A DNA stretch of 64,000 nt from Flammulina velutipes (taxonomy: Eukaryota > Basidiomycota > Agaricomycetes > Agaricales > Physalacriaceae), in contig CM022378.1 in NCBI GenBank assembly GCA_011800155.1, positions 1,054,001 to 1,118,000 of the forward strand. The letters run 5' to 3'. Positions 1 through 64,000 of the stretch are shown here, in pieces. Position numbers and translations under genes: made by a program. The notes beneath the pieces are model-generated. The model worked only from the letters and a program-made list of their open reading frames with translations, did no database searches and was not told the origin of the DNA. Within the stretch, counting starts at the first letter, position 1. Every line of letters starts with the position of its first letter.

Positions 1-62
1 GAAAGGCTTATGGTGAGGTTGAATTGTCTTGAAGCGCAGATATAACGAAAAGAAAATGAAGA

Positions 63-1317
63 TCACTTCTTGCCCTTCTTTTTGCCCCCGCTACCACCAC
101 TAAAGGTTTTCTTCCCTTCAAAGCCTGGCCGCGACTTTCCACTCCCACTCCCACCTCCCTTCCTTCTCTCATTGCGCTGCGCGATATTGTCCGTCCGCTT
201 TTTCTGCTTGGCCGCCATGGACAAAGTGACCTGCTCTTTACGCTCCTCCCACGACTTTTTGCTCTTCGTCTTTTCCTTTTCCTTCCGCTTCGCTGCCTTC
301 TTGAGGCGGCCTTCGTCATCCCGGAGCTTGACGCCGTCGAGGCGTGCCTCCGCTTTCGCGAATTTGTCCTTCTCTTCGATGGCCTGGCGCTTTTCGGCTG
401 GGAGAGCAGCTAAGCGTTCCTTCCGCGCTTGAAGTTGAGCGAGAGCCTGTGTAGGGTCGGAGGATGTTTTGAGGTTGTGGAGGGGAGCGGGTTTAGAGCT
501 ACTGGTAGACGAGAACGCAACCGTGGCGTATTTTCCAGATGGTGGCAGTTGGGCATCGGGTACAAGTAGTTGGGTCTAAGCAACAGATTAGTCGGTAATA
601 ATTTTTGTAGAGCAAAGACGTACCTTGGTAATGTTGCCCTGCTTTTTCTTTTCATCCTTGCCGATGTCAGGTTTCCGTTTAGTCTTGGATTCCTCTTCGC
701 GTTTGATTTTTTCTTTCGTGGCTTGTCTCCGTCGGTCGCGCATGGCGCCACGCTGGCGACGACGTTCTTCTAGCAGCTCGTCTCTGCCGCTTGGTGCGCG
801 ACCACCTCTGCGCAGCTGAGCCATTCGTGCGTGGAGTTTGTCTCGAAGTTCGGAGATGCCGCCAGACTGGGCCATCGGGACAAGACTCTCGTCCATGTCG
901 ACGTCCTCGTCGTTGTCGTCGTCCTCCGCCTCGAGATCCACATCGACGCTCATCTCATCGTCGTCGTCGTCGTCGTCGCCATCCTCAGAGTCAGGCTCAT
1001 CCAATTTCCGTTTAGAAGAGGAAGCGCGAGCTTCATTTTGCAAGTCCACGACGCTCTTGTTGTTGGCTGGATCAAACTATACAGCTATCAAAGAAAGGTA
1101 TTTCGAGAATGAACTAGCAGCGCACCTTGTCTCGTTTCGCTTTCTTCAAGGCCTCTTTTTTGTGTTCTTTTTCCTTCTTTGTGTGTTTTTGGAATTTGGA
1201 TGCGAGTTCGTCTGGGTCTTGAACGAGATAGTATTTTGCTGGAATGAGCTTCAGCAGCGACTCGAAAGTGCCGTTGTGGCGTTCCAAAGACGTCTGCAGG
1301 ACGGTCGTCGAGGTCAT
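63..1317 (-). CDS. RRP14: Ribosomal RNA-processing protein RRP14 / SURF6 family
   Basis: Nucleolar RNA-binding protein of the SURF6/RRP14 family, which acts in 60S (and 40S) ribosome assembly. Read as three exons on the minus strand (1317-1126, 1076-624, 575-63), about 385 aa, all junctions in phase 0. The N-terminus has the RRP14 signature around residues 10-30 ([20 protein letters not shown]). It is followed by a Lys/Glu-rich helix, an acidic Asp/Glu stretch, the SURF6 core motif [16 protein letters not shown], and a very basic C-terminal third ending in a GGKKKGKK tail, as expected for a nucleolar protein. The start at 1317 is chosen because it directly precedes the conserved N-terminal block; an additional 5' exon around 1,395-1,437 cannot be excluded. 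It is divergent from the cellobiose dehydrogenase gene. Family assignment is secure; exact exon ends are inferred. Confidence 0.87.
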
Positions 1318-1845
1318 CGCACGAACGCAGAAAATAATGATCGTGGCTGTGCACAATTTGGCTTGCTTCAATCCATCATGACAATTACTTACAACATATG
1401 CAACTCTGTAAACCTACTCGCTGAGCATCATCCATAGTTCCCAACTCCAAGTTATTCCTACAAAAAGTGAGCCTGCCAAATTGCCCTCGGTCGGCGGTCT
1501 TAACAGATTCAAGTTTATCCTAGTTTATCCAGGACTTGGCACCTGCTCAGACGTGAGTATTACTATGTATCACAGCAGGAACAGGCCCCCACCTGCTCCT
1601 CCCCCACGGCTCTTCGTCGGCGACCTGAGCCTCCCTCTTCACGACCACTCGCACGTTTCCCCGAGCCATCCCATCACGCGAACCTCTTTCCGAACTGAAT
1701 CCGGCCCTTCGCAATCCACGCACCATTATTGGACTGCATGGGCACCTAATCATTCCTCTATTTGTCGGTGATTCCTCGCTTCTGTGAGGTTCGCGTTCAT
1801 TTAAAGGCGTGAGCAGAAAGCAGACTATCCTCATTTCCATCCTAA
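1318..1845. promoter_or_regulatory. Divergent intergenic region RRP14 / CDH with possible Cre1 sites
   Basis: A 528-bp spacer between two divergent start codons. Two CCCCAC hexamers (1587-1592 and 1602-1607) match the SYGGRG consensus of the carbon-catabolite repressor CreA/Cre1 on the opposite strand. They lie about 240 bp upstream of the cellobiose dehydrogenase start, where such sites would make sense for a cellulose-induced gene. A TTTAAAG stretch near 1800 could be a TATA-like element for that gene. Function is inferred from motif and position only. Confidence 0.25.
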
Positions 1846-5183
<3,338 letters not shown>

Positions 5184-5274
5184 ACTGTATTGTAAGGTCG
5201 CGGCGCCCATTGAATGTGATGTCAGACTTTGTGTCAGACGGTCACGCCTATGTTTGTCATCGCTCGCGTTATCA

Positions 5275-5280
5275 TATAAA
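5275..5280 (+). promoter_or_regulatory. TATA box of the MnSOD gene
   Basis: TATAAA lies 57 bp upstream of the MnSOD start codon, in the only 154-bp gap after the CDH stop. This fits a transcription start close to 5,305 and a short leader. Position and motif only. Confidence 0.5.
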
Positions 5281-5337
5281 TCCGAGCAATCATCAATCCG
5301 TTCTTTCGTTCCTACCACCACCAACTACTTGCAAAAA

Positions 5338-6103
5338 ATGGCTCACCAACTCCCACCGCTTCCTTACGCTTACGATGCCCTCGAGCCTTTCATTTCCCAG
5401 CAGATCATGACTCTGCACCATACCAAGCACCACCAGACCTATGTTAACGCCCTCAACGCTGCCGAGTCTGCATACGCGAAGAGCTCGACCCCCAAGGAGC
5501 GCATCGCCCTCCAGGCTGCCCTCAAGTTCAACGGTGGTGGTACGTTCCCCGCACAACCATATCCTAAACACTATCTGATCGATCCACAGGCCACATTAAC
5601 CACTCCCTCTTCTGGAAGAACCTCGCGCCTCCTGCCTCCGAGGGCAAAGGCAACGGTGGCGTTCTCCAGGACGGCCCCCTCAAGGCCGCCATCGAGTCAG
5701 CATTCGGCAGCCTCGATAACCTGAAGAAGGAGTTCAATACCGCCACTGCTGGCATCCAGGGCTCAGGCTGGGGATGGCTCGTGAGTCTTGCCTTTCGCGC
5801 TCTTTGGATCAGTTGGATTGACCCCGATGTGTAGGGACTTAACCCGTCCACCAAGCGTCTTGAGGTGGTCACCACCGCCAACCAGGATCCTCTCCTCACC
5901 CACGTCCCCATCATCGGCGTCGATATCTGGGAGCACGCTTTCTACCTCCAGTACCTCAACGTCAAGGTCGACGTATGTCTTTTCTTATCTTCCCTCTTGA
6001 CATCATGTTCACACTATACCAGTACCTCAATGCCATCTGGAGCGTCATCAACTTCCAGGAGGCCGAGTCTCGCTACTTGGAGGGTGGAGGAGCTAAGCTC
6101 TAA
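5338..6103 (+). CDS. Manganese superoxide dismutase, non-mitochondrial, PTS1-like C-terminus
   Basis: Converts superoxide to hydrogen peroxide and oxygen. Four exons (5338-5539, 5590-5780, 5835-5972, 6023-6103) encode 203 aa, normal for the Mn/Fe-SOD family without a presequence. The Mn ligands are visible: His in [11 protein letters not shown], His in [11 protein letters not shown], and Asp and His in [13 protein letters not shown]. The QGSGWGWL block is also typical of MnSOD. The protein begins directly with [17 protein letters not shown], the start of the mature enzyme, so there is no mitochondrial targeting sequence. It ends ...EGGGAKL; AKL fits the peroxisomal targeting signal 1 consensus [SAC]-[KRH]-[LM]. 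I therefore infer a peroxisomal or cytosolic enzyme. It is directly downstream of CDH with its own TATA box. Function secure, localisation inferred. Confidence 0.95.
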
Positions 6104-6631
6104 GCTGATAAGAATACAAGTTTGTACACTAGCTGATAGGAAATAACGCCAACTTTTTTTTGTAACCGAAAGCGAGACCCGGTTCTGGATTGTGAATTCA
6201 TTTCGAGAAGCTTGTATGTGGCGCATATTCCCGCACATGATAAAAGTAATGTTGACGTTCATTGTGTTATGAATGTCAGCCGTGACACATTCGTCTACGG
6301 TATAACTACAGAAAATTCTGATTATCTCCTCAATCTTTGAAATCCAGCTCCCTCTCCTCGACGTCCCCCCACAGCTCTTGGAAAGTCAAACGAGAAAGAT
6401 CAGATGGATTTTAGGAGCTGGCAGGGCGAAGGTCTGTCGCAGAGGCGTTCCTTTCGAGCGTCAAAGCAATTTTGGCAACGAAGACTCCAATGATGAGAAG
6501 AATAGAATACCGGTATTATCGGGCCGGCGTCCGAATCTGCGCCACCGCTCAAAGTTCCGTTATTACAAGATCAATCCAAGTTCAATCCCATACACCCACA
6601 AAAACCTACAAAGCTACACCAAGCCTCACAC
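6104..6631. other. Convergent intergenic region
   Basis: 528 bp between the 3' ends of the MnSOD and CK1-like kinase genes. Apart from being the likely site of both 3' UTRs and poly(A) sites I see no gene, repeat or RNA in it. Confidence 0.5.
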
Positions 6632-8681
6632 TCACAAAACCCTTCCTATCCTCCCAATCCTCGCCTCAAGAATTGCCCCCCTCTCCTCTCCCAGCCCCAG
6701 CGTCGCAGACTTCTCCCTCTCCTCCAAAGGAAAAGCCCAATCCTCGTAATCATCCCCATAGTAGCTGCTAACCGAATCAGACAGGAGGTAATTAACCTCC
6801 GCCGGGGACTCATCGCAAGTCGACCAGGCCCTCCCGGCATCATGCGCCCACCGCGCAGAAATTGGCGTGATATCTGCGAGCCACGCGTGGTGGGAGTTCC
6901 AATCCACCTTTCCCTCTAAAGTAGAAGGAGTCAGAGGTCTACCCTCGACGAAGAGGTATTGTTCGGAGAGCGACCATAGCTGTCTGGGCGTTAATAATCC
7001 ATGCTTGGGGTCTGGTTTGCCCAGTCTATCCACGAGGAGCTGGAGGTCGCTTGGGCTGACGCTCCAGTGGGAGGCGAGAGGGACGGCCTGGCGAAGTCTC
7101 AGTGACAGAAGACAGACGAAGAATTATATACCTGGTCTGGGGTCCACAAGAAAGTGTTTATCACATACTGATTATCGCACCAAAAATCACCTTCGGGCCA
7201 CCCTTCCCCCACAACCCTCACGTCTCCATCGTCGTCCCTGCGAACACGGATCCTCGTCGTTGAGGTTGAGGGTTCGCGGCGGGTCAGAGCTAGCAGTGAC
7301 ACTGACCACAATTCCGGATGCCCAGGGAAGACGCTGAGTACGATGGCGGGTATGAACGTTGTTGGCCAGCTGGCCAATGTGGGGTCTTGCCATTCACACA
7401 CCGGTCCTCGGGAGGGAGGGAATCCCTCGATAGAAGCCTTGGGTAGAATGCGAACGTATACGAGCTGGCCGGGTTGGACGGGCGGTTCTTCAGATCTTTG
7501 TGGTTCAGGCTCCTTGCTGGCAATCGAGACTTCGTTTGACGAGAGTACTATATTGATGTAAGCCTATGTTGACTTCCAACGGGACTACCATGCACTAACC
7601 ATCGAGTGATTCTATAGGGGACTTGACGAGCTTGGAGAACTTTTCCTCCCACGCACAATAATCGGGAATCGCCTCAAATTTCATTGCTCGCACTTCTTCG
7701 AGGAAAACACCAAATGTCGCGTCATATCCGTCCGCAAGACGTTCGCCTGACCATGTCCGTTTTCCTTCATGCACTTGACGTCTGACAAAGGCAGCCGTGG
7801 CCCACCTGGGATAGCGCTTGTCCCATGGTAACCCATCTTCGCGGAGGAATTCGAAAAGTGTATACGCGAGTGACTCGAGGTCGTCCCGACGCGTCAAAGC
7901 TATGTATCCTTCGTCAAAAAATGGATAGAAGGACCAAGGGAATGAAACTCACGGACCCCGAGATGAGCGTTCAGACTTGCGTAGGTGATCGTTCCCACTA
8001 CTGACCTCGTGGAATCGTCGTCAGGCTTCAGTCCACCCATATCGTTCGGGATAGTCCGCGCAATCCCAAAATCAATTAACTGGATCTGAAAAGGCGTAGA
8101 GAGGCGCGGAAGCATGTTATCTGGTTTGACGTCTCTGTGGATGATACCCAAACCATGAACATGCTGCAAAGCGGATATCTTTAGAAAAAAACACATTCAG
8201 TAACCTGTTCAGTTTTAATATAAAGAGCTACGAACCATCTGAGAAGCGATAACCGCCACACCAGCCGTCCGCTCCCCCACCTCCCGCCCCTCAAAACTAA
8301 TCTCCCCGCCCAATAACTCCATAGAGATATACTCAAAGTGCTCCAAATGCCCCCACGCATAGATTTCAGGAATCGCCGGATGTCCTTGTAGTAAACACAA
8401 GACCTGCGCCTCGTAAAGGAGGAGTGTACGGCTAACTTTGATCGAGACTCGGGATTTTTTCAGTGCGACGACTCGCCCGTTGGGATGCTCGACCTCGATG
8501 GCGGTGTATACGCGGCCCTGTTGGCTTTCGTTCGTCGGTGCGGAAAGGAAGGAAAGAGGGGGAGTATACGAACGAAGCTCCCGACGCCTAACTCTGCGCC
8601 TAATTTCAGAGTGATGGCAGGCTGAGCCTTGAACCGATAGTGAGCGACTGGGTATTCGAGAGACGCAGAGCAAAAAGTCAT
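6632..8681 (-). CDS. Casein kinase I-like protein kinase with C-terminal extension
   Basis: Six exons (8681-8574, 8517-8236, 8178-7953, 7899-7600, 7547-7132, 7087-6632) give about 595 aa. Kinase motifs in order: glycine loop LGVGSFGRVYTA (the intron falls inside it), catalytic Lys in VVALKKSR, catalytic loop IIHRDVKPDN, metal-binding DFG in IDFGIA, and the CK1-type activation segment with GT-x-YASLNAHLGV and RRDDLESLAY. This places it in or near the CK1 family, which prefers acidic or primed substrates. The roughly 250 residues after the kinase domain are unusual: they contain PGQLVYVRILPKASIEG and a Trp-rich segment that I cannot assign to a domain with confidence. The start at 8681 gives a normal distance to the glycine loop. 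All junctions keep frame. Confidence 0.82.
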
Positions 8682-9071
8682 ACGGCCATAATAGAAGATT
8701 GTGGTGGGTAACAAGAGGGATATGTAAGCGCATTAAATGAGAGGCCCCTAAAACATGGACGTGGGAGTCCAAACTAGAGAAATGCAAAGGTAGTGATGTA
8801 CAACAGGGTAATAAGAGAGACGCATCCAAGAGGGAGAATCTGGTTGGATTGGCCACCTCTGCACTTCATCATATCGAGGGCCTGTTTTGTATAGTATCCA
8901 CGATAGCTGAGCGTACGTACACAGAGGTACAACACATTAAAAATCCATTATCGAGTTCCAAATTTTACTTCGTCAATGTACACCGTTACACCGTATTTTC
9001 CCCGTCCATACCCCAAAACAAAACCAAAAGTAAAAAGACAAGTCATTCATCTAAGACTCGGAGAACGTCTG
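8682..9071. other. Intergenic region
   Basis: 390 bp between the CK1-like kinase start and the 3' end of the next minus-strand gene. I see no coding signal or structured element. Confidence 0.4.
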
Positions 9072-9742
9072 TCATTCATCCAAAAGAACGTCCACATGAA
9101 ACTGCCTCCAATCAATCCGATGTGCGAAATCCTCCTGTTCCTCTTCGAAGTGGTCCAGGTTGAGGGTCCATGTTTCTGTCTCCTCTGCCCAGGAGTGGCG
9201 TGTAAGGGGTACGGGCATGGATACGGGGCGGGGTTTGGGTTTGGGTTTGGGCGGGGAGAAGGAGAGTGACGAATCTCTTTTGGATGTAGACCGTCGAGGT
9301 GGATCGGTCGTATCGAATGAATGAACAAATATAGACTTGGCGTCTGGGGACGAAGTGAACGGATCTATATTTTCGTAGGAGGGTGTTTCGGGTTCACTTG
9401 AGAGTGTCAGCGCCAAACACAAAGAAGGAGGGGAGAATAGACATACATTTGACGTCGGAGAGATACAGGCTGGGTTCTGGATACCCCGTCGTTTGGTTTG
9501 GACGAGAGCGTTTCGGTGAGACTGGAGGAGAACTCGATGAATGAGTCTCTTTTGGGTCGTTTGGCGGGTGTGCGTTTGTAGGAGAAGGAGAGGCGCCTGA
9601 GACGGCTTGTGGAAGGCGTGGACCTTGGTTGTGGATCGCGCGCAAGGAGGATGGCGCGGAATCCTGAGGCGAAAAAGTCGGAGTAGCCGGATAGGCGGCT
9701 TTGCATTGTGTAGGGGGAGGTTGGAGCTGACAGTGAGGCCAT
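9072..9742 (-). CDS. Hypothetical protein, two exons
   Basis: I do not recognise this protein. Exon 1 runs from ATG 9742 to about 9450 and encodes a Ser/Arg/Pro-rich stretch (MASLSAPTSPYTMQSRLSGY at the start). An intron with GTATGT donor and CAAG acceptor joins it to a second exon beginning EPETPSYENIDPFTSSPDAK. The C-terminal part has a Pro-Lys repeat (PPKPKPKPRPVSMPVPL) and ends in the acidic, aromatic segment WTLNLDHFEEEQEDFAHRIDW. There is no signal peptide or membrane segment. Composition suggests a mostly disordered basic protein of about 205 aa with a folded or binding motif at its acidic end. The reading frame across the intron is consistent, which supports a real gene. Confidence 0.55.
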
Positions 9743-10347
9743 TCGAGTTTTATAGAATCGAAAGCGTGTGATGATCAGATGCTGGGATTCATAGGATCGC
9801 CCGAGACTGAGAGGCCCGTGCGATCACTCTCCTATATTCGGGAGAAGCAAGATGGGACGATAGGAGTATGTAGCGCTTGCTACGAGCAGTTACGGATGGA
9901 TGTGACGAGATGAACTGAATGAATTGCGAAACGTATCAGTCTTCTTTCCGAGGAATGATAGATCATCGGTGGCGTACCCAGAGTTTTGTATGTCCTTCTA
10001 TTCGCGTTGAGTTCCCTTCGTCAGGTGCATCGAACAAGAAGTATATCCGCAGTCTCAGAAACAAAAGACGCGCGCTGGCGTTTAAACATAGTGGGCCATT
10101 CTCACGCTCGCAGAATGGAATGGAATGAGTGGTGTGAGATTTATTGCATTTTTACTGTACTACATGGGAACTGTATCAGCGGGTACCCTCACAAAATGAA
10201 AACACGTACATACCTTATTATAGCTCGAAGCATACCGGCTACTTCGTTCGGGCCGATATGTGGCGCAGGGGGAAGGGGTCCCGTCGTTAGGACAAGAAAG
10301 CACACGGAAACCCGGGAGAAGAATGATTCAGCTACCAACGACATCCG
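9743..10347. other. Intergenic region containing a partial copy of the COA6 intron region
   Basis: About 600 bp without a convincing gene. Around 9,930-9,985 a stretch reading gaaacgtatcag-cttcttt...atgatagatcatcg closely resembles the COA6 intron at 10,453-10,505, including the flanking splice donor. This suggests a decayed local duplication. The rest shows no coding signal. Confidence 0.4.
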
Positions 10348-10699
10348 CTACAGCCTTGCATTCTTTGCCTGCGTGTTCGCCTGTGCCAATCGCTGTTTCT
10401 GCGCATCTGCAATCACCCGTCTCTGATTAAAGTACTCAATCTAACCCATTGAAACGTATCAGCCTTCTTTCCCGCTGTATGATAGACCATCGAGTGCTTA
10501 CCCAGCTCTGAGCACAGTTTTTGTGATAGGCGGTATTTTCGGGAAGGCAGGATTGGGGTGGTTCGGTGCCGGGTTTGACAATTCCTGTGTGGTCGAGGCA
10601 AGCAAAGTACGCGTCGCGCGCCTCCCAGCATTGCTGGCGGTCGTGCCTCAACGGTGCCCCGTCCGGCTTGTTCGTTTGGTTCGACCACGGCCACCACAT
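10348..10699 (-). CDS. COA6: Cytochrome c oxidase assembly factor COA6
   Basis: Small twin-CX(n)C protein of the mitochondrial intermembrane space, needed for copper delivery to COX2 during complex IV assembly. Two exons (10699-10502 and 10440-10348) encode 96 aa. The COX6B/COA6 fold is recognisable by CWEARDAYFAC (C-x9-C) and CLPENTAYHKNC (C-x10-C), spaced as in COA6, followed by SWIEYFNQRRVIADAQKQR. The N-terminus is short (MWWPWSNQTNKPDG) and has no cleavable presequence, as expected for MIA40 substrates. It lies 3' to 5' behind IND1, a complex I assembly factor, on the same strand. Confidence 0.88.
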
Positions 10700-10873
10700 G
10701 ATGGCAAGAGGTTCGCTGTTTGGATTTCGGGTCTTTGATCAACAAATTCTGGAGGCGCTACCAAACGTTTGGTTTGAGTTCCCGTTATGTCGGATTCAAT
10801 TATTTTCATTGCTTAATCGGTATTGCGCCACAGTTCTTGCTCAGGAGTTATGTCTGACAATACAAGATCTGAA

Positions 10874-11973
10874 CTATATACGCAGGGCGGCCTTTGCAGC
10901 GTCCGCTACACCCATCATCCGTTCGTTCCATTCCTCGCCCGCCGTGCCATCCTCGTTGGCGATCGCTGCGTATGGAACACCTGCATCGCCAGCTTTGCTC
11001 ACACCCGAGACAACCGCCAGTTCAGCCAGAATGTCGACATTTAGCCGTCTGGCAGCCTCCCTAAAACCGTCCGGCGCCCCGTAAAGGTAATGCGGAGTGG
11101 AACATGAAGAGCAGAGGAAATGGGATTGGTTGAGCACTATCCCAGTGATCGGTACGTTCAGCTTGCGGAACATTGCTACACCCTTGTTCACGTCCGTGAG
11201 CGCTACGTCCTGAGGGGTCGAAACGATGATAGAGCCTTTTGGGATGTGAGTGGGAGGTTTGGGGTGGATGTTTGGGGCTTACCGTCTACGTTGACGAGCT
11301 GGCCTAGCGTCAAGGGTACGTCGCCTGTCCCCGGGGGCATGTCGAGGACCAGAACGTCGAGGTCACCCCAGTCGACATCGAAGAGCAGCTGCTGGACGGC
11401 TTTTTGGACCATGAGGCCGCGCCAGACGATAGCGGTATCCAGCTGATTGGGTACCAGGTAGCCCATGGACATGGTAGGCAGTCCGTGGTTGGTCAAGGGC
11501 AACAACGCGCCGTCTGGACCGCGCGTTGAGAACATTATCAAGCTCAATACATGCACACGTACTGGGCGTTAGGTGCGGTTCGGTTTCGTTTCGGAGACCC
11601 ATTAGGGTGGGGACGGAGGGGCCAAAGATGTCCAGGTCGAGTATTCCGACGCGTAGACGTAGCTTGGCGAGCGAGAATGCTAAATTTACTGTTTACACTA
11701 TTTATGAGTACTTTGCTCGCAAAGTTGGCGAGAGCTTACCAGCGATGGTGCTCTTCCCTACACCGCCCTTCCCACTAGCTACAGCCAGGACTTTTTTGAC
11801 GTTGGGTATGCCTCGTTTCTGGGGTGCGGTTCGCCGGGGCATCTGCGGCGGAGGCGGACGTCTGGGAAGGCCCTTGACGATGAGCAAGGGCGTCGTCCGT
11901 CCGGCCATAGGGAAATACTCACCAGTGGGTTTTCATGTCGCAGAGCAGAGGCGTGGCTGAATAGGCGGAACAT
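10874..11973 (-). CDS. IND1: Mitochondrial iron-sulfur assembly P-loop NTPase IND1/NUBPL (Mrp family)
   Basis: Delivers Fe-S clusters for respiratory complex I assembly in the mitochondrial matrix. Five exons (11973-11923, 11872-11740, 11688-11563, 11513-11283, 11235-10874) give about 300 aa. Exon 1 encodes a likely presequence ([17 protein letters not shown]). The deviant Walker A is [18 protein letters not shown]; the acceptor at 11,689 is needed to restore [10 protein letters not shown]. Then come [16 protein letters not shown], the Walker B-like [13 protein letters not shown], the switch [11 protein letters not shown] and the cluster-binding CSSC. The order and the GIPNVKKV entry motif are diagnostic for IND1/NUBPL rather than cytosolic NBP35 or CFD1, which have additional N-terminal cysteines or different spacing. 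The start codon is only 43 bp from that of mitochondrial bL33 on the other strand. Confidence 0.92.
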
Positions 11974-12016
11974 GGTGGTAAGAGGTCAAGGGCATCATCT
12001 ACCAGTGACCACCACC
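11974..12016. promoter_or_regulatory. 43-bp divergent start-to-start spacer IND1 / bL33m
   Basis: The whole space between the two start codons is 43 bp, so the core promoters and 5' ends of the two mitochondrial-protein genes must overlap. It contains a CCACCACC-type run next to the bL33m start. No TATA box is visible. Confidence 0.5.
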
Positions 12017-12296
12017 ATGTCGGGCAAAGGCAAGGCAAAGTACGCTCGCCGACGTCGTCCAGCGCCAGCGCTCAGTTGTTGTCTTCTAGGTCGCTCATCG
12101 TCCGCCTGATATCGACAGCACAGACGGGGTATTTCTACACGGCCAAACGCCTACGCGCCGGTGCGACGCTCTCGGCGGTAAAATACGATCCTATGGGTGC
12201 GTCTTCAGTCTGTTCCAAGAGGTTTAAGCTGATAGTGTCGTAGCGAAGCGCAGAGTGTTGTTCGTAGAGAACAAAAAGTCTGCAAAGGGAAAGTAG
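12017..12296 (+). CDS. MRPL39: Mitochondrial large-subunit ribosomal protein bL33m
   Basis: Three exons (12017-12039, 12090-12196, 12244-12296) encode a 60-aa basic protein of the bacterial L33 family, part of the mitochondrial 54S/39S subunit. Recognised by SLIVRLISTAQTGYFYTAKR, which matches the family core, followed by LKYDP-like VKYDP and the C-terminal KRRVLFVENKKSAKGK. The first exon supplies only MSGKGKA plus part of a Lys codon. Zinc-ribbon cysteines are absent, as in the C-minus L33 form usual for mitochondria. All intron phases fit. Divergently paired with IND1. Confidence 0.9.
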
Positions 12297-12993
12297 AGGT
12301 GCGTTTCCTTGTCTTGTGTGGCCCATTCGCAAAACTCATGAGTTTACAGATATATTGCGTGTATATAGGACTGGTTCTATGCCTAATTCTTCGCCGACTG
12401 ATACTTGCACCGCGCGAACACGATGAATCCAAATCGCGAACATGGAGCTCCTTCTCTCAATTCTTCTTGGTTTCTTCGTACGCGTTAAGTCACCATTGTC
12501 CAACTGGCCAGGCGTATTTCCACATCAAGTCGTTACATCTTGTCTTTCCTCTGAAGCGTCGTAGCCGGCACCATCACATTTCCTTCTCTCATCACACAAA
12601 CTTTCTTGTACTACATCCCAGGTTGCTTCGCTTCCGCCCCCGCCTCATGTCTATGACCTTCCACAAGCGACATCGTTCCTCACGTTTGCTTTCAACCATC
12701 TGCTTACTTCTCATAGACCGGAGTTGCGCGCCAGGGGTTGCCATCGTCAATTTCCCGCCAACGGGAGGACGAGAAATACATCTCCCGGTGCACATCGAAC
12801 AGAACTGGCCTGTTCGTAATAAAAGTACCGTAGAGCTGCTGAATCAATCGGTAATCCTAGAATCTCACCCTCTGTAGTGCCAGAAGAGTACAAGATCCGT
12901 GAAAACGCCACAATCGCAGTCCTCTCTTTTCACGCCAAAAAAAAAACCAAAACATCTCGATAGCAATAAACAAACTTAAACATCCCCGTATCA
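12297..12993. other. Intergenic region with an unsupported long open frame
   Basis: Nearly 700 bp between bL33m and the end of the methyltransferase gene. The plus strand is open over most of it (about 190 codons) but without a good start codon. The most gene-like piece is from ATG 12,646, a short peptide with a hydrophobic stretch RLLSTICLLLI. I recognise nothing, and the region probably holds the two 3' UTRs. Confidence 0.3.
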
Positions 12994-15900
12994 CTAGAAT
13001 AGATTTCCTGCAAACCCATTAAACCTCTGCGCTACGCAAGAAAACGAAACAAGATCACTCACCGACACAATTCTCAGCCCCACAATGACACTTCGAATAA
13101 ACAGCCTGGTCCGTATTCTCCAGTTCAGGTTTTTCCTAACACGACTTATCAGCACAAGATAGATAAACGCGAACAGAACACGCACCCCACCCGTATACGA
13201 GAACGTCAACTCCTCCCCTGGCTGAACATCCTTACACGTGAAGAAGCTCAAGAACGGCTTCTTGAAGTTATCATCATTAATATAACACGCCTCGACCTGA
13301 CAATTCGGGTCGCAGGAATGGTTCTGAAAAAGTAACGTCAGCGTCAGCTATCAATCAGCCACGACAAGGGTACCAACCAGGAAGCGCGTGAACTATGTTA
13401 TGTCAGCTAATGCATAGAAAGAACCAGACGACGAAGAAGCACGTACATTCCCAACATGGTACGCATCAAGAGTAAAATGCAACTCTTCTTCAGATTCCGA
13501 AAGGTCTTCGTTAAGGTCGTCCAACTTGTCCTTAATGTGATGGAAGTCGAGGTCGTATAGGTAAGTCCTGCCCCACTTGTCATATACAAGTCCCCGAGCC
13601 TCCGCCGAAGAAAATGTAAGAATCTCCCCGGAATAGATACCCACAAATGTTCCCTGGGGCATTTTCTTCGTACCAGCGTAGAAGACCCCTGCGAGTGAAC
13701 AAGTCAGCTAAAGACCTCATATGAATGGATATTATACTCACCCCAGCCCTTATCCTGCGTCTTGGATATCTTCACCTCGCATTTGCGTCCCCGCTGAACA
13801 ACCTACCAGTAGTCAGTTCCACGCAGTTGACATTCCGCAAGAAGACCCACCCTATTGCAACAATCATCATCACACCGACACAGCTCATTGCATTCATAGA
13901 TCGGTGTCCCATGCGCCGTGTCCCTAAAGCGCCCATTGGAATCGTACAAGAAATCCCGAAAATCAGGATCAACAGCCGCTTGACGCGCCTTGCACGCGCA
14001 ATTCGGGGACAATGCGCACGAAACAACACAGTCGCACCCAACCAGCCCTTTCCTACTGGGAGGATCAACATCCGCATCATGCCAGATATCGTTCGTATAG
14101 TAGAACTCCCAGGGCGGACAAGGCGTATCATCGATAGTGTTCTCGATGATGACAGGCGGCACGTTTATCTCGCTCTCCGCCACATTACTCGCCATCTCGA
14201 ACTCAAATACCATCCGCAGCTGCGGCTGAGCCCGCGCGTAGTCCGAAAGAGCGTTGATGTGATCATGCAGTCCATGGGGCAAGTCCTGCGTTTTGCGATA
14301 GTCTGGTACCGTCCTGCGTTTCATCTCGCGAATGTCTTCCCAGGTAGTGACTTGGAGGCCTGCGTATATACCAGAAGGATTCCCAAGAGTGGGTTCTGGA
14401 GAGAGTTCGGGGGATCCGGGGCGTGAGCTGGTAGTACTGCTTGGGACGGAACTACCACTGGCATAGTCCGACTCGTCAGCCTGCCACTGATCCCCTGAAC
14501 GACGACGAACAGATCGACGACGTATTGCGAGCTCATCGTCGGACGCGTCGGTGCTCTCGTCTGGAGGAAAGAGCGCCTTTGCGATGTCACTTGCCTAAAA
14601 TTACAGGGTTAGAGACATAGTAACAACGTTAGAAAACACTTTACACTAGACCCAAAAGGTGGATCGTCCTCGAACATATCACCACCCGCATGTTCGTCTA
14701 TGGGCGTATCCAGCGTGAGTGAGGCTAAGCCTTCCGTATTGCTTGTCAACATCTCCTCTGCGGCAGTTCCCGGAGTCGTCCTCGTCGAACCCGCCTCTAA
14801 CGATAGATCACCAATGCCCCGAGTATCAGATACCAACATGTCTCGAGTCTCCTGGTCATTCTCCGGAAGTCTCCCAGGGACGTCGAGCTCTTCTATAGCC
14901 CGTCCTTTTCCCTTCCACTTGCTAGTCATCACATTCTGGTTTCCATTTGCCTCTACTTCTTTCCCATTCCCCTTGCCATTCCTAGACGAAGTACTTGGCT
15001 CGCCAGTGGATGAAGAAGTAATGGTCCGATTACCCACCAATAGCTCCTCTTTCGAGGGCACCTCCCCCTCCTTGATCATCTTCTCGTACTTGTGCCGGTT
15101 CTCCACATACCACGGGAGACTCTTCAGCCTTCTCTGAACAGCCCGAACTGGATTCACAACTCCAGAATCCTTCCGCGACACACTGCGATGAGACGGCTGG
15201 TCAGCCCAGGCCTTTTCCTTTCCTTTCCCCTTGGATGTCCGTCGGACGATGTCATTTGCCGCACTATTAGCGTGCGACGTCTGCGTCAGTGCGTCCGCGA
15301 GGGAGAGGCTTGGGCGTTCAGGTGGCCGTAGTGGCGGTGGTGGTGGTGGCGGAATGTTTTTGGCTTTGGTTACAACGTGATTACGATGAGGAAGAGGATG
15401 CGAAACCGATTTTTCCGAACTCGTCGTTGCATCTAAAGCCAAATCAGAGACCCGAGGCTTGGGAGGTCCAGAGTTCTGTCAAGGATCATGATAAGCTGAG
15501 GAAACAAACAAGTTGTGTTTTCTTACATATGAAGTAGAAATTGAGTTTCTTGCCCCTTCTATAGTACCTGGTCCTCGAGAAGATGAAGCCACAGCGGATA
15601 TTGAGAGGTTCGTGTTTGCCGCAGGTTTAGATGCACTCTGTGGCCTAGAGGTTGAGGAGAAGCCTAGCCATGAACGGGGCTTTCCTTTACTCTGAAGAAC
15701 GGACTGTAGGTCCACAAGATCGCGAGCAGTTGGCGTTCGTTCCTTGGGCGGAATCGTTGTAGCTGTCGGAGTGGCGGGTACATCTGGTACGGATGATGAT
15801 GATGCAAGATTCACATTTGGGTGACTGTTGCTACCTGAGCTAGCCACTGGGACAGAAACACTATGCTTAGCCATATCCATCGGGCCGTCTTCAACGAGAT

Positions 15901-18277
15901 CCAGCATGGGGTCAGACAAGGCGGGTTGAGGTGTCGAGATTGGGGGCGCTTCAGTAACCGGAGAGGAAGGTGCGGAACCTAATAGGGGACTGGGAGTACG
16001 GACAACGGGGGCACTGGGAATTTGGGCGGTAGCAGGACTGGGAGCCCGAGAAATGCTAGGACTGCTGACACGAGGAGGAACGGGACTCTGCAACCTAGCA
16101 GGTCCAGGTCCAGGGCTGGGAGAATGGGTGGATCCAGGATTTGGAGTTGGGGCGGGACTGGGACCAGGAGAATTGGCAGGACTGGAACCAGGAGAATGGG
16201 AGGGAAAGGGACTGGGAGTACGAGCACCAGTAATTGAAGGCGGAGGAGAACCTCGCACGCTCATATTCACATCAGAGTCTGCACCATTTAGGCTTCCCAT
16301 TTCTACATCCATGTCTATTGTCACCCCTGTCTCACCTTCAGAGGCTGTGGGGGATGAAGGTACCAATGACGGAGAACGCGGTCGCCTTGCCGTTGAAGAC
16401 AAGGGAGCTTCACGCTGAAGATCATCCTCAAGTGGATCCACGAGGTCTACGGGCTTGGGTAGAGACGGAGGAGAAGGCGAACGAGGTCTTCTTTCGATTT
16501 GGGGTGAAGGATTACGGGATACCAAATGTCGAGGCAGAGGTGAAGCAGGTGGAGGTGCAACGTCTTCATCGCTACTCAAAAGATCGATGATCTCTGGTGA
16601 TGGTTGTTTAGGACGAGGTTTAGGCTTGGGTTTCACGACCTTGCTCTGCAACTCCTTCCCTTCGTCCGAGCTAATCTCGATGACATCGTCGTCCGACCGA
16701 AAAGCTGAGGACTTCTGCTTTCGCGACTTGAGGAACGATTTGCGAGATTCCGATTTGACAGTGTCAGTGGCCTCCAGACTCTGGCTTCGGACACGCGTAG
16801 CTGCTTTAGATTTGCCTTTGCCATTGGGTTTGACAGATACAGGTGGAGGGGCCTCAATGATTGGCTCATCACTATCACTGTCGATGGTATACACGACAGG
16901 CGCTTTGCCCTTTCCTTTCGTCGTAGCCGCACTAGAGGAAGGCCTCCGAGGTACCGCAGCCGGCTGGTCACTTTCGTTGCCAGAGTTGGACGGCAAGAAA
17001 AGCCCAGTCATCCTCGAAGGGACGGGAGCTGCGTCCTTCGAAGTGGATGCCTTGTGAGTCGCCGACGCAGATCCTTGGCCCAGTTCATCGTCACTTCCAG
17101 GAATAAACAACCCTTTTGAAAACACAGTATGAGTGAAATTCCTGGGATTTTGTTAGTGAGACTACCTGTGTTATTCTTATGGTCCTTCCCCCTGACTGGC
17201 CCGTTTCTTACCAAGTTAGTCTCATCTAAATCATTCTGATCAGAGTGTCCAGACAAATCCTGGGCTGCGGAATTTGAGTAAGTATGATCACCACACCACA
17301 GAAAGGACCAGGACTGGCCTTTCTCCTTCTCTTTGCCTTTTCCAATTAGCGGCGCATGATCCAGAGGATCAGTATCGTCTTCAGACAACCCCGAAGCTAT
17401 TCAAATGTAAGTCCGTGTTTTCCCTGAAGCTTTAAACATACCTTTCTCCTTGCCCTTGCCCTTGTCCAGTGGTGGGCGTGTATGCAAATCTGCAATGCTG
17501 AGCAAAGATAACGCAATGGTGACGATGAAATGACCTACAGGCTGATGCCGGTATCGGCTGTCCTTTTTTCTTCTTGGCCCTTGGAGGAGAAGGTGGAGGG
17601 GGAGACGGGGAGTCAAAGTCACGCTGTCGCTGTCTCTCGTCGCGTGTCCTCTTTACAGGATTCGTCGAAGTCGAGAGCTGGGCGAGAGCATCTTTCTTTA
17701 GGACAAGTTTCTTCTTGGGCTTGGGTGGCTGGGAAGCAGATATAATGGATGTCAGCCATGAAGGGCCTGCTGGTACGTTGGTAGGCTTAGAAGGACCCGC
17801 TTCTGCGTTGGTAGGTTTAGATTTTGGTAGATCCTGACGTTTGGAGAGGCTCTTGACGAGCTTGGACATGGGTTCTGAGGCGGGGAAAGAAGAACGTCGT
17901 GTCGCCGTCGACGGGCCTGCGTGCGCATTAGATACAGATCTTTGTGGCAATCCTGAAGGTCCTGCGAGGGTGTTATTCATAAAGCCAATACTGTGCATTG
18001 AGAACGCCACACACCACCTTTGAACCGTTTGTTTGCGACGCTTGTCGAACCGGCTTGTGCTTTCCTCTTGACTGGGCTGCGTATAGGCACAGGTGCAGGT
18101 GTACTTCCAGCAAGCTGGTCTTCTTCATCTTCTTCGTCGTCGTCGCCAAAGTCTCCGTCTGTCGTTGGTGCTGAATCCGTTGATGCATCTGCAGAAATAG
18201 TTAGGACGCGTCTCGCTGTCTCGACGTCGTCGTCTCTTGCCTCTCTTCGTCTCCCATCCTGGCAGCTCAATAGTCAT
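12994..18277 (-). CDS. Histone H3-K9 methyltransferase, SUV39/Clr4/DIM-5 type, with very long disordered N-terminus
   Basis: Trimethylates histone H3 Lys9 to build heterochromatin, by family. The C-terminal third carries everything needed: pre-SET zinc-cluster cysteines (GCDCVVSCALSPNCACKAR and YECNELCRCDDDCCNR), SET entry GWGVFYAGTKKMPQGTFVGIYSGE, the cofactor motif FTRFLNHSCDPNC, QPGEELTFSYTG, and a post-SET CHCGAENC just before the stop at 12,994. Upstream, exons spanning 14,609-18,270 join in frame into a low-complexity region of more than 900 residues. It is rich in Ser/Pro (long SPSPGP-type runs around 15,980-16,250), with Lys/Glu patches and acidic GSDDEL-type motifs. No chromodomain is visible. 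The start is uncertain: 18,277 is the first ATG, but an intron with branch site CCTAAC and acceptor just before 18,190 suggests the true first exon may be elsewhere. One gene is favoured because the frame continues through each intron. Confidence 0.8.
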
Positions 18278-18647
18278 TTCAGCGTGTCTTCGTCGTCGTC
18301 GTCGTGTGTTGGAGAGCCTGCTCGACGGCCTTCACGTCCCCTTCACTCGGCAATGCAAGTTCGGGGGGAAAGTGGATGGCCCATCACGTGCCCGACGGAT
18401 TTGTCGTGGTAAGCCCCTATGTCCGTTTCAGGAAACAAATCGATAATCGATGGTACTGGTTAGTTGCCACTCTGAGCACTGAGCCTCCAGAATATCTACT
18501 CTGCTAGACTAAGAAGGAGAATCTGCATGCTTCTCTTTCAACGCAACCCTAGATCTTAGCTTTCTCTAGATAGTTCCTTCACATGTGGCCCAAAACTATG
18601 TAGAAGAGCCATTTCCTACATGGTTCAATAGTAAATAAAAGTACAGG
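18278..18647. other. Intergenic region
   Basis: 370 bp between the methyltransferase start and the transporter stop. It includes the methyltransferase promoter and possibly its true first exon (a minus-strand stretch near 18,300-18,360 is open). No other signal is seen. Confidence 0.35.
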
Positions 18648-20746
18648 TCAATACAATGTTTCGACCTTTTCGTCCACGCTCTTTTGGTCAGAGCATCCTA
18701 TCTCAGCGATATAACGGCCGTCTTTTATACGAGCCATTATTGTGGCATGCGCATTCCATGCCGTTACATCTGTTCCAAATAGCTCATCCATGCGCTCTAG
18801 CGGTATCGTTTTTGTTTCTGGAAGGAAGAACTATTCCATGCCATGAGCAAGCAAGCATATACACACCAACGAAGGAAAACTCACATAGACATATGGTATA
18901 GAAACAACCATCAGACTAGCAAAGAAAAAGTACACCCCATAGTCCATGGTACGAAACATCTGCGGCGTGAACCGCGCTATCAAGAAACTGCCCAAAGAAC
19001 CCCCAAGTCAGTACACAAAATAAACATAACACGACTGAAAACTTGCGTGTAAAGCCAATTCGAAGCAGCCATACAAGCCTGCGTGAAAGATCGCACATGC
19101 TGAGGGAAGATTTCCGCCCCAACAACCCATGGCGTGCCATTCCAAGTCGGAGAGTAAAATATGGTCCAGACGTAAAATGCGGCCACCGCGCTACGTCCTC
19201 CTGCATCTATAGATCCAGTAGCGTTACCGGTTGGGTTGGCGACGGCAATGTAGGCACCAATATAAAACATGCTGATAGCCCCACCAACGGAGCCCCCAAT
19301 AAGGAGCGGGCGACGACCTAGCTGGTCAACGAGATATAGTAAGAACACCAGAGCACCTAGGAGCTTGACTTCAAGATAATTAGATTTCAAATGGTGATAA
19401 TTGTGCGGGAAACGGGAAGCTCACTTATACCGTAGACACCAGTCGTCAGCAGAGAAGTACTATCGCCGACAATACCCAGAGACTTGAAAATCGTCGGGGA
19501 GTAATAATTTATCGCGTTGATACCAGTAGCGTTTTGCCATGCAAATAAACTAGAGCCGAGGAGCAGCCTATAAATCAGCCTCCCATCTGCGAATACAGTT
19601 TTCATGGGTCCGAAGAACCCAGCACCAGCCAAGCTGCGCTCGTGCGCTACGGCTGTCTCGATCTCACGCATTTCCTGAACGACGTACGGCGCTTCAGCTG
19701 GAAGATGCCGGAGATACGCTAGGTTCTTGAGAGCTAGCTCGTTGCGATCACGAGTGACAAGGAAACGAGGCGACTCGGTGAGGAAGAAGGAACCGACGAA
19801 GAGCATGCCACCTGGCTAACAAGAATGTCAAAATAGATAGTGAAGAGAAACGAAACTCAACAAACCACTAGCTGAACAGCGAAGGCGATGAGCCACTGCT
19901 TGTGGCTTGGGCCAATATGCTGGGTGACGCCATAATTTATCCAAAACCCTAGTCAACAATAAGCGTCAGCCAGAAAACTAGTCAAATGGCATACCAGTTA
20001 CGCCACCAATTTGCCAACACAGCTCATACAAGCCAATGAGTCTACCTCGGATCGCAGGAGGAGATATCTCAGCAACATAAATCGGCTGAGAAGCATTTTA
20101 GGCCCGGGCATGGTCACACAACTCAAAGAGTAACAAACCGCCAAATTGGACGCAGCACCAATAGCAAGGCCGACAATGACACGACCACCGTAGATTATGC
20201 CCAAGCCAGTTTTGTCACTGCAAGAGCAAGAACAAGACTATGAGGGGACTGTATCACAGAGGGGAGAGACATTACCCACGATGCGACGGTTTGGAGGATA
20301 GAACCGACGCAGAACACGACACCAGCGATGATGAGCCCGACTCTGCGTCCCCAGAAGTAGCCAATGGGATAGCCGAGGATTGCACCGAAGAAGCAACTAC
20401 AGTATGGTAGAGCTCACATCAGATGATAGTAGAAATGGCCAGATGACGAGTTGACGAACCCCGCCTGGTACATAGACACAATGTTAGCACTGATGAGGTC
20501 CAACTCAACCTTTTCCTTATCGACAAGACTGAACTCTTGCTTGAAGGACCCAAGCGAGATCGACGTGCCAATAAAAGCCGAGTCATATCTGGAACACATT
20601 CCCAGTGAGTCTGGTTCTGTTCTATAGAAGGAAACCGACCCAATCATGACAGCGGCAAAGGTAGCAATCGTCGCGTTGAAGTATATTCTCCATGAGTAGA
20701 CTTCGGGAGGGGTTGGACGGTCCTCGACGCGAACCAGTCTGACCAT
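18648..20746 (-). CDS. MFS sugar porter (quinate/hexose-type transporter)
   Basis: Twelve-helix proton-coupled plasma-membrane transporter of the sugar porter family. The protein starts MVRLVRVEDRPTPPEVYSWR and continues into a first helix with the YDSAFIGT motif, a start typical of fungal quinate-permease-like sugar porters. Sugar-porter motifs seen in order: GRVIVGLAIGAAS, PESPR-type (TESPRFLV), a cytoplasmic loop with LRHLPAEAPYVVQE, helix 7 QNATGINAINYYSPTIF, DQLGRRPLLIGG, and near the C-terminus PETKTIPLERMDELF. At least eight introns. Substrate cannot be read from sequence; quinate or hexose are both possible. Ends at 18,648. Confidence 0.87.
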
Positions 20747-21208
20747 ATTCGATGGGTGGGAGGATGGGAATTCGAAAGGAACGCAGATGTAGATGTATAG
20801 ATTTTTTCGGAGTCAATGTTTACCCCACACGGGCACGCGTATGATGGTGTCACGAGAGCCTGCGAGAGCGCGCCATCGCTCTGGCTTTGAAGTTTGAACA
20901 AACAAGTGTGTCGTTGCATACCCAGATGGACAACGTCAAGTAATGCTCCTAGATGGTAGAGAAATGCACCTAAAATTGGGAGACATGGTCGTTGCAGTGG
21001 TCGAACGATCCAAGCATGGCCAAATACATAAATCCGATTATATCCGAAATCATTGACTGTGTGGCGTAGAGATGAACGCAACGGAAGGCATCCATTACAG
21101 ACCCCATTTTAAAATAAATCCTTTGACACAGAAGTGAGTTTGACTGACCAAAAGAAAAATGTAAAAGCAACGTTGGAACAGACTTGTCATACAGAGAATG
21201 GTCCAGCA
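20747..21208. other. Intergenic region
   Basis: About 460 bp between the transporter start and the peroxidase stop. There are AT-rich stretches but I see no coding or repeat signal. Confidence 0.4.
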
Positions 21209-22095
21209 TTACATGGCGGTAGACCCACTAGCCCTAAGGTCCTTCATCATCGCGCCAACATCCGTAGCCACCGTCCTCGCATCCACAAGCCCAATCGTCT
21301 TCTTATTCCCAACAACCAGCCAAGGACCCGGGATTCGCTCCTCCACCAAAAACTCGCGCAAACGATCCATCGGGATCCCTTCGTGTCTCCGAGCCTCCAC
21401 CTTCAGAGACGACGACGGCAAGGGAGACTTGAGCACAGCCCACATCAGCCCACTCTCGCCTAGCGCGATCTGCTGGTGAAGACCACTCAGCGTCTCCTGC
21501 CTCTTCTCCCGCTGGATACGCAACAGCGCCAAGTCGCGCAGCGTCATCCCCTTCCCCGAATCGCCTACGATCTTCTCAAGATCGTTCCACATGTCCCGTA
21601 CTGGCTCGTGGCCCGGGCGATCCGCGTGTATGAGGCTAGCGCGATGAGCGAATTTGCGAGGCCCGAACGAAGACAGACTCGCGAGGTCAAGTGTCCAGTC
21701 CACCTTCAGGCTGGGAACGAAGCCAAGAGAGAACGCGTGACGGCGGAAGCGAATTCGAAATTTGCCGTAGAGGAAGAACGCTGGGAGAACGAGAAGGAGT
21801 GCAAGCAGCCATGATAACGCGTAGACGGTTTTGAGTGCTCGAAAGAGATCAAGGAATGAGATTGCTTGTCCGGATCTGGGTCTGTACATGGGTAAATCGT
21901 CAGGTTGAATGGATAGATACTGAGCACAGAGGCTCACATAAATCCACAATTAGCAAGGGCGTTGAGACCAGGACATGGTCCCCGCGCTTGTCGAAGTTCG
22001 GTTTTGGCGGGAAGAACGTACTCGTTGACACTGCAGAGGCTGGAAGCAGAGGCAGAAACAGGTTCAGGAATGGTTTCAACAGCGGTGAGAGTCAT
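21209..22095 (-). CDS. Heme-thiolate peroxidase-like protein (family 2 / UPO type) with altered catalytic motif
   Basis: Two exons joined at GF|I (intron about 21,888-21,945) give roughly 275 aa, like short UPO/chloroperoxidase-family proteins. The heme-thiolate Cys motif is clear (RGPCPGLNALANCGFIPRSG). It is followed by AISFLDLFRALKTVYALSW and a hydrophobic segment (LLALLLVLPAFFLYG) that may be a membrane anchor. The C-terminus has the family's GESGLMWAV, PMDRLREFLVEERIP and KTIGL blocks. The region that in active enzymes reads E-H-D-A-S-L reads FAHRASLIHAD here, so Glu and Asp are replaced by Ala and Arg. Family membership is secure; peroxygenase activity is doubtful. There is no secretion signal. 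The start at 22,095 is the first ATG before the Cys motif. Confidence 0.78.
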
Positions 22096-22652
22096 CGTCG
22101 TTAAGCGTTTCCGTCTGTAGTCGAATTCGAATAGCCAGAGAGATAGAAAAGGCGAGTCGAGAATTACGCCAGAAACTTGAAAGAATGTTGATAGGAATGG
22201 AACGAAAGTAACGTCCTGCGCTTTGTTGAAATGTGAGAATAGAAATGAAGATAGAAATGTTGAAGAACGAAAGGAGCTGGTGATGGTAGGAGTGCAAGCA
22301 GCTACTTCTACCTGGGGCCCGTGTGGCGTTTGTCAGTCAATCAAGTTTCTGCCCTGGATCAATCGTTATCAGCCGCATAAAGTTGAAAACATGAATCCTC
22401 ATTAAATGCCCGAGCTAAAGCGTATCATCGCAGGCAGAGTACTAGGGAGCAAGCGGTACGCCACACTTGAGTCAAGTCGGCTCCGTCTCTCAACTCCTAT
22501 GGTACACAGCATGAAAGCGAAGTAAATAAATACCCGAAATAAACAATCCAACTACATCATACACCGCCAGTTAACCGACTAGAGATAAACGGATGGGAAG
22601 CATTATACAGACGATACAGTAGTAAAAGATAGCAATGAGCGCACAAAAAGTG
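22096..22652. other. Intergenic region
   Basis: 557 bp between the peroxidase start and the HPC2 stop. It is AT-rich and purine-rich on the plus strand, with no gene recognised. Confidence 0.4.
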
Positions 22653-24415
22653 CTATGAATCATTCTCCATCTGCTCCTTCTCGAGACGTTTCTTAATCGC
22701 AGAGACTGAAGCAGGATTAACGACAATGGAGGACATGAAAACATGAAAACTCACCATCTCGACTAATTTGACCGCTCGACATCCACCCTTCTGGAAACAC
22801 CGCGACAATCTTCTGGTACAACACTTTGCGCAGGCCCTGCTCCGATACCTGGATAACCGAATTCTCCAACTGGCTGAAGAGCAGTTAGGGAAGGAAGTCA
22901 TAAACGATATTGAAAGCGCGTACTTTTTCTCATTCTCCAGTCGACAGCACTCGTTACTGAGCAGCACGAGCTCCCAGACGATATTTTTCATCTGATCCGT
23001 CATCCTGTATTTCTTCTGTGGTGGATGCGCGTCGCGGTCGGCCTTTCCGTCTTCGCCCTTCTCCCCGTCCTTGTCCCCGTCGACGTCTGCATCTCCACCT
23101 TTGTTTTCCAGATCGTCTCCTGTAGGCGTTCCAGGCCGTGTGGGAGGCGCAGGTGATGCCTCGCCATTGTTGAACCCCAATCCCAGCTTTTTTGCCATTC
23201 GCACTCGCTCCTGCCGTCGGTCCCAAGCCACAACAGCATTTTGCCAGTCTTCTTCCGCCTTTTTGAAACCATCCTTGGATATCTTGGCTAATTCTGCTAA
23301 GAGTTTCTCTTGCCGTTGCTGGAGCATTTGTGTATGTTCCAAAAACACGGTACGCTTGATAAGTTTAGACATTGTGAATTTGTTGTATGGAAAGAGGGTG
23401 GGCATGAGGTTGAAGAAGTCGTCGTCGTATTCGTCGTGTTCGATAGCAACGAGCGCAGTTTTCGCAAGTATGGGTTTGATCGTTGGGGGAAATTTGCCCT
23501 TGGCTGACCAGTCTTCATGGGCCACGGCCGCCTTGAGCTCTTCAAGGGCGACCTTAACAGCTGGATGGAAGCATGTCTAGAGACAATAAGAGACAATTCG
23601 GTATCAAAGTGTATACTCACAATGTCAACAATCTTGCGTTTCTTGCCGTTCTCCACGACGCTGATATAGCGCTTGCGTTTCTGACCGGCACTGGCAGCTG
23701 GTTCACCGTGGTCGTCGTCGTCGCTACCATCGATGGCTATAGGTGACTCGCGTGCGCCTTCCGGGACGCTTGAAGATATCTTGACGCGAGACTTTGGTTT
23801 CATAGGTTTGTCTTTTTCCTTGACGAGGGCGACCTGGCCAGACGAGACGTAAAAGCCTCGTTGCTTGGTCTGTGCGAAGAACTTTCGTTCGTCAATTGCG
23901 AGTTCCGAGTCGTCGATAAAGGGATCGTTCGTGTCGTAGTATTCAGCGTTAAAGTTCTTTCGCTGCACGCGAGTCAGTGTCATATTATGCGGGAACAGTG
24001 TCCACACCTTTTTCTTCTTGCCGATATTTGTGGCGGGAGACGCTTCCACCTCGGGCTCCTGCTCACTGTCACTGGTATCGGCAGCCTTGGCAATCTCGAG
24101 CACCTCCTCGCGCTGTCCAGTCTCCAGAGCTAGCCTGCTAATGTCGACTTCGTAGTTCTCTGGGCCACCGAGAGTGATTTCCAGTCGTATTGTACGCAGA
24201 GGCGGTGGTCGAACGACGGGCGGCGGTGTTGGGGAATGGTGGACCTTGCGCTCGCTCTTTGGTTTCTTCGGCGTCGAAGGCGGTGCGGCTGCCAGCACTG
24301 GCGGTGGCGGTGTTGGCGACGACGACGAGCGCATCTCGACGTCGACGTCCATGATGATGATGGTTGCAGAGAGAGCGCCAAATTCGGACTTGCCTTCCAC
24401 GTTCATCTTGTTCAT
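22653..24415 (-). CDS. HPC2: HPC2/ubinuclein-domain protein, HIR histone chaperone complex subunit
   Basis: Nuclear subunit of the HIR (HIRA) complex, which deposits H3-H4 independently of replication. The Hpc2-related domain is diagnostic: [18 protein letters not shown] followed by [13 protein letters not shown] (around residues 175-220). Before it lies a Pro/Ser-rich acidic N-terminus. After it comes a helical ubinuclein middle region ([43 protein letters not shown]) and a C-terminal [24 protein letters not shown]. Introns near 23,585-23,630, 22,880-22,930 and 22,690-22,750 are canonical. Start choice: ATG 24,415 is the longest; ATG 24,352 ([12 protein letters not shown]) is an alternative that leaves room for the divergent coatomer gene. 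Confidence 0.85.
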
Positions 24416-24423
24416 CGCCAACC

Positions 24424-25139
24424 AGTCCGTTTCTTTTCTTTTGCGCTCACTGCTCTCTCATTTTCTGCAGTGAATCTTTCTTTATATTCCATCAACGCCT
24501 TTGTGCTGCTCGACTCGGATGGCCATCGCGTACTCGCAAAGTACTATCGTCCAAAAGCTCTCGAAGCGACCACCGGCGTCGCCAACAGTGACCTCCTTAC
24601 GTTGAAGGACCAAAAAGCATTCGAGAAAGGCCTCTGGCAAAAGACAAAGAAGGCTGGCGGTGCGTAATCATTTCTGTCCAGCAACTGCTTGACCCAATTC
24701 AATGCGACAGGCGATATCATCTTGTACGATGGCAAGCTCGCAGTCTACAAACACTCTCTCGACTTGATAGTATACTTCATTGGCGGACCCCAAGAGAACG
24801 AACTTATGCTAGTCAGCGCGCTGAACGCCTTCATCGACGCCATTTCCCTACTGCTACGGAACCAGCTAGAGAAAAGAGCCGTCTTGGAGAACCTAGATAT
24901 GGTTTTACTCTGTCTCGATGAATGTGTGGACGATGGGTTAGTGTTCTCAAAATTCCACCTCGCCTAACTCACTAAATTCTAACCACAGCATCATTGTCGA
25001 CACAGATTCCACCGCCATCGCCTCGCGCGTCAGCCGACCGCGAGCAGATACAACAGACATCGTCATCAACGAGCAGTCGATAAAGAGCGCGATACAGACA
25101 ATGCGGGAAAAGATGCAGCAGACTATGGGTCAATTCTAG
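24424..25139 (+). CDS. RET3: Coatomer subunit zeta (COPI)
   Basis: Small subunit of the F-COPI part of coatomer, in Golgi-to-ER vesicle coats. The longin-like fold begins [25 protein letters not shown], then [67 protein letters not shown], and ends [16 protein letters not shown], the normal length (188 aa). The exon beginning at 24,471 starts with TGAATCTT directly after a strong TTTTCTGCAG acceptor. The only initiator that fits is ATG formed by splicing A24424 to TG24471 across a 46-nt intron with donor GTCCGT. Further exons: 24471-24659, 24711-24936, 24989-25139. Divergent from, and overlapping the 5' end of, HPC2. Confidence 0.88.
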
Positions 25140-25954
25140 TGGCGCCCTGTAATATGACATGGATTTTCAGGAAGTCTGCGCTGAATGGATGTCAAGAGAG
25201 GCTGCTCAGATGCGCTAGCACTAGGCGCCTACTTTGCAAACATAAGTATTTGATCCTTCGAGGTCTATGTAAGCGCAATGCGGGATACTGTACATAAATC
25301 TATAGTACACTTATGCGCATGAATTGAGATGTAAAGGACAAAAAGAACTACTCATTTCTCCCTTGCAAATGTCCAGCTCCAGAATCAGTCGAAGGATCCC
25401 TACCATTCCAAAGAAACGGAAGGCCTTCCCATATCCGGCGTCCGGGACGATGTCCGCCATCAATTTTGGCTCAATACGGTAGACTGTGCCAAACTCGTGT
25501 GAAACAGAGAATCGATGTAGGTTCGGTTGCTCGTCAGCTCACTTATACCGTAGCCCGGTGCACATAACGTTAAAATCTCAACGCGATATCTTGGGGCAAA
25601 ATATCTGGTGTCTACATTAACATATCAACTGAAGGCACCCACAGGCAAAAGAGCAGAAAGCCAAATTCACCCACTGCATTAGTGAAGTGGGTCGATCTAG
25701 CATCCTCGAGCCCCTCGACCACTGAATGCGCCGCCGTTGTAGTTGTGCCAGCCTAGTGATAAATTAGCCCACTCCGTATGTAATGGAAGTGTGCAAGCGC
25801 TAGCGCTAAGTAAAGTTCCATCGCGAGCTGCCAAAGGATTTTCTCAGAAGTGTTTTTGTCGTTCATCGAGTAGCCATCTTCAAGATCGAACGCAAAGCAC
25901 AACCGGCCGGATAAACCCGAAGTCCCACTTGCTGTTTAACCACCATCATCTCAC
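25140..25954. other. Intergenic region with a possible unrecognised minus-strand exon
   Basis: 815 bp without a clear gene. On the minus strand, 25,360-25,500 is open and reads like protein (GTVYRIEPKLMADIVPDAGY...GILRLILELDIC), but I cannot find convincing partners, a start or a family. Confidence 0.3.
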
Positions 25955-27624
25955 ATGCCAGATGATATTCATTGCGAAAATTGCGGCTTTGCCGTTCAGA
26001 AGGAACGAACACCACGCCTCTGCGACCAAACCTCCCCCTACCAATTCCTCATTGGGTCTAAAATCCGGCTCCCTGATGCCGAATCTGGACGGGCAGGTAG
26101 AACCGCATAGAGATCCTTCAGAAGGAACTGAAGGAAAGCCAGTCTCGTCTCCAGCGTCTGCGACGCGCTGTTCTTGGAGCCGAAGCGGACTGTGCAGCTC
26201 TGCTCACGACAATCAATTGCCATATCAGTATCAATCCTCCCGTGCATGACCTCCCCTTCGAACTGCTGGAGCACATCCTCTTACTCTCGTATGATGCCCC
26301 GTTTGATTTGATGGACACTGCAGCAGGCCGTCCATGGGTATTGGCAAGGGCGTGTCGCAGGTGGAAGAGGACAGTCCTGGAGAGCGCAACCACATGGTCA
26401 TCGTTCAGGACGCTAGACCGGATCTATAAAAATTTCAAAACAGATGTTCAGGCGCGTCAGTACGTTGAAGATGCGCTCATTCGCTCGCAGCAGATGCCCC
26501 TCACCATCGAACTGGACACTCAATGTCACTTCATTCCCTTCGATGCCATCAGCGCCCGGGCTTCTCGTCTCCAAAAGCTGACAATATACACAACATCAGG
26601 GTGTCTGTCCAAGCTCAAATGGTCACCTGGGGAGCTCAGTTCGCTTACCAGCCTCCGACTGCTTATATTTCATGTTCAAGATGGGTTCCCATTCGACATC
26701 AGTGATGCGCCCGAGCTCAACCACTTGACTCTTTCTTCATGTCGAGGCGACATGCCTTCATCTATTCGTTTCCCATATCCACAATTGACCAGCTTGGATA
26801 TCCGTCTGGAATCAACCAACTCTAATTTTATGAGCACCAGGTTTATTCTCTCGCAGTGTGCAAATCTGGTCCAATTCGTGGATAGGACTCTCACCTCAGA
26901 CCATTCAACATCTCCAAGCACACAGTGCCTCATTTTGCACGGTCTGCGAGAAATCACCGTCCTGTCGCCGTGCTCCCTCTTTGGCCTCTCCTGCCCCAAT
27001 CTCGAGGTGTTCGGCGCAATGGACATCAAGGTGTTAGAGTTCGAAAGGAACACTGGCAATATGTTCACACAGTTTCTGCAGCCGGTAGACCACCCGTTGC
27101 GGGAGCTACGGCTGGGTTGCAATCCCTCTTATTCCTACACCCGGCGGTCCACCGATATAACTCTTTACAATGACTTCGCCTCCATATCAGCCTCCGTAAT
27201 ACATCTGGACATGGACCTGCGCGGCGGGGGACACGACAAATGGAACTGGTTCACAAACATTCTCACATATGAGCCTCATCGACGGGACAGAGCAATAGTG
27301 GCCCCCCATCTTCAATCGCTGAAACTCGACATCGTGTGGTATTACAAGAGCACACTCAACAAATCATACTTGGACTTGATAGACGGTATCATATCGAGAT
27401 GGGAAATCCCTGCAGGACACACGACCATGTCGAAGTTACGCTCGGTGGAGGTCTTTTTGAGTTTTAGGTTTGGCGGCGACGGGAAAGACCGGTATGGCTA
27501 TGATCTTCCTGTTTTGCCTTTAGAGGACTATTGGCGGGATTTCAAGCAGAATTGGATGTATTTAGAATTGAGGAAGATGGAAGATGAGGGTTTGGAGTTG
27601 ACGATTCATGGTGCGTGCCGCTGA
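25955..27624 (+). pseudogene. F-box protein gene, apparently frameshifted near its N-terminus
   Basis: Resembles the large Agaricomycete F-box/LRR-like family, in which an N-terminal coiled coil precedes an F-box that would dock to Skp1. The first part reads from ATG 25,955 (MPDDIHCENCGFAVQKE...IRLPDAESGRAGRTA) to a TAG at 26,108. In the neighbouring frame, starting immediately there, the typical coiled coil follows (EILQKELKESQSRLQRLRRAV) and then the F-box (VHDLPFELLEHILLLSYDAPFD). About 430 residues of LRR-like body run on to 27,624. That second frame has an in-frame stop at 26,098 and no ATG before the F-box, and no GT-AG intron restores phase. A 1-nt frameshift (mutation or sequencing error) is the simplest reading. 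If it is an error, the gene is intact. Confidence 0.65.
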
Positions 27625-28234
27625 GATTCTTTGTCTATGTTGTTCTGAGTTATTATTCAAGGTGACGCAAGGAAGAGAAGTCCATTCGAATAATTATTAA
27701 ATAATGAGGACGTTGGTAAGTTACATGACTTCCGTTTTTCATTATGTGCAGTACATTTTATTCTGTGGCCTTGAAGATAGTAGGGTTGACTTGAGAATAG
27801 CTGATATCGAGGAATCGGAAATCTTGCTACTCAAGAACGAGCCACCGTTATTGTATATTCGTCTCGTGTGTCGCGAACATTGGCGTTGTGAGAACAATCA
27901 ATGGCGGTTGGTCTTCGCCGGCATTCACCGACTTTGCGCCACATCTATGATCTCACTGTGCGTTCCGCCAGGTTTCAGCATTCATATCCAATGTAGCCAA
28001 CAGGCTTATGAATAAACCAATCCTTGAGTTTTTTACAACCAATGTCGCCATGTAAGCCTCCGAGATGTCAAGCAGGGTTCAAGTTATTAACTCGAATATA
28101 CTATTCATTCGTTCATGAACTCTGAACTTTTGTGGACATGCTAAGCACTAATTAAAGAAGATTGATATAACTGTTTTTTTGGGCAGGTAAATAATGCTAT
28201 ATTTCCGCTTGAGCACGAGACCGTACCCTCGTCC
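27625..28234. other. Intergenic region
   Basis: About 610 bp, convergent between the F-box gene and the epimerase-like gene, AT-rich towards 28,050-28,200. A 103-codon open frame on the plus strand (27,704-28,015) has no recognisable features. Confidence 0.35.
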
Positions 28235-29527
28235 TCATTTCTGGAGTGCAAGGCGAGTCAAAGTCTCGATGTCTCTCTTCAATTCCGAAATACCCCTCTG
28301 TGGTTTCCATCCTAGAGCTCTACCTCTAGATCCCTTACACCTTGTGTTAGCGCTAAGCGCTGGGATATATACAGCCTGCGCCACGTTCAGATTCACACAC
28401 CACCTGACAAGAATAAGGAAACACGCACGTATTCACCCGGGAAGAACATATCCAGCTCCTCCTTCGTCAACGCTCTTTCCCCCAAGGCTGCGTTCGATCC
28501 AGCTCCATGAACAACATCTGCAGCAACCTTCGCGATCCATCTCATCTCGACATCACCATTTTCAGCAAAGTAGAAGCCTTCCGCTCCGTGTGGAGCGGTG
28601 GAGAGCTGATTAAATATGAGAACAGTAAGACTCGCGACATCCTGAATGTCAACAATGGACCAGCTGTTGTACCCGCCACCGATCGTGGCGCTCACTCCAT
28701 TTAGGACCACCACGGGCTGGATAGTTGCAGTGAATACGACGGCGTTGGATCGTTGGATTCCGGCTTCAGTGAGGACGTTGTTAACATCGCCGAATATAGC
28801 TCCCGGGATGAGGAGGTATGAGACTATGTACCCTGGAGTGACAGATTGGTCTGGACGGATATAGGATTGGGATATAGCGGTGCACACCTTCCTGGTCTGC
28901 CTTTAGGAACTCGAGGTCGACATTGCGGTGTACGTTCTCTATGGGGAGACCGGCCATTTCTTCAACGTTGGCGTCGTCCCATACACGATTCGGCACATGC
29001 ATTCCCATTGCCTTATCGGTGACAATACCTACGCCTGACTGAATCGACACATGAGCGAGTTGCGCAAGGGGAGTACCGTGTGTGGACGTACAACATGAAT
29101 AATGGATGTTGGCCTTCCAGTGGCGTCGAACTTTGCCTTGCAGCCTGACAATAGGTTTGCTGTTCCTACCATATCATCGCTGTTGTACTAATCTTGATAA
29201 TCAGCAAGTTAGGTATGTTTCGCAATCGTACCAAGCGTACCGCGTCAATGATCACATCGGCTTCTCTGGTCAAGGTAACGAGGAGAGCGGCATCATTGGG
29301 TGTTCCTTCCGTGACCTTGATTCCGAGGTTGAGAGCTTCCAACTTGCGCGCCTTTTCTGAGCTTCTGACGAGGGCGGTTATAGAAGAACCAGCGTGGCCG
29401 TGATTAAGAAGCTCTAAGAGGATACTACCACCCACATATCCTAAGGGATAGTCAATAAACTGTGTTTCCGGTAAATGGAGTGGCACCTACCTGTGGCGCC
29501 GAGAATCAGTACGTTGGTGGGAGACAT
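28235..29527 (-). CDS. NAD(P)-binding epimerase/NmrA-like Rossmann protein
   Basis: Atypical short-chain dehydrogenase/epimerase family protein. The dinucleotide motif MSPTNVLILGATGYVGGSIL is rebuilt across the first intron (G-x-x-G-x-x-G). Then follow ALVRSSEKARKLEALNLGIKV, EADVIIDA, a YNSDD segment, and PGYIVSYLLIPGAIFGD, which occupies the position of the catalytic/substrate loop. WSIVDIQDVASLTVLIFNQ and a C-terminal GRALGWKPQRGISELK are also present, the latter typical of this fungal family. The last intron has to run to the acceptor before 28,355 to keep frame, giving the stop at 28,235. Substrate unknown; members are often annotated as NAD-dependent epimerases or NmrA-like regulators. 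No signal peptide. Confidence 0.75.
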
Positions 29528-30223
29528 TGGACTGACAGATGACTTGCATTCATTCTAATGTCGTCTTTATATATACCAAGAAACGTCAGTGGATGATTGA
29601 TTCAAATCGGTGATGATAGACAGTGCCGGAAAGGTACGTGCCATAGCATGGCAAAAGAAGTTCAGCCGATTGAATTGACTTGAGCGCACTGGTTATTCAG
29701 CTGATCAGGTACGAGTACGGCAATTCCGCCGCGCGTACTACGCCACATATCATTGTGGTACAACAGTGTGGGCGTCGAAATGAACGGAGTGAATTGACGG
29801 CCAAGTCCCGGAGTATTCGGGATATTCGGACATTGATAATTGATTATGGGATGCGTAGCGCAAGATGCGTCAACGGGAGCGTCGTAACCCCGGATTGATC
29901 ATGGATGTGGCGTAGAAGACTGTCATTCAACCTTTCAAATCATTATTTGCTAACGAGGAATGTCGGCCTCCAGAGCTTTTAATAATGAAAAAACTGGTAG
30001 ATACAAATACTCTCACCTCACGCAATCCTGTGTCTGCCCACCATAAAAATGTCGAGCTCTAGAGTCGAATGGTTCACGGAAGGCCTGGCGAAAGAGCCAG
30101 ACTGGGCCGGTCCGGGTTCCATGTTCGACCACGTGGTACGAAGTGGTGCGACACAAATTTTTGATAAAAAGTAAATCGGACTTGTCTTTTGGTTTGCAAC
30201 CACCACCACCGCGACGAGCAGCC
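29528..30223. other. Divergent intergenic region
   Basis: About 700 bp between divergent starts. It must hold both promoters. A GAATGAATGCAAGTCATC stretch lies just upstream of the epimerase-like gene. A short upstream open frame starting at 30,049 precedes ERG3. No other feature is supported. Confidence 0.4.
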
Positions 30224-31215
30224 ATGGACGTCGTTCTCAACATCGCCGACGACTACGTTCTCGACAAAGTCTGGTCGTACATAGTGCCCTTGACGACGAA
30301 CGCGACGCACTGGGAGCCAGCCAGCAATACTACCCTCACCGTGTCTGCATGGCCTCGCGACTACATTCCGCGCCAGCTGGTCTCTCTCTGCACAATAACG
30401 CTCATCGGCATTCATATTCTCTATTTTGCCTTTGCATACGCATCCTACAAATGGATATTTAACCACGACATGATGCGCCATCCACGCTTTCTAAAGAACC
30501 AAGTCCGCCTCGAGATTATGACCAGCCTCAAAGCATTCCCCGGGATGATGCTCTTGACTTTACCATGGTTCCAGGCGGAGGTCATGGGCTACAGCAGACT
30601 GTACGAGGGATTGGACACATACGGCTACACTTACCTTGTCCTGAGCGTACCATTGTGAGTCTTCTTGTTATGGCAATGTCTTCTTATCTAACGTCGGCCT
30701 AGGTTCCTCCTCTTTACAGACTACCTTGTCTACTGGGTGCACAGAATACTACACGTTCCAGTGTTTTACAAGGCTTTGCACAAGCCTCATCATAAATGGA
30801 TCAGTATGTCATTTGTTTCCTTCACTTGATACCATACTCACGCTACCTCGCTCTAGTTCCTACACCATTCGCATCGCATGCTTTCCACCCCGTCGACGGC
30901 TATCTTCAATCCATCCCATATCATCTCTTCGTCTTCATATTCCCTCTCCATCGCATTCTCTATCTTATTCTTTTCGTGGCGGTCAACTTTTGGACCATCC
31001 TTATTCACGACTCCGACATGATCACCGGGCACCCGCTCGAAACCCTCATCAATGGCCCAGCGCACCATACCCTACACCACATCTATTTTACGGTCAACTA
31101 TGGCCAGTACTTCACCTGGGCGGATCGGGCCGGAAACTCGTATCGCCAGCCAGAAAAGCACCTCGATCCTTTACTCGAAGTGCAAGCATTGGGAAAGGAG
31201 GAGAAGGTCGAGTAG
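30224..31215 (+). CDS. ERG3: Delta(7)-sterol C5(6)-desaturase
   Basis: ER-membrane di-iron enzyme that introduces the C5-C6 double bond in ergosterol synthesis. Three exons (30224-30654, 30703-30803, 30857-31215) encode 296 aa. The fatty-acid-hydroxylase/ERG3 histidine boxes are all present: HRILH, HKPHH (intron close after it) and HHTLHH, together with the conserved [19 protein letters not shown] block that is specific to sterol C5-desaturases. Hydrophobic segments at residues about 50-75, 105-125, 145-165 and 210-245 fit the multi-pass topology. Length is slightly below yeast Erg3. A short upstream open frame at 30,049-30,174 might affect translation; this is speculative. Confidence 0.93.
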
Positions 31216-31694
31216 ATTCATGCATTATTTAGATATGACCGGTAATATGTACCTTGTGGAAAGGCGCACAATGTATATTTTCTGACCTTGACCTCTAATA
31301 GCCGGAGTCTTCGTGCAAGTCTTTCCCAAACCCGTACGATCACTGCGCAAACTCGGGAGTTCACGGTCATTCTTGTCGTCCACCGCTTCAATATTGAAGT
31401 CAGGCTCGTCGTTGAGTCAGACACCGCGGGGTCGCCGAGGTAACATAACGTGAAGCATTGAATACGTTGCTAATTTTAGTGCTTCCCAGAACGTGCCCAG
31501 CACTTTGAGGCGCTTCCAATTTGTCTGTATGTTAGTACGGTCACGGGTCCACAAACTGCCACACATTTATTTTTGCTCGACAACGACACGCATTTAGTTG
31601 CGCTCCTTGGTGACCGGAGCGCTAATTTCGACAGTGCGTAGTCGACATCGTATAAAGGGAGGCACGCGAGTACGCCTCCATCCATCGCATTCCG
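31216..31694. other. Intergenic / promoter region of oxalate decarboxylase
   Basis: 480 bp. Only the TATA element close to its right end is recognisable; no gene is seen. Confidence 0.45.
31651..31656 (+). promoter_or_regulatory. TATA box of the oxalate decarboxylase gene
   Basis: TATAAA in the context CGTATAAAGGGAGG, 38 bp upstream of the start codon. The leader would be very short, consistent with a strongly inducible secreted-enzyme gene. Confidence 0.55.
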
Positions 31695-33945
31695 ATGTTC
31701 AACAACTTCCAACGTCTGCTCACTGTCATCCTTCTCTCCGGTTTTACCGCTGGAGTGCCTTTGGCGTCCACCACGACGGGAACTGGAACTGCGACCGGTA
31801 CCTCAACCGCCGCAGAGCCCAGCGCGACTGTCCCCTTCGCCAGCACTGATCCCAACCCCGTGCTCTGGAATGAGACCAGTGACCCAGCGCTTGTAAAGCC
31901 AGAGAGGAACCAGCTTGGTGCGACAATCCAAGGACCGGATAATCTGCCTATAGACCTTCAGAATCCGGACTTGCTCGCCCCACCGACTACTGATCATGGC
32001 TTTGTGTGAGTTTTTGTATACTAGTACTGGCTGGGTATGTGATTGAAGAGGTTTTACAGCGGTAATGCGAAGTGGCCATTCAGCTTCAGCAAGCAGCGAC
32101 TGCAGACGGGTGGCTGGGCTCGGCAGCAGAATGGTGGGTTGTCTTCGTTGATTTGGGGTGCTTTACACGCTGACGGATCGTTCAAGAGGTCGTTTTGCCT
32201 CTCGCGACTAGTAAGCTAAACCTTTACTTAGCTTGGTCGACAAAGCATAACATTTCGAACAGATCTCGCTTGCACAAATATGCGTCTTGAAGCAGGCGCT
32301 ATCAGGTACTATGGTTCGCATCCTGTCGCGTCAAGAGTTTGACCGCTCTTTCTCACACAGGGAGCTGCATTGGCACAAGAACGCTGAGGTACGTCTGTCT
32401 GACCCAGTCGATATTTTCTTCGAGCTCAGACCTTTCCCTAGTGGGCATATGTTCTGAAGGTGCTGAAAACTGTGTATGCAATTACTTCGTGAGACTGAGA
32501 ATATCGTCGTAGGGGTCTACCCAAATCTCAGCTGTCGATAACGAAGGGCGCAATTATATTTCCACCGTCGTGAGTGTACTTGCGCATGTACTTTATCAGA
32601 CCTATTTACTGAGACCGACTTCTAGGGCCCTGGTGATTTGTGGTATTTCCCACCAGGCATTCCTCACTCGCTACAAGCGACAGCCGATGATCCAGAAGGC
32701 TCAGAGTTCATCTTGGTATGCATTACTCATTCTTTGTGGCCATGACAAGTTGCTGAAGAAAGTCTTTTTGCGAAGGTCTTTGATTCTGGCGCCTTCAATG
32801 ACGACGGTACATTCTTGGTACGAGATCTCTCTCTTTCCTACACATCATAGAACTCAACATATTCAGCTCACTGACTGGCTTTCGCATGTTCCAATGGAAG
32901 GTTGGCCAACCCACTTAAATCAAGTATTGGTATACTAAGAGCTCGACTACTTGTAGTTATTCTGAAGAACTTCAGAGCCAAGAACCCCGCCGCATGGTCT
33001 CACATACCTGCTCAACAGCTATACATCTTCCCTAGCGGTGCGTTTCCTCTTCTTCTGACCGTGACACGGCTTAAGATGCAACACAGAACCTCCTGCGGAC
33101 AACCAGCCGGATCCCGTTAGCCCACAGGGGACTGTTCCCCTTCCGTATTCATTCAACTTCTCCTCTGTTGAGCCGACGCAGTATTCGGGTGGGACAGCGA
33201 AGATTGCGGATTCCACGACGTTTAACATCTCCGTCGCTATCGCCGTGGCGGAGGTTACAGTGGAGCCTGGTGCTTTGAGGTGAGTATCTCCTAGTGGCTT
33301 CGTACGTTCCAAATCTGAGATCTGACCCTTGGTATCAAGAGAGCTGCACTGGCATCCGACTGAGGACGAGTGGACATTCTTCATGTATGTGTACTTTCGG
33401 AGATGCCAAGATGGATAATGACTCGGTTCACAGCTCCGGAAACGCGAGGGTGACCATTTTCGCTGCGCAGAGTGTAGCCTCTACGTTTGATTACCAAGGT
33501 GGTGATATCGGTGAGTACGTTTAGTCTGAGCGAAATGCTCAGTGAAGCTGACTACCGACAGCTTACGTTCCTGCATCTATGGGTACCATTTTATCTTCCT
33601 CCATCTTGCCTGAATCTTTTCTGACATCTTTTACTACAGGCCATTATGTAGAGAACATTGGAAACACGACTTTAACTTATCTGGAGGTCTTCAATACCGG
33701 TGCGTTATACAAGAATGCGCGTTGTTCTTCTGCTCATGTGTATCATGCAGACCGTTTTGCTGATGTCAGTTTAAGTCAGGTATGTTTGTTGTAGCATATA
33801 CGGAGTTATATACTGAGCGAGTGCACAGTGGCTGGCGTTAACACCTCCGAGTGTCGTGCAGGCGCACCTGAACTTGGACGACGAGACACTTGCGGAGCTC
33901 AAGCAGTTTGCGACCAAGGCGACTGTTGTTGGTCCTGTGAACTGA
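31695..33945 (+). CDS. Oxalate decarboxylase (bicupin)
   Basis: Secreted Mn-dependent bicupin converting oxalate to formate and CO2. Wood-decay fungi use it to control oxalate levels and pH. An N-terminal signal peptide ([20 protein letters not shown]) and a Thr/Gly-rich segment precede cupin 1. There the metal site is [15 protein letters not shown] (split by an intron after Glu) and the last His is in [11 protein letters not shown]. Cupin 2 repeats it with [15 protein letters not shown] and the final His in [28 protein letters not shown] is the family's N-terminal signature. About 15 introns, several only 45-55 nt. Residues between the cupins ([21 protein letters not shown]) also match. Ends in KATVVGPVN. 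Confidence 0.93.
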
Positions 33946-34134
33946 ACTTTCGTTCCTTTAAACTCATCAGATTATCATTGGAATTCTATGTAGATGTTGT
34001 AATCAATGCAGTTCTTCGGCTATCCCGTTGAAGAGGATATTGATGATAATGCATTATGGGCAAGTTCATTATTCGAATAAACTTAACTGAGATCAGCCTC
34101 GCTGCAACGGAGCGGTTTCCTTTTACGGCCGGAT

Positions 34135-35390
34135 ATGATTTCCTCCCGGCCGGTCGCTTTGTTCCTCTCCTCCATCCTTTGGCTAGGGCACATTCTCGTT
34201 CCACGTATGGTGGTTGTATTGGACTTTGGCGAGGACCGTAGCAAGTTCAAGGCCTTTGATTACACCTACACCCTTGATGTCACTAATTGCCGCGAGTTGA
34301 CTCTGGAAGCGATAGACGTTCCCGACACGATACCCTCAACCGCGCCGTCACGATTGTCCGTGTCATCTCGCATCCACACGACCGAACACTCTACGGTTTT
34401 TCGGGTGACAGATGGTGAACAGCTATTCGTCGTGAAATTTGCACTTTGGTCTGGTATACCAACAGATGATCTGGAGACGGAGGTTGGTAACTACAACAAG
34501 CTCTCTCATATACAGGGCACTGTTATCCCAAAGTTCTTTGGTCACTACCGAGCGGAGAAGGAGGAAATGTTCAAAAAGGATAAGACCCGTGTCATTTCTT
34601 GCATCATTCTCGAAGACTGTGGCAATAGCATACCCTTGGGGCGCTGGAGCTACCTCGACAAGCAGGCTACGTACGTGACATCCATATTGTTAACATCTGC
34701 GTCTGATATAGAATATTAGATATTTGGTCTTTGATCTATTAGAAAAGATTCACCTCGTGGGTCATGTCCATCCAAACAACTTCGAGCCACGGAACGTCGT
34801 AGAGCGTCATGGAGCATATCGCGTCATTGACCTCCATGACTTGTCCCCCCACGAATGCGCTTTCGACGGAACATATTTCGCAGCTGATGGGGGCCCTCTC
34901 TTCTCATTGCTTTGCCCGACGATCGAACATTTGGCTTGGGAGGCCAACTATTGGTGTCAATCAGAGAGCCAGAGGAGTAGGCGGCATTCAATATTATATC
35001 AAGCTTTATACTCATGCAATATCTACAGAAGCTGACGCAGAGGAAGAAGATACATGGGTCAGGATTGGTGGCGCGCGCTTCCCCGAAGAATACATGCCGC
35101 CACAAGACGTCGTTGACCAAATCGTCCCCCCCTGCATCAATTATTTCTGCGCTACCCTCAGGATGTTTAACGATAGGTTCTTCCGATTTTTCTTCGGAGT
35201 GAGGAACGAACATGCTTTGACTGTGGAGGAGGATTCTAGCCTTGTGGGTATCCCTGCGGAGGAGTGCCCATATACAGAGGATGAGATTGAGGCATACAAG
35301 GAGTGGTGGAAGGACTGTGGGTTGCCTACAACGACGGACGAGGTGATGCAGCAGATCGAAGAGTTTCGTTACAAGAAGGCTGAGATATAG
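34135..35390 (+). CDS. Kinase-like fold protein, probably catalytically impaired
   Basis: A basidiomycete protein-kinase-like family member. Residues 1-22 are hydrophobic (MISSRPVALFLSSILWLGHI), so it may be secreted or anchored; an internal ATG at 34,207 would remove this. The N-lobe Lys is in LFVVKFALWSG and the hinge-like CIILEDCG follows. The catalytic loop reads GHVHPNNFEPRNVV where active relatives have HGD, so Asp is replaced by Asn. The metal-binding segment is VIDLHD. The C-terminal half (DEIEAYKEWWKDCGLPTT) is helical. The first intron (about 34,672-34,718) is canonical. Between 34,955 and 35,005 the frame must change, but I could not find a clean GT-AG solution, so this junction is unsure and may hide a frameshift. 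Confidence 0.55.
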
Positions 35391-35849
35391 CTGTAGGTAG
35401 CTGGCACTTGTATGAATAATGTTCGATTCTTATTATCCTCGTCAAGCATTACTTATGTGACTCGGAAACAGTGAACGAGATCGAAATGTGGTATTTGGGA
35501 TATATAGATTTCTCAGCGCCAGGAGGATCATTGTCATGTAGTATTCATAGACTTATACTACTCGAGTGATAAAGTGAGCTAGGTTATCGACCTAAATTGC
35601 TGGTTCTCCCACTGAGGAAAACCCGCCACAAACCGGTTCGGCTCGGCCCGTGACCAGGAACAAAGGAGACGAACACACGAACACGTGATGAACGCCTCTT
35701 GGAAACCGACCACGATTGTCGCTGCCCGTTCATTGTTCGTTTTATCTGCCGACGCTCGTGCCGCACAGCCTACAAAAGACTCGCCCACAATGTTGTCTGT
35801 AATATGCATCCTTGACTGCTTTCCACCACCATCCACTTTCTTCAACGAC
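35391..35849. other. Intergenic region / possible 5' extension of next gene
   Basis: About 460 bp. From ATG 35,688 the frame is open into the FunK1-like gene, so its true start may lie here; no other feature is seen. Confidence 0.35.
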
Positions 35850-38375
35850 ATGGAACCAACAACCCCTTCTCGTAAAGATGCATCGTCCTACGAACACCCC
35901 ATGTTCTCTAAAATCACCTCTATCCCTCCGTTTACCACCCCTATGAACAAAGGCACCGCGTCCCAGGTTCGCTATGACACCGAGACTACCAGGGAATTTG
36001 TCGATCCCTACATCATGCAAGATTTGAAGACGCACAAAGTCTACGTGCCGTTCTCAGTCTTCTTGCGTGTGGTTTTTGGGCTTCCGACTGACTGGGAGAA
36101 GAACCCCGATGTTATCAGGGGCCTCGAAGCCATCGAGGACAGCAAGGAGTACCAACAGTCTCTCGGCGACTATCTCAAGCTCTGCGAGACAGAGAGGAAC
36201 GAGAGGAAATTATACCCTGGACATGTGGCGACGAGGAACTATGCAGCTCTTGCAGTTGCCAACGCCGATGGTACCGACACTGGGTTATCGGTGCATACCT
36301 ATCGGCAAGACGCCCGCGACCTTCTGGGTATCCCGGCTTCTCGCTCTCCAGATCTCTGCAGTGTCCTGAAGATCGTCTTTGATGAGTCGGGGAACGATAT
36401 GAAGAGGACGAACGAGAGTGGGCCTGCGAAGGATAAGCGGTTTGCCGTGGCCCACATCAACCATTGGAACGACGTCAAGGCTGATACCCACCTTCTCGAT
36501 GGAGGTGTAGGTGCTTATGTCGTGATGGAAAAACGTGAGCGCTCTCCTTCAAACGACGTTCTCGACTCTCTACTAATACAACTTATTCTTAGTTCCCGAT
36601 GGCACGTACCAAGACCCAAGGCACCAGAACAACATCCGCTCTGCGCATAGGAACGCCGAGAAGGCGAGCACTCCCGTCCCATCAGCCACGCCTACTACGT
36701 CTTCGAACATATCTGGCAAGCGGCCTCGCGCGGTCTCCAACGTCTCCGCGGGCACCCTCGTGCCTCAGACAAAGCGCTCGAAAACACCACACCCATCGAA
36801 CAACTCGACCGTGACCGTCGTATCTAACAGCCATCTCGATGTCACTGCCCTCGAAGACGAAGCTGACGGACGCCTCAAGGTTTCTTACCAGTGCGCTCGT
36901 TATGCATACCATAGCCTTTCTCATGGTGGACTTCGCTCACACAGTATTGGATTCCTCATCTGCAAAGACTACATTCAACTATTCCTTCATGAGCGGTCTG
37001 TCATCATGGTGTCTGCGCCTCTGTGCTTTCGCGAGCAACCGCGTCTATTTGCTGTCATACAGGTCTGCTTGCAGCGCATGACTCTCGCGGATCGGGGAAT
37101 CATGAGCAGCTTCATGCCTGATCCTATCGTTTCCTCGTATTCCGCCTTCACCCCTCGCATGTTGGCGGACCGCGCTTATCTCTTTGAAGGGCGCCAGATG
37201 ACTCTTACAGTCGACGGGACGCAGCACAACATCCAGCTCGGGCGTGTCATCGCTCGGCATCCTGGACTCATTGGGCGCACGACGATTGTGTATGAGGTAG
37301 CCAGTCAGTCGATCTGGCCAGGTCGGGACATCATCGTCAAGGTCAACTTCCCCTCTGATCGACGTAACTCGGAAGCCAAGTTTGTGGAGAAGATTAAGGA
37401 GGCAGTCAAGAAAGGCGGGAAAGACTGTGAATGGGTTCTCAACCACACTCCCGATATCCTCCACGTTCAAGATGTCGTCTCGATCCCCGACTCTGTTCCC
37501 GGGCGTGTCGCTGAGTTCTTCCAGGACAAGAACAAAGAGATTGTTTGGGTAGGCGACAAGCCGTTTGATTACGAGGGCCGCGTGTGTCGTGTTACCGTTC
37601 ACGAAAAGTTGGAGCCGTTCAATTCTCTGCAGACGGTGCAAGATTACACTCAAGTCATTTTCGATGTACTTCAAGGTGTGTTTCCATCTTACCTCTTCAT
37701 TGCTCGTTTGCTAAATTTCTTGCTTTAGTTCATCGATGGATTTACGACCATCCAAAGATTCTTCACCGTGATATCAGCGAGGGGAACATCATGTGGCGAC
37801 GACGAAACGGCCGTGTCTGCGGTGTTCTTAACGATTTCGACCTCGCTTCCTTCCTCGATGACATCACCCAAACTTCGAAGATGCGCACCGGTACTCGCCC
37901 TTACCTTGCTCATGAACTCCACCCTACGGTGACAGCGGAAAAACCCCCAACGCATCTCTATCGTCATGATCTCGAATCATTGTTCTATGTGCTTTTCCTT
38001 CTTGTCACAGTACATGGCCTCCACAAAATTCAGAAGGAAGAACCTCCTCATTTTGATTTGGTTCTGCACCCTGATACGGAATGCTACAATTGGTTCACCT
38101 TGGACGACAAGCTCCTGAATCGTGAAAAGGTTATACTTTTGAAAGCCTCCTTCAAGGCCACCGCAACGGAGACTTTCTCTCGACTTGCACCTTGCCTCTC
38201 CGAGTTCCATCGCCAACTCTGGGTAGGGTTGACCCACAGATCGCTGGCGGAACAAACGCGCGGTAATCGTGGCCCACAATTTGATGATAGCACGCTTGGT
38301 GGCAACTTCACTTACGAGGACATCAAACATATATTTATCAAGGAGTCTCCTTTCAAGCTTGAAGTGCTTTACTAG
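35850..38375 (+). CDS. FunK1-type fungal protein kinase
   Basis: Member of the FunK1 family, expanded in multicellular basidiomycetes. Exons span 35850-36532, about 36,592-37,674 and 37,729-38,375. The N-terminal region (TREFVDPYIMQD...VPFSVFLRVVFG) and the middle nuclear-looking linker (GKRPRAVSN...PQTKRSKT) precede the kinase core. The core has the ATP-binding Lys in RDIIVKVNF, catalytic loop HRDISEGNIMW, DFDLAS in place of DFG, and GTRPYLAHELH at the activation loop. HRHDLESLFYVLF-like YRHDLESLFYVLF is the FunK1 hallmark. The start at 35,850 (MEPTTPSRKDASS) is preferred over in-frame ATG 35,688, because the upstream residues look like UTR; both are possible. Roughly 780 aa. Substrates unknown. 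Confidence 0.82.
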
Positions 38376-38785
38376 TAAATATGTTCTGTACTTTCTCTAT
38401 CCACACAAGTCGTCTATCATCCTCAAGTTACTTAACCTCTCTGCGCTCTGTATTATCTACACATGTTATGCAATGTTCGTATTCTGCCAATGGGACACGG
38501 CTACGTCCGTATCTATCGAAAGCGCCAATAATAGATCCTACCGCGTTCTCCACGTCGATATGGCAGGCCCACGTCCAACCGAATCGTATTCCCTTACCTG
38601 CTGTACTGACGATCAAAAGCCTGAGTGCGAAATATCCGCGAGCTTAGCAATTATCTCGACAGCAACAGAAAGACGGTCTTAGCAGAGACACATTATGAGC
38701 AAATAAGTGGACATCATTCAATATATTTGCCATATACTCAACTTGCGCCACCAAAGACAATAAATGCAAAAAAAGATCGTCCATT
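38376..38785. other. Convergent intergenic region
   Basis: About 410 bp, AT-rich, between two convergent genes. No gene or repeat is seen. Confidence 0.4.
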
Positions 38786-39443
38786 TCATCGAAGGGTAGA
38801 TCCTGATAAGTCCGTTCCACTTCCTCTATCATCGCTAAGACTACTCGACTCTCCTACCATTCTTCCCTCCTCCTTGTAGTCCAACTTATCATCAACTTCC
38901 ACGCCGACCAGCCAATTTTTGACCTTCAAGTGCGGGTCCTCCTCCATTGACGCTAGTAAGGACGCCATCACCCAAGCCTTATCAGACCACTATACACCCA
39001 AGATCAGTCACCGAGCCTCAAAACTCTGTAAGTGAGCACCAGTACTTACCTTATAATGCTCTCGCAAGGCATCTTGGGCATGCTCCGCTCTTCGCTGATA
39101 CTCTTTCAACGTGCCGCGAAATCGAAGACGCTTGTAGAGGTTATATGTCTTGAATTGGAGGATGCTCTGGTAATACTCCTCGTTTAACCTCACCGCTCTA
39201 GCCAGGTGTCCATGTCAGTGAGAATAAGCTGTGACAAGAAACCACTCACTCGTCGTAGAGTACAAGGTATGTCTTCCGGCTATCGCCACTAATACTCCCA
39301 TCTCGGTACGCCTCATAGAATTTATCCGCTAGATGCTGTACAGCCAGGGTTGAACGGTGGTGGATGATTTCGGCTTCAGTGCCAGACGTTGAGCTGAAGG
39401 CGCGTTTCTGCCTGGTCAGAGGAAGGACGGCGCTGGTAGACAT
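38786..39443 (-). CDS. Hypothetical protein, three exons
   Basis: I do not recognise a family. ATG 39,443 starts MSTSAVLPLTRQKRAFSSTS, followed by a helical region (STLAVQHLADKFYEAYRDGSI) and RKTYLVLYDE. A second exon begins VRLNEEYYQSILQFKTYNLYKRLRFRGTLKEYQRRAEHAQ. A third exon is SDKAWVMASLLASMEEDPHLKVKNWLVG and ends in an acidic/Ser-rich tail (VGESSSLSDDRGSGTDLSGS). Donor and acceptor sites between exons are canonical (about 39,200-39,250 and 38,990-39,050). The predicted protein, about 170 aa, is helical, has no signal peptide or membrane segment, and shows alternating charged heptads suggesting a coiled coil. Confidence 0.5.
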
Positions 39444-39682
39444 GGGTTGTGGAAGAAGAGCTTATGCCTCGTGCCGACAGCGCTTAAGAGAACTGTGAAT
39501 GTGGAGAAAGCGCGGGAACAACTTCTTAATGATAGAAAGATGCTACCCTTTACTTGAATTGATTTTACCCACATCGATAACAGATATGGCTCGTGAAGGA
39601 AGGCAGTTAGTGATCATGCAAAACTCGCGTGAGAGTTACGTGTATCACAGTGTATATGTTGCGCCACACAAGACATTCAAAG

Positions 39683-40183
39683 TCACGGTTGGTTCCTAGA
39701 TTGAGCCAAACCTGCCACATCCAGCCTCCCCGCAGCGACATCCATGACTCGATGAGCAATATCGTGCACTTCACGTTCATCTGCCAGCTCAGGCAATCCT
39801 AGCGCTCGAATGTATTGGTCCGCGATGAAAAAAGCTGATAAACATCAATGTGAACCATGTAAAACAATCATGAGCATAGCCTAGTAATCACCAGTGCGTT
39901 TGTTCCCATCTTGGAATGGATGTCCTTGGATGAATTCAGACATCATGATATTACGGGAACACGGCGAATCACCTTTGATCATCCCATAGCAAAGTGTTGC
40001 GGCAAGATATGACGGAGGCTGGTGGGGTTCATATATCGACACATTTAATGGCCGGCTAAGAGAAGACTCTAGTTCGTTGGGCTTGACAACAACAGAGCTA
40101 GCTGGGAAGACAATTTGAGCGTTGATCCGGCGAGCATATTCTGGTGTAAAGACCCTCGCAAGACGAGCAGCCTGGGATGCCAT
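39683..40183 (-). CDS. Fic/Doc-domain protein
   Basis: Two exons (40183-39892 and 39834-39683) encode 147 aa. The Fic core motif HPFQDGNKRTA spans residues about 88-98 and the intron splits its last codon. Fic enzymes transfer AMP or other phosphate groups from nucleotides to target hydroxyls; Doc-type members phosphorylate. The His that acts as base and the phosphate-binding GNKR are present. The N-terminal half (QAARLARVFTPEYARRINAQ) and C-terminal FFIADQYIRALGLPE...RLDVAG match stand-alone bacterial Doc/Fic proteins in size and layout, not the longer eukaryotic HYPE/FICD with TPR repeats. No clear [S/T]-x-x-x-E-[G/N] inhibitory helix is seen. The intron shows it is an established eukaryotic gene; a bacterial origin is an inference. 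There is no partner antitoxin-like gene next to it. Confidence 0.78.
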
Positions 40184-40335
40184 TAAGTTGCTGGGAGTTT
40201 CTTTCTAAGATCGTTCCGTTGTTAGATGATGGCGGCAAGAGAGAAGATCGCTAAGAAATACACATTAGGTAGATTTCAAATACAACGGTAATTAAGTATA
40301 ATATACTGTCAGAATTGTCGTAGAAATGATGTAGT

Positions 40336-41626
40336 TTACAGTATTCCACTGAGAGTGGGAAACCTACGAACCAAGGAACGCGTAAGGCGACATGGAGGTT
40401 TTCCCATAGTGTATTTCTCGGTCGTCCAAACTAAATACCTCCGTCTACTAGGTTCCACGTCCTTATCGAATGCTTCAAACAGCTTTAGTGCACCTTCCGC
40501 TGTCGGTCGCGACATAGGGTCAGGATCAACCAATCGCTGGAAGAACACCTTCAAATCATCCATATCGTTGTACTCCTTCTCAAATTGATTCAACAACCAC
40601 TGACACAAAAGAACGCAACTTACTTCGAACAGAATCAAAAATGTTCGCCCAAGCTGATGAACGTCAACAGAGAACGGGTTGTACTCTGTTTTCTTCATCA
40701 ATTCTGGGGCATCCCAATACTGCCCTCGCGACCCCGTCGCCCGAGCGCTTTCCCGGCTGCCAGGATAATGCTCAACCGACTCAAAGTCGATAAAATAATA
40801 CCGAACTGGAGTCGGGACACGACATCGGCGTTTCGTACGTACCCCCTTCCACTCCCTGTTGGACTTGGCTTGGGCGTAGGGTTTGAAGAAATGAAAGCCG
40901 TTGGGAACGATATGAGTCGAGTCGACGACGATATTGGACACGCATATGTCTCTGCACGTTTGGTGAGCTTTCTTATGACGCGTTGTAAGATGCTATGGCT
41001 CGCCTGTGAGCAAAATTATGGCGATGCAGGAACGAGAGGCCCTGGGACGTTGAGATTTGAGAGAATGGAGCGACGCTGGCACACACCTGAAGCATCTGCC
41101 TGACAAAGTCCAGAGTCTCTTGGAAGCAATGGAATGCAGGCTTCGCATCCACAGGGCGAAACATAGGAGATACGAGAAGGACATGAGCTTCGGGGAAGTT
41201 GATGAATTCGGGGAAGAAAGGGTCGAGACGATGGTCGAGCAAGTCGATGACAGCAAGTAGCGGACAGAGGTGATTGTCTGGGTCACCCTTATCCAGAGCG
41301 TTCAATGTATGGCACATCTTCTCTTCGTAGCTTCCTCTGCCGTTGAGAAGCTTTAGAACCACTTTCTCGCCCGACGATGTTGTGGCGTCCATTACAAAGG
41401 CTAGAGTCTACGCCAATGTCAGGTTGTGTACATGCATGTTCGGGTTGCGTACATTGGGCCGGATGGAATCCTCCCTGAAGTAATGACCGTATCTAAGGTT
41501 GGTCCATGAGGGCACCCAGACTTGTTGATAGCGAGGCCGAAGAGTATATCCGTGAGACTGCAGGAGGGGCCCTATTGAGACCCAGAAAAGTTCAGCAGCG
41601 TCGTGCTCCCCCAATGTGGTCGGCAT
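40336..41626 (-). CDS. Protein kinase-like protein (Agaricomycete family), with a GC-AG intron
   Basis: Starts MPTTLGEHDAAELFWVSIGP at 41,626. An N-lobe Lys lies in GEKVVLKLLNG, the hinge in HVLLVSPMF, the catalytic loop in FLHRHNFAHRDICVSNIVVD, and the metal-binding stretch in YYFIDFESVEHYPG. The segment SRGQYWDAPELMKKTEYNPFSVDVHQLGRTF corresponds to the activation/APE and F-helix region, and FFQRLVDPDPMSRPTAEGAL is the typical C-lobe end. The HRD motif is assembled across an intron (40,952-41,003) whose donor is GC rather than GT. Active residues look present, though DFG is DFE. Typical of a large, poorly studied Agaricomycete kinase group. About 380 aa. Confidence 0.75.
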
Positions 41627-41801
41627 AAGGAGAACGGCTGAAAAAGGCAGAGTCACGTGTGACTGTAACAGAAACGCGATGCACGTCGAAGTACAGTTAG
41701 CCACAACAGTCGGAAACGGAGACAACCCTAAAAAGGGAGGGAATTGCGATTGAATGCACTGGTACACGGGCTCTAAGAGAATACTTGGTAGCACGAGAAG
41801 C

Positions 41802-43549
41802 TTACTTCCTCGCTTCCCTCCTGACATCACTCGACCACTTGAAAAAGTCGCATCTATACTCGGGATTCACGTCCTCCCTTCGACGATCCTCCCGGCCCTT
41901 GTCATATCCTGGACCAACCGGTCTGTCGACGAATGAGTACAAGGAGATCGTCGATAACAACCAACTCACCTCGAGCAGATCCAAAACATCTTGCCCTTGT
42001 TCACACCTTGCTTCGTCGTCAGCTCCTTAGCGGGCTCGTCGTGAACGATACATCGCGGGGTAGGCATTGGTGCCATAAGTGTCGACCAATGATCCTTCGA
42101 TTTCGACGTTGACGCCGCGGGAGAAGACGGCTGTTGGGATAGAGTAAGTGCCAGACGGTAATCTTCGTCATCGTCTTCGTCCACCACTACGTCGGCTTTG
42201 GAACTAGTGCCGAAGAACGAAGATATTTTGCCTTGTCCAGGCGCCGGCTTCGCCTTCTTGGACGTCGAAGGCACGCGCTCCATCCTCTTCCGTTTCGTGG
42301 ATGTAGACTGCGACGCTTGGATTTTGGACTGCGAAGAGGAAGAACTACTGGGTTGGGAGGACTCGCGCAGGGAGGCCCCCTTCTTGCTGAAGAAATCTCC
42401 AAGCTGCTTCTGCTTCCCCGAAAACTCATCCCAATACCTGGCTGCCAGTCTGGCAGCGACTGAAAATTTCGGCTGCTGGTCGAAGACTGAGTCATCCAAG
42501 TCGAGATACACCGGGCAGTGGTCACTCCCTTTGATATCAGGGAGAATATCTGCATCCTTGACAAAAGGAAGGAGACCAGCAGTGACGAGGATGTAGTCAA
42601 TTCGCGTCCCGTAGTTGGAGTCCCTGGCCGATATCTTGGTGTTCCAGCACGTAAACATCCCCTTTCGCTCCGGCCACTGTCGCCTAACGACATCTATCAT
42701 CGGTCCGCCATGCTCAACCAACCAATTGCGCAGCCACGCCCGGCATTGTTTCTCCTGCCAAAAGAAATTCTCTGCTTCCGAGCTACCGATGTCGAACCCG
42801 AGTTTTTTTGCCATCAACGGACCTTCGCAATGGTCTATGAGGGCAGCACAAGCGTTCAGATCCCCGACGACAATGACCTGGCGATGGTCTACGTCTATGA
42901 GATGTCTGACGCGCTCTTCCAAGAGCCTCTGGAAGTCGATCTTGAACTGAATACGGTCCTCTGCCTCTGTACCATCGTTTGGGGCGTAGACATTGATCAA
43001 GACGAAGGCGTCGTAGTCGAGGATAACGACGCGACCTTCGCCGTCCAGATTGCGGAGGTCGAGGTCAGGAATGGATGGGTACAAGGAAGATACGCGTTCG
43101 GAGGCCTCAAGTGGAGGTTTGAGGTCAAGAAGGCCGGTCAGACCTTCCTCTGCCTTGGAAGGGACGATGCGGGAATACGTTGCAACACCAGAGTAGCCAG
43201 TTTTCTTGACGGGGAAGCTGAAAAAAGTGTCGTAGGATTCTGGGACGGCAATGTCTTTAGTGAGGCCCTTGCGAGAGGATTTCATCTCTATCGCTTGTGA
43301 GCTCGTGTGGGGCAGCTGCAGAGGTAAAGCGACCTTGGAAGCATATTATATCGGCAGAGAGATGATCTAGTCGTTCTTGCTGAGTTTTGAAGCCATTCCA
43401 TCTATTGTTCATGAGCTGATTCAGGCGCCAGAATGGTGGTAACGCACGGATGGTACTGAGGAATCGTTCGTATTCCATTCTACGAGAATCAGAAAGTATA
43501 TCTGCCTGGATAAAGGGCGACTCACAATATTCCAAGTCAGAATGCGCAT
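41802..43549 (-). CDS. APN2: Class II AP endonuclease APN2 with C-terminal GRF zinc finger
   Basis: Nuclear base-excision-repair enzyme cutting DNA at abasic sites (exonuclease III family). The tiny first exon encodes MRILTWNI (43549-43526). A second gives NGIRTIPQYHP, a third WNGFKTQQERLDHLSADIICFQ, then EMKSSRKGL. Catalytic Glu is in FQEMK, Asp/Asn in VVGDLNA, and the final Asp-His in KGSDHCPVYLDL. After the nuclease domain come a QLGDFFSKK stretch and a GQGKISSFFG stretch, both PIP-box-like for PCNA binding. The GRF zinc finger follows: CIVHDEPAKELTTKQGVNKG, FWICSRPVGPGYDKG and PEYRCDFFKWSSDV, with Cys/His ligands intact. The last intron (about 41,934-41,980) splits the finger. Layout is exactly that of fungal APN2, about 520 aa. 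Confidence 0.93.
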
Positions 43550-44060
43550 GCCAGCTTTGGCATTGTCCGAGGTGGTGGTAAGAGGACGGCATGTGAGAGG
43601 CGCGTCTGATCGCGTGGGACATGCACTCTCTCCTCCTGCCACCATGGCATCCACAATATCTGCTGCAAGTCGCTCTCGTCTGCTCTCGAATGCAGCGCAC
43701 CGAACGTGCAACAGACGTCGCGGAGACGCATACACAAAGGACCCGCCGACGTCAAGCGAGAGAATCTAGGAGACATCAGTCCTTGCGCCAACAGACGTCC
43801 TTCGTGTGCGGCGAGGCTCGCTGCCGGGACGTGGACGACGGAGGGGTCTTGAGAGGTGCACCCTCTTTGTGCGCGGCGGCGTGTACGGCGACTCTCTCAA
43901 GGTGCGTCTCATCGCGTCCCTCTTTGCCGCTGATCGTGACATCAGGTCGTCGGCTTGCACACATCCCTCTCACTAGTCCCGTCTCGACTGCCGCAGGGGT
44001 GCGATAGGCTGCCGCGCACGTAGTTCCACCTCCCGTCGTCATGTATTCTATACTTTGAAT
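43550..44060. other. GC-rich region upstream of APN2
   Basis: About 500 bp of GC-rich DNA with long open frames on both strands, rich in Arg and Thr codons. None shows a recognisable domain. It may be the APN2 promoter/leader plus an unrecognised short gene. It marks the edge between gene-dense DNA and the AT-richer repeat region. Confidence 0.35.
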
Positions 44061-45674
44061 ATATCTCTATTGCCCAACACTATCAACCCATACACATCGC
44101 GACGCAGACGAGCCAAGTCGGTGTACCGACTAGCCGTCCGTTAGGACGGTGTTGGCCGTCTTGCGTCTGCGAACTTGTCCCCAATATACGATACAACTAT
44201 TCTAGTAACAATAATGTACGGCTAACACTAGTCTGTTCGAAATCAGTCCAGGTCGAACACAAACGAGCCAAGTTGGTGTACTGACCATCTACGCTCCAAC
44301 TCTCTCAAGTCAGCCATCGTGCTGATTCGCTTCGTCGTCACTGTGTTAGTCTGAAACTCCTTCGTTAAAAATGGTAGTAGTATGAAATAGAGCTTACTTA
44401 CCGTACACGTCGAATGCGCCTACAACGTATTCCGAAATACAGCTGATTGCAAAATCAACACAATGCGCTGAAAACTGTTGAGTCGTCGCATCGTAAAAGC
44501 CTAGAAATGGCACTCACATTGAGCTCCGTGCACGAAGGGACTGTGGTTATCTTAACAAACAAGGTCGAGTTAGCTTACAACCGTAGTAGGCAATTGCAAA
44601 CGTACCATCGTCGTATCGCTAAGCCCAATGTTAGACCATAGCGACGACATTTGAACATTTCCCATAGCGTGCACGATAGACCGAGCATGAAAGGCTACAA
44701 ACGAGTTGAAAACGCGCAAGAGAATGCAAGAAATCAATCAACTCACCTTTGGACTCGCGAAATAAGAAGGAAGGATCACGGAATACAAAAGAAGGAAGCA
44801 GGCAAACACGCGTCTGGCAAAGGCAGCAGTCTTACCATACATGCCAGTACGCGTGCGCCGCAACCCAGACGCTCGCAGCAATCTTACGTTGACGTCTGGG
44901 ATAGATGGGAGTGGGAGGGTACATCGATATCGTTCTAGAAAAAGTGGTTAGTAACGATAATGAGACGATGAAAAGAACACAAACATACCGCGCGATGCTT
45001 GAGAGAGCGCCTAGACGAAGGGTGAGATAGATGAGAGTACATCGGGCTGGATAGAGTAGTTAGTAACGGAAACAGTGGAAATAATAGAGACGTACCGCGG
45101 ACAAAGGGTTAGACATACGAAAGGGAGACATGGACGTACGAGTCCAAGAGACGATGATCCCCGGGTAACGAATAACTATACCATTAAGCTTCAAGCCACT
45201 CGGAGTTCACCGTACGGCGTAGAGCTTGCTTGCCATTGCGTCTACGTATCATTACATCGTATCTAGTACATACAATACAAACACGCACTGAAAGCTAGCT
45301 ATTAATGTTCGCGTTATGAATGTCAATATAAAGGGTACGTACAGCATCTAAACGAGTACACAGAGTCGACGGCGTGTCATCTTGGCCGTGCGCGAGACAT
45401 CTATACTAGTTACATTAACTAGACCGGAAGTGTTGTATTAGTTGACAAGAACAGTAAGCGCTGTCGAAAGCACGTACCACAAACATAATGAACATTAGTT
45501 TGTTCGTTTGCAAAGACCTATATCGCGGTTGTATAACATGGAAGGGGGCCGGGAGATGCTTGTTTAAAGGTCATAATTCCGCCCTCCCGCGTCAACGAGT
45601 TAAATGGGCCCAATAACGCCAACGCCGACAGCGCGGGGGCGCGATATTCGTCGAAACGACTAGCAGGATGTATA
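44061..45674. other. Repeat-rich region with minus-strand splice-like signals, no intact gene
   Basis: About 1.6 kb of AT-richer sequence without long frames. Pairs of similar phrases recur (for example the gagccaag-tggtgta stretches near 44,110 and 44,265). Read on the minus strand, many short donor/acceptor pairs appear (GGTACG, GTAAGT; tag/cag), as in a decayed intron-rich gene. No protein family is recognisable. Confidence 0.35.
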
Positions 45675-46205
45675 GTAGCCGTCGCAAGGCTGTACGTGTC
45701 CCGGATCCCGAAATCGAAATCCCGCACATAAAGGTCCCAACATTTTGGGAAGGACGAAAATCTATTAAACGGTTAGCGCAGCCATAAGCCGCGTAACGAA
45801 TCATTGATACTCACTATTAATACACGAAACGATACCTAGAGCGAACCAGAAAAGTCAGAAAAGGAAGGAAAACAAAATAAACGCCACAATCACGTACCGG
45901 GCGGCAAATATGAACATGTGTGTATCTCTCCGGCGTCCCCCGTAGTTATGCGACATATCAGTGCGTCAAGACAGCACTAGGACGACTCTGATGTCTCGTA
46001 GCCATCGCAAGGCTCTACGTGTCCCGGATCCTAAAATTGAAATCCCGCACATAGATTTGGGATGAACAAAAAGCTATGGAACGGTTAGCACGGTCATCTA
46101 ACGCGTAACGAATCATCGATACACACTATTAATACACTAAACGAGACCTAGAGTGAATGAACAATGTCAGAAAAACAAGAAAAACGAAATAAACGCCACA
46201 ATAAC
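45675..46205 (-). repeat. Tandem exon-intron-like repeat, units 1 and 2 (left of LTR element)
   Basis: Unit 1 starts at 45,675 (gtagccgtcgcaaggct) and unit 2 at 45,998 (gtagccatcgcaaggct), period about 323 bp. Unit 2 is interrupted at 46,206 by the LTR retrotransposon and continues at 60,193. Within each unit, on the minus strand, the same layout repeats: a segment ending at a GTACGT/GTAAGT donor, an intron-like stretch, a 21-nt segment after a CTCTAG acceptor, a GTGAGT/GTGTGT donor, and a segment after an ATAG acceptor. Nucleotide identity between units is high but the reading frames are broken. Confidence 0.7.
46201..46205. repeat. Target-site duplication, left copy (ATAAC)
   Basis: ATAAC directly precedes the 5' LTR and directly follows the 3' LTR (60,188-60,192). 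Five bp is the usual duplication size for Ty3/Gypsy elements. Confidence 0.9.
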
Positions 46206-46390
46206 TGTAAGGGATTCCCCTTACGTGGCGTACGTGGCGCACTACGGCACGATCCGTATTACATAATTAGTCACGTATCCTTCCCGATACGGTAGTAGCG
46301 TTCTTGGTCTTTTACCTTCATGAGCTACGCTTGATAACGTTGAATCTACTTGGTTCAAGTTCTCTGGCGTGATCTTGAGGGACTTTTACA
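46206..46390 (+). repeat. 5' LTR
   Basis: 185 bp, TGTAAGG...CTTTTACA. It is identical by eye over its whole length to the 3' LTR. It contains the short direct repeat TACGTGGCG twice near its left end. It should hold the promoter and poly(A) signals; no clear TATA box is visible. Confidence 0.93.
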
Positions 46391-46467
46391 CTTTTTTGAA
46401 CTCTACTAGTAATTCACAACGAATTCACTGCGATTAAACGATCCTTTGTGGTCAAACTGCTATAACA
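46391..46467 (+). promoter_or_regulatory. Leader / primer-binding region of the LTR element
   Basis: 77 bp between LTR and Gag start, beginning CTTTTTTGAACTC. A primer-binding site should lie here, but the sequence does not begin with the TGG expected for priming by a tRNA 3' end. A self-primed mechanism, as in some fungal Gypsy elements, is possible. Not determined. Confidence 0.35.
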
Positions 46468-49400
46468 ATGTCTACAGCTGTCCCAGCTGAATCTACGTCG
46501 GCACAGGGATTGGACCCCAATATCACCGAACGTAGGAAAACCCAGAAACCAAATAATGACTCAAGAACCATTACCGGGTCAGCCGTCGACGTCGAGCAAG
46601 GTGGACTACCTGAAGACGTCGCCTCTGAAAATTTCAGTGGCAGTGCGATCGATGAGGTACCCATTCCGGCAAGTGCCGACGATGAATCAGCACGCGCAGA
46701 TACCGTCCCGCTTTTCCGGAAAGGCACGCCCGCGCCACACATATACATTGGGAGAGCGGGCGCTAGCTTCAATGCCAATAATGACCGTAATCCAGAAACC
46801 GAACGGTTTATGTCATTAGGCGTCGGACGATCATCGGTAGGTATTTGGGGCAGTAACGCCGCACGGAAAACTCGACTACAGAGTAGTGCTAGATCCGAGA
46901 CCGGAAATATTACTATTGATAACCCTCCGAATGACTCTGAGGCAGCCGGCGAAACGAGCATGTCCATATCTCAGACGGATGAGGACACAGAACAGGAGGA
47001 TGAAGCCATGAGCTTGTATTACCCTAAACTCACGGGGCTTGAGCGCCTACTTGAACTCTATAAACACCGTCTGGAGCGTATGACATTGAGAGGATATAAG
47101 GTGTCCACTGATGAGATAGCCGACTCTGATAGTCACTTAGGCGAACTGGAAAATGCACTGAAAGATGAGGGAATGGAACCTACCTTATCGGATAAAATAC
47201 TCTTAACTTCTCGACGATTGCTCTATATTCTGCTTGCCCGTAGTTCAAAGCGAGATAGGTCTCTATATGATGAGCTTCAAGCCGCCATCGAAGGCGAACA
47301 CGCTGAGCGTTGCCGAATCGAAGAGGAACTCCGAGCCGCAATGGAACTGGCGGCCGCCAGAACCGCCTCTACTATCAATCATGACGCCCAGGGAACAACC
47401 AATGTTAATCATACCAATCGAAGAGCGGTAACGCCCGTCCTTCAGCGGGCACTGAATGTCATGACTAGTCGAGTAGTTCTTCAACACCTCCGTGAAAGTA
47501 ATACCGGGGGAACGGCCGACGTCGAAGACCAGAATGTACGCTCCGGTGAAACTGGAGTAGTATATGCATTATCTGAAAAGAGAGATTATTGGGTCCCTAC
47601 CATATTCTCCGTCGATGACAATGCACCACAACGTTTGACGGTCAATGTATCTAAAATGGTCGGACTACCTATTATTCCCGTCGAGGATATAAACAATAAT
47701 AAAACTCCGGCGGGCTCCCCCAGTCCCACGCCCCCGAATCCTCCTTCTGGAGGAGGTAATGACGGTGGCGGTGGCGGTGGCGGCGGCGGCGGAAACGGTG
47801 GACATGACTCTCCATCACCAACCCCGTGGAGAGCTACCTCGCAATTAGGAAACTCCCCAGCAGCCGATGCGCTGCGTAATAGCAACGAACAAACATTAAT
47901 CAACCGACTTCTCACTATCTACCGGGAACGGGTAGGTAAAGAATTGATACTTCCCAAAGAGGCTAAACCGATGCGGATAGACCCTAAAATTACCAAGTAT
48001 ACGGGAGGTGTCGACTTCCATGTACTAGAAAAATGGGTAGTGGATATTGCAATGTACTTCGAACTCAGCCACCTTGGAGGGAAAGGTAGGGATACGGAGC
48101 GCTTAAACCTTATGATGACCTACTTAGACGGCGCCGCCGATGTCTGGTACCGCAACCGAGTGCTATCCATATATCGTGATAAGAGAGACTGGTCATCTGA
48201 AGATATTATCGTAGGACTCTTCACACGCTTCATTAAAACGATCACGTTACATGACAACGCATATAGGTTCGAAGCATTGAAATGGCGCCACGATCATTCA
48301 GTGGACAACTTCTATGATGAAATGATTGATTTAGCCAACCTTATGGCCATACGACCATCCGAATCGGAGCTGAAGAAGAAATTCATCCACAATTTGCCTG
48401 GGCCGTACTCCGATGGTATGATAGACCGCGGATTTGATCTAGTAATGAACCCCATCGACCTGCTACTAGACGCAGCACGAGCTCAGGAAATATCAGCGTA
48501 TGATAAAGGCAAAATGGCCCAACGACGTAACAAGGATAATCCCCGTCCGATCAATCATGACCTGATGCGCATGCGATCCCGCACCGTGGTTCGTCCATTC
48601 GTGGGGAGAACAGGAGAGTTGCCTGCTGGCAACTCCAATCAGCCAAAATTGGCTAATGTGACCAACCCCAATCCGCGTGCTGCCCCCAACGTGTCGTCTC
48701 CGCTCCGTCCTGGTAACGCGGCAGTAGCCAGAAATGTTAACTCAAAGCGCGAGCCCAGAGAGGTGGCGTGCTGGGATTGTGGAAAAAATGGAGTCATGAA
48801 AGGACATCCGGGATGTCCCACACCTAACACCAATAGTGCTAGACCTCCTAGGCCTGCTCACATTCGAGCGGCGTTTGATGACGGCGCCGACGAAGACGAA
48901 GATGTCGGAGGTGCATTTGATCCAATTATCGAAGATGATGACTTGAACGCTCAAAGCAATTTAGACTTTGACCCGCGAACTGATCCGTATGAGATCATCG
49001 AGTACGAGATATACGATGATGATTCACATAACCAGTGGGATACTATCACCATGGCGGCAATGAGTGATGTTGCCACTCAAATTGACTTCAAAGGGCGAGG
49101 AGCAGGAAAGATCCAGTTACGAGTGCGCAAGGAACCTTATTCTCGACCCGAGCTGCCCCTCAGTGAAAAACGCTGCCTCGCGACGTTCATCGAGCTTGGT
49201 GACGGCTGCGCTGGATTAGCATTGTGGGACAGTGGTAGTACCACATCTAGTGTTAGCCCCCAATACGCTAGTATCGCCCAATTAGATGTCCGGAAACTCA
49301 AACAGCCCGTTCAGTTGTTCTTAGGAACAGTAGGGAGCCGGTCATGGATCAATTTTGGGGCTATTGCCCGCGTTAAACTTCCCACTATCACTGACGATGA

Positions 49401-49623
49401 CTACTTCGATGTCGTGAACTTGGACCGATACGATATCCTTATTGGCGCCCCCTTTATGCATAAGTACGGAGTGCATCTGGACTTCGCTCATAAATGTATT
49501 CATATTGGCGATGAGACTTTGGCTGCTGATATCGTTCCGGTAAATGAAGAAGCACTTCAACGATATAGGATGCGACGCGCCGGAGAAATGGACGGTGTCG
49601 AAGCCGACCTGTCAACCAACTGA
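46468..49623 (+). CDS. Gag-protease polyprotein of the LTR element
   Basis: 1,051 aa without introns. Residues 1-200 are acidic and probably disordered. Residues 230-300 are helical. A Gly-rich run lies at about 430-440. Residues about 485-690 match retrotransposon Gag (FHVLEKWVVDIAMYFELS; RFIKTITLHDNAYRFEALKW; ELKKKFIHNLPGPYSDGM). A zinc knuckle near residue 770 reads CWDCGKNGVMKGHPGC, i.e. C-x2-C-x8-H-x2-C instead of the usual C-x2-C-x4-H-x4-C. The C-terminal aspartic protease has its active site at LWDSGSTTSSVSP (about residue 922) and a flap/ILG-like block DILIGAPFMHKYGV. The ORF ends in a TGA at 49,621-49,623 followed by CTA, with the same frame open beyond it. Confidence 0.92.
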   Translation: MSTAVPAESTSAQGLDPNITERRKTQKPNNDSRTITGSAVDVEQGGLPEDVASENFSGSAIDEVPIPASADDESARADTVPLFRKGTPAPHIYIGRAGASFNANNDRNPETERFMSLGVGRSSVGIWGSNAARKTRLQSSARSETGNITIDNPPNDSEAAGETSMSISQTDEDTEQEDEAMSLYYPKLTGLERLLELYKHRLERMTLRGYKVSTDEIADSDSHLGELENALKDEGMEPTLSDKILLTSRRLLYILLARSSKRDRSLYDELQAAIEGEHAERCRIEEELRAAMELAAARTASTINHDAQGTTNVNHTNRRAVTPVLQRALNVMTSRVVLQHLRESNTGGTADVEDQNVRSGETGVVYALSEKRDYWVPTIFSVDDNAPQRLTVNVSKMVGLPIIPVEDINNNKTPAGSPSPTPPNPPSGGGNDGGGGGGGGGGNGGHDSPSPTPWRATSQLGNSPAADALRNSNEQTLINRLLTIYRERVGKELILPKEAKPMRIDPKITKYTGGVDFHVLEKWVVDIAMYFELSHLGGKGRDTERLNLMMTYLDGAADVWYRNRVLSIYRDKRDWSSEDIIVGLFTRFIKTITLHDNAYRFEALKWRHDHSVDNFYDEMIDLANLMAIRPSESELKKKFIHNLPGPYSDGMIDRGFDLVMNPIDLLLDAARAQEISAYDKGKMAQRRNKDNPRPINHDLMRMRSRTVVRPFVGRTGELPAGNSNQPKLANVTNPNPRAAPNVSSPLRPGNAAVARNVNSKREPREVACWDCGKNGVMKGHPGCPTPNTNSARPPRPAHIRAAFDDGADEDEDVGGAFDPIIEDDDLNAQSNLDFDPRTDPYEIIEYEIYDDDSHNQWDTITMAAMSDVATQIDFKGRGAGKIQLRVRKEPYSRPELPLSEKRCLATFIELGDGCAGLALWDSGSTTSSVSPQYASIAQLDVRKLKQPVQLFLGTVGSRSWINFGAIARVKLPTITDDDYFDVVNLDRYDILIGAPFMHKYGVHLDFAHKCIHIGDETLAADIVPVNEEALQRYRMRRAGEMDGVEADLSTN

Positions 49624-51849
49624 CTACCTGACAGATTACCCTCTCCCCGACCTAGCGTATCTGATGATGATGAGTTTGATAAAGAGCTCATCGCGGAGTT
49701 AACAACTCAGCGTAAACACAGTCTACCGAACGACGGTAGCACTCCAGTGTTAATGACCCACGATGACTATATCGAGTTAGTATCCCATCAAACCCGATCA
49801 CCTACACCAAAAACGGAACACACCGATCAAACATCTAATCCTTTACGGCCTTTAAAACCAGAAACGCCTGTAATCCCTATTCCCAGCTGGGGTAATCAAA
49901 TTGACATGACCTCCTACTGCCAACCATCCTCTTCCCGAGTGAAGATGGAGGACTTGGTGACTGATGCCGATGATGCCATCCACACGTCCGAACACATCGA
50001 CATTGGAGATGATAACGAAGACGAAGAGATATTGTACGATGTACCGCGTATGAGCTTCTGGAACCGTGTACCTATCGTGCCGGGCATGGATAGATTATTG
50101 GAGGATGGCTCGATGCCACCCGAATATAATGTACTTATCAATGCGATGACTGAATATACAATGCATTGTAGACAACCTGAATTGATTAATTATCCCGACT
50201 TTCCTGATAATGACTCGTCATTGTCCGACGGCTATAGCTACCCTTCGGCGACCGCGCCTACCACCGTGGGACCGTTCGAGTTCACTCGATCTCTCTACAC
50301 GACGGACCAGCGGGAGCATCTATTATCTATGACGGTCGGTCCGGAATTAACTGGTCCAGACGAGCTGAAACGTGTGCGGCAAATGGTAACCGAGAATGAA
50401 ATGCGTAACCTCAACAATGGCTGTCGTCCTTCACCGCAGTTAATGCCCTTAAGTATTCCAAAATACCTGAAAGGGAAAGAAAAACAGAGCGTGTTAGATT
50501 GCACGGATATACCCAGACTCCGTGATCATTGGTATGATGAATATAAGGATATGATGGATGGGGTACCCGAAGACCGTATGCCCCCGTGGCGTGAAGTCAA
50601 CCATGAAATAAACTTGATTGAGGAAGAAAGAACCTACCACTACCACTATCCCAAATGTCCTCATGCTCTCCGAGATGAGCTTCGAGACAAAACTCAGCGA
50701 TATATGAAATCGGGTTGGTGGGAATCTAAAACTTCGGCACAAGCGGCACCAATGCTGTGTGTATTCAAAAAGGATAAGAAATTGCGTACGGTAGTCGATT
50801 TGCGACAGCGCAACGATAACACAATCAAGGATGTGACACCACTTCCTGATCAGGAAATGATTCGCGAAGATGTGGCGCGTGCGAAGGTCAGATCGAAAAT
50901 AGATCTGTCCGACGCGTATGAGCAAGTCCGAGTAATTGAACGAGATATTTGGAAGACGGCGTTCCGCACACCTACGGGAACGTTTCTTAGTCACGTCATG
51001 CAGCAAGGCGACTGCAACGCTCCTGCGACGTTCCAAAGAATGATGACTCACATCTTTCGTGACATCCTGGGCGAGTTCGTTCACGTTTATCTGGATGATA
51101 TATTCGTCTTCTCTAATAATATCGATGACCATGAAGTTCACTTGGAGGCCGTATTAAGCCGTCTACGCGAACAACAACTGTATCTAAAACGATCAAAGTG
51201 CGAATTATATGCTGAGGAAATTGACTGCTTAGGTCACAAGATCGATGATCTGGGACTACACGCGGATGGCGACAAGCTCGAGCGAATCCGTGAATGGCGG
51301 ACTCCCAGGTCGTATCACGATATACAACGATTTGTCGGCTTAGTCCAATACCTGGCGGCATTCCTACCAGACATTACCGCATATACCGCGCCGTTAATGT
51401 CCATGACCCAGAACGGACATCCGTTCTCGTGGCGTCCGCTCCATCAGCGCTGCTTCGATATGATCCGTTACATATGTTGCAAGACCCCTATATTGAGACC
51501 TATTGACCCCAGTAAATCCGACGCTGAGCCTATATGGCTCATTTGCGACGCGTCCAAGACTGGTGTCGGCGCGATGTTGGGTCAAGGACCTACGTGGGAT
51601 ACTTGCCGACCCGCTGGATTTATGTCTAAAAAGTTTTCCACGGCTCAGCAACATTACCGTGTTTATGAATTAGAAACACTGGCCATACTAGAAGCATTGC
51701 TTAAGTGGGAGGATAAATTAGCTGGCCATCGTATCCATATTATCACGGATCATAAAGCACTGGAGTTCTTCCACACTCAGAAGAGCCTATCCCCTCGACA
51801 GATGAGATGGATGGATTACATGTCCCGATTCGATTTCGACATCACATAA
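49624..51849 (+). CDS. Reverse transcriptase-RNase H (5' part of pol), in frame with Gag after a UGA
   Basis: This frame is the direct continuation of Gag-protease beyond the UGA at 49,621 and is open for 2.2 kb; the first in-frame ATG is at 49,747. Reverse transcriptase motifs: RTVVDLRQRNDNT, SKIDLSDAYEQVRV, the YLDD box in HVYLDDIFVFSNN (near 51,085), and CLGHKIDDLG. RNase H begins with ICDASKTGVGAML and continues YRVYELETLAILEALLKWE and IITDHKALEFF. The frame ends at 51,849 only because a DNA transposon is inserted at a TA within the RNase H/tether region; the remainder resumes at 55,366 in the matching frame. It could be made by readthrough of the UGA or from a separate start. Confidence 0.9.
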   Translation, partial: LPDRLPSPRPSVSDDDEFDKELIAELTTQRKHSLPNDGSTPVLMTHDDYIELVSHQTRSPTPKTEHTDQTSNPLRPLKPETPVIPIPSWGNQIDMTSYCQPSSSRVKMEDLVTDADDAIHTSEHIDIGDDNEDEEILYDVPRMSFWNRVPIVPGMDRLLEDGSMPPEYNVLINAMTEYTMHCRQPELINYPDFPDNDSSLSDGYSYPSATAPTTVGPFEFTRSLYTTDQREHLLSMTVGPELTGPDELKRVRQMVTENEMRNLNNGCRPSPQLMPLSIPKYLKGKEKQSVLDCTDIPRLRDHWYDEYKDMMDGVPEDRMPPWREVNHEINLIEEERTYHYHYPKCPHALRDELRDKTQRYMKSGWWESKTSAQAAPMLCVFKKDKKLRTVVDLRQRNDNTIKDVTPLPDQEMIREDVARAKVRSKIDLSDAYEQVRVIERDIWKTAFRTPTGTFLSHVMQQGDCNAPATFQRMMTHIFRDILGEFVHVYLDDIFVFSNNIDDHEVHLEAVLSRLREQQLYLKRSKCELYAEEIDCLGHKIDDLGLHADGDKLERIREWRTPRSYHDIQRFVGLVQYLAAFLPDITAYTAPLMSMTQNGHPFSWRPLHQRCFDMIRYICCKTPILRPIDPSKSDAEPIWLICDASKTGVGAMLGQGPTWDTCRPAGFMSKKFSTAQQHYRVYELETLAILEALLKWEDKLAGHRIHIITDHKALEFFHTQKSLSPRQMRWMDYMSRFDFDIT
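51847..51848. repeat. TA target duplication of the DNA transposon, left copy
   Basis: TA at 51,847-51,848 is repeated at 55,364-55,365 on the other side of the transposon. Using only one copy restores the pol frame. Confidence 0.88.
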
Positions 51850-51872
51850 GGTAGGCGTCGTCCACAAGTGAC
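51849..51872 (+). repeat. Left terminal inverted repeat of the DNA transposon
   Basis: 24 bp starting AGGTAGGCGTCG, exact reverse complement of 55,340-55,363. Confidence 0.93.
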
Positions 51873-52218
51873 GAGAACACGTGATCAAGGTGTGACAGCG
51901 CCTTCCCGCCCATACTCTTCCACGGCGGCGGGATGGCAGGACTACTCGCAACCACTAGAGGGTTCAGAAACACTATTATTCATATTCTTGGGTTGTAGAA
52001 TGTTGCTATCTGACGTCTATAAAAAGTTTTGTAACATTTCTTGAGAAAGTGCTCAAAACATCAAGATCATCGTCCTCGCGCAAGTTCATTTTTTGTTCAA
52101 AATATTTTCGCGCAGTGTGGCGCAGTGTGGCGTAGCCTCGTGGAAGCCTCGTGAAGGAAGCCACGAGGTCTTAGCATGTTCGTTTCACTATTCACCTCTA
52201 TTCTACCACGCTTCCAAC

Positions 52219-55211
52219 ATGCCCAAGTTGAAGAAGAGCAAAAAAGCCCAAAATCTCGGGATCTATTCAGTCAAGGTAGGATGCAAAGTAAGAAATACAT
52301 GTCTGTATGCTTAACTGTACACAGAAAAATGATAGACCAAAGAAAGGAAAGCATTCACAGTGTGTTATATCCTCTTCCGACTCAGATCAGGTCTGTTGCA
52401 AGTTTCTAAAGTTGACATCCAAGTCTTACAGTTTCAACAGTCAGATCACCAATTCCAAGATGACATTGCCAACAACTCAGATGAGGAGCTGGTTGTCTTA
52501 GGCGAAGATGATGTTCCTCTGATGGCAGAGGGAGATTTACTTCGTTGGCTCAATGTAGACTCGGAGACAGTGCATACCAGTGCCGCTCCTCAGAGACGTC
52601 GTGCTTATCACTCGCGCCAGATTGGGAAGGAAATGTCAGTCCGTCGACAACAGGAATTGTGTGCAAACTCCCGACAGCAATCAGAACGCGAGGCACGGGA
52701 AAACGATAGACTCCGGGTCAAGCCAACTGTCATTCAGGACTTTTTCAAGACGAAAATGGCAAGACTAAATTCCTCATCAAGTTCCATTCAGTGTAGCGAC
52801 AGTGATGATGAAGCTTCTTCCAATACTCTAGCCATTCCCTCCGAGACAGTCTCTCGCGCGTCATCTGTCTCCTCTCGCGCGTCGTCCCTCGCTTCATCTG
52901 TTCCTGCTTCGGAGATCTCGTCAGATGGCCATGAAAACATGGACATTGATTCTGACAATGATCCCTTCACGGCTTGTCTTGAAGATCAGACACCCGACAT
53001 CGACATCGACATCGAAGACGCTCCCGTTAACCTTCTGACTCCGGAAGAGCTGGCGGAGGAAGGTCTAGATGTGTTAGGAATTGACCTTGTCGATGAGCTC
53101 GGGCTCGATGATTTTGAGGATGAAGAAACCTCACCTTCTGTCCCAGAGCAGCCGGAGCCCACCCTCCCAACTGAAGCAGATGGATGTATGCCACCAGTTC
53201 ATGTCATGTCCAATCCAACAGAGCGACCAAACCCTAAGGAATGGTTTGTGCATGCTGACGAGTCATTCAATCTTCGTGCGGAGGAGGTTGGCACAGGAAA
53301 ACCTTCAAGGCTTTCAGTTCCAACTGCAGAGGAGATTGACGAAGGGATCAACAATCTCACCAATATTCTCAGACCGCGTCGGGCTACTGGTCGTGGATAT
53401 AAAAGCCCTCCACCACTGGGACGTGTCGTTCTTGCTCGGCTTGGTCTGATGCTGCAATTGCTGCGCCTCTTCAAGCGGGCTGAGATGAAGGGATGGATTG
53501 AGCAGTCATTGGAGGTCGCGGAGAAATGTTCATCGAAGGGGCCAGCACTCGCACGAAACCTTCGCCGATGGTCTACACTGTTCTGCAAGGATAAGACAAA
53601 GCTTCCACTCTCAAACTGGGGTGCTCACAATGCATCCATCCTCGATCGCGATGAGGATCTCGCCAACGACATTCATCTTCATCTCCAATCTCTCGGAAAA
53701 TGGGTTTCAGCAGACGATGTTGTCCAATACGTGGCCGGTCCTCTTTTCCAAGCACGGCTTCGGGTTAAAAAAACCATCTCCAGAACGACTGCCCAGCGTT
53801 GGATGATCCGGATGTCTTATCGCTGGAAAGAGGAGAAACGAGAGCAATATTCAGATGGGCACGAACGAGAGGATGTTCGAGCGTACCGTCAAAATATCTT
53901 CGTTCCAGAATGGCAAGGCTTTGATCTTTGTGGACGTCGCTGGGATGGTAAGGATGCTGCGTCTATTGAGCTTGATGCGAAAGAGAGAGCGGTGAAGTAT
54001 GGTGATGGACGAATCATTGTGATTTGGCGACACGACGAGTCTACGTTCTATGCCCATGATCGTCGGAAACGGGGCTGGAGGTTTGAAAAGGCGAAGGCAG
54101 AGATCCATCCAAAGGGAGAAGGAGTGAGTGAGATGGCCGGAGATTTTGTCTCACCAGACTATGGTTGGTTAAGGTCGAAGGAGGCACGGCCCGACGGGCA
54201 AGTGAAATTTGATTGATCTTGTTTCTCTTCTTCTCACCTCCACACAGCACCTTTGAGGATGCTCGTGTTCTTCATCGAGCTGGGAAGGCACGCGATGGAT
54301 ATCAGACAGTGGACGACATCATTGCTCAAGCAACTCGCGCCATGGACATCCTCGACCGTGATTACTCTAACGAGCGCCACGTCTTTGCATACGATAATGC
54401 CACAATCCACTCCGCGCGTGCACCCGATGCCCTCAGTGCAAAGAAAATGACAGCTGGCCCCTCCGATAATTTCAACAAAATCAAACGCGGCGATAAAACA
54501 GTGCAAACCCGAATGCGCGACACTGTCCTTCAAGATGGAACACGGCAATGTCTCTATGATGGCGATGGGATCTTCAAGGGAATGCGACAACTCATTTCGG
54601 AACGTCGTGAGCATGGTCATCCACTTCCCAATCCATCCTCTCTTCGTGCTGAATGCAGTGTAACCACCACCGACGAAAAGGGGAAAAAACATGTCAAAGC
54701 ATTTTCATGTCGTGACCAGCCTACTACCACCTGTTGCATGCGCAAGGTCATGTACTCAGAGGAAGATTTCAAGTCCCAGAAATCGTGGCTGGAAGAGCAC
54801 TGTGAACGTCGTGGTTACAGTGTTATTCTCTTTCCCAAATACCATCCGGAACTGAACTGCATCGAGCAGTGCTGGGGCTTTGCGAAGCGGGTTTACAGGA
54901 TGTTCCCTCCGTCGTCTAGAGAGGATGTGCTACATTCCAACATTATCAAGGCATTGGAGGCTGTCCCGTTGGAGTCTATCCGAAGGTGCGTCATAAATTA
55001 CTGCTATATTGCTGATACTAACATGTTTTCATACAGATTTGCCACCCGTTCATCTCGTTTCCTAGACGCGTATGCAAAGGGTCTTAGCGCGTCAGAAGCA
55101 TCATGGACGAACAAAAGATTCCGTGGCCATCGTACCCTTCCAGCAGATTATGCTAAAGATATGCCCAAGTTACCAAACTACACTGATACATCATCTACTA
55201 CATCTAATTAA
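52219..55211 (+). CDS. DDE-superfamily transposase
   Basis: Five exons (52219-52275, 52325-52390, 52432-54201, 54258-54985, 55037-55211) encode about 931 aa with every junction in frame. The N-terminus is basic (MPKLKKSKKAQN). A long acidic Ser-rich region runs to about residue 300, then a helical DNA-binding part (WGAHNASILDRDEDLANDIHLHLQSLGKW; RTTAQRWMIRMSYRWKEE). Candidate catalytic triad: Asp in IVIWRHDESTFYAHD, Asp in HVFAYDNATIHSA, and Glu in FPKYHPELNCIEQCWG. RFATRSSRFLDAYAKGL and FRGHR close the protein. This is the abundant basidiomycete DDE endonuclease type. The intron at 54,202-54,257 needs the acceptor TTTGAG to avoid a stop, giving GQ|DARVLHRAGK. No disabling mutation is seen. 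Confidence 0.88.
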
Positions 55212-55339
55212 CTATTTTATCCACACAAAAATGCCTCTGGAGCTGGATTATGAACCCACGAGTGCTGTGCGCCACACTTCAAAATCGTCGCTTAAAATTT
55301 CGCGCCGTGACTGTGATATGGTCACGCGCACGTGATGTA

Positions 55340-55363
55340 GTCACTTGTGGACGACGCCTACCT
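55340..55363 (-). repeat. Right terminal inverted repeat of the DNA transposon
   Basis: 24 bp ending GACGCCTACCT, exact reverse complement of the left repeat; followed by the TA duplication. Confidence 0.93.
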
Positions 55364-55365
55364 TA

Positions 55366-57283
55366 CGTGAAAGGGGAGAACAATAAAGTAGCTGACTGTC
55401 TATCCCGATACTATGAAAATGATACGTGGCAGGAGGCTCATTCCTTTCATGAATATGTAAGGGCCGACGTCCGAATAGATCCCGATGGACATGACCTGCC
55501 CATGGATAGGTACAACGAAGTTCGCGATATGACAGTTGAGATCATGGCTATGACCGAAGATAATAGGCGCAGGAGCCGACGTCTTCTCGAACGACAAGAA
55601 CTACGGGACATAGAGGCCGATGAAATGGCTGCATCCCCCGAACATTCTCATCTAGCAGCTCCGCCTAGTGGAACCAGGAGCGATAGAGATGACTTGAACT
55701 CAACGCTGGCTAGTGATTCCGGGACTGACATCAGTCTTGAAGAGGCTCTCAACAACGCATATATGGGATTGCCCCCACCCACACAAGACGATACGTTCTT
55801 TGCGGCTGTAAGGAACGCGATCGGGGACGATGCATTGTTTGGCAAGATCATACTTCGCCCCGATGACCACCGACTGTTCACCGTCCGCGACGGTATGGTT
55901 TTCCATAAACGAAATGATAGCGGCCATGAGGTGCTATGTTTACCGTCTGGAAAATACGAAGATAAATCAATCCGGGGAGCTATCATCGAACAAGCTCACC
56001 GAACTCTCGGGCATTATGGCTCCCAACGTACCAGTGAATATTTACGGCGATGGTACTGGTGGCCTTCACTAGTGCGCGATGTTAACGCATTCTGTACGAC
56101 ATGCGAAGCGTGTCAGAGATCTAAAGGGACAAACCGCGCACCAGCTGGGCTACTACATTCACTACCGATACCAACTCGACCGTGGGAATCCATTGGTATG
56201 GACTTTGTTGGCCCGTTCCCCGAAGTAGATGGATACAACTACCTCTGGGTAGTAGTATGTCGCATGACTGGTATGGCTCACCTGATACCAGTCAACACGA
56301 AGTTGAAAGCTTCGGATCTGGCGCATAAGTATGTCCGGGAAATCGTTAGATTACATGGCTTACCGAAATCCATTGTCAGCGACCGTGATTCGAAATTTAC
56401 ATCTAAATTCTGGCGTGAGATCCACCGGATACTTGGGACCAGCCTTCTCATGTCGACGTCCTTTCATCCACAAACGGACGGAGCGACCGAGCGGATGAAT
56501 CGATCCATTGGGGAAATCTTCCGATCTGAGCTCAGCCCGAATCAAAAAGACTGGTTGTACCGGGTTGACCTCACGGAATTCGCTATAAATTCAAGTGTTC
56601 GTGTATCTGCGAGATACTCTCCGTTTGAGCTCAACGGGGGATACATGCCATCTATGATCCGGACCTACGAGACGGATAGACCAGCGCCACGCGGAATTAA
56701 GGCGTTCGCTCGTATGGCTCTAGAAAATCTGGCTGAAGCACACGACGCGATTATCGCGAGTCGCGTGTTCCAGACCCATTATTCAAATAAGAAACGGTCG
56801 GCCGAGCCGCCGATAGAGGAGGGGACATTAGTTTACCTCTCCACTGTCAACTTGAATATGCCCAAGGGCAGGGCACGAAAACTATGTCCTAAATTTGTGG
56901 GACCTTATAGAATTATCGAGGCTCAACCTGCTTCGTCTACATACCTACTAGAACTTCCGCCAGCCTTGACTTCAAGGAACCTACATGCCAGGTTCCATGT
57001 TAGTCTACTCAGGAGGCATGTTCCTAGTGATGACTTGCTGTTCCCGGGAAGATACCAGCCCGGTCCATACGATTTTGGTGCCCAGGATGACGATGAAACG
57101 TTCGTCGATGAAATACTAGGCCACCGCTGGCGTGGCGGAAGCAGCCTCGAGTTCCAGATAAGATGGTCTGATGGGGATACTACTTGGGAGCCACTAGCGA
57201 CAGTACGGCCCCTGGAGGCACTGCGCTCGTATCTGGCGCTGCAGGGAGTGAAGACCACACGGTCGTTGCCCAAGCATAAATAA
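55366..57283 (+). CDS. Integrase and chromodomain (3' part of pol) of the LTR element
   Basis: Continuation of pol beyond the nested transposon, starting with the end of RNase H (VKGENNKVADCLSRYY). The integrase zinc-binding HHCC motif is in QAHRTLGHYGSQRTSEY and FCTTCEACQRSKG. The catalytic core has Asp in SIGMDFVGPFPEVDGYNY, Asp in SIVSDRDSKFTSKFW and Glu in HPQTDGATERMNRSIGE. After LHARFHVSLLRRHVP, a chromodomain (FVDEILGHRWRGG; FQIRWSDGDTTWEPLATV) ends the protein, which in chromoviruses directs integration to marked chromatin. No internal stop. As it stands, this part is cut off from its RT-coding start by the transposon, so pol is broken unless the transposon excises precisely. Confidence 0.9.
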
Positions 57284-57408
57284 GCGCCCGGTGAATAATC
57301 AATGATCCTGGGTTACAAAAGGAGCGCGGGAACTCTGACCTAATTGTCTCTTCTTTTTCCCACCACTGCTTCTACCCATAACGAACCTCGTTCCCAAGCG
57401 CCGCCTTC

Positions 57409-59827
57409 ATGACTCTGGTCGATAGTCCTGCCGAGGACTCTAACGTGGGGGGGATCGTACAGCCCGCGCCACATCAGGGACAAACTAAGAACGATGATGG
57501 CGTTAGCTCAAGCAGATGGAGCGACTCGCCGTACGAAGAAGGAGAGATCCAACACAGTGCGTTGGTGCAACAATAATCATAACAACTTCGAACTAAAAAT
57601 GGCCCTATCATAGAAATGTTCAAGGTCAAAAACATGTTCAGCGGTACACCAAAGTTCGCCCCGCACGTCCAACGAGCAGCTGCTCCTGAGGCGAGGTCAC
57701 TGCCCCCTCGACCCATCACGCCTCATCCTGAGCTTGACAGCTATTCGCCGTTGGAACGGAACCAAGTGCTCTACGAAATGGGCATGGATCAGATGTATCG
57801 GGATGGCCAATTGTCGGAATCAGTACTATGCTCGACTCATTCCGACATTGTTAACCGAATCTTCGCGGACTTCTATGCAGATCAACGCAACAATCCCGCT
57901 CAGGTTAGCCGTCAATGACTCCCACAACTATACACAGCACGCTGATCACTTAAATATATAGAGATACGGACGTCAGGACAATGGTCCGTCATCTCGAAGG
58001 CCCAGTCGAGGGAACCATCGGAATCCTCCTGGCGCTAACCACAATCATCCATACAAAAAGAGTACCCAATCCTTTGGACCACCGTCCACTAACCGTGCAC
58101 GATCCGCCCCAGAAGGCCCTCGCAATCCCATCCCGGATGGGACACCCTTCCCCGCGGCTATCCCGATAACATCGTTTGAGCCATGGCTTGAGCCACGGGA
58201 GCACCGATGGGAGATGGTCAACCTAGACGTCCCCAGCCTTATCATCGATCTCCTCACGGACACAGCGACGGGGCCAGTGACTATAGGCATCGCTGACTCT
58301 GACGATGACATGGAGTATGACTCCGAGCTCTCGTCGATCTGGCGCAGCACTGGAAACTCATTCGCCCCCCTCGGACGATCCGATCCACTTGAATCCATCG
58401 AGCCCACCTGTGTCGATTTCTCGTCCATCGGCAAAATCCATCCATCTATTGGCACCGTCCTTATTGGACGCAATCGTGAGCGCAACAACCTGTTTGCCCG
58501 CGTAACCCTATTACTCCATCCTCGATGCACATTCCACGAAGGCGACAACTCCTTCAATCTTGGCGCCCGAGCGGTAGCTGCATATCTTAATCTATATACC
58601 CCTCCTCGCCCATGGCTGCCGGTCTACGAAGAGGCCGACACTTGGATTCGCGGTTTCCCTCGTAATGTCGAAGAGCTCAACGAGGGGCTCAAGACTATTG
58701 AGTCCAGATCCGACGGCTGGCATTTCAAAACACTCATCATCGCGTTCGTTTACACCGTGGCGCAACGAATGGTACCCTCGACATGGGACGCCGTTTTGGC
58801 CCGTACTTATGACTGGATGATCTCCGACGATGACCATCCCGTGGCAATCACGGAAGGGAACGCAGCTCACCATAACCTGGGCAGCTCGAGTGCCCAACCT
58901 GGTACCCAGTTGCCCACCCTATCCGGGTTTCCCAGTCCTATTCCGGACATCTTTGGACCCGACGGTGGCCACACGTTAGACGTCTATTCGTTCGCATTGT
59001 CCTCTTTCGCTCATCATGGCCCTGGCTCCGAGTCCCCCTTTCTGGGATGCGCGTTCGATATGTCTGGACGCGCCTCCGCCGCTCACATCTTCGGCGAAAT
59101 GGTGTATCGAGCTCTCGTACCGTTCGTCCGTGATAGCGATGGGAAGATTCAGGCCTCGTCTCAACAAGATCTTCGCGTACAGCTGCGCCGTTACTTGGTG
59201 GCCGTGCTCTCGCGCCCCAATCTATACATCGACATTATTGGTCGATCCCAACGCGCTTCCGAAGCCGAAAAAGACCCCGCTTTGAAAGCGAAGAAGCTTA
59301 TCTCCGTCGCTGTCCATGCCAATAGTGACAAACCCATTCTCCGACACCTCGTATGGCCCAACCCTTCTAAACTCCTGTCCGAGACCGCTATCGTTCGCCT
59401 ACTGGCATCCTGCGGATTCAAGAAAAAGCATGTCGACTCCATGTACCGTTGGAACACCCAGCACCTGATTTCATGGACCACGAAGACTGATGCAGAAGGG
59501 GAATACTGGCGCAAACTGGATGTCGAGCGCCTTCAACGGGTAGCCGAATTCGGCGCCCCCGCCACTTTGCCCGAGTGGGATGGATGGATCATTTTCTCGT
59601 TGACGGACATCGAGCGGCTCCGCCCGTACTTTGACCGCGACCTTTATGGCTCCGACCGCGATCGATTTGGCTCGTTGTCCTGGGTGAAATTTGGCGAGCA
59701 TCCATACTTCACCCACTGCTATGAGGACACCTACGCTATCCAGGACGACGTTGATGCGTCCTCGGAAGCGATGGGCATGGTTACCCTAGCCGATTCGTCG
59801 CCTGATGATGTTCCTATGACTGCTTAG
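57409..59827 (+). CDS. Extra 3' gene of the LTR element (env position), unknown protein with two introns
   Basis: I do not recognise this protein. Three exons fit (57409-57556, 57614-57903, 57962-59827), about 767 aa. Intron 1 has donor GTGCGT and acceptor TCATAG; intron 2 has donor GTTAGC and acceptor TATATAG; phases 1 and 0 both match. Exon 1 is short and acidic (SSRWSDSPYEEGEI). The middle is basic and disordered (GRQDNGPSSRRPSRGNHRNP). The C-terminal 500 residues look folded and helical, with many Trp and aromatic residues (WIRGFPRNVEELNEGL; GCAFDMSGRASAAHIFGEMVYRALVPF; LTDIERLRPYFDRDLYG). There is no signal peptide or transmembrane segment, so it is not an envelope protein by sequence. 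It lies between the chromodomain and the 3' LTR, inside the element. A Gag-like accessory role or captured host gene are both open. Confidence 0.75.
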
Positions 59828-60002
59828 TTATTATATACGATTCTTTAACCTTTTACGGCGGTACTGCCCACTATACCTATGACTCATACCTATCTGCTTA
59901 AATGTATTATGACCACTTATTCAAGACTATAATCGCAGTCTTATTTCCATCCTTAACACATTGATTGATTCGTCTATCCGTGAGCGAATCAAGCGGGGGG
60001 TG
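59828..60002 (+). promoter_or_regulatory. 3' untranslated region and polypurine tract of the LTR element
   Basis: 175 bp after the extra gene. It ends in AAGCGGGGGGTG (59,991-60,002) immediately before the 3' LTR, the expected place and composition for the plus-strand primer. Confidence 0.7.
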
Positions 60003-60187
60003 TGTAAGGGATTCCCCTTACGTGGCGTACGTGGCGCACTACGGCACGATCCGTATTACATAATTAGTCACGTATCCTTCCCGATACGGTAGTAGCGTTC
60101 TTGGTCTTTTACCTTCATGAGCTACGCTTGATAACGTTGAATCTACTTGGTTCAAGTTCTCTGGCGTGATCTTGAGGGACTTTTACA
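60003..60187 (+). repeat. 3' LTR
   Basis: 185 bp, no difference from the 5' LTR seen by eye; followed by the ATAAC duplication at 60,188-60,192. Confidence 0.93.
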
Positions 60188-60192
60188 ATAAC

Positions 60193-60602
60193 GTACCGGG
60201 CGGCAAATATAAACATCTTTGTATCACTCCTGCGTCCCCCCGTAGTCAAGCGACATGTTAGTACATCAAGATAGCACTAAGACGACTCCAGCATCTAACA
60301 GCCGTCGCAAGGCTGTGCGTGTCCCAGATTCCAAAACCCGCAGACAGAGGTCCAAACATTTGTGAAAGAAAAGCTATGGAAACGGTTAGCGCGGTCATAT
60401 ATCGCGTAACGAACCATCAATACACACTATTAGTACATTAAACGAGACCTAGAGCGAACCAGCAAAGTCAGAAAAAGAAGAAAAACGAAATAAGCGCCAC
60501 AATCACTTACCGGGTGGCAAATACAAACATCTTCGTATCGCTCCGGCGTCCCCCCGTAGTCAAGCGACATGTTAGTGCGTCAAAATAACACTAAGACGAC
60601 AC
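60193..60602 (-). repeat. Tandem exon-intron-like repeat, rest of unit 2 and unit 3
   Basis: The sequence from gtaccgggcggcaaatat continues unit 2 cut by the LTR element at 46,205. Unit 3 starts near 60,299 (agccgtcgcaaggctgtgcgtg) and repeats the same order of minus-strand splice-like signals (CCCGGTAAGT donor, CTCTAG acceptor, 21-nt segment, GTGTGT donor, CATAG acceptor). Length is about 304-315 bp per unit. Confidence 0.7.
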
Positions 60603-62150
60603 TCCTAGCTGCGTAATCCCGCTCTCAGACCACCAGATTCCCCGGAAACGAGGGTAATGGTCCTGCGCGCGCAGAGACGTTCGAGCCGTCGTTCTGAGGG
60701 AGCGTTCAGCGTCACGGGCCTTCTATTAACGGGTAGCTTGAGTCTTGGACAGCGCCGCGTTACACTGTTTGAAATCGGAAACGACAAGTATCTGTTCAAG
60801 TCGTTAGAAAATATACAAGGCAAATATAATGTTGTCTTTACTTACCGCTGGTGCGAACGAAATACGCGGAAACTAACGGCAGGATAACGAGTGTAACTAA
60901 GCGGACTCAGCCTCGAATGATAAATGGATAGGTATGACAAGACATACCTTTGTTAATATTGAATTCGCATCCGTACGTGTCAATGTGATCCCTTCGACTG
61001 GGAATGAAGACAACGTTGAACCTGTGAAAGTGGTTAGTTTGTCAAATTCAACACGCAGCACAAGTTTCATACCTGTACGTTTCCGAACGGCGACTCGCAG
61101 TCCTTGTCCCAATGTGAGCGAAATAACGAAATGGATAATATGAACGTGCCGGCGCACAGTGAGCAATTCGGCAAGGCCGAATAGCCTGGCGTAAGCCAGG
61201 TGTTGGTCACGACGCGCTGCACGTTGTGTGAATACTGCGAAATACAAAGTGTGTTAATGAATAGAAAGAGGTCGAGGGAGAATGAATGTTTACCATACAA
61301 GAGTCCTATTCATTTCGCTTGCCCTCGCAAGACTTGGTCATTGAATACTCTGGAATGGTAATCCACTTGCGTCTGTTTGTGCTATGGTCAGCAAGGGATA
61401 TACGGCACAAGCGTTCTTACGCTACGGATCCCGTGAGCGGTCGTGTTCAGGTCAGCGCCTAAGAGCAAGGTTTGTTAGTATTGGAACGACGAAAATCAAC
61501 AAAAACGCACCATTTAAGAGAGCCGTAGTCTATACGGACGAGTACAAGACTGTCCGTTCTACGCCGTCGAATACACGTCCCGTAGTAATCCTAAACGATT
61601 CAAATTAGTGAGTATCGTTTGGGAAATGGAATGGACATACAAGTTTGGTATTGGCAGAGGGTTCAGAACGCTGGGTAAGTTGCGCTTGAGCTGCAAGGCA
61701 AGGTTATTGCGAACGAATTAAAGAGTTGTTTGGCGCCTAGTGAAAAGTGTTCGTTAGAGCATTGTTGAAGAAAAGAGAGAAGACATACCAGCAACGTAGG
61801 AGTTTCGTACGAGAGCATAGAAAACCCTCTATGGACAAAAGTAAGCATTGAGAGTATGGGTGATGAGGGTAGGAGACAACAAACAAAATCACGGCACTCG
61901 CCTAGAATGCCGTCCCGTGACCTCGATCGCGAATGGCTCGACGCGTTGAGACAACGTCGGGAGGCATTAGACAAGAGGTAATAGGATGGTAGTGCAAATG
62001 TAAGAGTAGTATGAGAGTAGTAGAGAGGATGAGAAAGGTAGATGAGAGTGAGGAATGATGTTCTCCTCGACGGAACACCCACCCTTTAAAGCACTCGTTT
62101 ACGCGCACGGACCCACCTTTCAGAGCCCAAAGTGACGGAAATAAAAAGCT
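60603..62150 (-). other. Unresolved minus-strand region with splice-like blocks
   Basis: Several minus-strand blocks are separated by good GT-AG pairs. One block (about 61,083-61,235) ends at a GTATGA donor, the next (about 60,954-61,029) follows a TTTCACAG acceptor and ends at GTATGT, and a third follows CTTAG at about 60,899. A further open block (60,605-60,823) reads SNDLNRYLSFPISNSVTRRC. I cannot find a consistent frame or a known family. It may be a decayed gene of the same kind as the neighbouring repeats, or a real fast-evolving gene. Confidence 0.3.
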
Positions 62151-63641
62151 TGGCATTACTAATGAGAGCGCCCAGAGCTCCAGATCTTTAAACCGAACAT
62201 CCGTAATTGCATCCAAGCCCTTAGCAGAGCTCTGGACGTTCCTCCCCGTCCTGGTTGTTTAACGGAGAGTAAGAGTAGCTGACAGACATATTGAGACATT
62301 AGTGGATGTACTTGAACCATCCCAAAGTCCGAGCGTGCCGAGATTCTTCTCGTCAATACACCTCTCCTCCTCATCCCGCATCCATAATTCCACCGTTCGT
62401 CTAGCCAGGACACTCCGCGGTCTGGCCCACGACCCTGATGTCATACATAATATGTGAATATCAATGTTTGATCCCCGTCGGCTCCCGTCCGAATCGCACA
62501 AGGATGGAAGATGCAATATCCCATCCCTTCAAATGTTTGGATTCCGATGTTGCCCAAGCGACTGGGGTATTGGACGTCGACTATGTGTCATCGTCCTATG
62601 AGGACTCCTGTGGCCAGGGGACGCCGTCAGATTGAATCTACAGTATAACGAGTCACGAACTTTTCTGTTCGTTGTGTGGCGCAAATTCACATTTACAGTA
62701 GCCGCGACTTACACTTGGAGGTCTGTCAGTAGATCACGTGACAACCTGTCTCTCTGATACGTCCGAGCTATCTAGATGCCAAATTCAGAGAGAGTCAATC
62801 GACGCGAACGAACACGAGCACGAAACGATCAATTGCGTCACTGATAAGATTTGCATTAACCAGATAGCACGTCCGACGCAATTCAGAGTATCGTCAACCG
62901 TCCAAGCGCGTCGGAGATGTTCGGAATATCAATATTTGATCAATATATTACGAATCCAGGTGAATCTGGATGTATCGGACACGACGGAAGAAGGGAAATG
63001 CATGATGGACTGTGTTCCCGCTATTCCACGATGCTTCGCATTGCCCACGGCGTTCTAACCACCTGAATCCGTTTGGTATTAACATTTTATATACACAGCT
63101 ATAGTTCCCGAACGATTTCGGAGTGCTACTGGTACGTCGAACATCATGATGTCCCGCCCGCGCATGTCAGCGTGCAGAGTGAACTGGGGTCTACCAGGCA
63201 CTCGGAAATACATCCTGACCATCGGTATATGTAGGTGAATGGTATACAAGTGCAATACAGATGCCGAGGGCTCAATCCCCATCCCGAAACAGCACGATTT
63301 AGCGTGGCGTTAGGGCAATCCAGTATTGCAATGCAAAGGTTTGTTTGACTTTTCGTTATTTTGAGTTTTCTGCTTCGTTGGGAGTGTAGCTTGATTCTGC
63401 AAGTTCCAATGCATTTGTATGTTGATATAATGTTATATTCAAGTGTTTACAAGACCGTTTGGGCTGTTCCACTGCGTACAAGTACGAAATTTTGTGAGGT
63501 GCGCCACACTAATTTCACGAGGTTTGACCTATATCTAGCTCATGGGAGGGTAGTTTATTGACATGTTTAACACATTTTATCCATTTACTATCAAAACGGC
63601 GCCAACGGCGACGTGTTACATACAGTTTCTACCACTAAGTA
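62151..63641. other. Intergenic region, nothing recognised
   Basis: About 1.5 kb. A minus-strand stretch near 62,100-62,230 reads DAITDVRFKDLELWALSL and might be an exon. Other open frames are short and featureless. Composition becomes AT-rich towards 63,300-63,640. Confidence 0.3.
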
Positions 63642-64000
63642 CTACTTTACAATTATTCTCATAGCTCTCATCCACTCCAGCCTGTCTGTCTCCAAAATGC
63701 CTTGAAAGAGTGCACATCTAGGACTGCGCAAGCGTCCGTCGCCACGGAAAAGACTCTGCAATCCTCGGGTCAGCATGCCGGGAATTCCGAAGTGGGGAAT
63801 AAACGTACCATGCTGGTGTGACATTCAAAGGGACGATCATTGAGTGGCAAATCATCTCCCAGGGGCGGCAGACCGAAATTCGCCGTTGACAAAATATAGG
63901 TAGCGCTGTGCGCGCGTCCAATCACGACGACCAGTCTCACAGTGCGTAACCTTGGATGCGAGTATGTTGACAACATATTGTGAGAAAGAGCCTCTTGGAG
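63642..64000 (-). CDS. 3' end of an unrecognised gene leaving the window
   Basis: Minus-strand frame open from the window edge: LQEALSHNMLSTYSHPRLRT, then VRLVVVIGRAHSATYILSTA and on to FECHTSM, where a GTACGT donor follows (about 63,810). Joining to the acceptor ATTGCAG near 63,757 gives SLFRGDGRLRSPRCALFQGI and a stop at 63,642. The frame is consistent but no family is recognised, and the 5' part lies beyond 64,000. Confidence 0.4.

What the first reader, a model, noticed from the sequence alone, without database searches (positions are those of the whole stretch)
49600..49760. Gag-protease and RT are one frame separated by a single UGA-CUA stop: likely programmed readthrough
The gag-protease frame ends ...AAC TGA CTA CCT at 49,621. 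The identical frame stays open from there through RT and RNase H (2.2 kb) and, without the nested transposon, through integrase and chromodomain. UGA followed by CUA is the best-known leaky stop context in eukaryotes (used by several RNA viruses and some cellular readthrough genes). Most Gypsy elements use a frameshift or a single ORF, so UGA readthrough would be an unusual Gag/Pol ratio control in a fungal retrotransposon.
Basis: partly seen in the sequence, partly recalled or inferred. Interest (0 to 1): 0.75.

Follow-up and report, generated by a model that had tools for sequence, protein, structure and literature searches.

The report
Conserved leaky stop in fungal retrotransposons
A stop codon of a well-known leaky type (UGA followed by CUA) sits between protease and reverse transcriptase in this fungal jumping gene and is kept, while its surroundings change, in nearly all its distant relatives in the same genome, so it is very probably a working switch that rations the enzyme part rather than a mutation.

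Summary
Of 12 loci of this RT clade in the genome, 10 have TGA CTA at the same place and frame, one has TGA CGG (the other classical type II context), one has no stop there. Between the three lineages the 30-nt flanks are only 13-47% identical, ungapped. Codons between the stop and the first downstream ATG are conserved as protein in most pairs tested, though hardly for the window itself. No canonical intron spans the stop in 9 of 9 distinct elements. No conserved 3' RNA structure was found. Programmed UGA readthrough is the best explanation; none was measured. The principle is known: fission-yeast Ty3 elements use TGA CTA/CTG between Gag and protease (PMC10085805, PMC4600332). Different here are the place after protease, the spread through a whole clade of another fungus, and the CTA/CGG exchange. 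This copy itself is interrupted by a nested DNA transposon.

The parts
46206..46390 (+). 5' LTR, 185 bp, TG...CA, identical to the 3' LTR
   Evidence: ATAAC at 46201-46205 before it
46468..49620 (+). Gag-protease ORF from its first ATG, read by eye (stop-to-stop frame 46438-49623); zinc-knuckle-like motif by eye; protease with DSG at its end
   Evidence: RVP_2 19.0 bits, cut-off 20.3; DSG invariant in 10 aligned proteases
49621..49626 (+). TGA CTA: in-frame stop with type II readthrough context
   Evidence: TGA CTA in 10 of 12 clade loci, TGA CGG in 1, no stop in 1
49624..51849 (+). first part of pol in the same frame: linker of about 377 codons, RT, RNase H; cut by the nested transposon
51849..55363 (+). 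nested DNA transposon with inverted ends and TA on both sides; DDE_3 transposase ORF 54213-55211
   Evidence: exact ends read by eye
55364..57283 (+). second part of pol: integrase (H2C2, rve), SH3_Tf2-1
   Evidence: rve 31.8 bits, just under its cut-off of 32.6
57962..59827 (+). third ORF after pol (621 codons, stop to stop), no known family
60003..60187 (+). 3' LTR, 185 bp; G-rich tract before it, ATAAC at 60188-60192 after it

Best explanation
The UGA CUA at 49621-49626 is a programmed, leaky stop codon. Most ribosomes stop and release Gag-protease; a minority decode UGA with a near-cognate tRNA and go on to make a Gag-protease-RT-RNase H-integrase fusion. Because protease lies upstream of the stop, it is made one-to-one with Gag and only the enzymes are rationed. 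The signal is mainly the local context (UGA plus CUA or CGG). Shown here: one common frame, conserved context, coding constraint on both sides. Inferred: that ribosomes read through, at what rate, and which amino acid goes in.
For: Same position and frame in 11 of 12 loci of the clade, 10 TGA CTA and 1 TGA CGG; UGA followed by CGG or CUA is how type II readthrough was defined (PMC3542737, passages). Between lineages the 30 nt upstream are 0.17-0.43 and the 30 nt downstream 0.13-0.47 identical, ungapped. In 8 of the 10 pairs pS is 0.79-0.94 and pN 0.13-0.43 (15 values). After the stop frame 0 is open to the end of the fetched locus (442-499 codons) in 11 of 11, the other frames for at most 33 codons, which argues against a frameshift. 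Before the first downstream ATG, C9a and C12 align over 84 codons with pS 0.82-0.83, pN 0.38 and a score of 152 against 21 and 60 in the other frames; C2 against C8b scores 76 against -2 and 21, C2 against C13b 54 against 0 and 4. The codon before the stop has A in the middle in 11 of 11. Identical LTRs in the window (185 bp) and in C3 (226 bp), and identical junctions of C9a and C8d, point to recent transposition with the stop in place. A metagenomic Gag-protease, P0001, 60% identical, ends at the same residue. In Ustilago maydis CUA after UGA was sufficient for readthrough (PMC4207609, passages).
Against: No readthrough was measured. One clade member (C8, about 640 kb, L010/L034) has no stop at the junction and an in-frame TGA TCA inside its protease; it groups with two stop-bearing elements at 92/99, not a starred branch. 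Several clade copies are degraded elsewhere: the frame around protease is only 620, 305 and 387 codons long in C8a, C8b and C9b, C13b carries an insertion in protease, the C8b pol frame ends after 953 codons. No conserved 3' RNA structure: junction z averages -1.0 against -0.6 elsewhere over 9 elements, although type II sites often have one. For the window against C2 the first 36 codons after the stop show little constraint (28% identity, pS 0.72, pN 0.59), and for C7 against C9b the frame contrast is weak (scores 100, 54, 50). In Candida Tca2 the UGA and its flanks did not direct readthrough in S. cerevisiae (PMC2194720, abstract). Host TPI and PGK genes showed no readthrough extension by eye. 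Only one genome could be read as DNA.
Confidence: 0.88

Rival explanations
1. A private nonsense mutation in one copy of a single-ORF Gag-Pol element.
For: The window copy is already broken by a nested transposon; clade member C8 at 640 kb has no stop at the junction; outside the clade 13 of 18 fetched RT loci show no stop in the 1500 nt before the RT match.
Against: A stop stands at the same place in 11 of 12 clade loci from three lineages, TGA CTA in 10 and TGA CGG in 1; the window LTRs are identical.
Confidence: 0.01
2. Pol is started separately: termination and re-initiation, internal ribosome entry, or a second transcript, with a downstream AUG as start; Tca2 has a minor promoter in its junction (PMC2194720, abstract).
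For: An in-frame ATG lies 11 to 90 codons downstream of the stop; most listed database pol proteins begin with M in or after the linker, though that is how gene callers work; the window against C2 shows little constraint before the first ATG.
Against: The first ATG is not at a fixed place; 84 codons before it are conserved as protein in frame in C9a against C12; a separate start gives no reason to keep UGA CUA or the common frame in 11 of 11.
Confidence: 0.06
3. An intron removes the stop codon in a fraction of transcripts.
For: Fungal genes have short introns (general knowledge); some public gene models join protease and RT (P0022, P0083), possibly by a modelled intron.
Against: 0 of 9 distinct elements have a frame-keeping GTRNGY...CTRAY...YAG intron of 40-150 nt over the stop; other intron types were not tested. 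Splicing would not select for CUA or CGG after UGA.
Confidence: 0.03
4. TGACTA is kept as a DNA or RNA site of another kind, not as a readthrough signal.
For: Little beyond the six bases is conserved.
Against: It is in phase at the end of protease in 10 of 10, and the one substitute is TGA CGG, the other type II context.
Confidence: 0.02

Closest known systems
Tj1 / Tosmo1-3 / Tcry1 Ty3 elements of fission yeasts (PMC10085805 section 28 part 1; PMC4600332 passages)
   Same: Fungal Ty3/Gypsy elements, in-frame TGA followed by CTA or CTG, local context conserved; Tj1 without the stop showed no activity.
   Different: There the stop is between Gag and protease, with GAA before it; here it lies after protease, with NAN before it and about 210-420 codons to the RT match; one member has CGG.
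Type II viral readthrough sites, for example of alphaviruses and tobraviruses (PMC3542737 passages)
   Same: UGA followed by CUA or CGG; both occur within one group.
   Different: A retroelement, not an RNA virus replicase; no conserved extended 3' stem-loop found here.
Murine leukaemia virus and other gammaretroviruses (PMC5009743 passages; PMC3542737 passages)
   Same: Readthrough of an in-frame stop makes the Pol fusion.
   Different: UAG with a pseudoknot; placed between Gag and protease (recalled).
Alpharetroviruses such as Rous sarcoma virus (recalled)
   Same: Protease belongs to the Gag product; the recoding site lies between protease and RT.
   Different: Frameshift, not readthrough.
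Tca2 of Candida albicans (PMC2194720 abstract)
   Same: UGA separates gag and pol.
   Different: Ty1/Copia type (recalled); its flanks did not direct readthrough in S. cerevisiae.

Membership tests
Type II stop-codon readthrough site | UGA stop followed by CUA or CGG | tested here: met
   TGA CTA in 10, TGA CGG in 1 of 12 clade loci; 1 without a stop
Type II stop-codon readthrough site | same frame open and coding on both sides | tested here: met
   (weak just after the stop for the window against C2)
Type II stop-codon readthrough site | extended 3' RNA stem-loop starting about 8 nt downstream (common, not universal) | tested here: inconclusive
   junction z -2.5 (window) and -2.9 (C3), but +1.1 (C2) and +1.0 (C13b); no common fold seen
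Type II stop-codon readthrough site | measured readthrough product | not testable with these tools
   needs a reporter or proteomics
Ty3/Gypsy LTR retrotransposon | RT-RNase H upstream of integrase in pol | tested here: met
Ty3/Gypsy LTR retrotransposon | LTRs TG...CA with short target duplication | tested here: met
   185 bp, identical, ATAAC on both sides
Ty3/Gypsy LTR retrotransposon | chromodomain (chromovirus branch) | tested here: inconclusive
   no PF00385 in the window at E 0.001; precomputed PF00385 in some relatives, for example P0004, P0005, P0025
Tj1/Tosmo group | in-frame TGA between Gag and protease | tested here: not met
   the stop lies after the protease domain
Tj1/Tosmo group | GAA TGA CT octamer | tested here: not met
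   the window has AAC TGA CTA; GAA TGA CTA occurs in C7 and C9b

The most novel reading that the evidence does not exclude
A whole clade of mushroom-lineage Ty3/Gypsy elements uses short-context type II UGA readthrough placed after protease, which gives the Gag-protease to enzyme stoichiometry of alpharetroviruses by a different recoding mechanism, and has exchanged the two classical contexts (CUA and CGG) during evolution; one member may have lost the stop.
Probability: 0.7. Interest if true: 0.6.

Novelty: new variant of a known kind. Interest (0 to 1): 0.55.

Why it matters
It gives a natural series of nine distinct junctions in one genome in which nearly everything but six bases has been changed by evolution, which argues that UGA CUA (or CGG) is the essential signal in a fungus. 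It suggests that the recoding site can sit after protease, so that protease is not rationed with the enzymes, and it offers a natural CUA/CGG exchange and one apparent loss for comparison. It joins the type II rule of RNA viruses and retroelement biology in one testable system.

Tried and rejected
Private nonsense mutation: rejected by 11 of 12 loci. Frameshift: frames +1 and +2 close within 33 codons in 11 of 11. Intron over the stop: no candidate of the pattern tested in 9 of 9. Conserved 3' RNA structure: not found. Relatives in viral contigs: none, two scans. Host readthrough genes as a yardstick: TPI and PGK ends showed no extension by eye. ORF3: no protein at E 0.001 among 7995 scored candidates, no Pfam match up to E 1 for three copies. 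LTRs of the stop-less element (C8 at 640 kb): no repeat between the two stretches fetched (7.5 kb); its 3' end was not reached. Paper searches whose listings showed no paper on such a site in a basidiomycete element; judged from titles and starts of abstracts, in a library of open-licence papers only; most listed papers were not opened.

Values left out of the ranges quoted (10 pairs): the close pairs C8b-C13b (downstream pS 0.61, pN 0.08) and C7-C9b (upstream 0.49, 0.03; downstream 0.64, 0.12), and the upstream values of C13b (pS 0.74; insertion in that copy). Alignments on protein favour pN below pS; the out-of-frame control covers 4 of the 7 pairs. The other three were C9a-C3 (pS 0.79, pN 0.45), C12-C3 (0.89, 0.53) and window-C2 (0.72, 0.59). 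Flank identities are ungapped and so too low where there are indels. C8a and C8d, near copies of C2 and C9a, count among the 12 loci but not among the 9 distinct elements.

Full report
Observation. Under the standard code the frames 46438-49623 and 49624-51849 are adjacent and in phase. The element has identical 185-bp LTRs at 46206-46390 and 60003-60187 with ATAAC on both outer sides. The first frame ends with an aspartic protease (RVP_2 19.0 bits in the window against a cut-off of 20.3, 21.5 bits in the relative on C2; DSG invariant in 10 aligned sequences). The second holds RT and RNase H and is cut at 51849 by a nested DNA transposon with inverted ends and a DDE_3 transposase. The integrase part follows in 55208-57283. 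So this copy cannot be expected to make a complete Pol whatever happens at the stop; in the relatives C2, C9a and C3 the post-stop frame is uninterrupted for 1365, 1210 and 1210 codons.

Relatives in the same genome. A DNA search with the junction found the window and one weak relative. Protein searches with protease (26 matches) and RT (141 matches, 30 given as loci; both are lower bounds) showed a clade of 12 loci with 68-100% RT identity; every other match has 45% or less. At the end of protease 10 of the 12 read TGA CTA, one (C3 at 588130) reads TGA CGG, and one (C8 at about 640 kb, L010) has no stop there but a TGA TCA inside its protease. Of the 18 fetched RT loci outside the clade, 13 have no in-frame stop in the 1500 nt before the RT match and 5 have one, none of them TGA CTA or TGA CGG (TGA CTT, TGA ACA, TAA ACC, TAG TAT, TGA ATG; the TGA CTT lies only 57 nt before the match). 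The other 111 RT matches were not examined. Several clade copies are degraded in Gag or pol (C8a, C8b, C9b, C13b) but keep the hexamer.

Why this is selection. The RT tree shows three lineages: the window with C2/C8a and C8b/C13b (99/99, starred); C7, C9b and the stop-less C8c (92/99, not starred); C9a/C8d, C12 and C3 (97/95, starred). Between lineages the 30 nt upstream of the stop are 17-43% identical and the 30 nt downstream 13-47%, ungapped, while the ten TGA CTA hexamers are the same. In 8 of 10 pairs pS is 0.79-0.94 with pN 0.13-0.43; the two close pairs are lower in both. CTA is 94 of 6967 codons in these frames. The middle base before the stop, A in 11 of 11, is the only other fixed position near the stop that I noticed.

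Why readthrough. The continuing frame is 0 in 11 of 11 and the other two frames close within 33 codons. There is no ATG at a fixed place; the first in-frame one lies 11-90 codons downstream. In C9a and C12, whose first ATGs are at codons 88 and 90, the 84 aligned codons before them are conserved as protein (46% identity, pS 0.83, pN 0.38) with a block NRQLPVLLxPDDY, and much less so in the other two frames (scores 152, 21, 60). C2 against C8b (76, -2, 21) and against C13b (54, 0, 4) agree; C7 against C9b is ambiguous (100, 54, 50); and the window against C2 shows little constraint in these first codons (28% identity, pS 0.72, pN 0.59). On balance the region directly after the stop is made as protein in phase with Gag-protease. 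No intron of the canonical pattern tested spans the stop in 9 of 9 distinct elements. UGA followed by CGG or CUA is the type II context (PMC3542737, passages), and in Ustilago maydis CUA after UGA was sufficient for readthrough (PMC4207609, passages).

What does not fit. A conserved 3' stem-loop is absent: window and C3 have the lowest and second lowest z of 23 windows each, C2 and C13b have positive ones, and the means are -1.0 at junctions and -0.6 elsewhere. The element C8c shows a stop-less arrangement within the clade; whether it is alive is open. Host TPI and PGK gave no sign of readthrough by eye. Tca2 warns that an in-frame UGA need not be read through by its context (PMC2194720, abstract).

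Other genomes. Only proteins could be searched. One search gave two Gag-proteases: P0001 (metagenomic, 60% identical over its length) ends at exactly the homologous residue, and P0002 (42% over the query part) also ends soon after protease. Pol relatives are many (2813 at E 0.001 among 7971 scored candidates, best 120 listed); the named ones in the list are from Lyophyllum, Agrocybe, Phanerochaete, Phlebia, Mycena and Trametes, which are Agaricomycetes (recalled). Most listed lengths fit a separate pol ORF, but the search's own length window favours that, and a few gene models join protease and RT (P0022, P0083). Stops cannot be seen in proteins, so spread across species is inferred, and so is the kind of fungus the window comes from.

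Comparison with the known. The nearest are the fission-yeast Ty3 elements with TGA CTA or CTG (PMC10085805, section 28 part 1; PMC4600332, passages). They work alike, but their stop lies before protease; this clade's lies after it, so it is not a member of that group by structure. A recoding site after protease is the alpharetrovirus layout (recalled), there by frameshift. I therefore file it as a new variant of a known kind.

Noticed in passing
window 57962-59827; L063 1-1476 (-); L064 7655-9886; L059/L060, L061/L062, L065: A long further ORF follows pol in 6 of 6 elements looked at (window 621, C3 617, C12 590, C9a 743 codons stop to stop; C2 at least 492 and C8c at least 964, cut by the fetched end). 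Similarity is detectable only between window and C2 (25%, E 3e-22), C12 and C9a (23%), and weakly window and C8c (20%, E 2e-4); C3 matches none. No Pfam match in three copies, no protein relative of the window copy.
   Followed up: partly
window 51849-55363: Nested DNA transposon within pol: inverted arms of 42 nt, 90% complementary with flanking bases, TA on both sides, DDE_3 transposase at 54213-55211 and a 626-codon ORF before it without Pfam match.
   Followed up: partly
G000 C3 about 582-593 kb (L059, L060): Relative with 226-bp LTRs 100% identical, TGA CGG at the junction, and the lowest z of the 9 elements for +9 to +209 (-4.1), reminiscent of viral UGA CGG sites with stem-loops.
   Followed up: partly
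G000 C8 about 640 kb (L010, L034): Clade member without a stop at the protease-RT junction but with TGA TCA inside protease, where the relatives shown have an arginine.
   Followed up: partly
window 45667-46253 and 60185-60600: Other repeats (units of 175, 64 and 102 nt, further copies 63-89% identical) lie on both sides of the element, so it may have inserted into an existing repeat.
   Followed up: no
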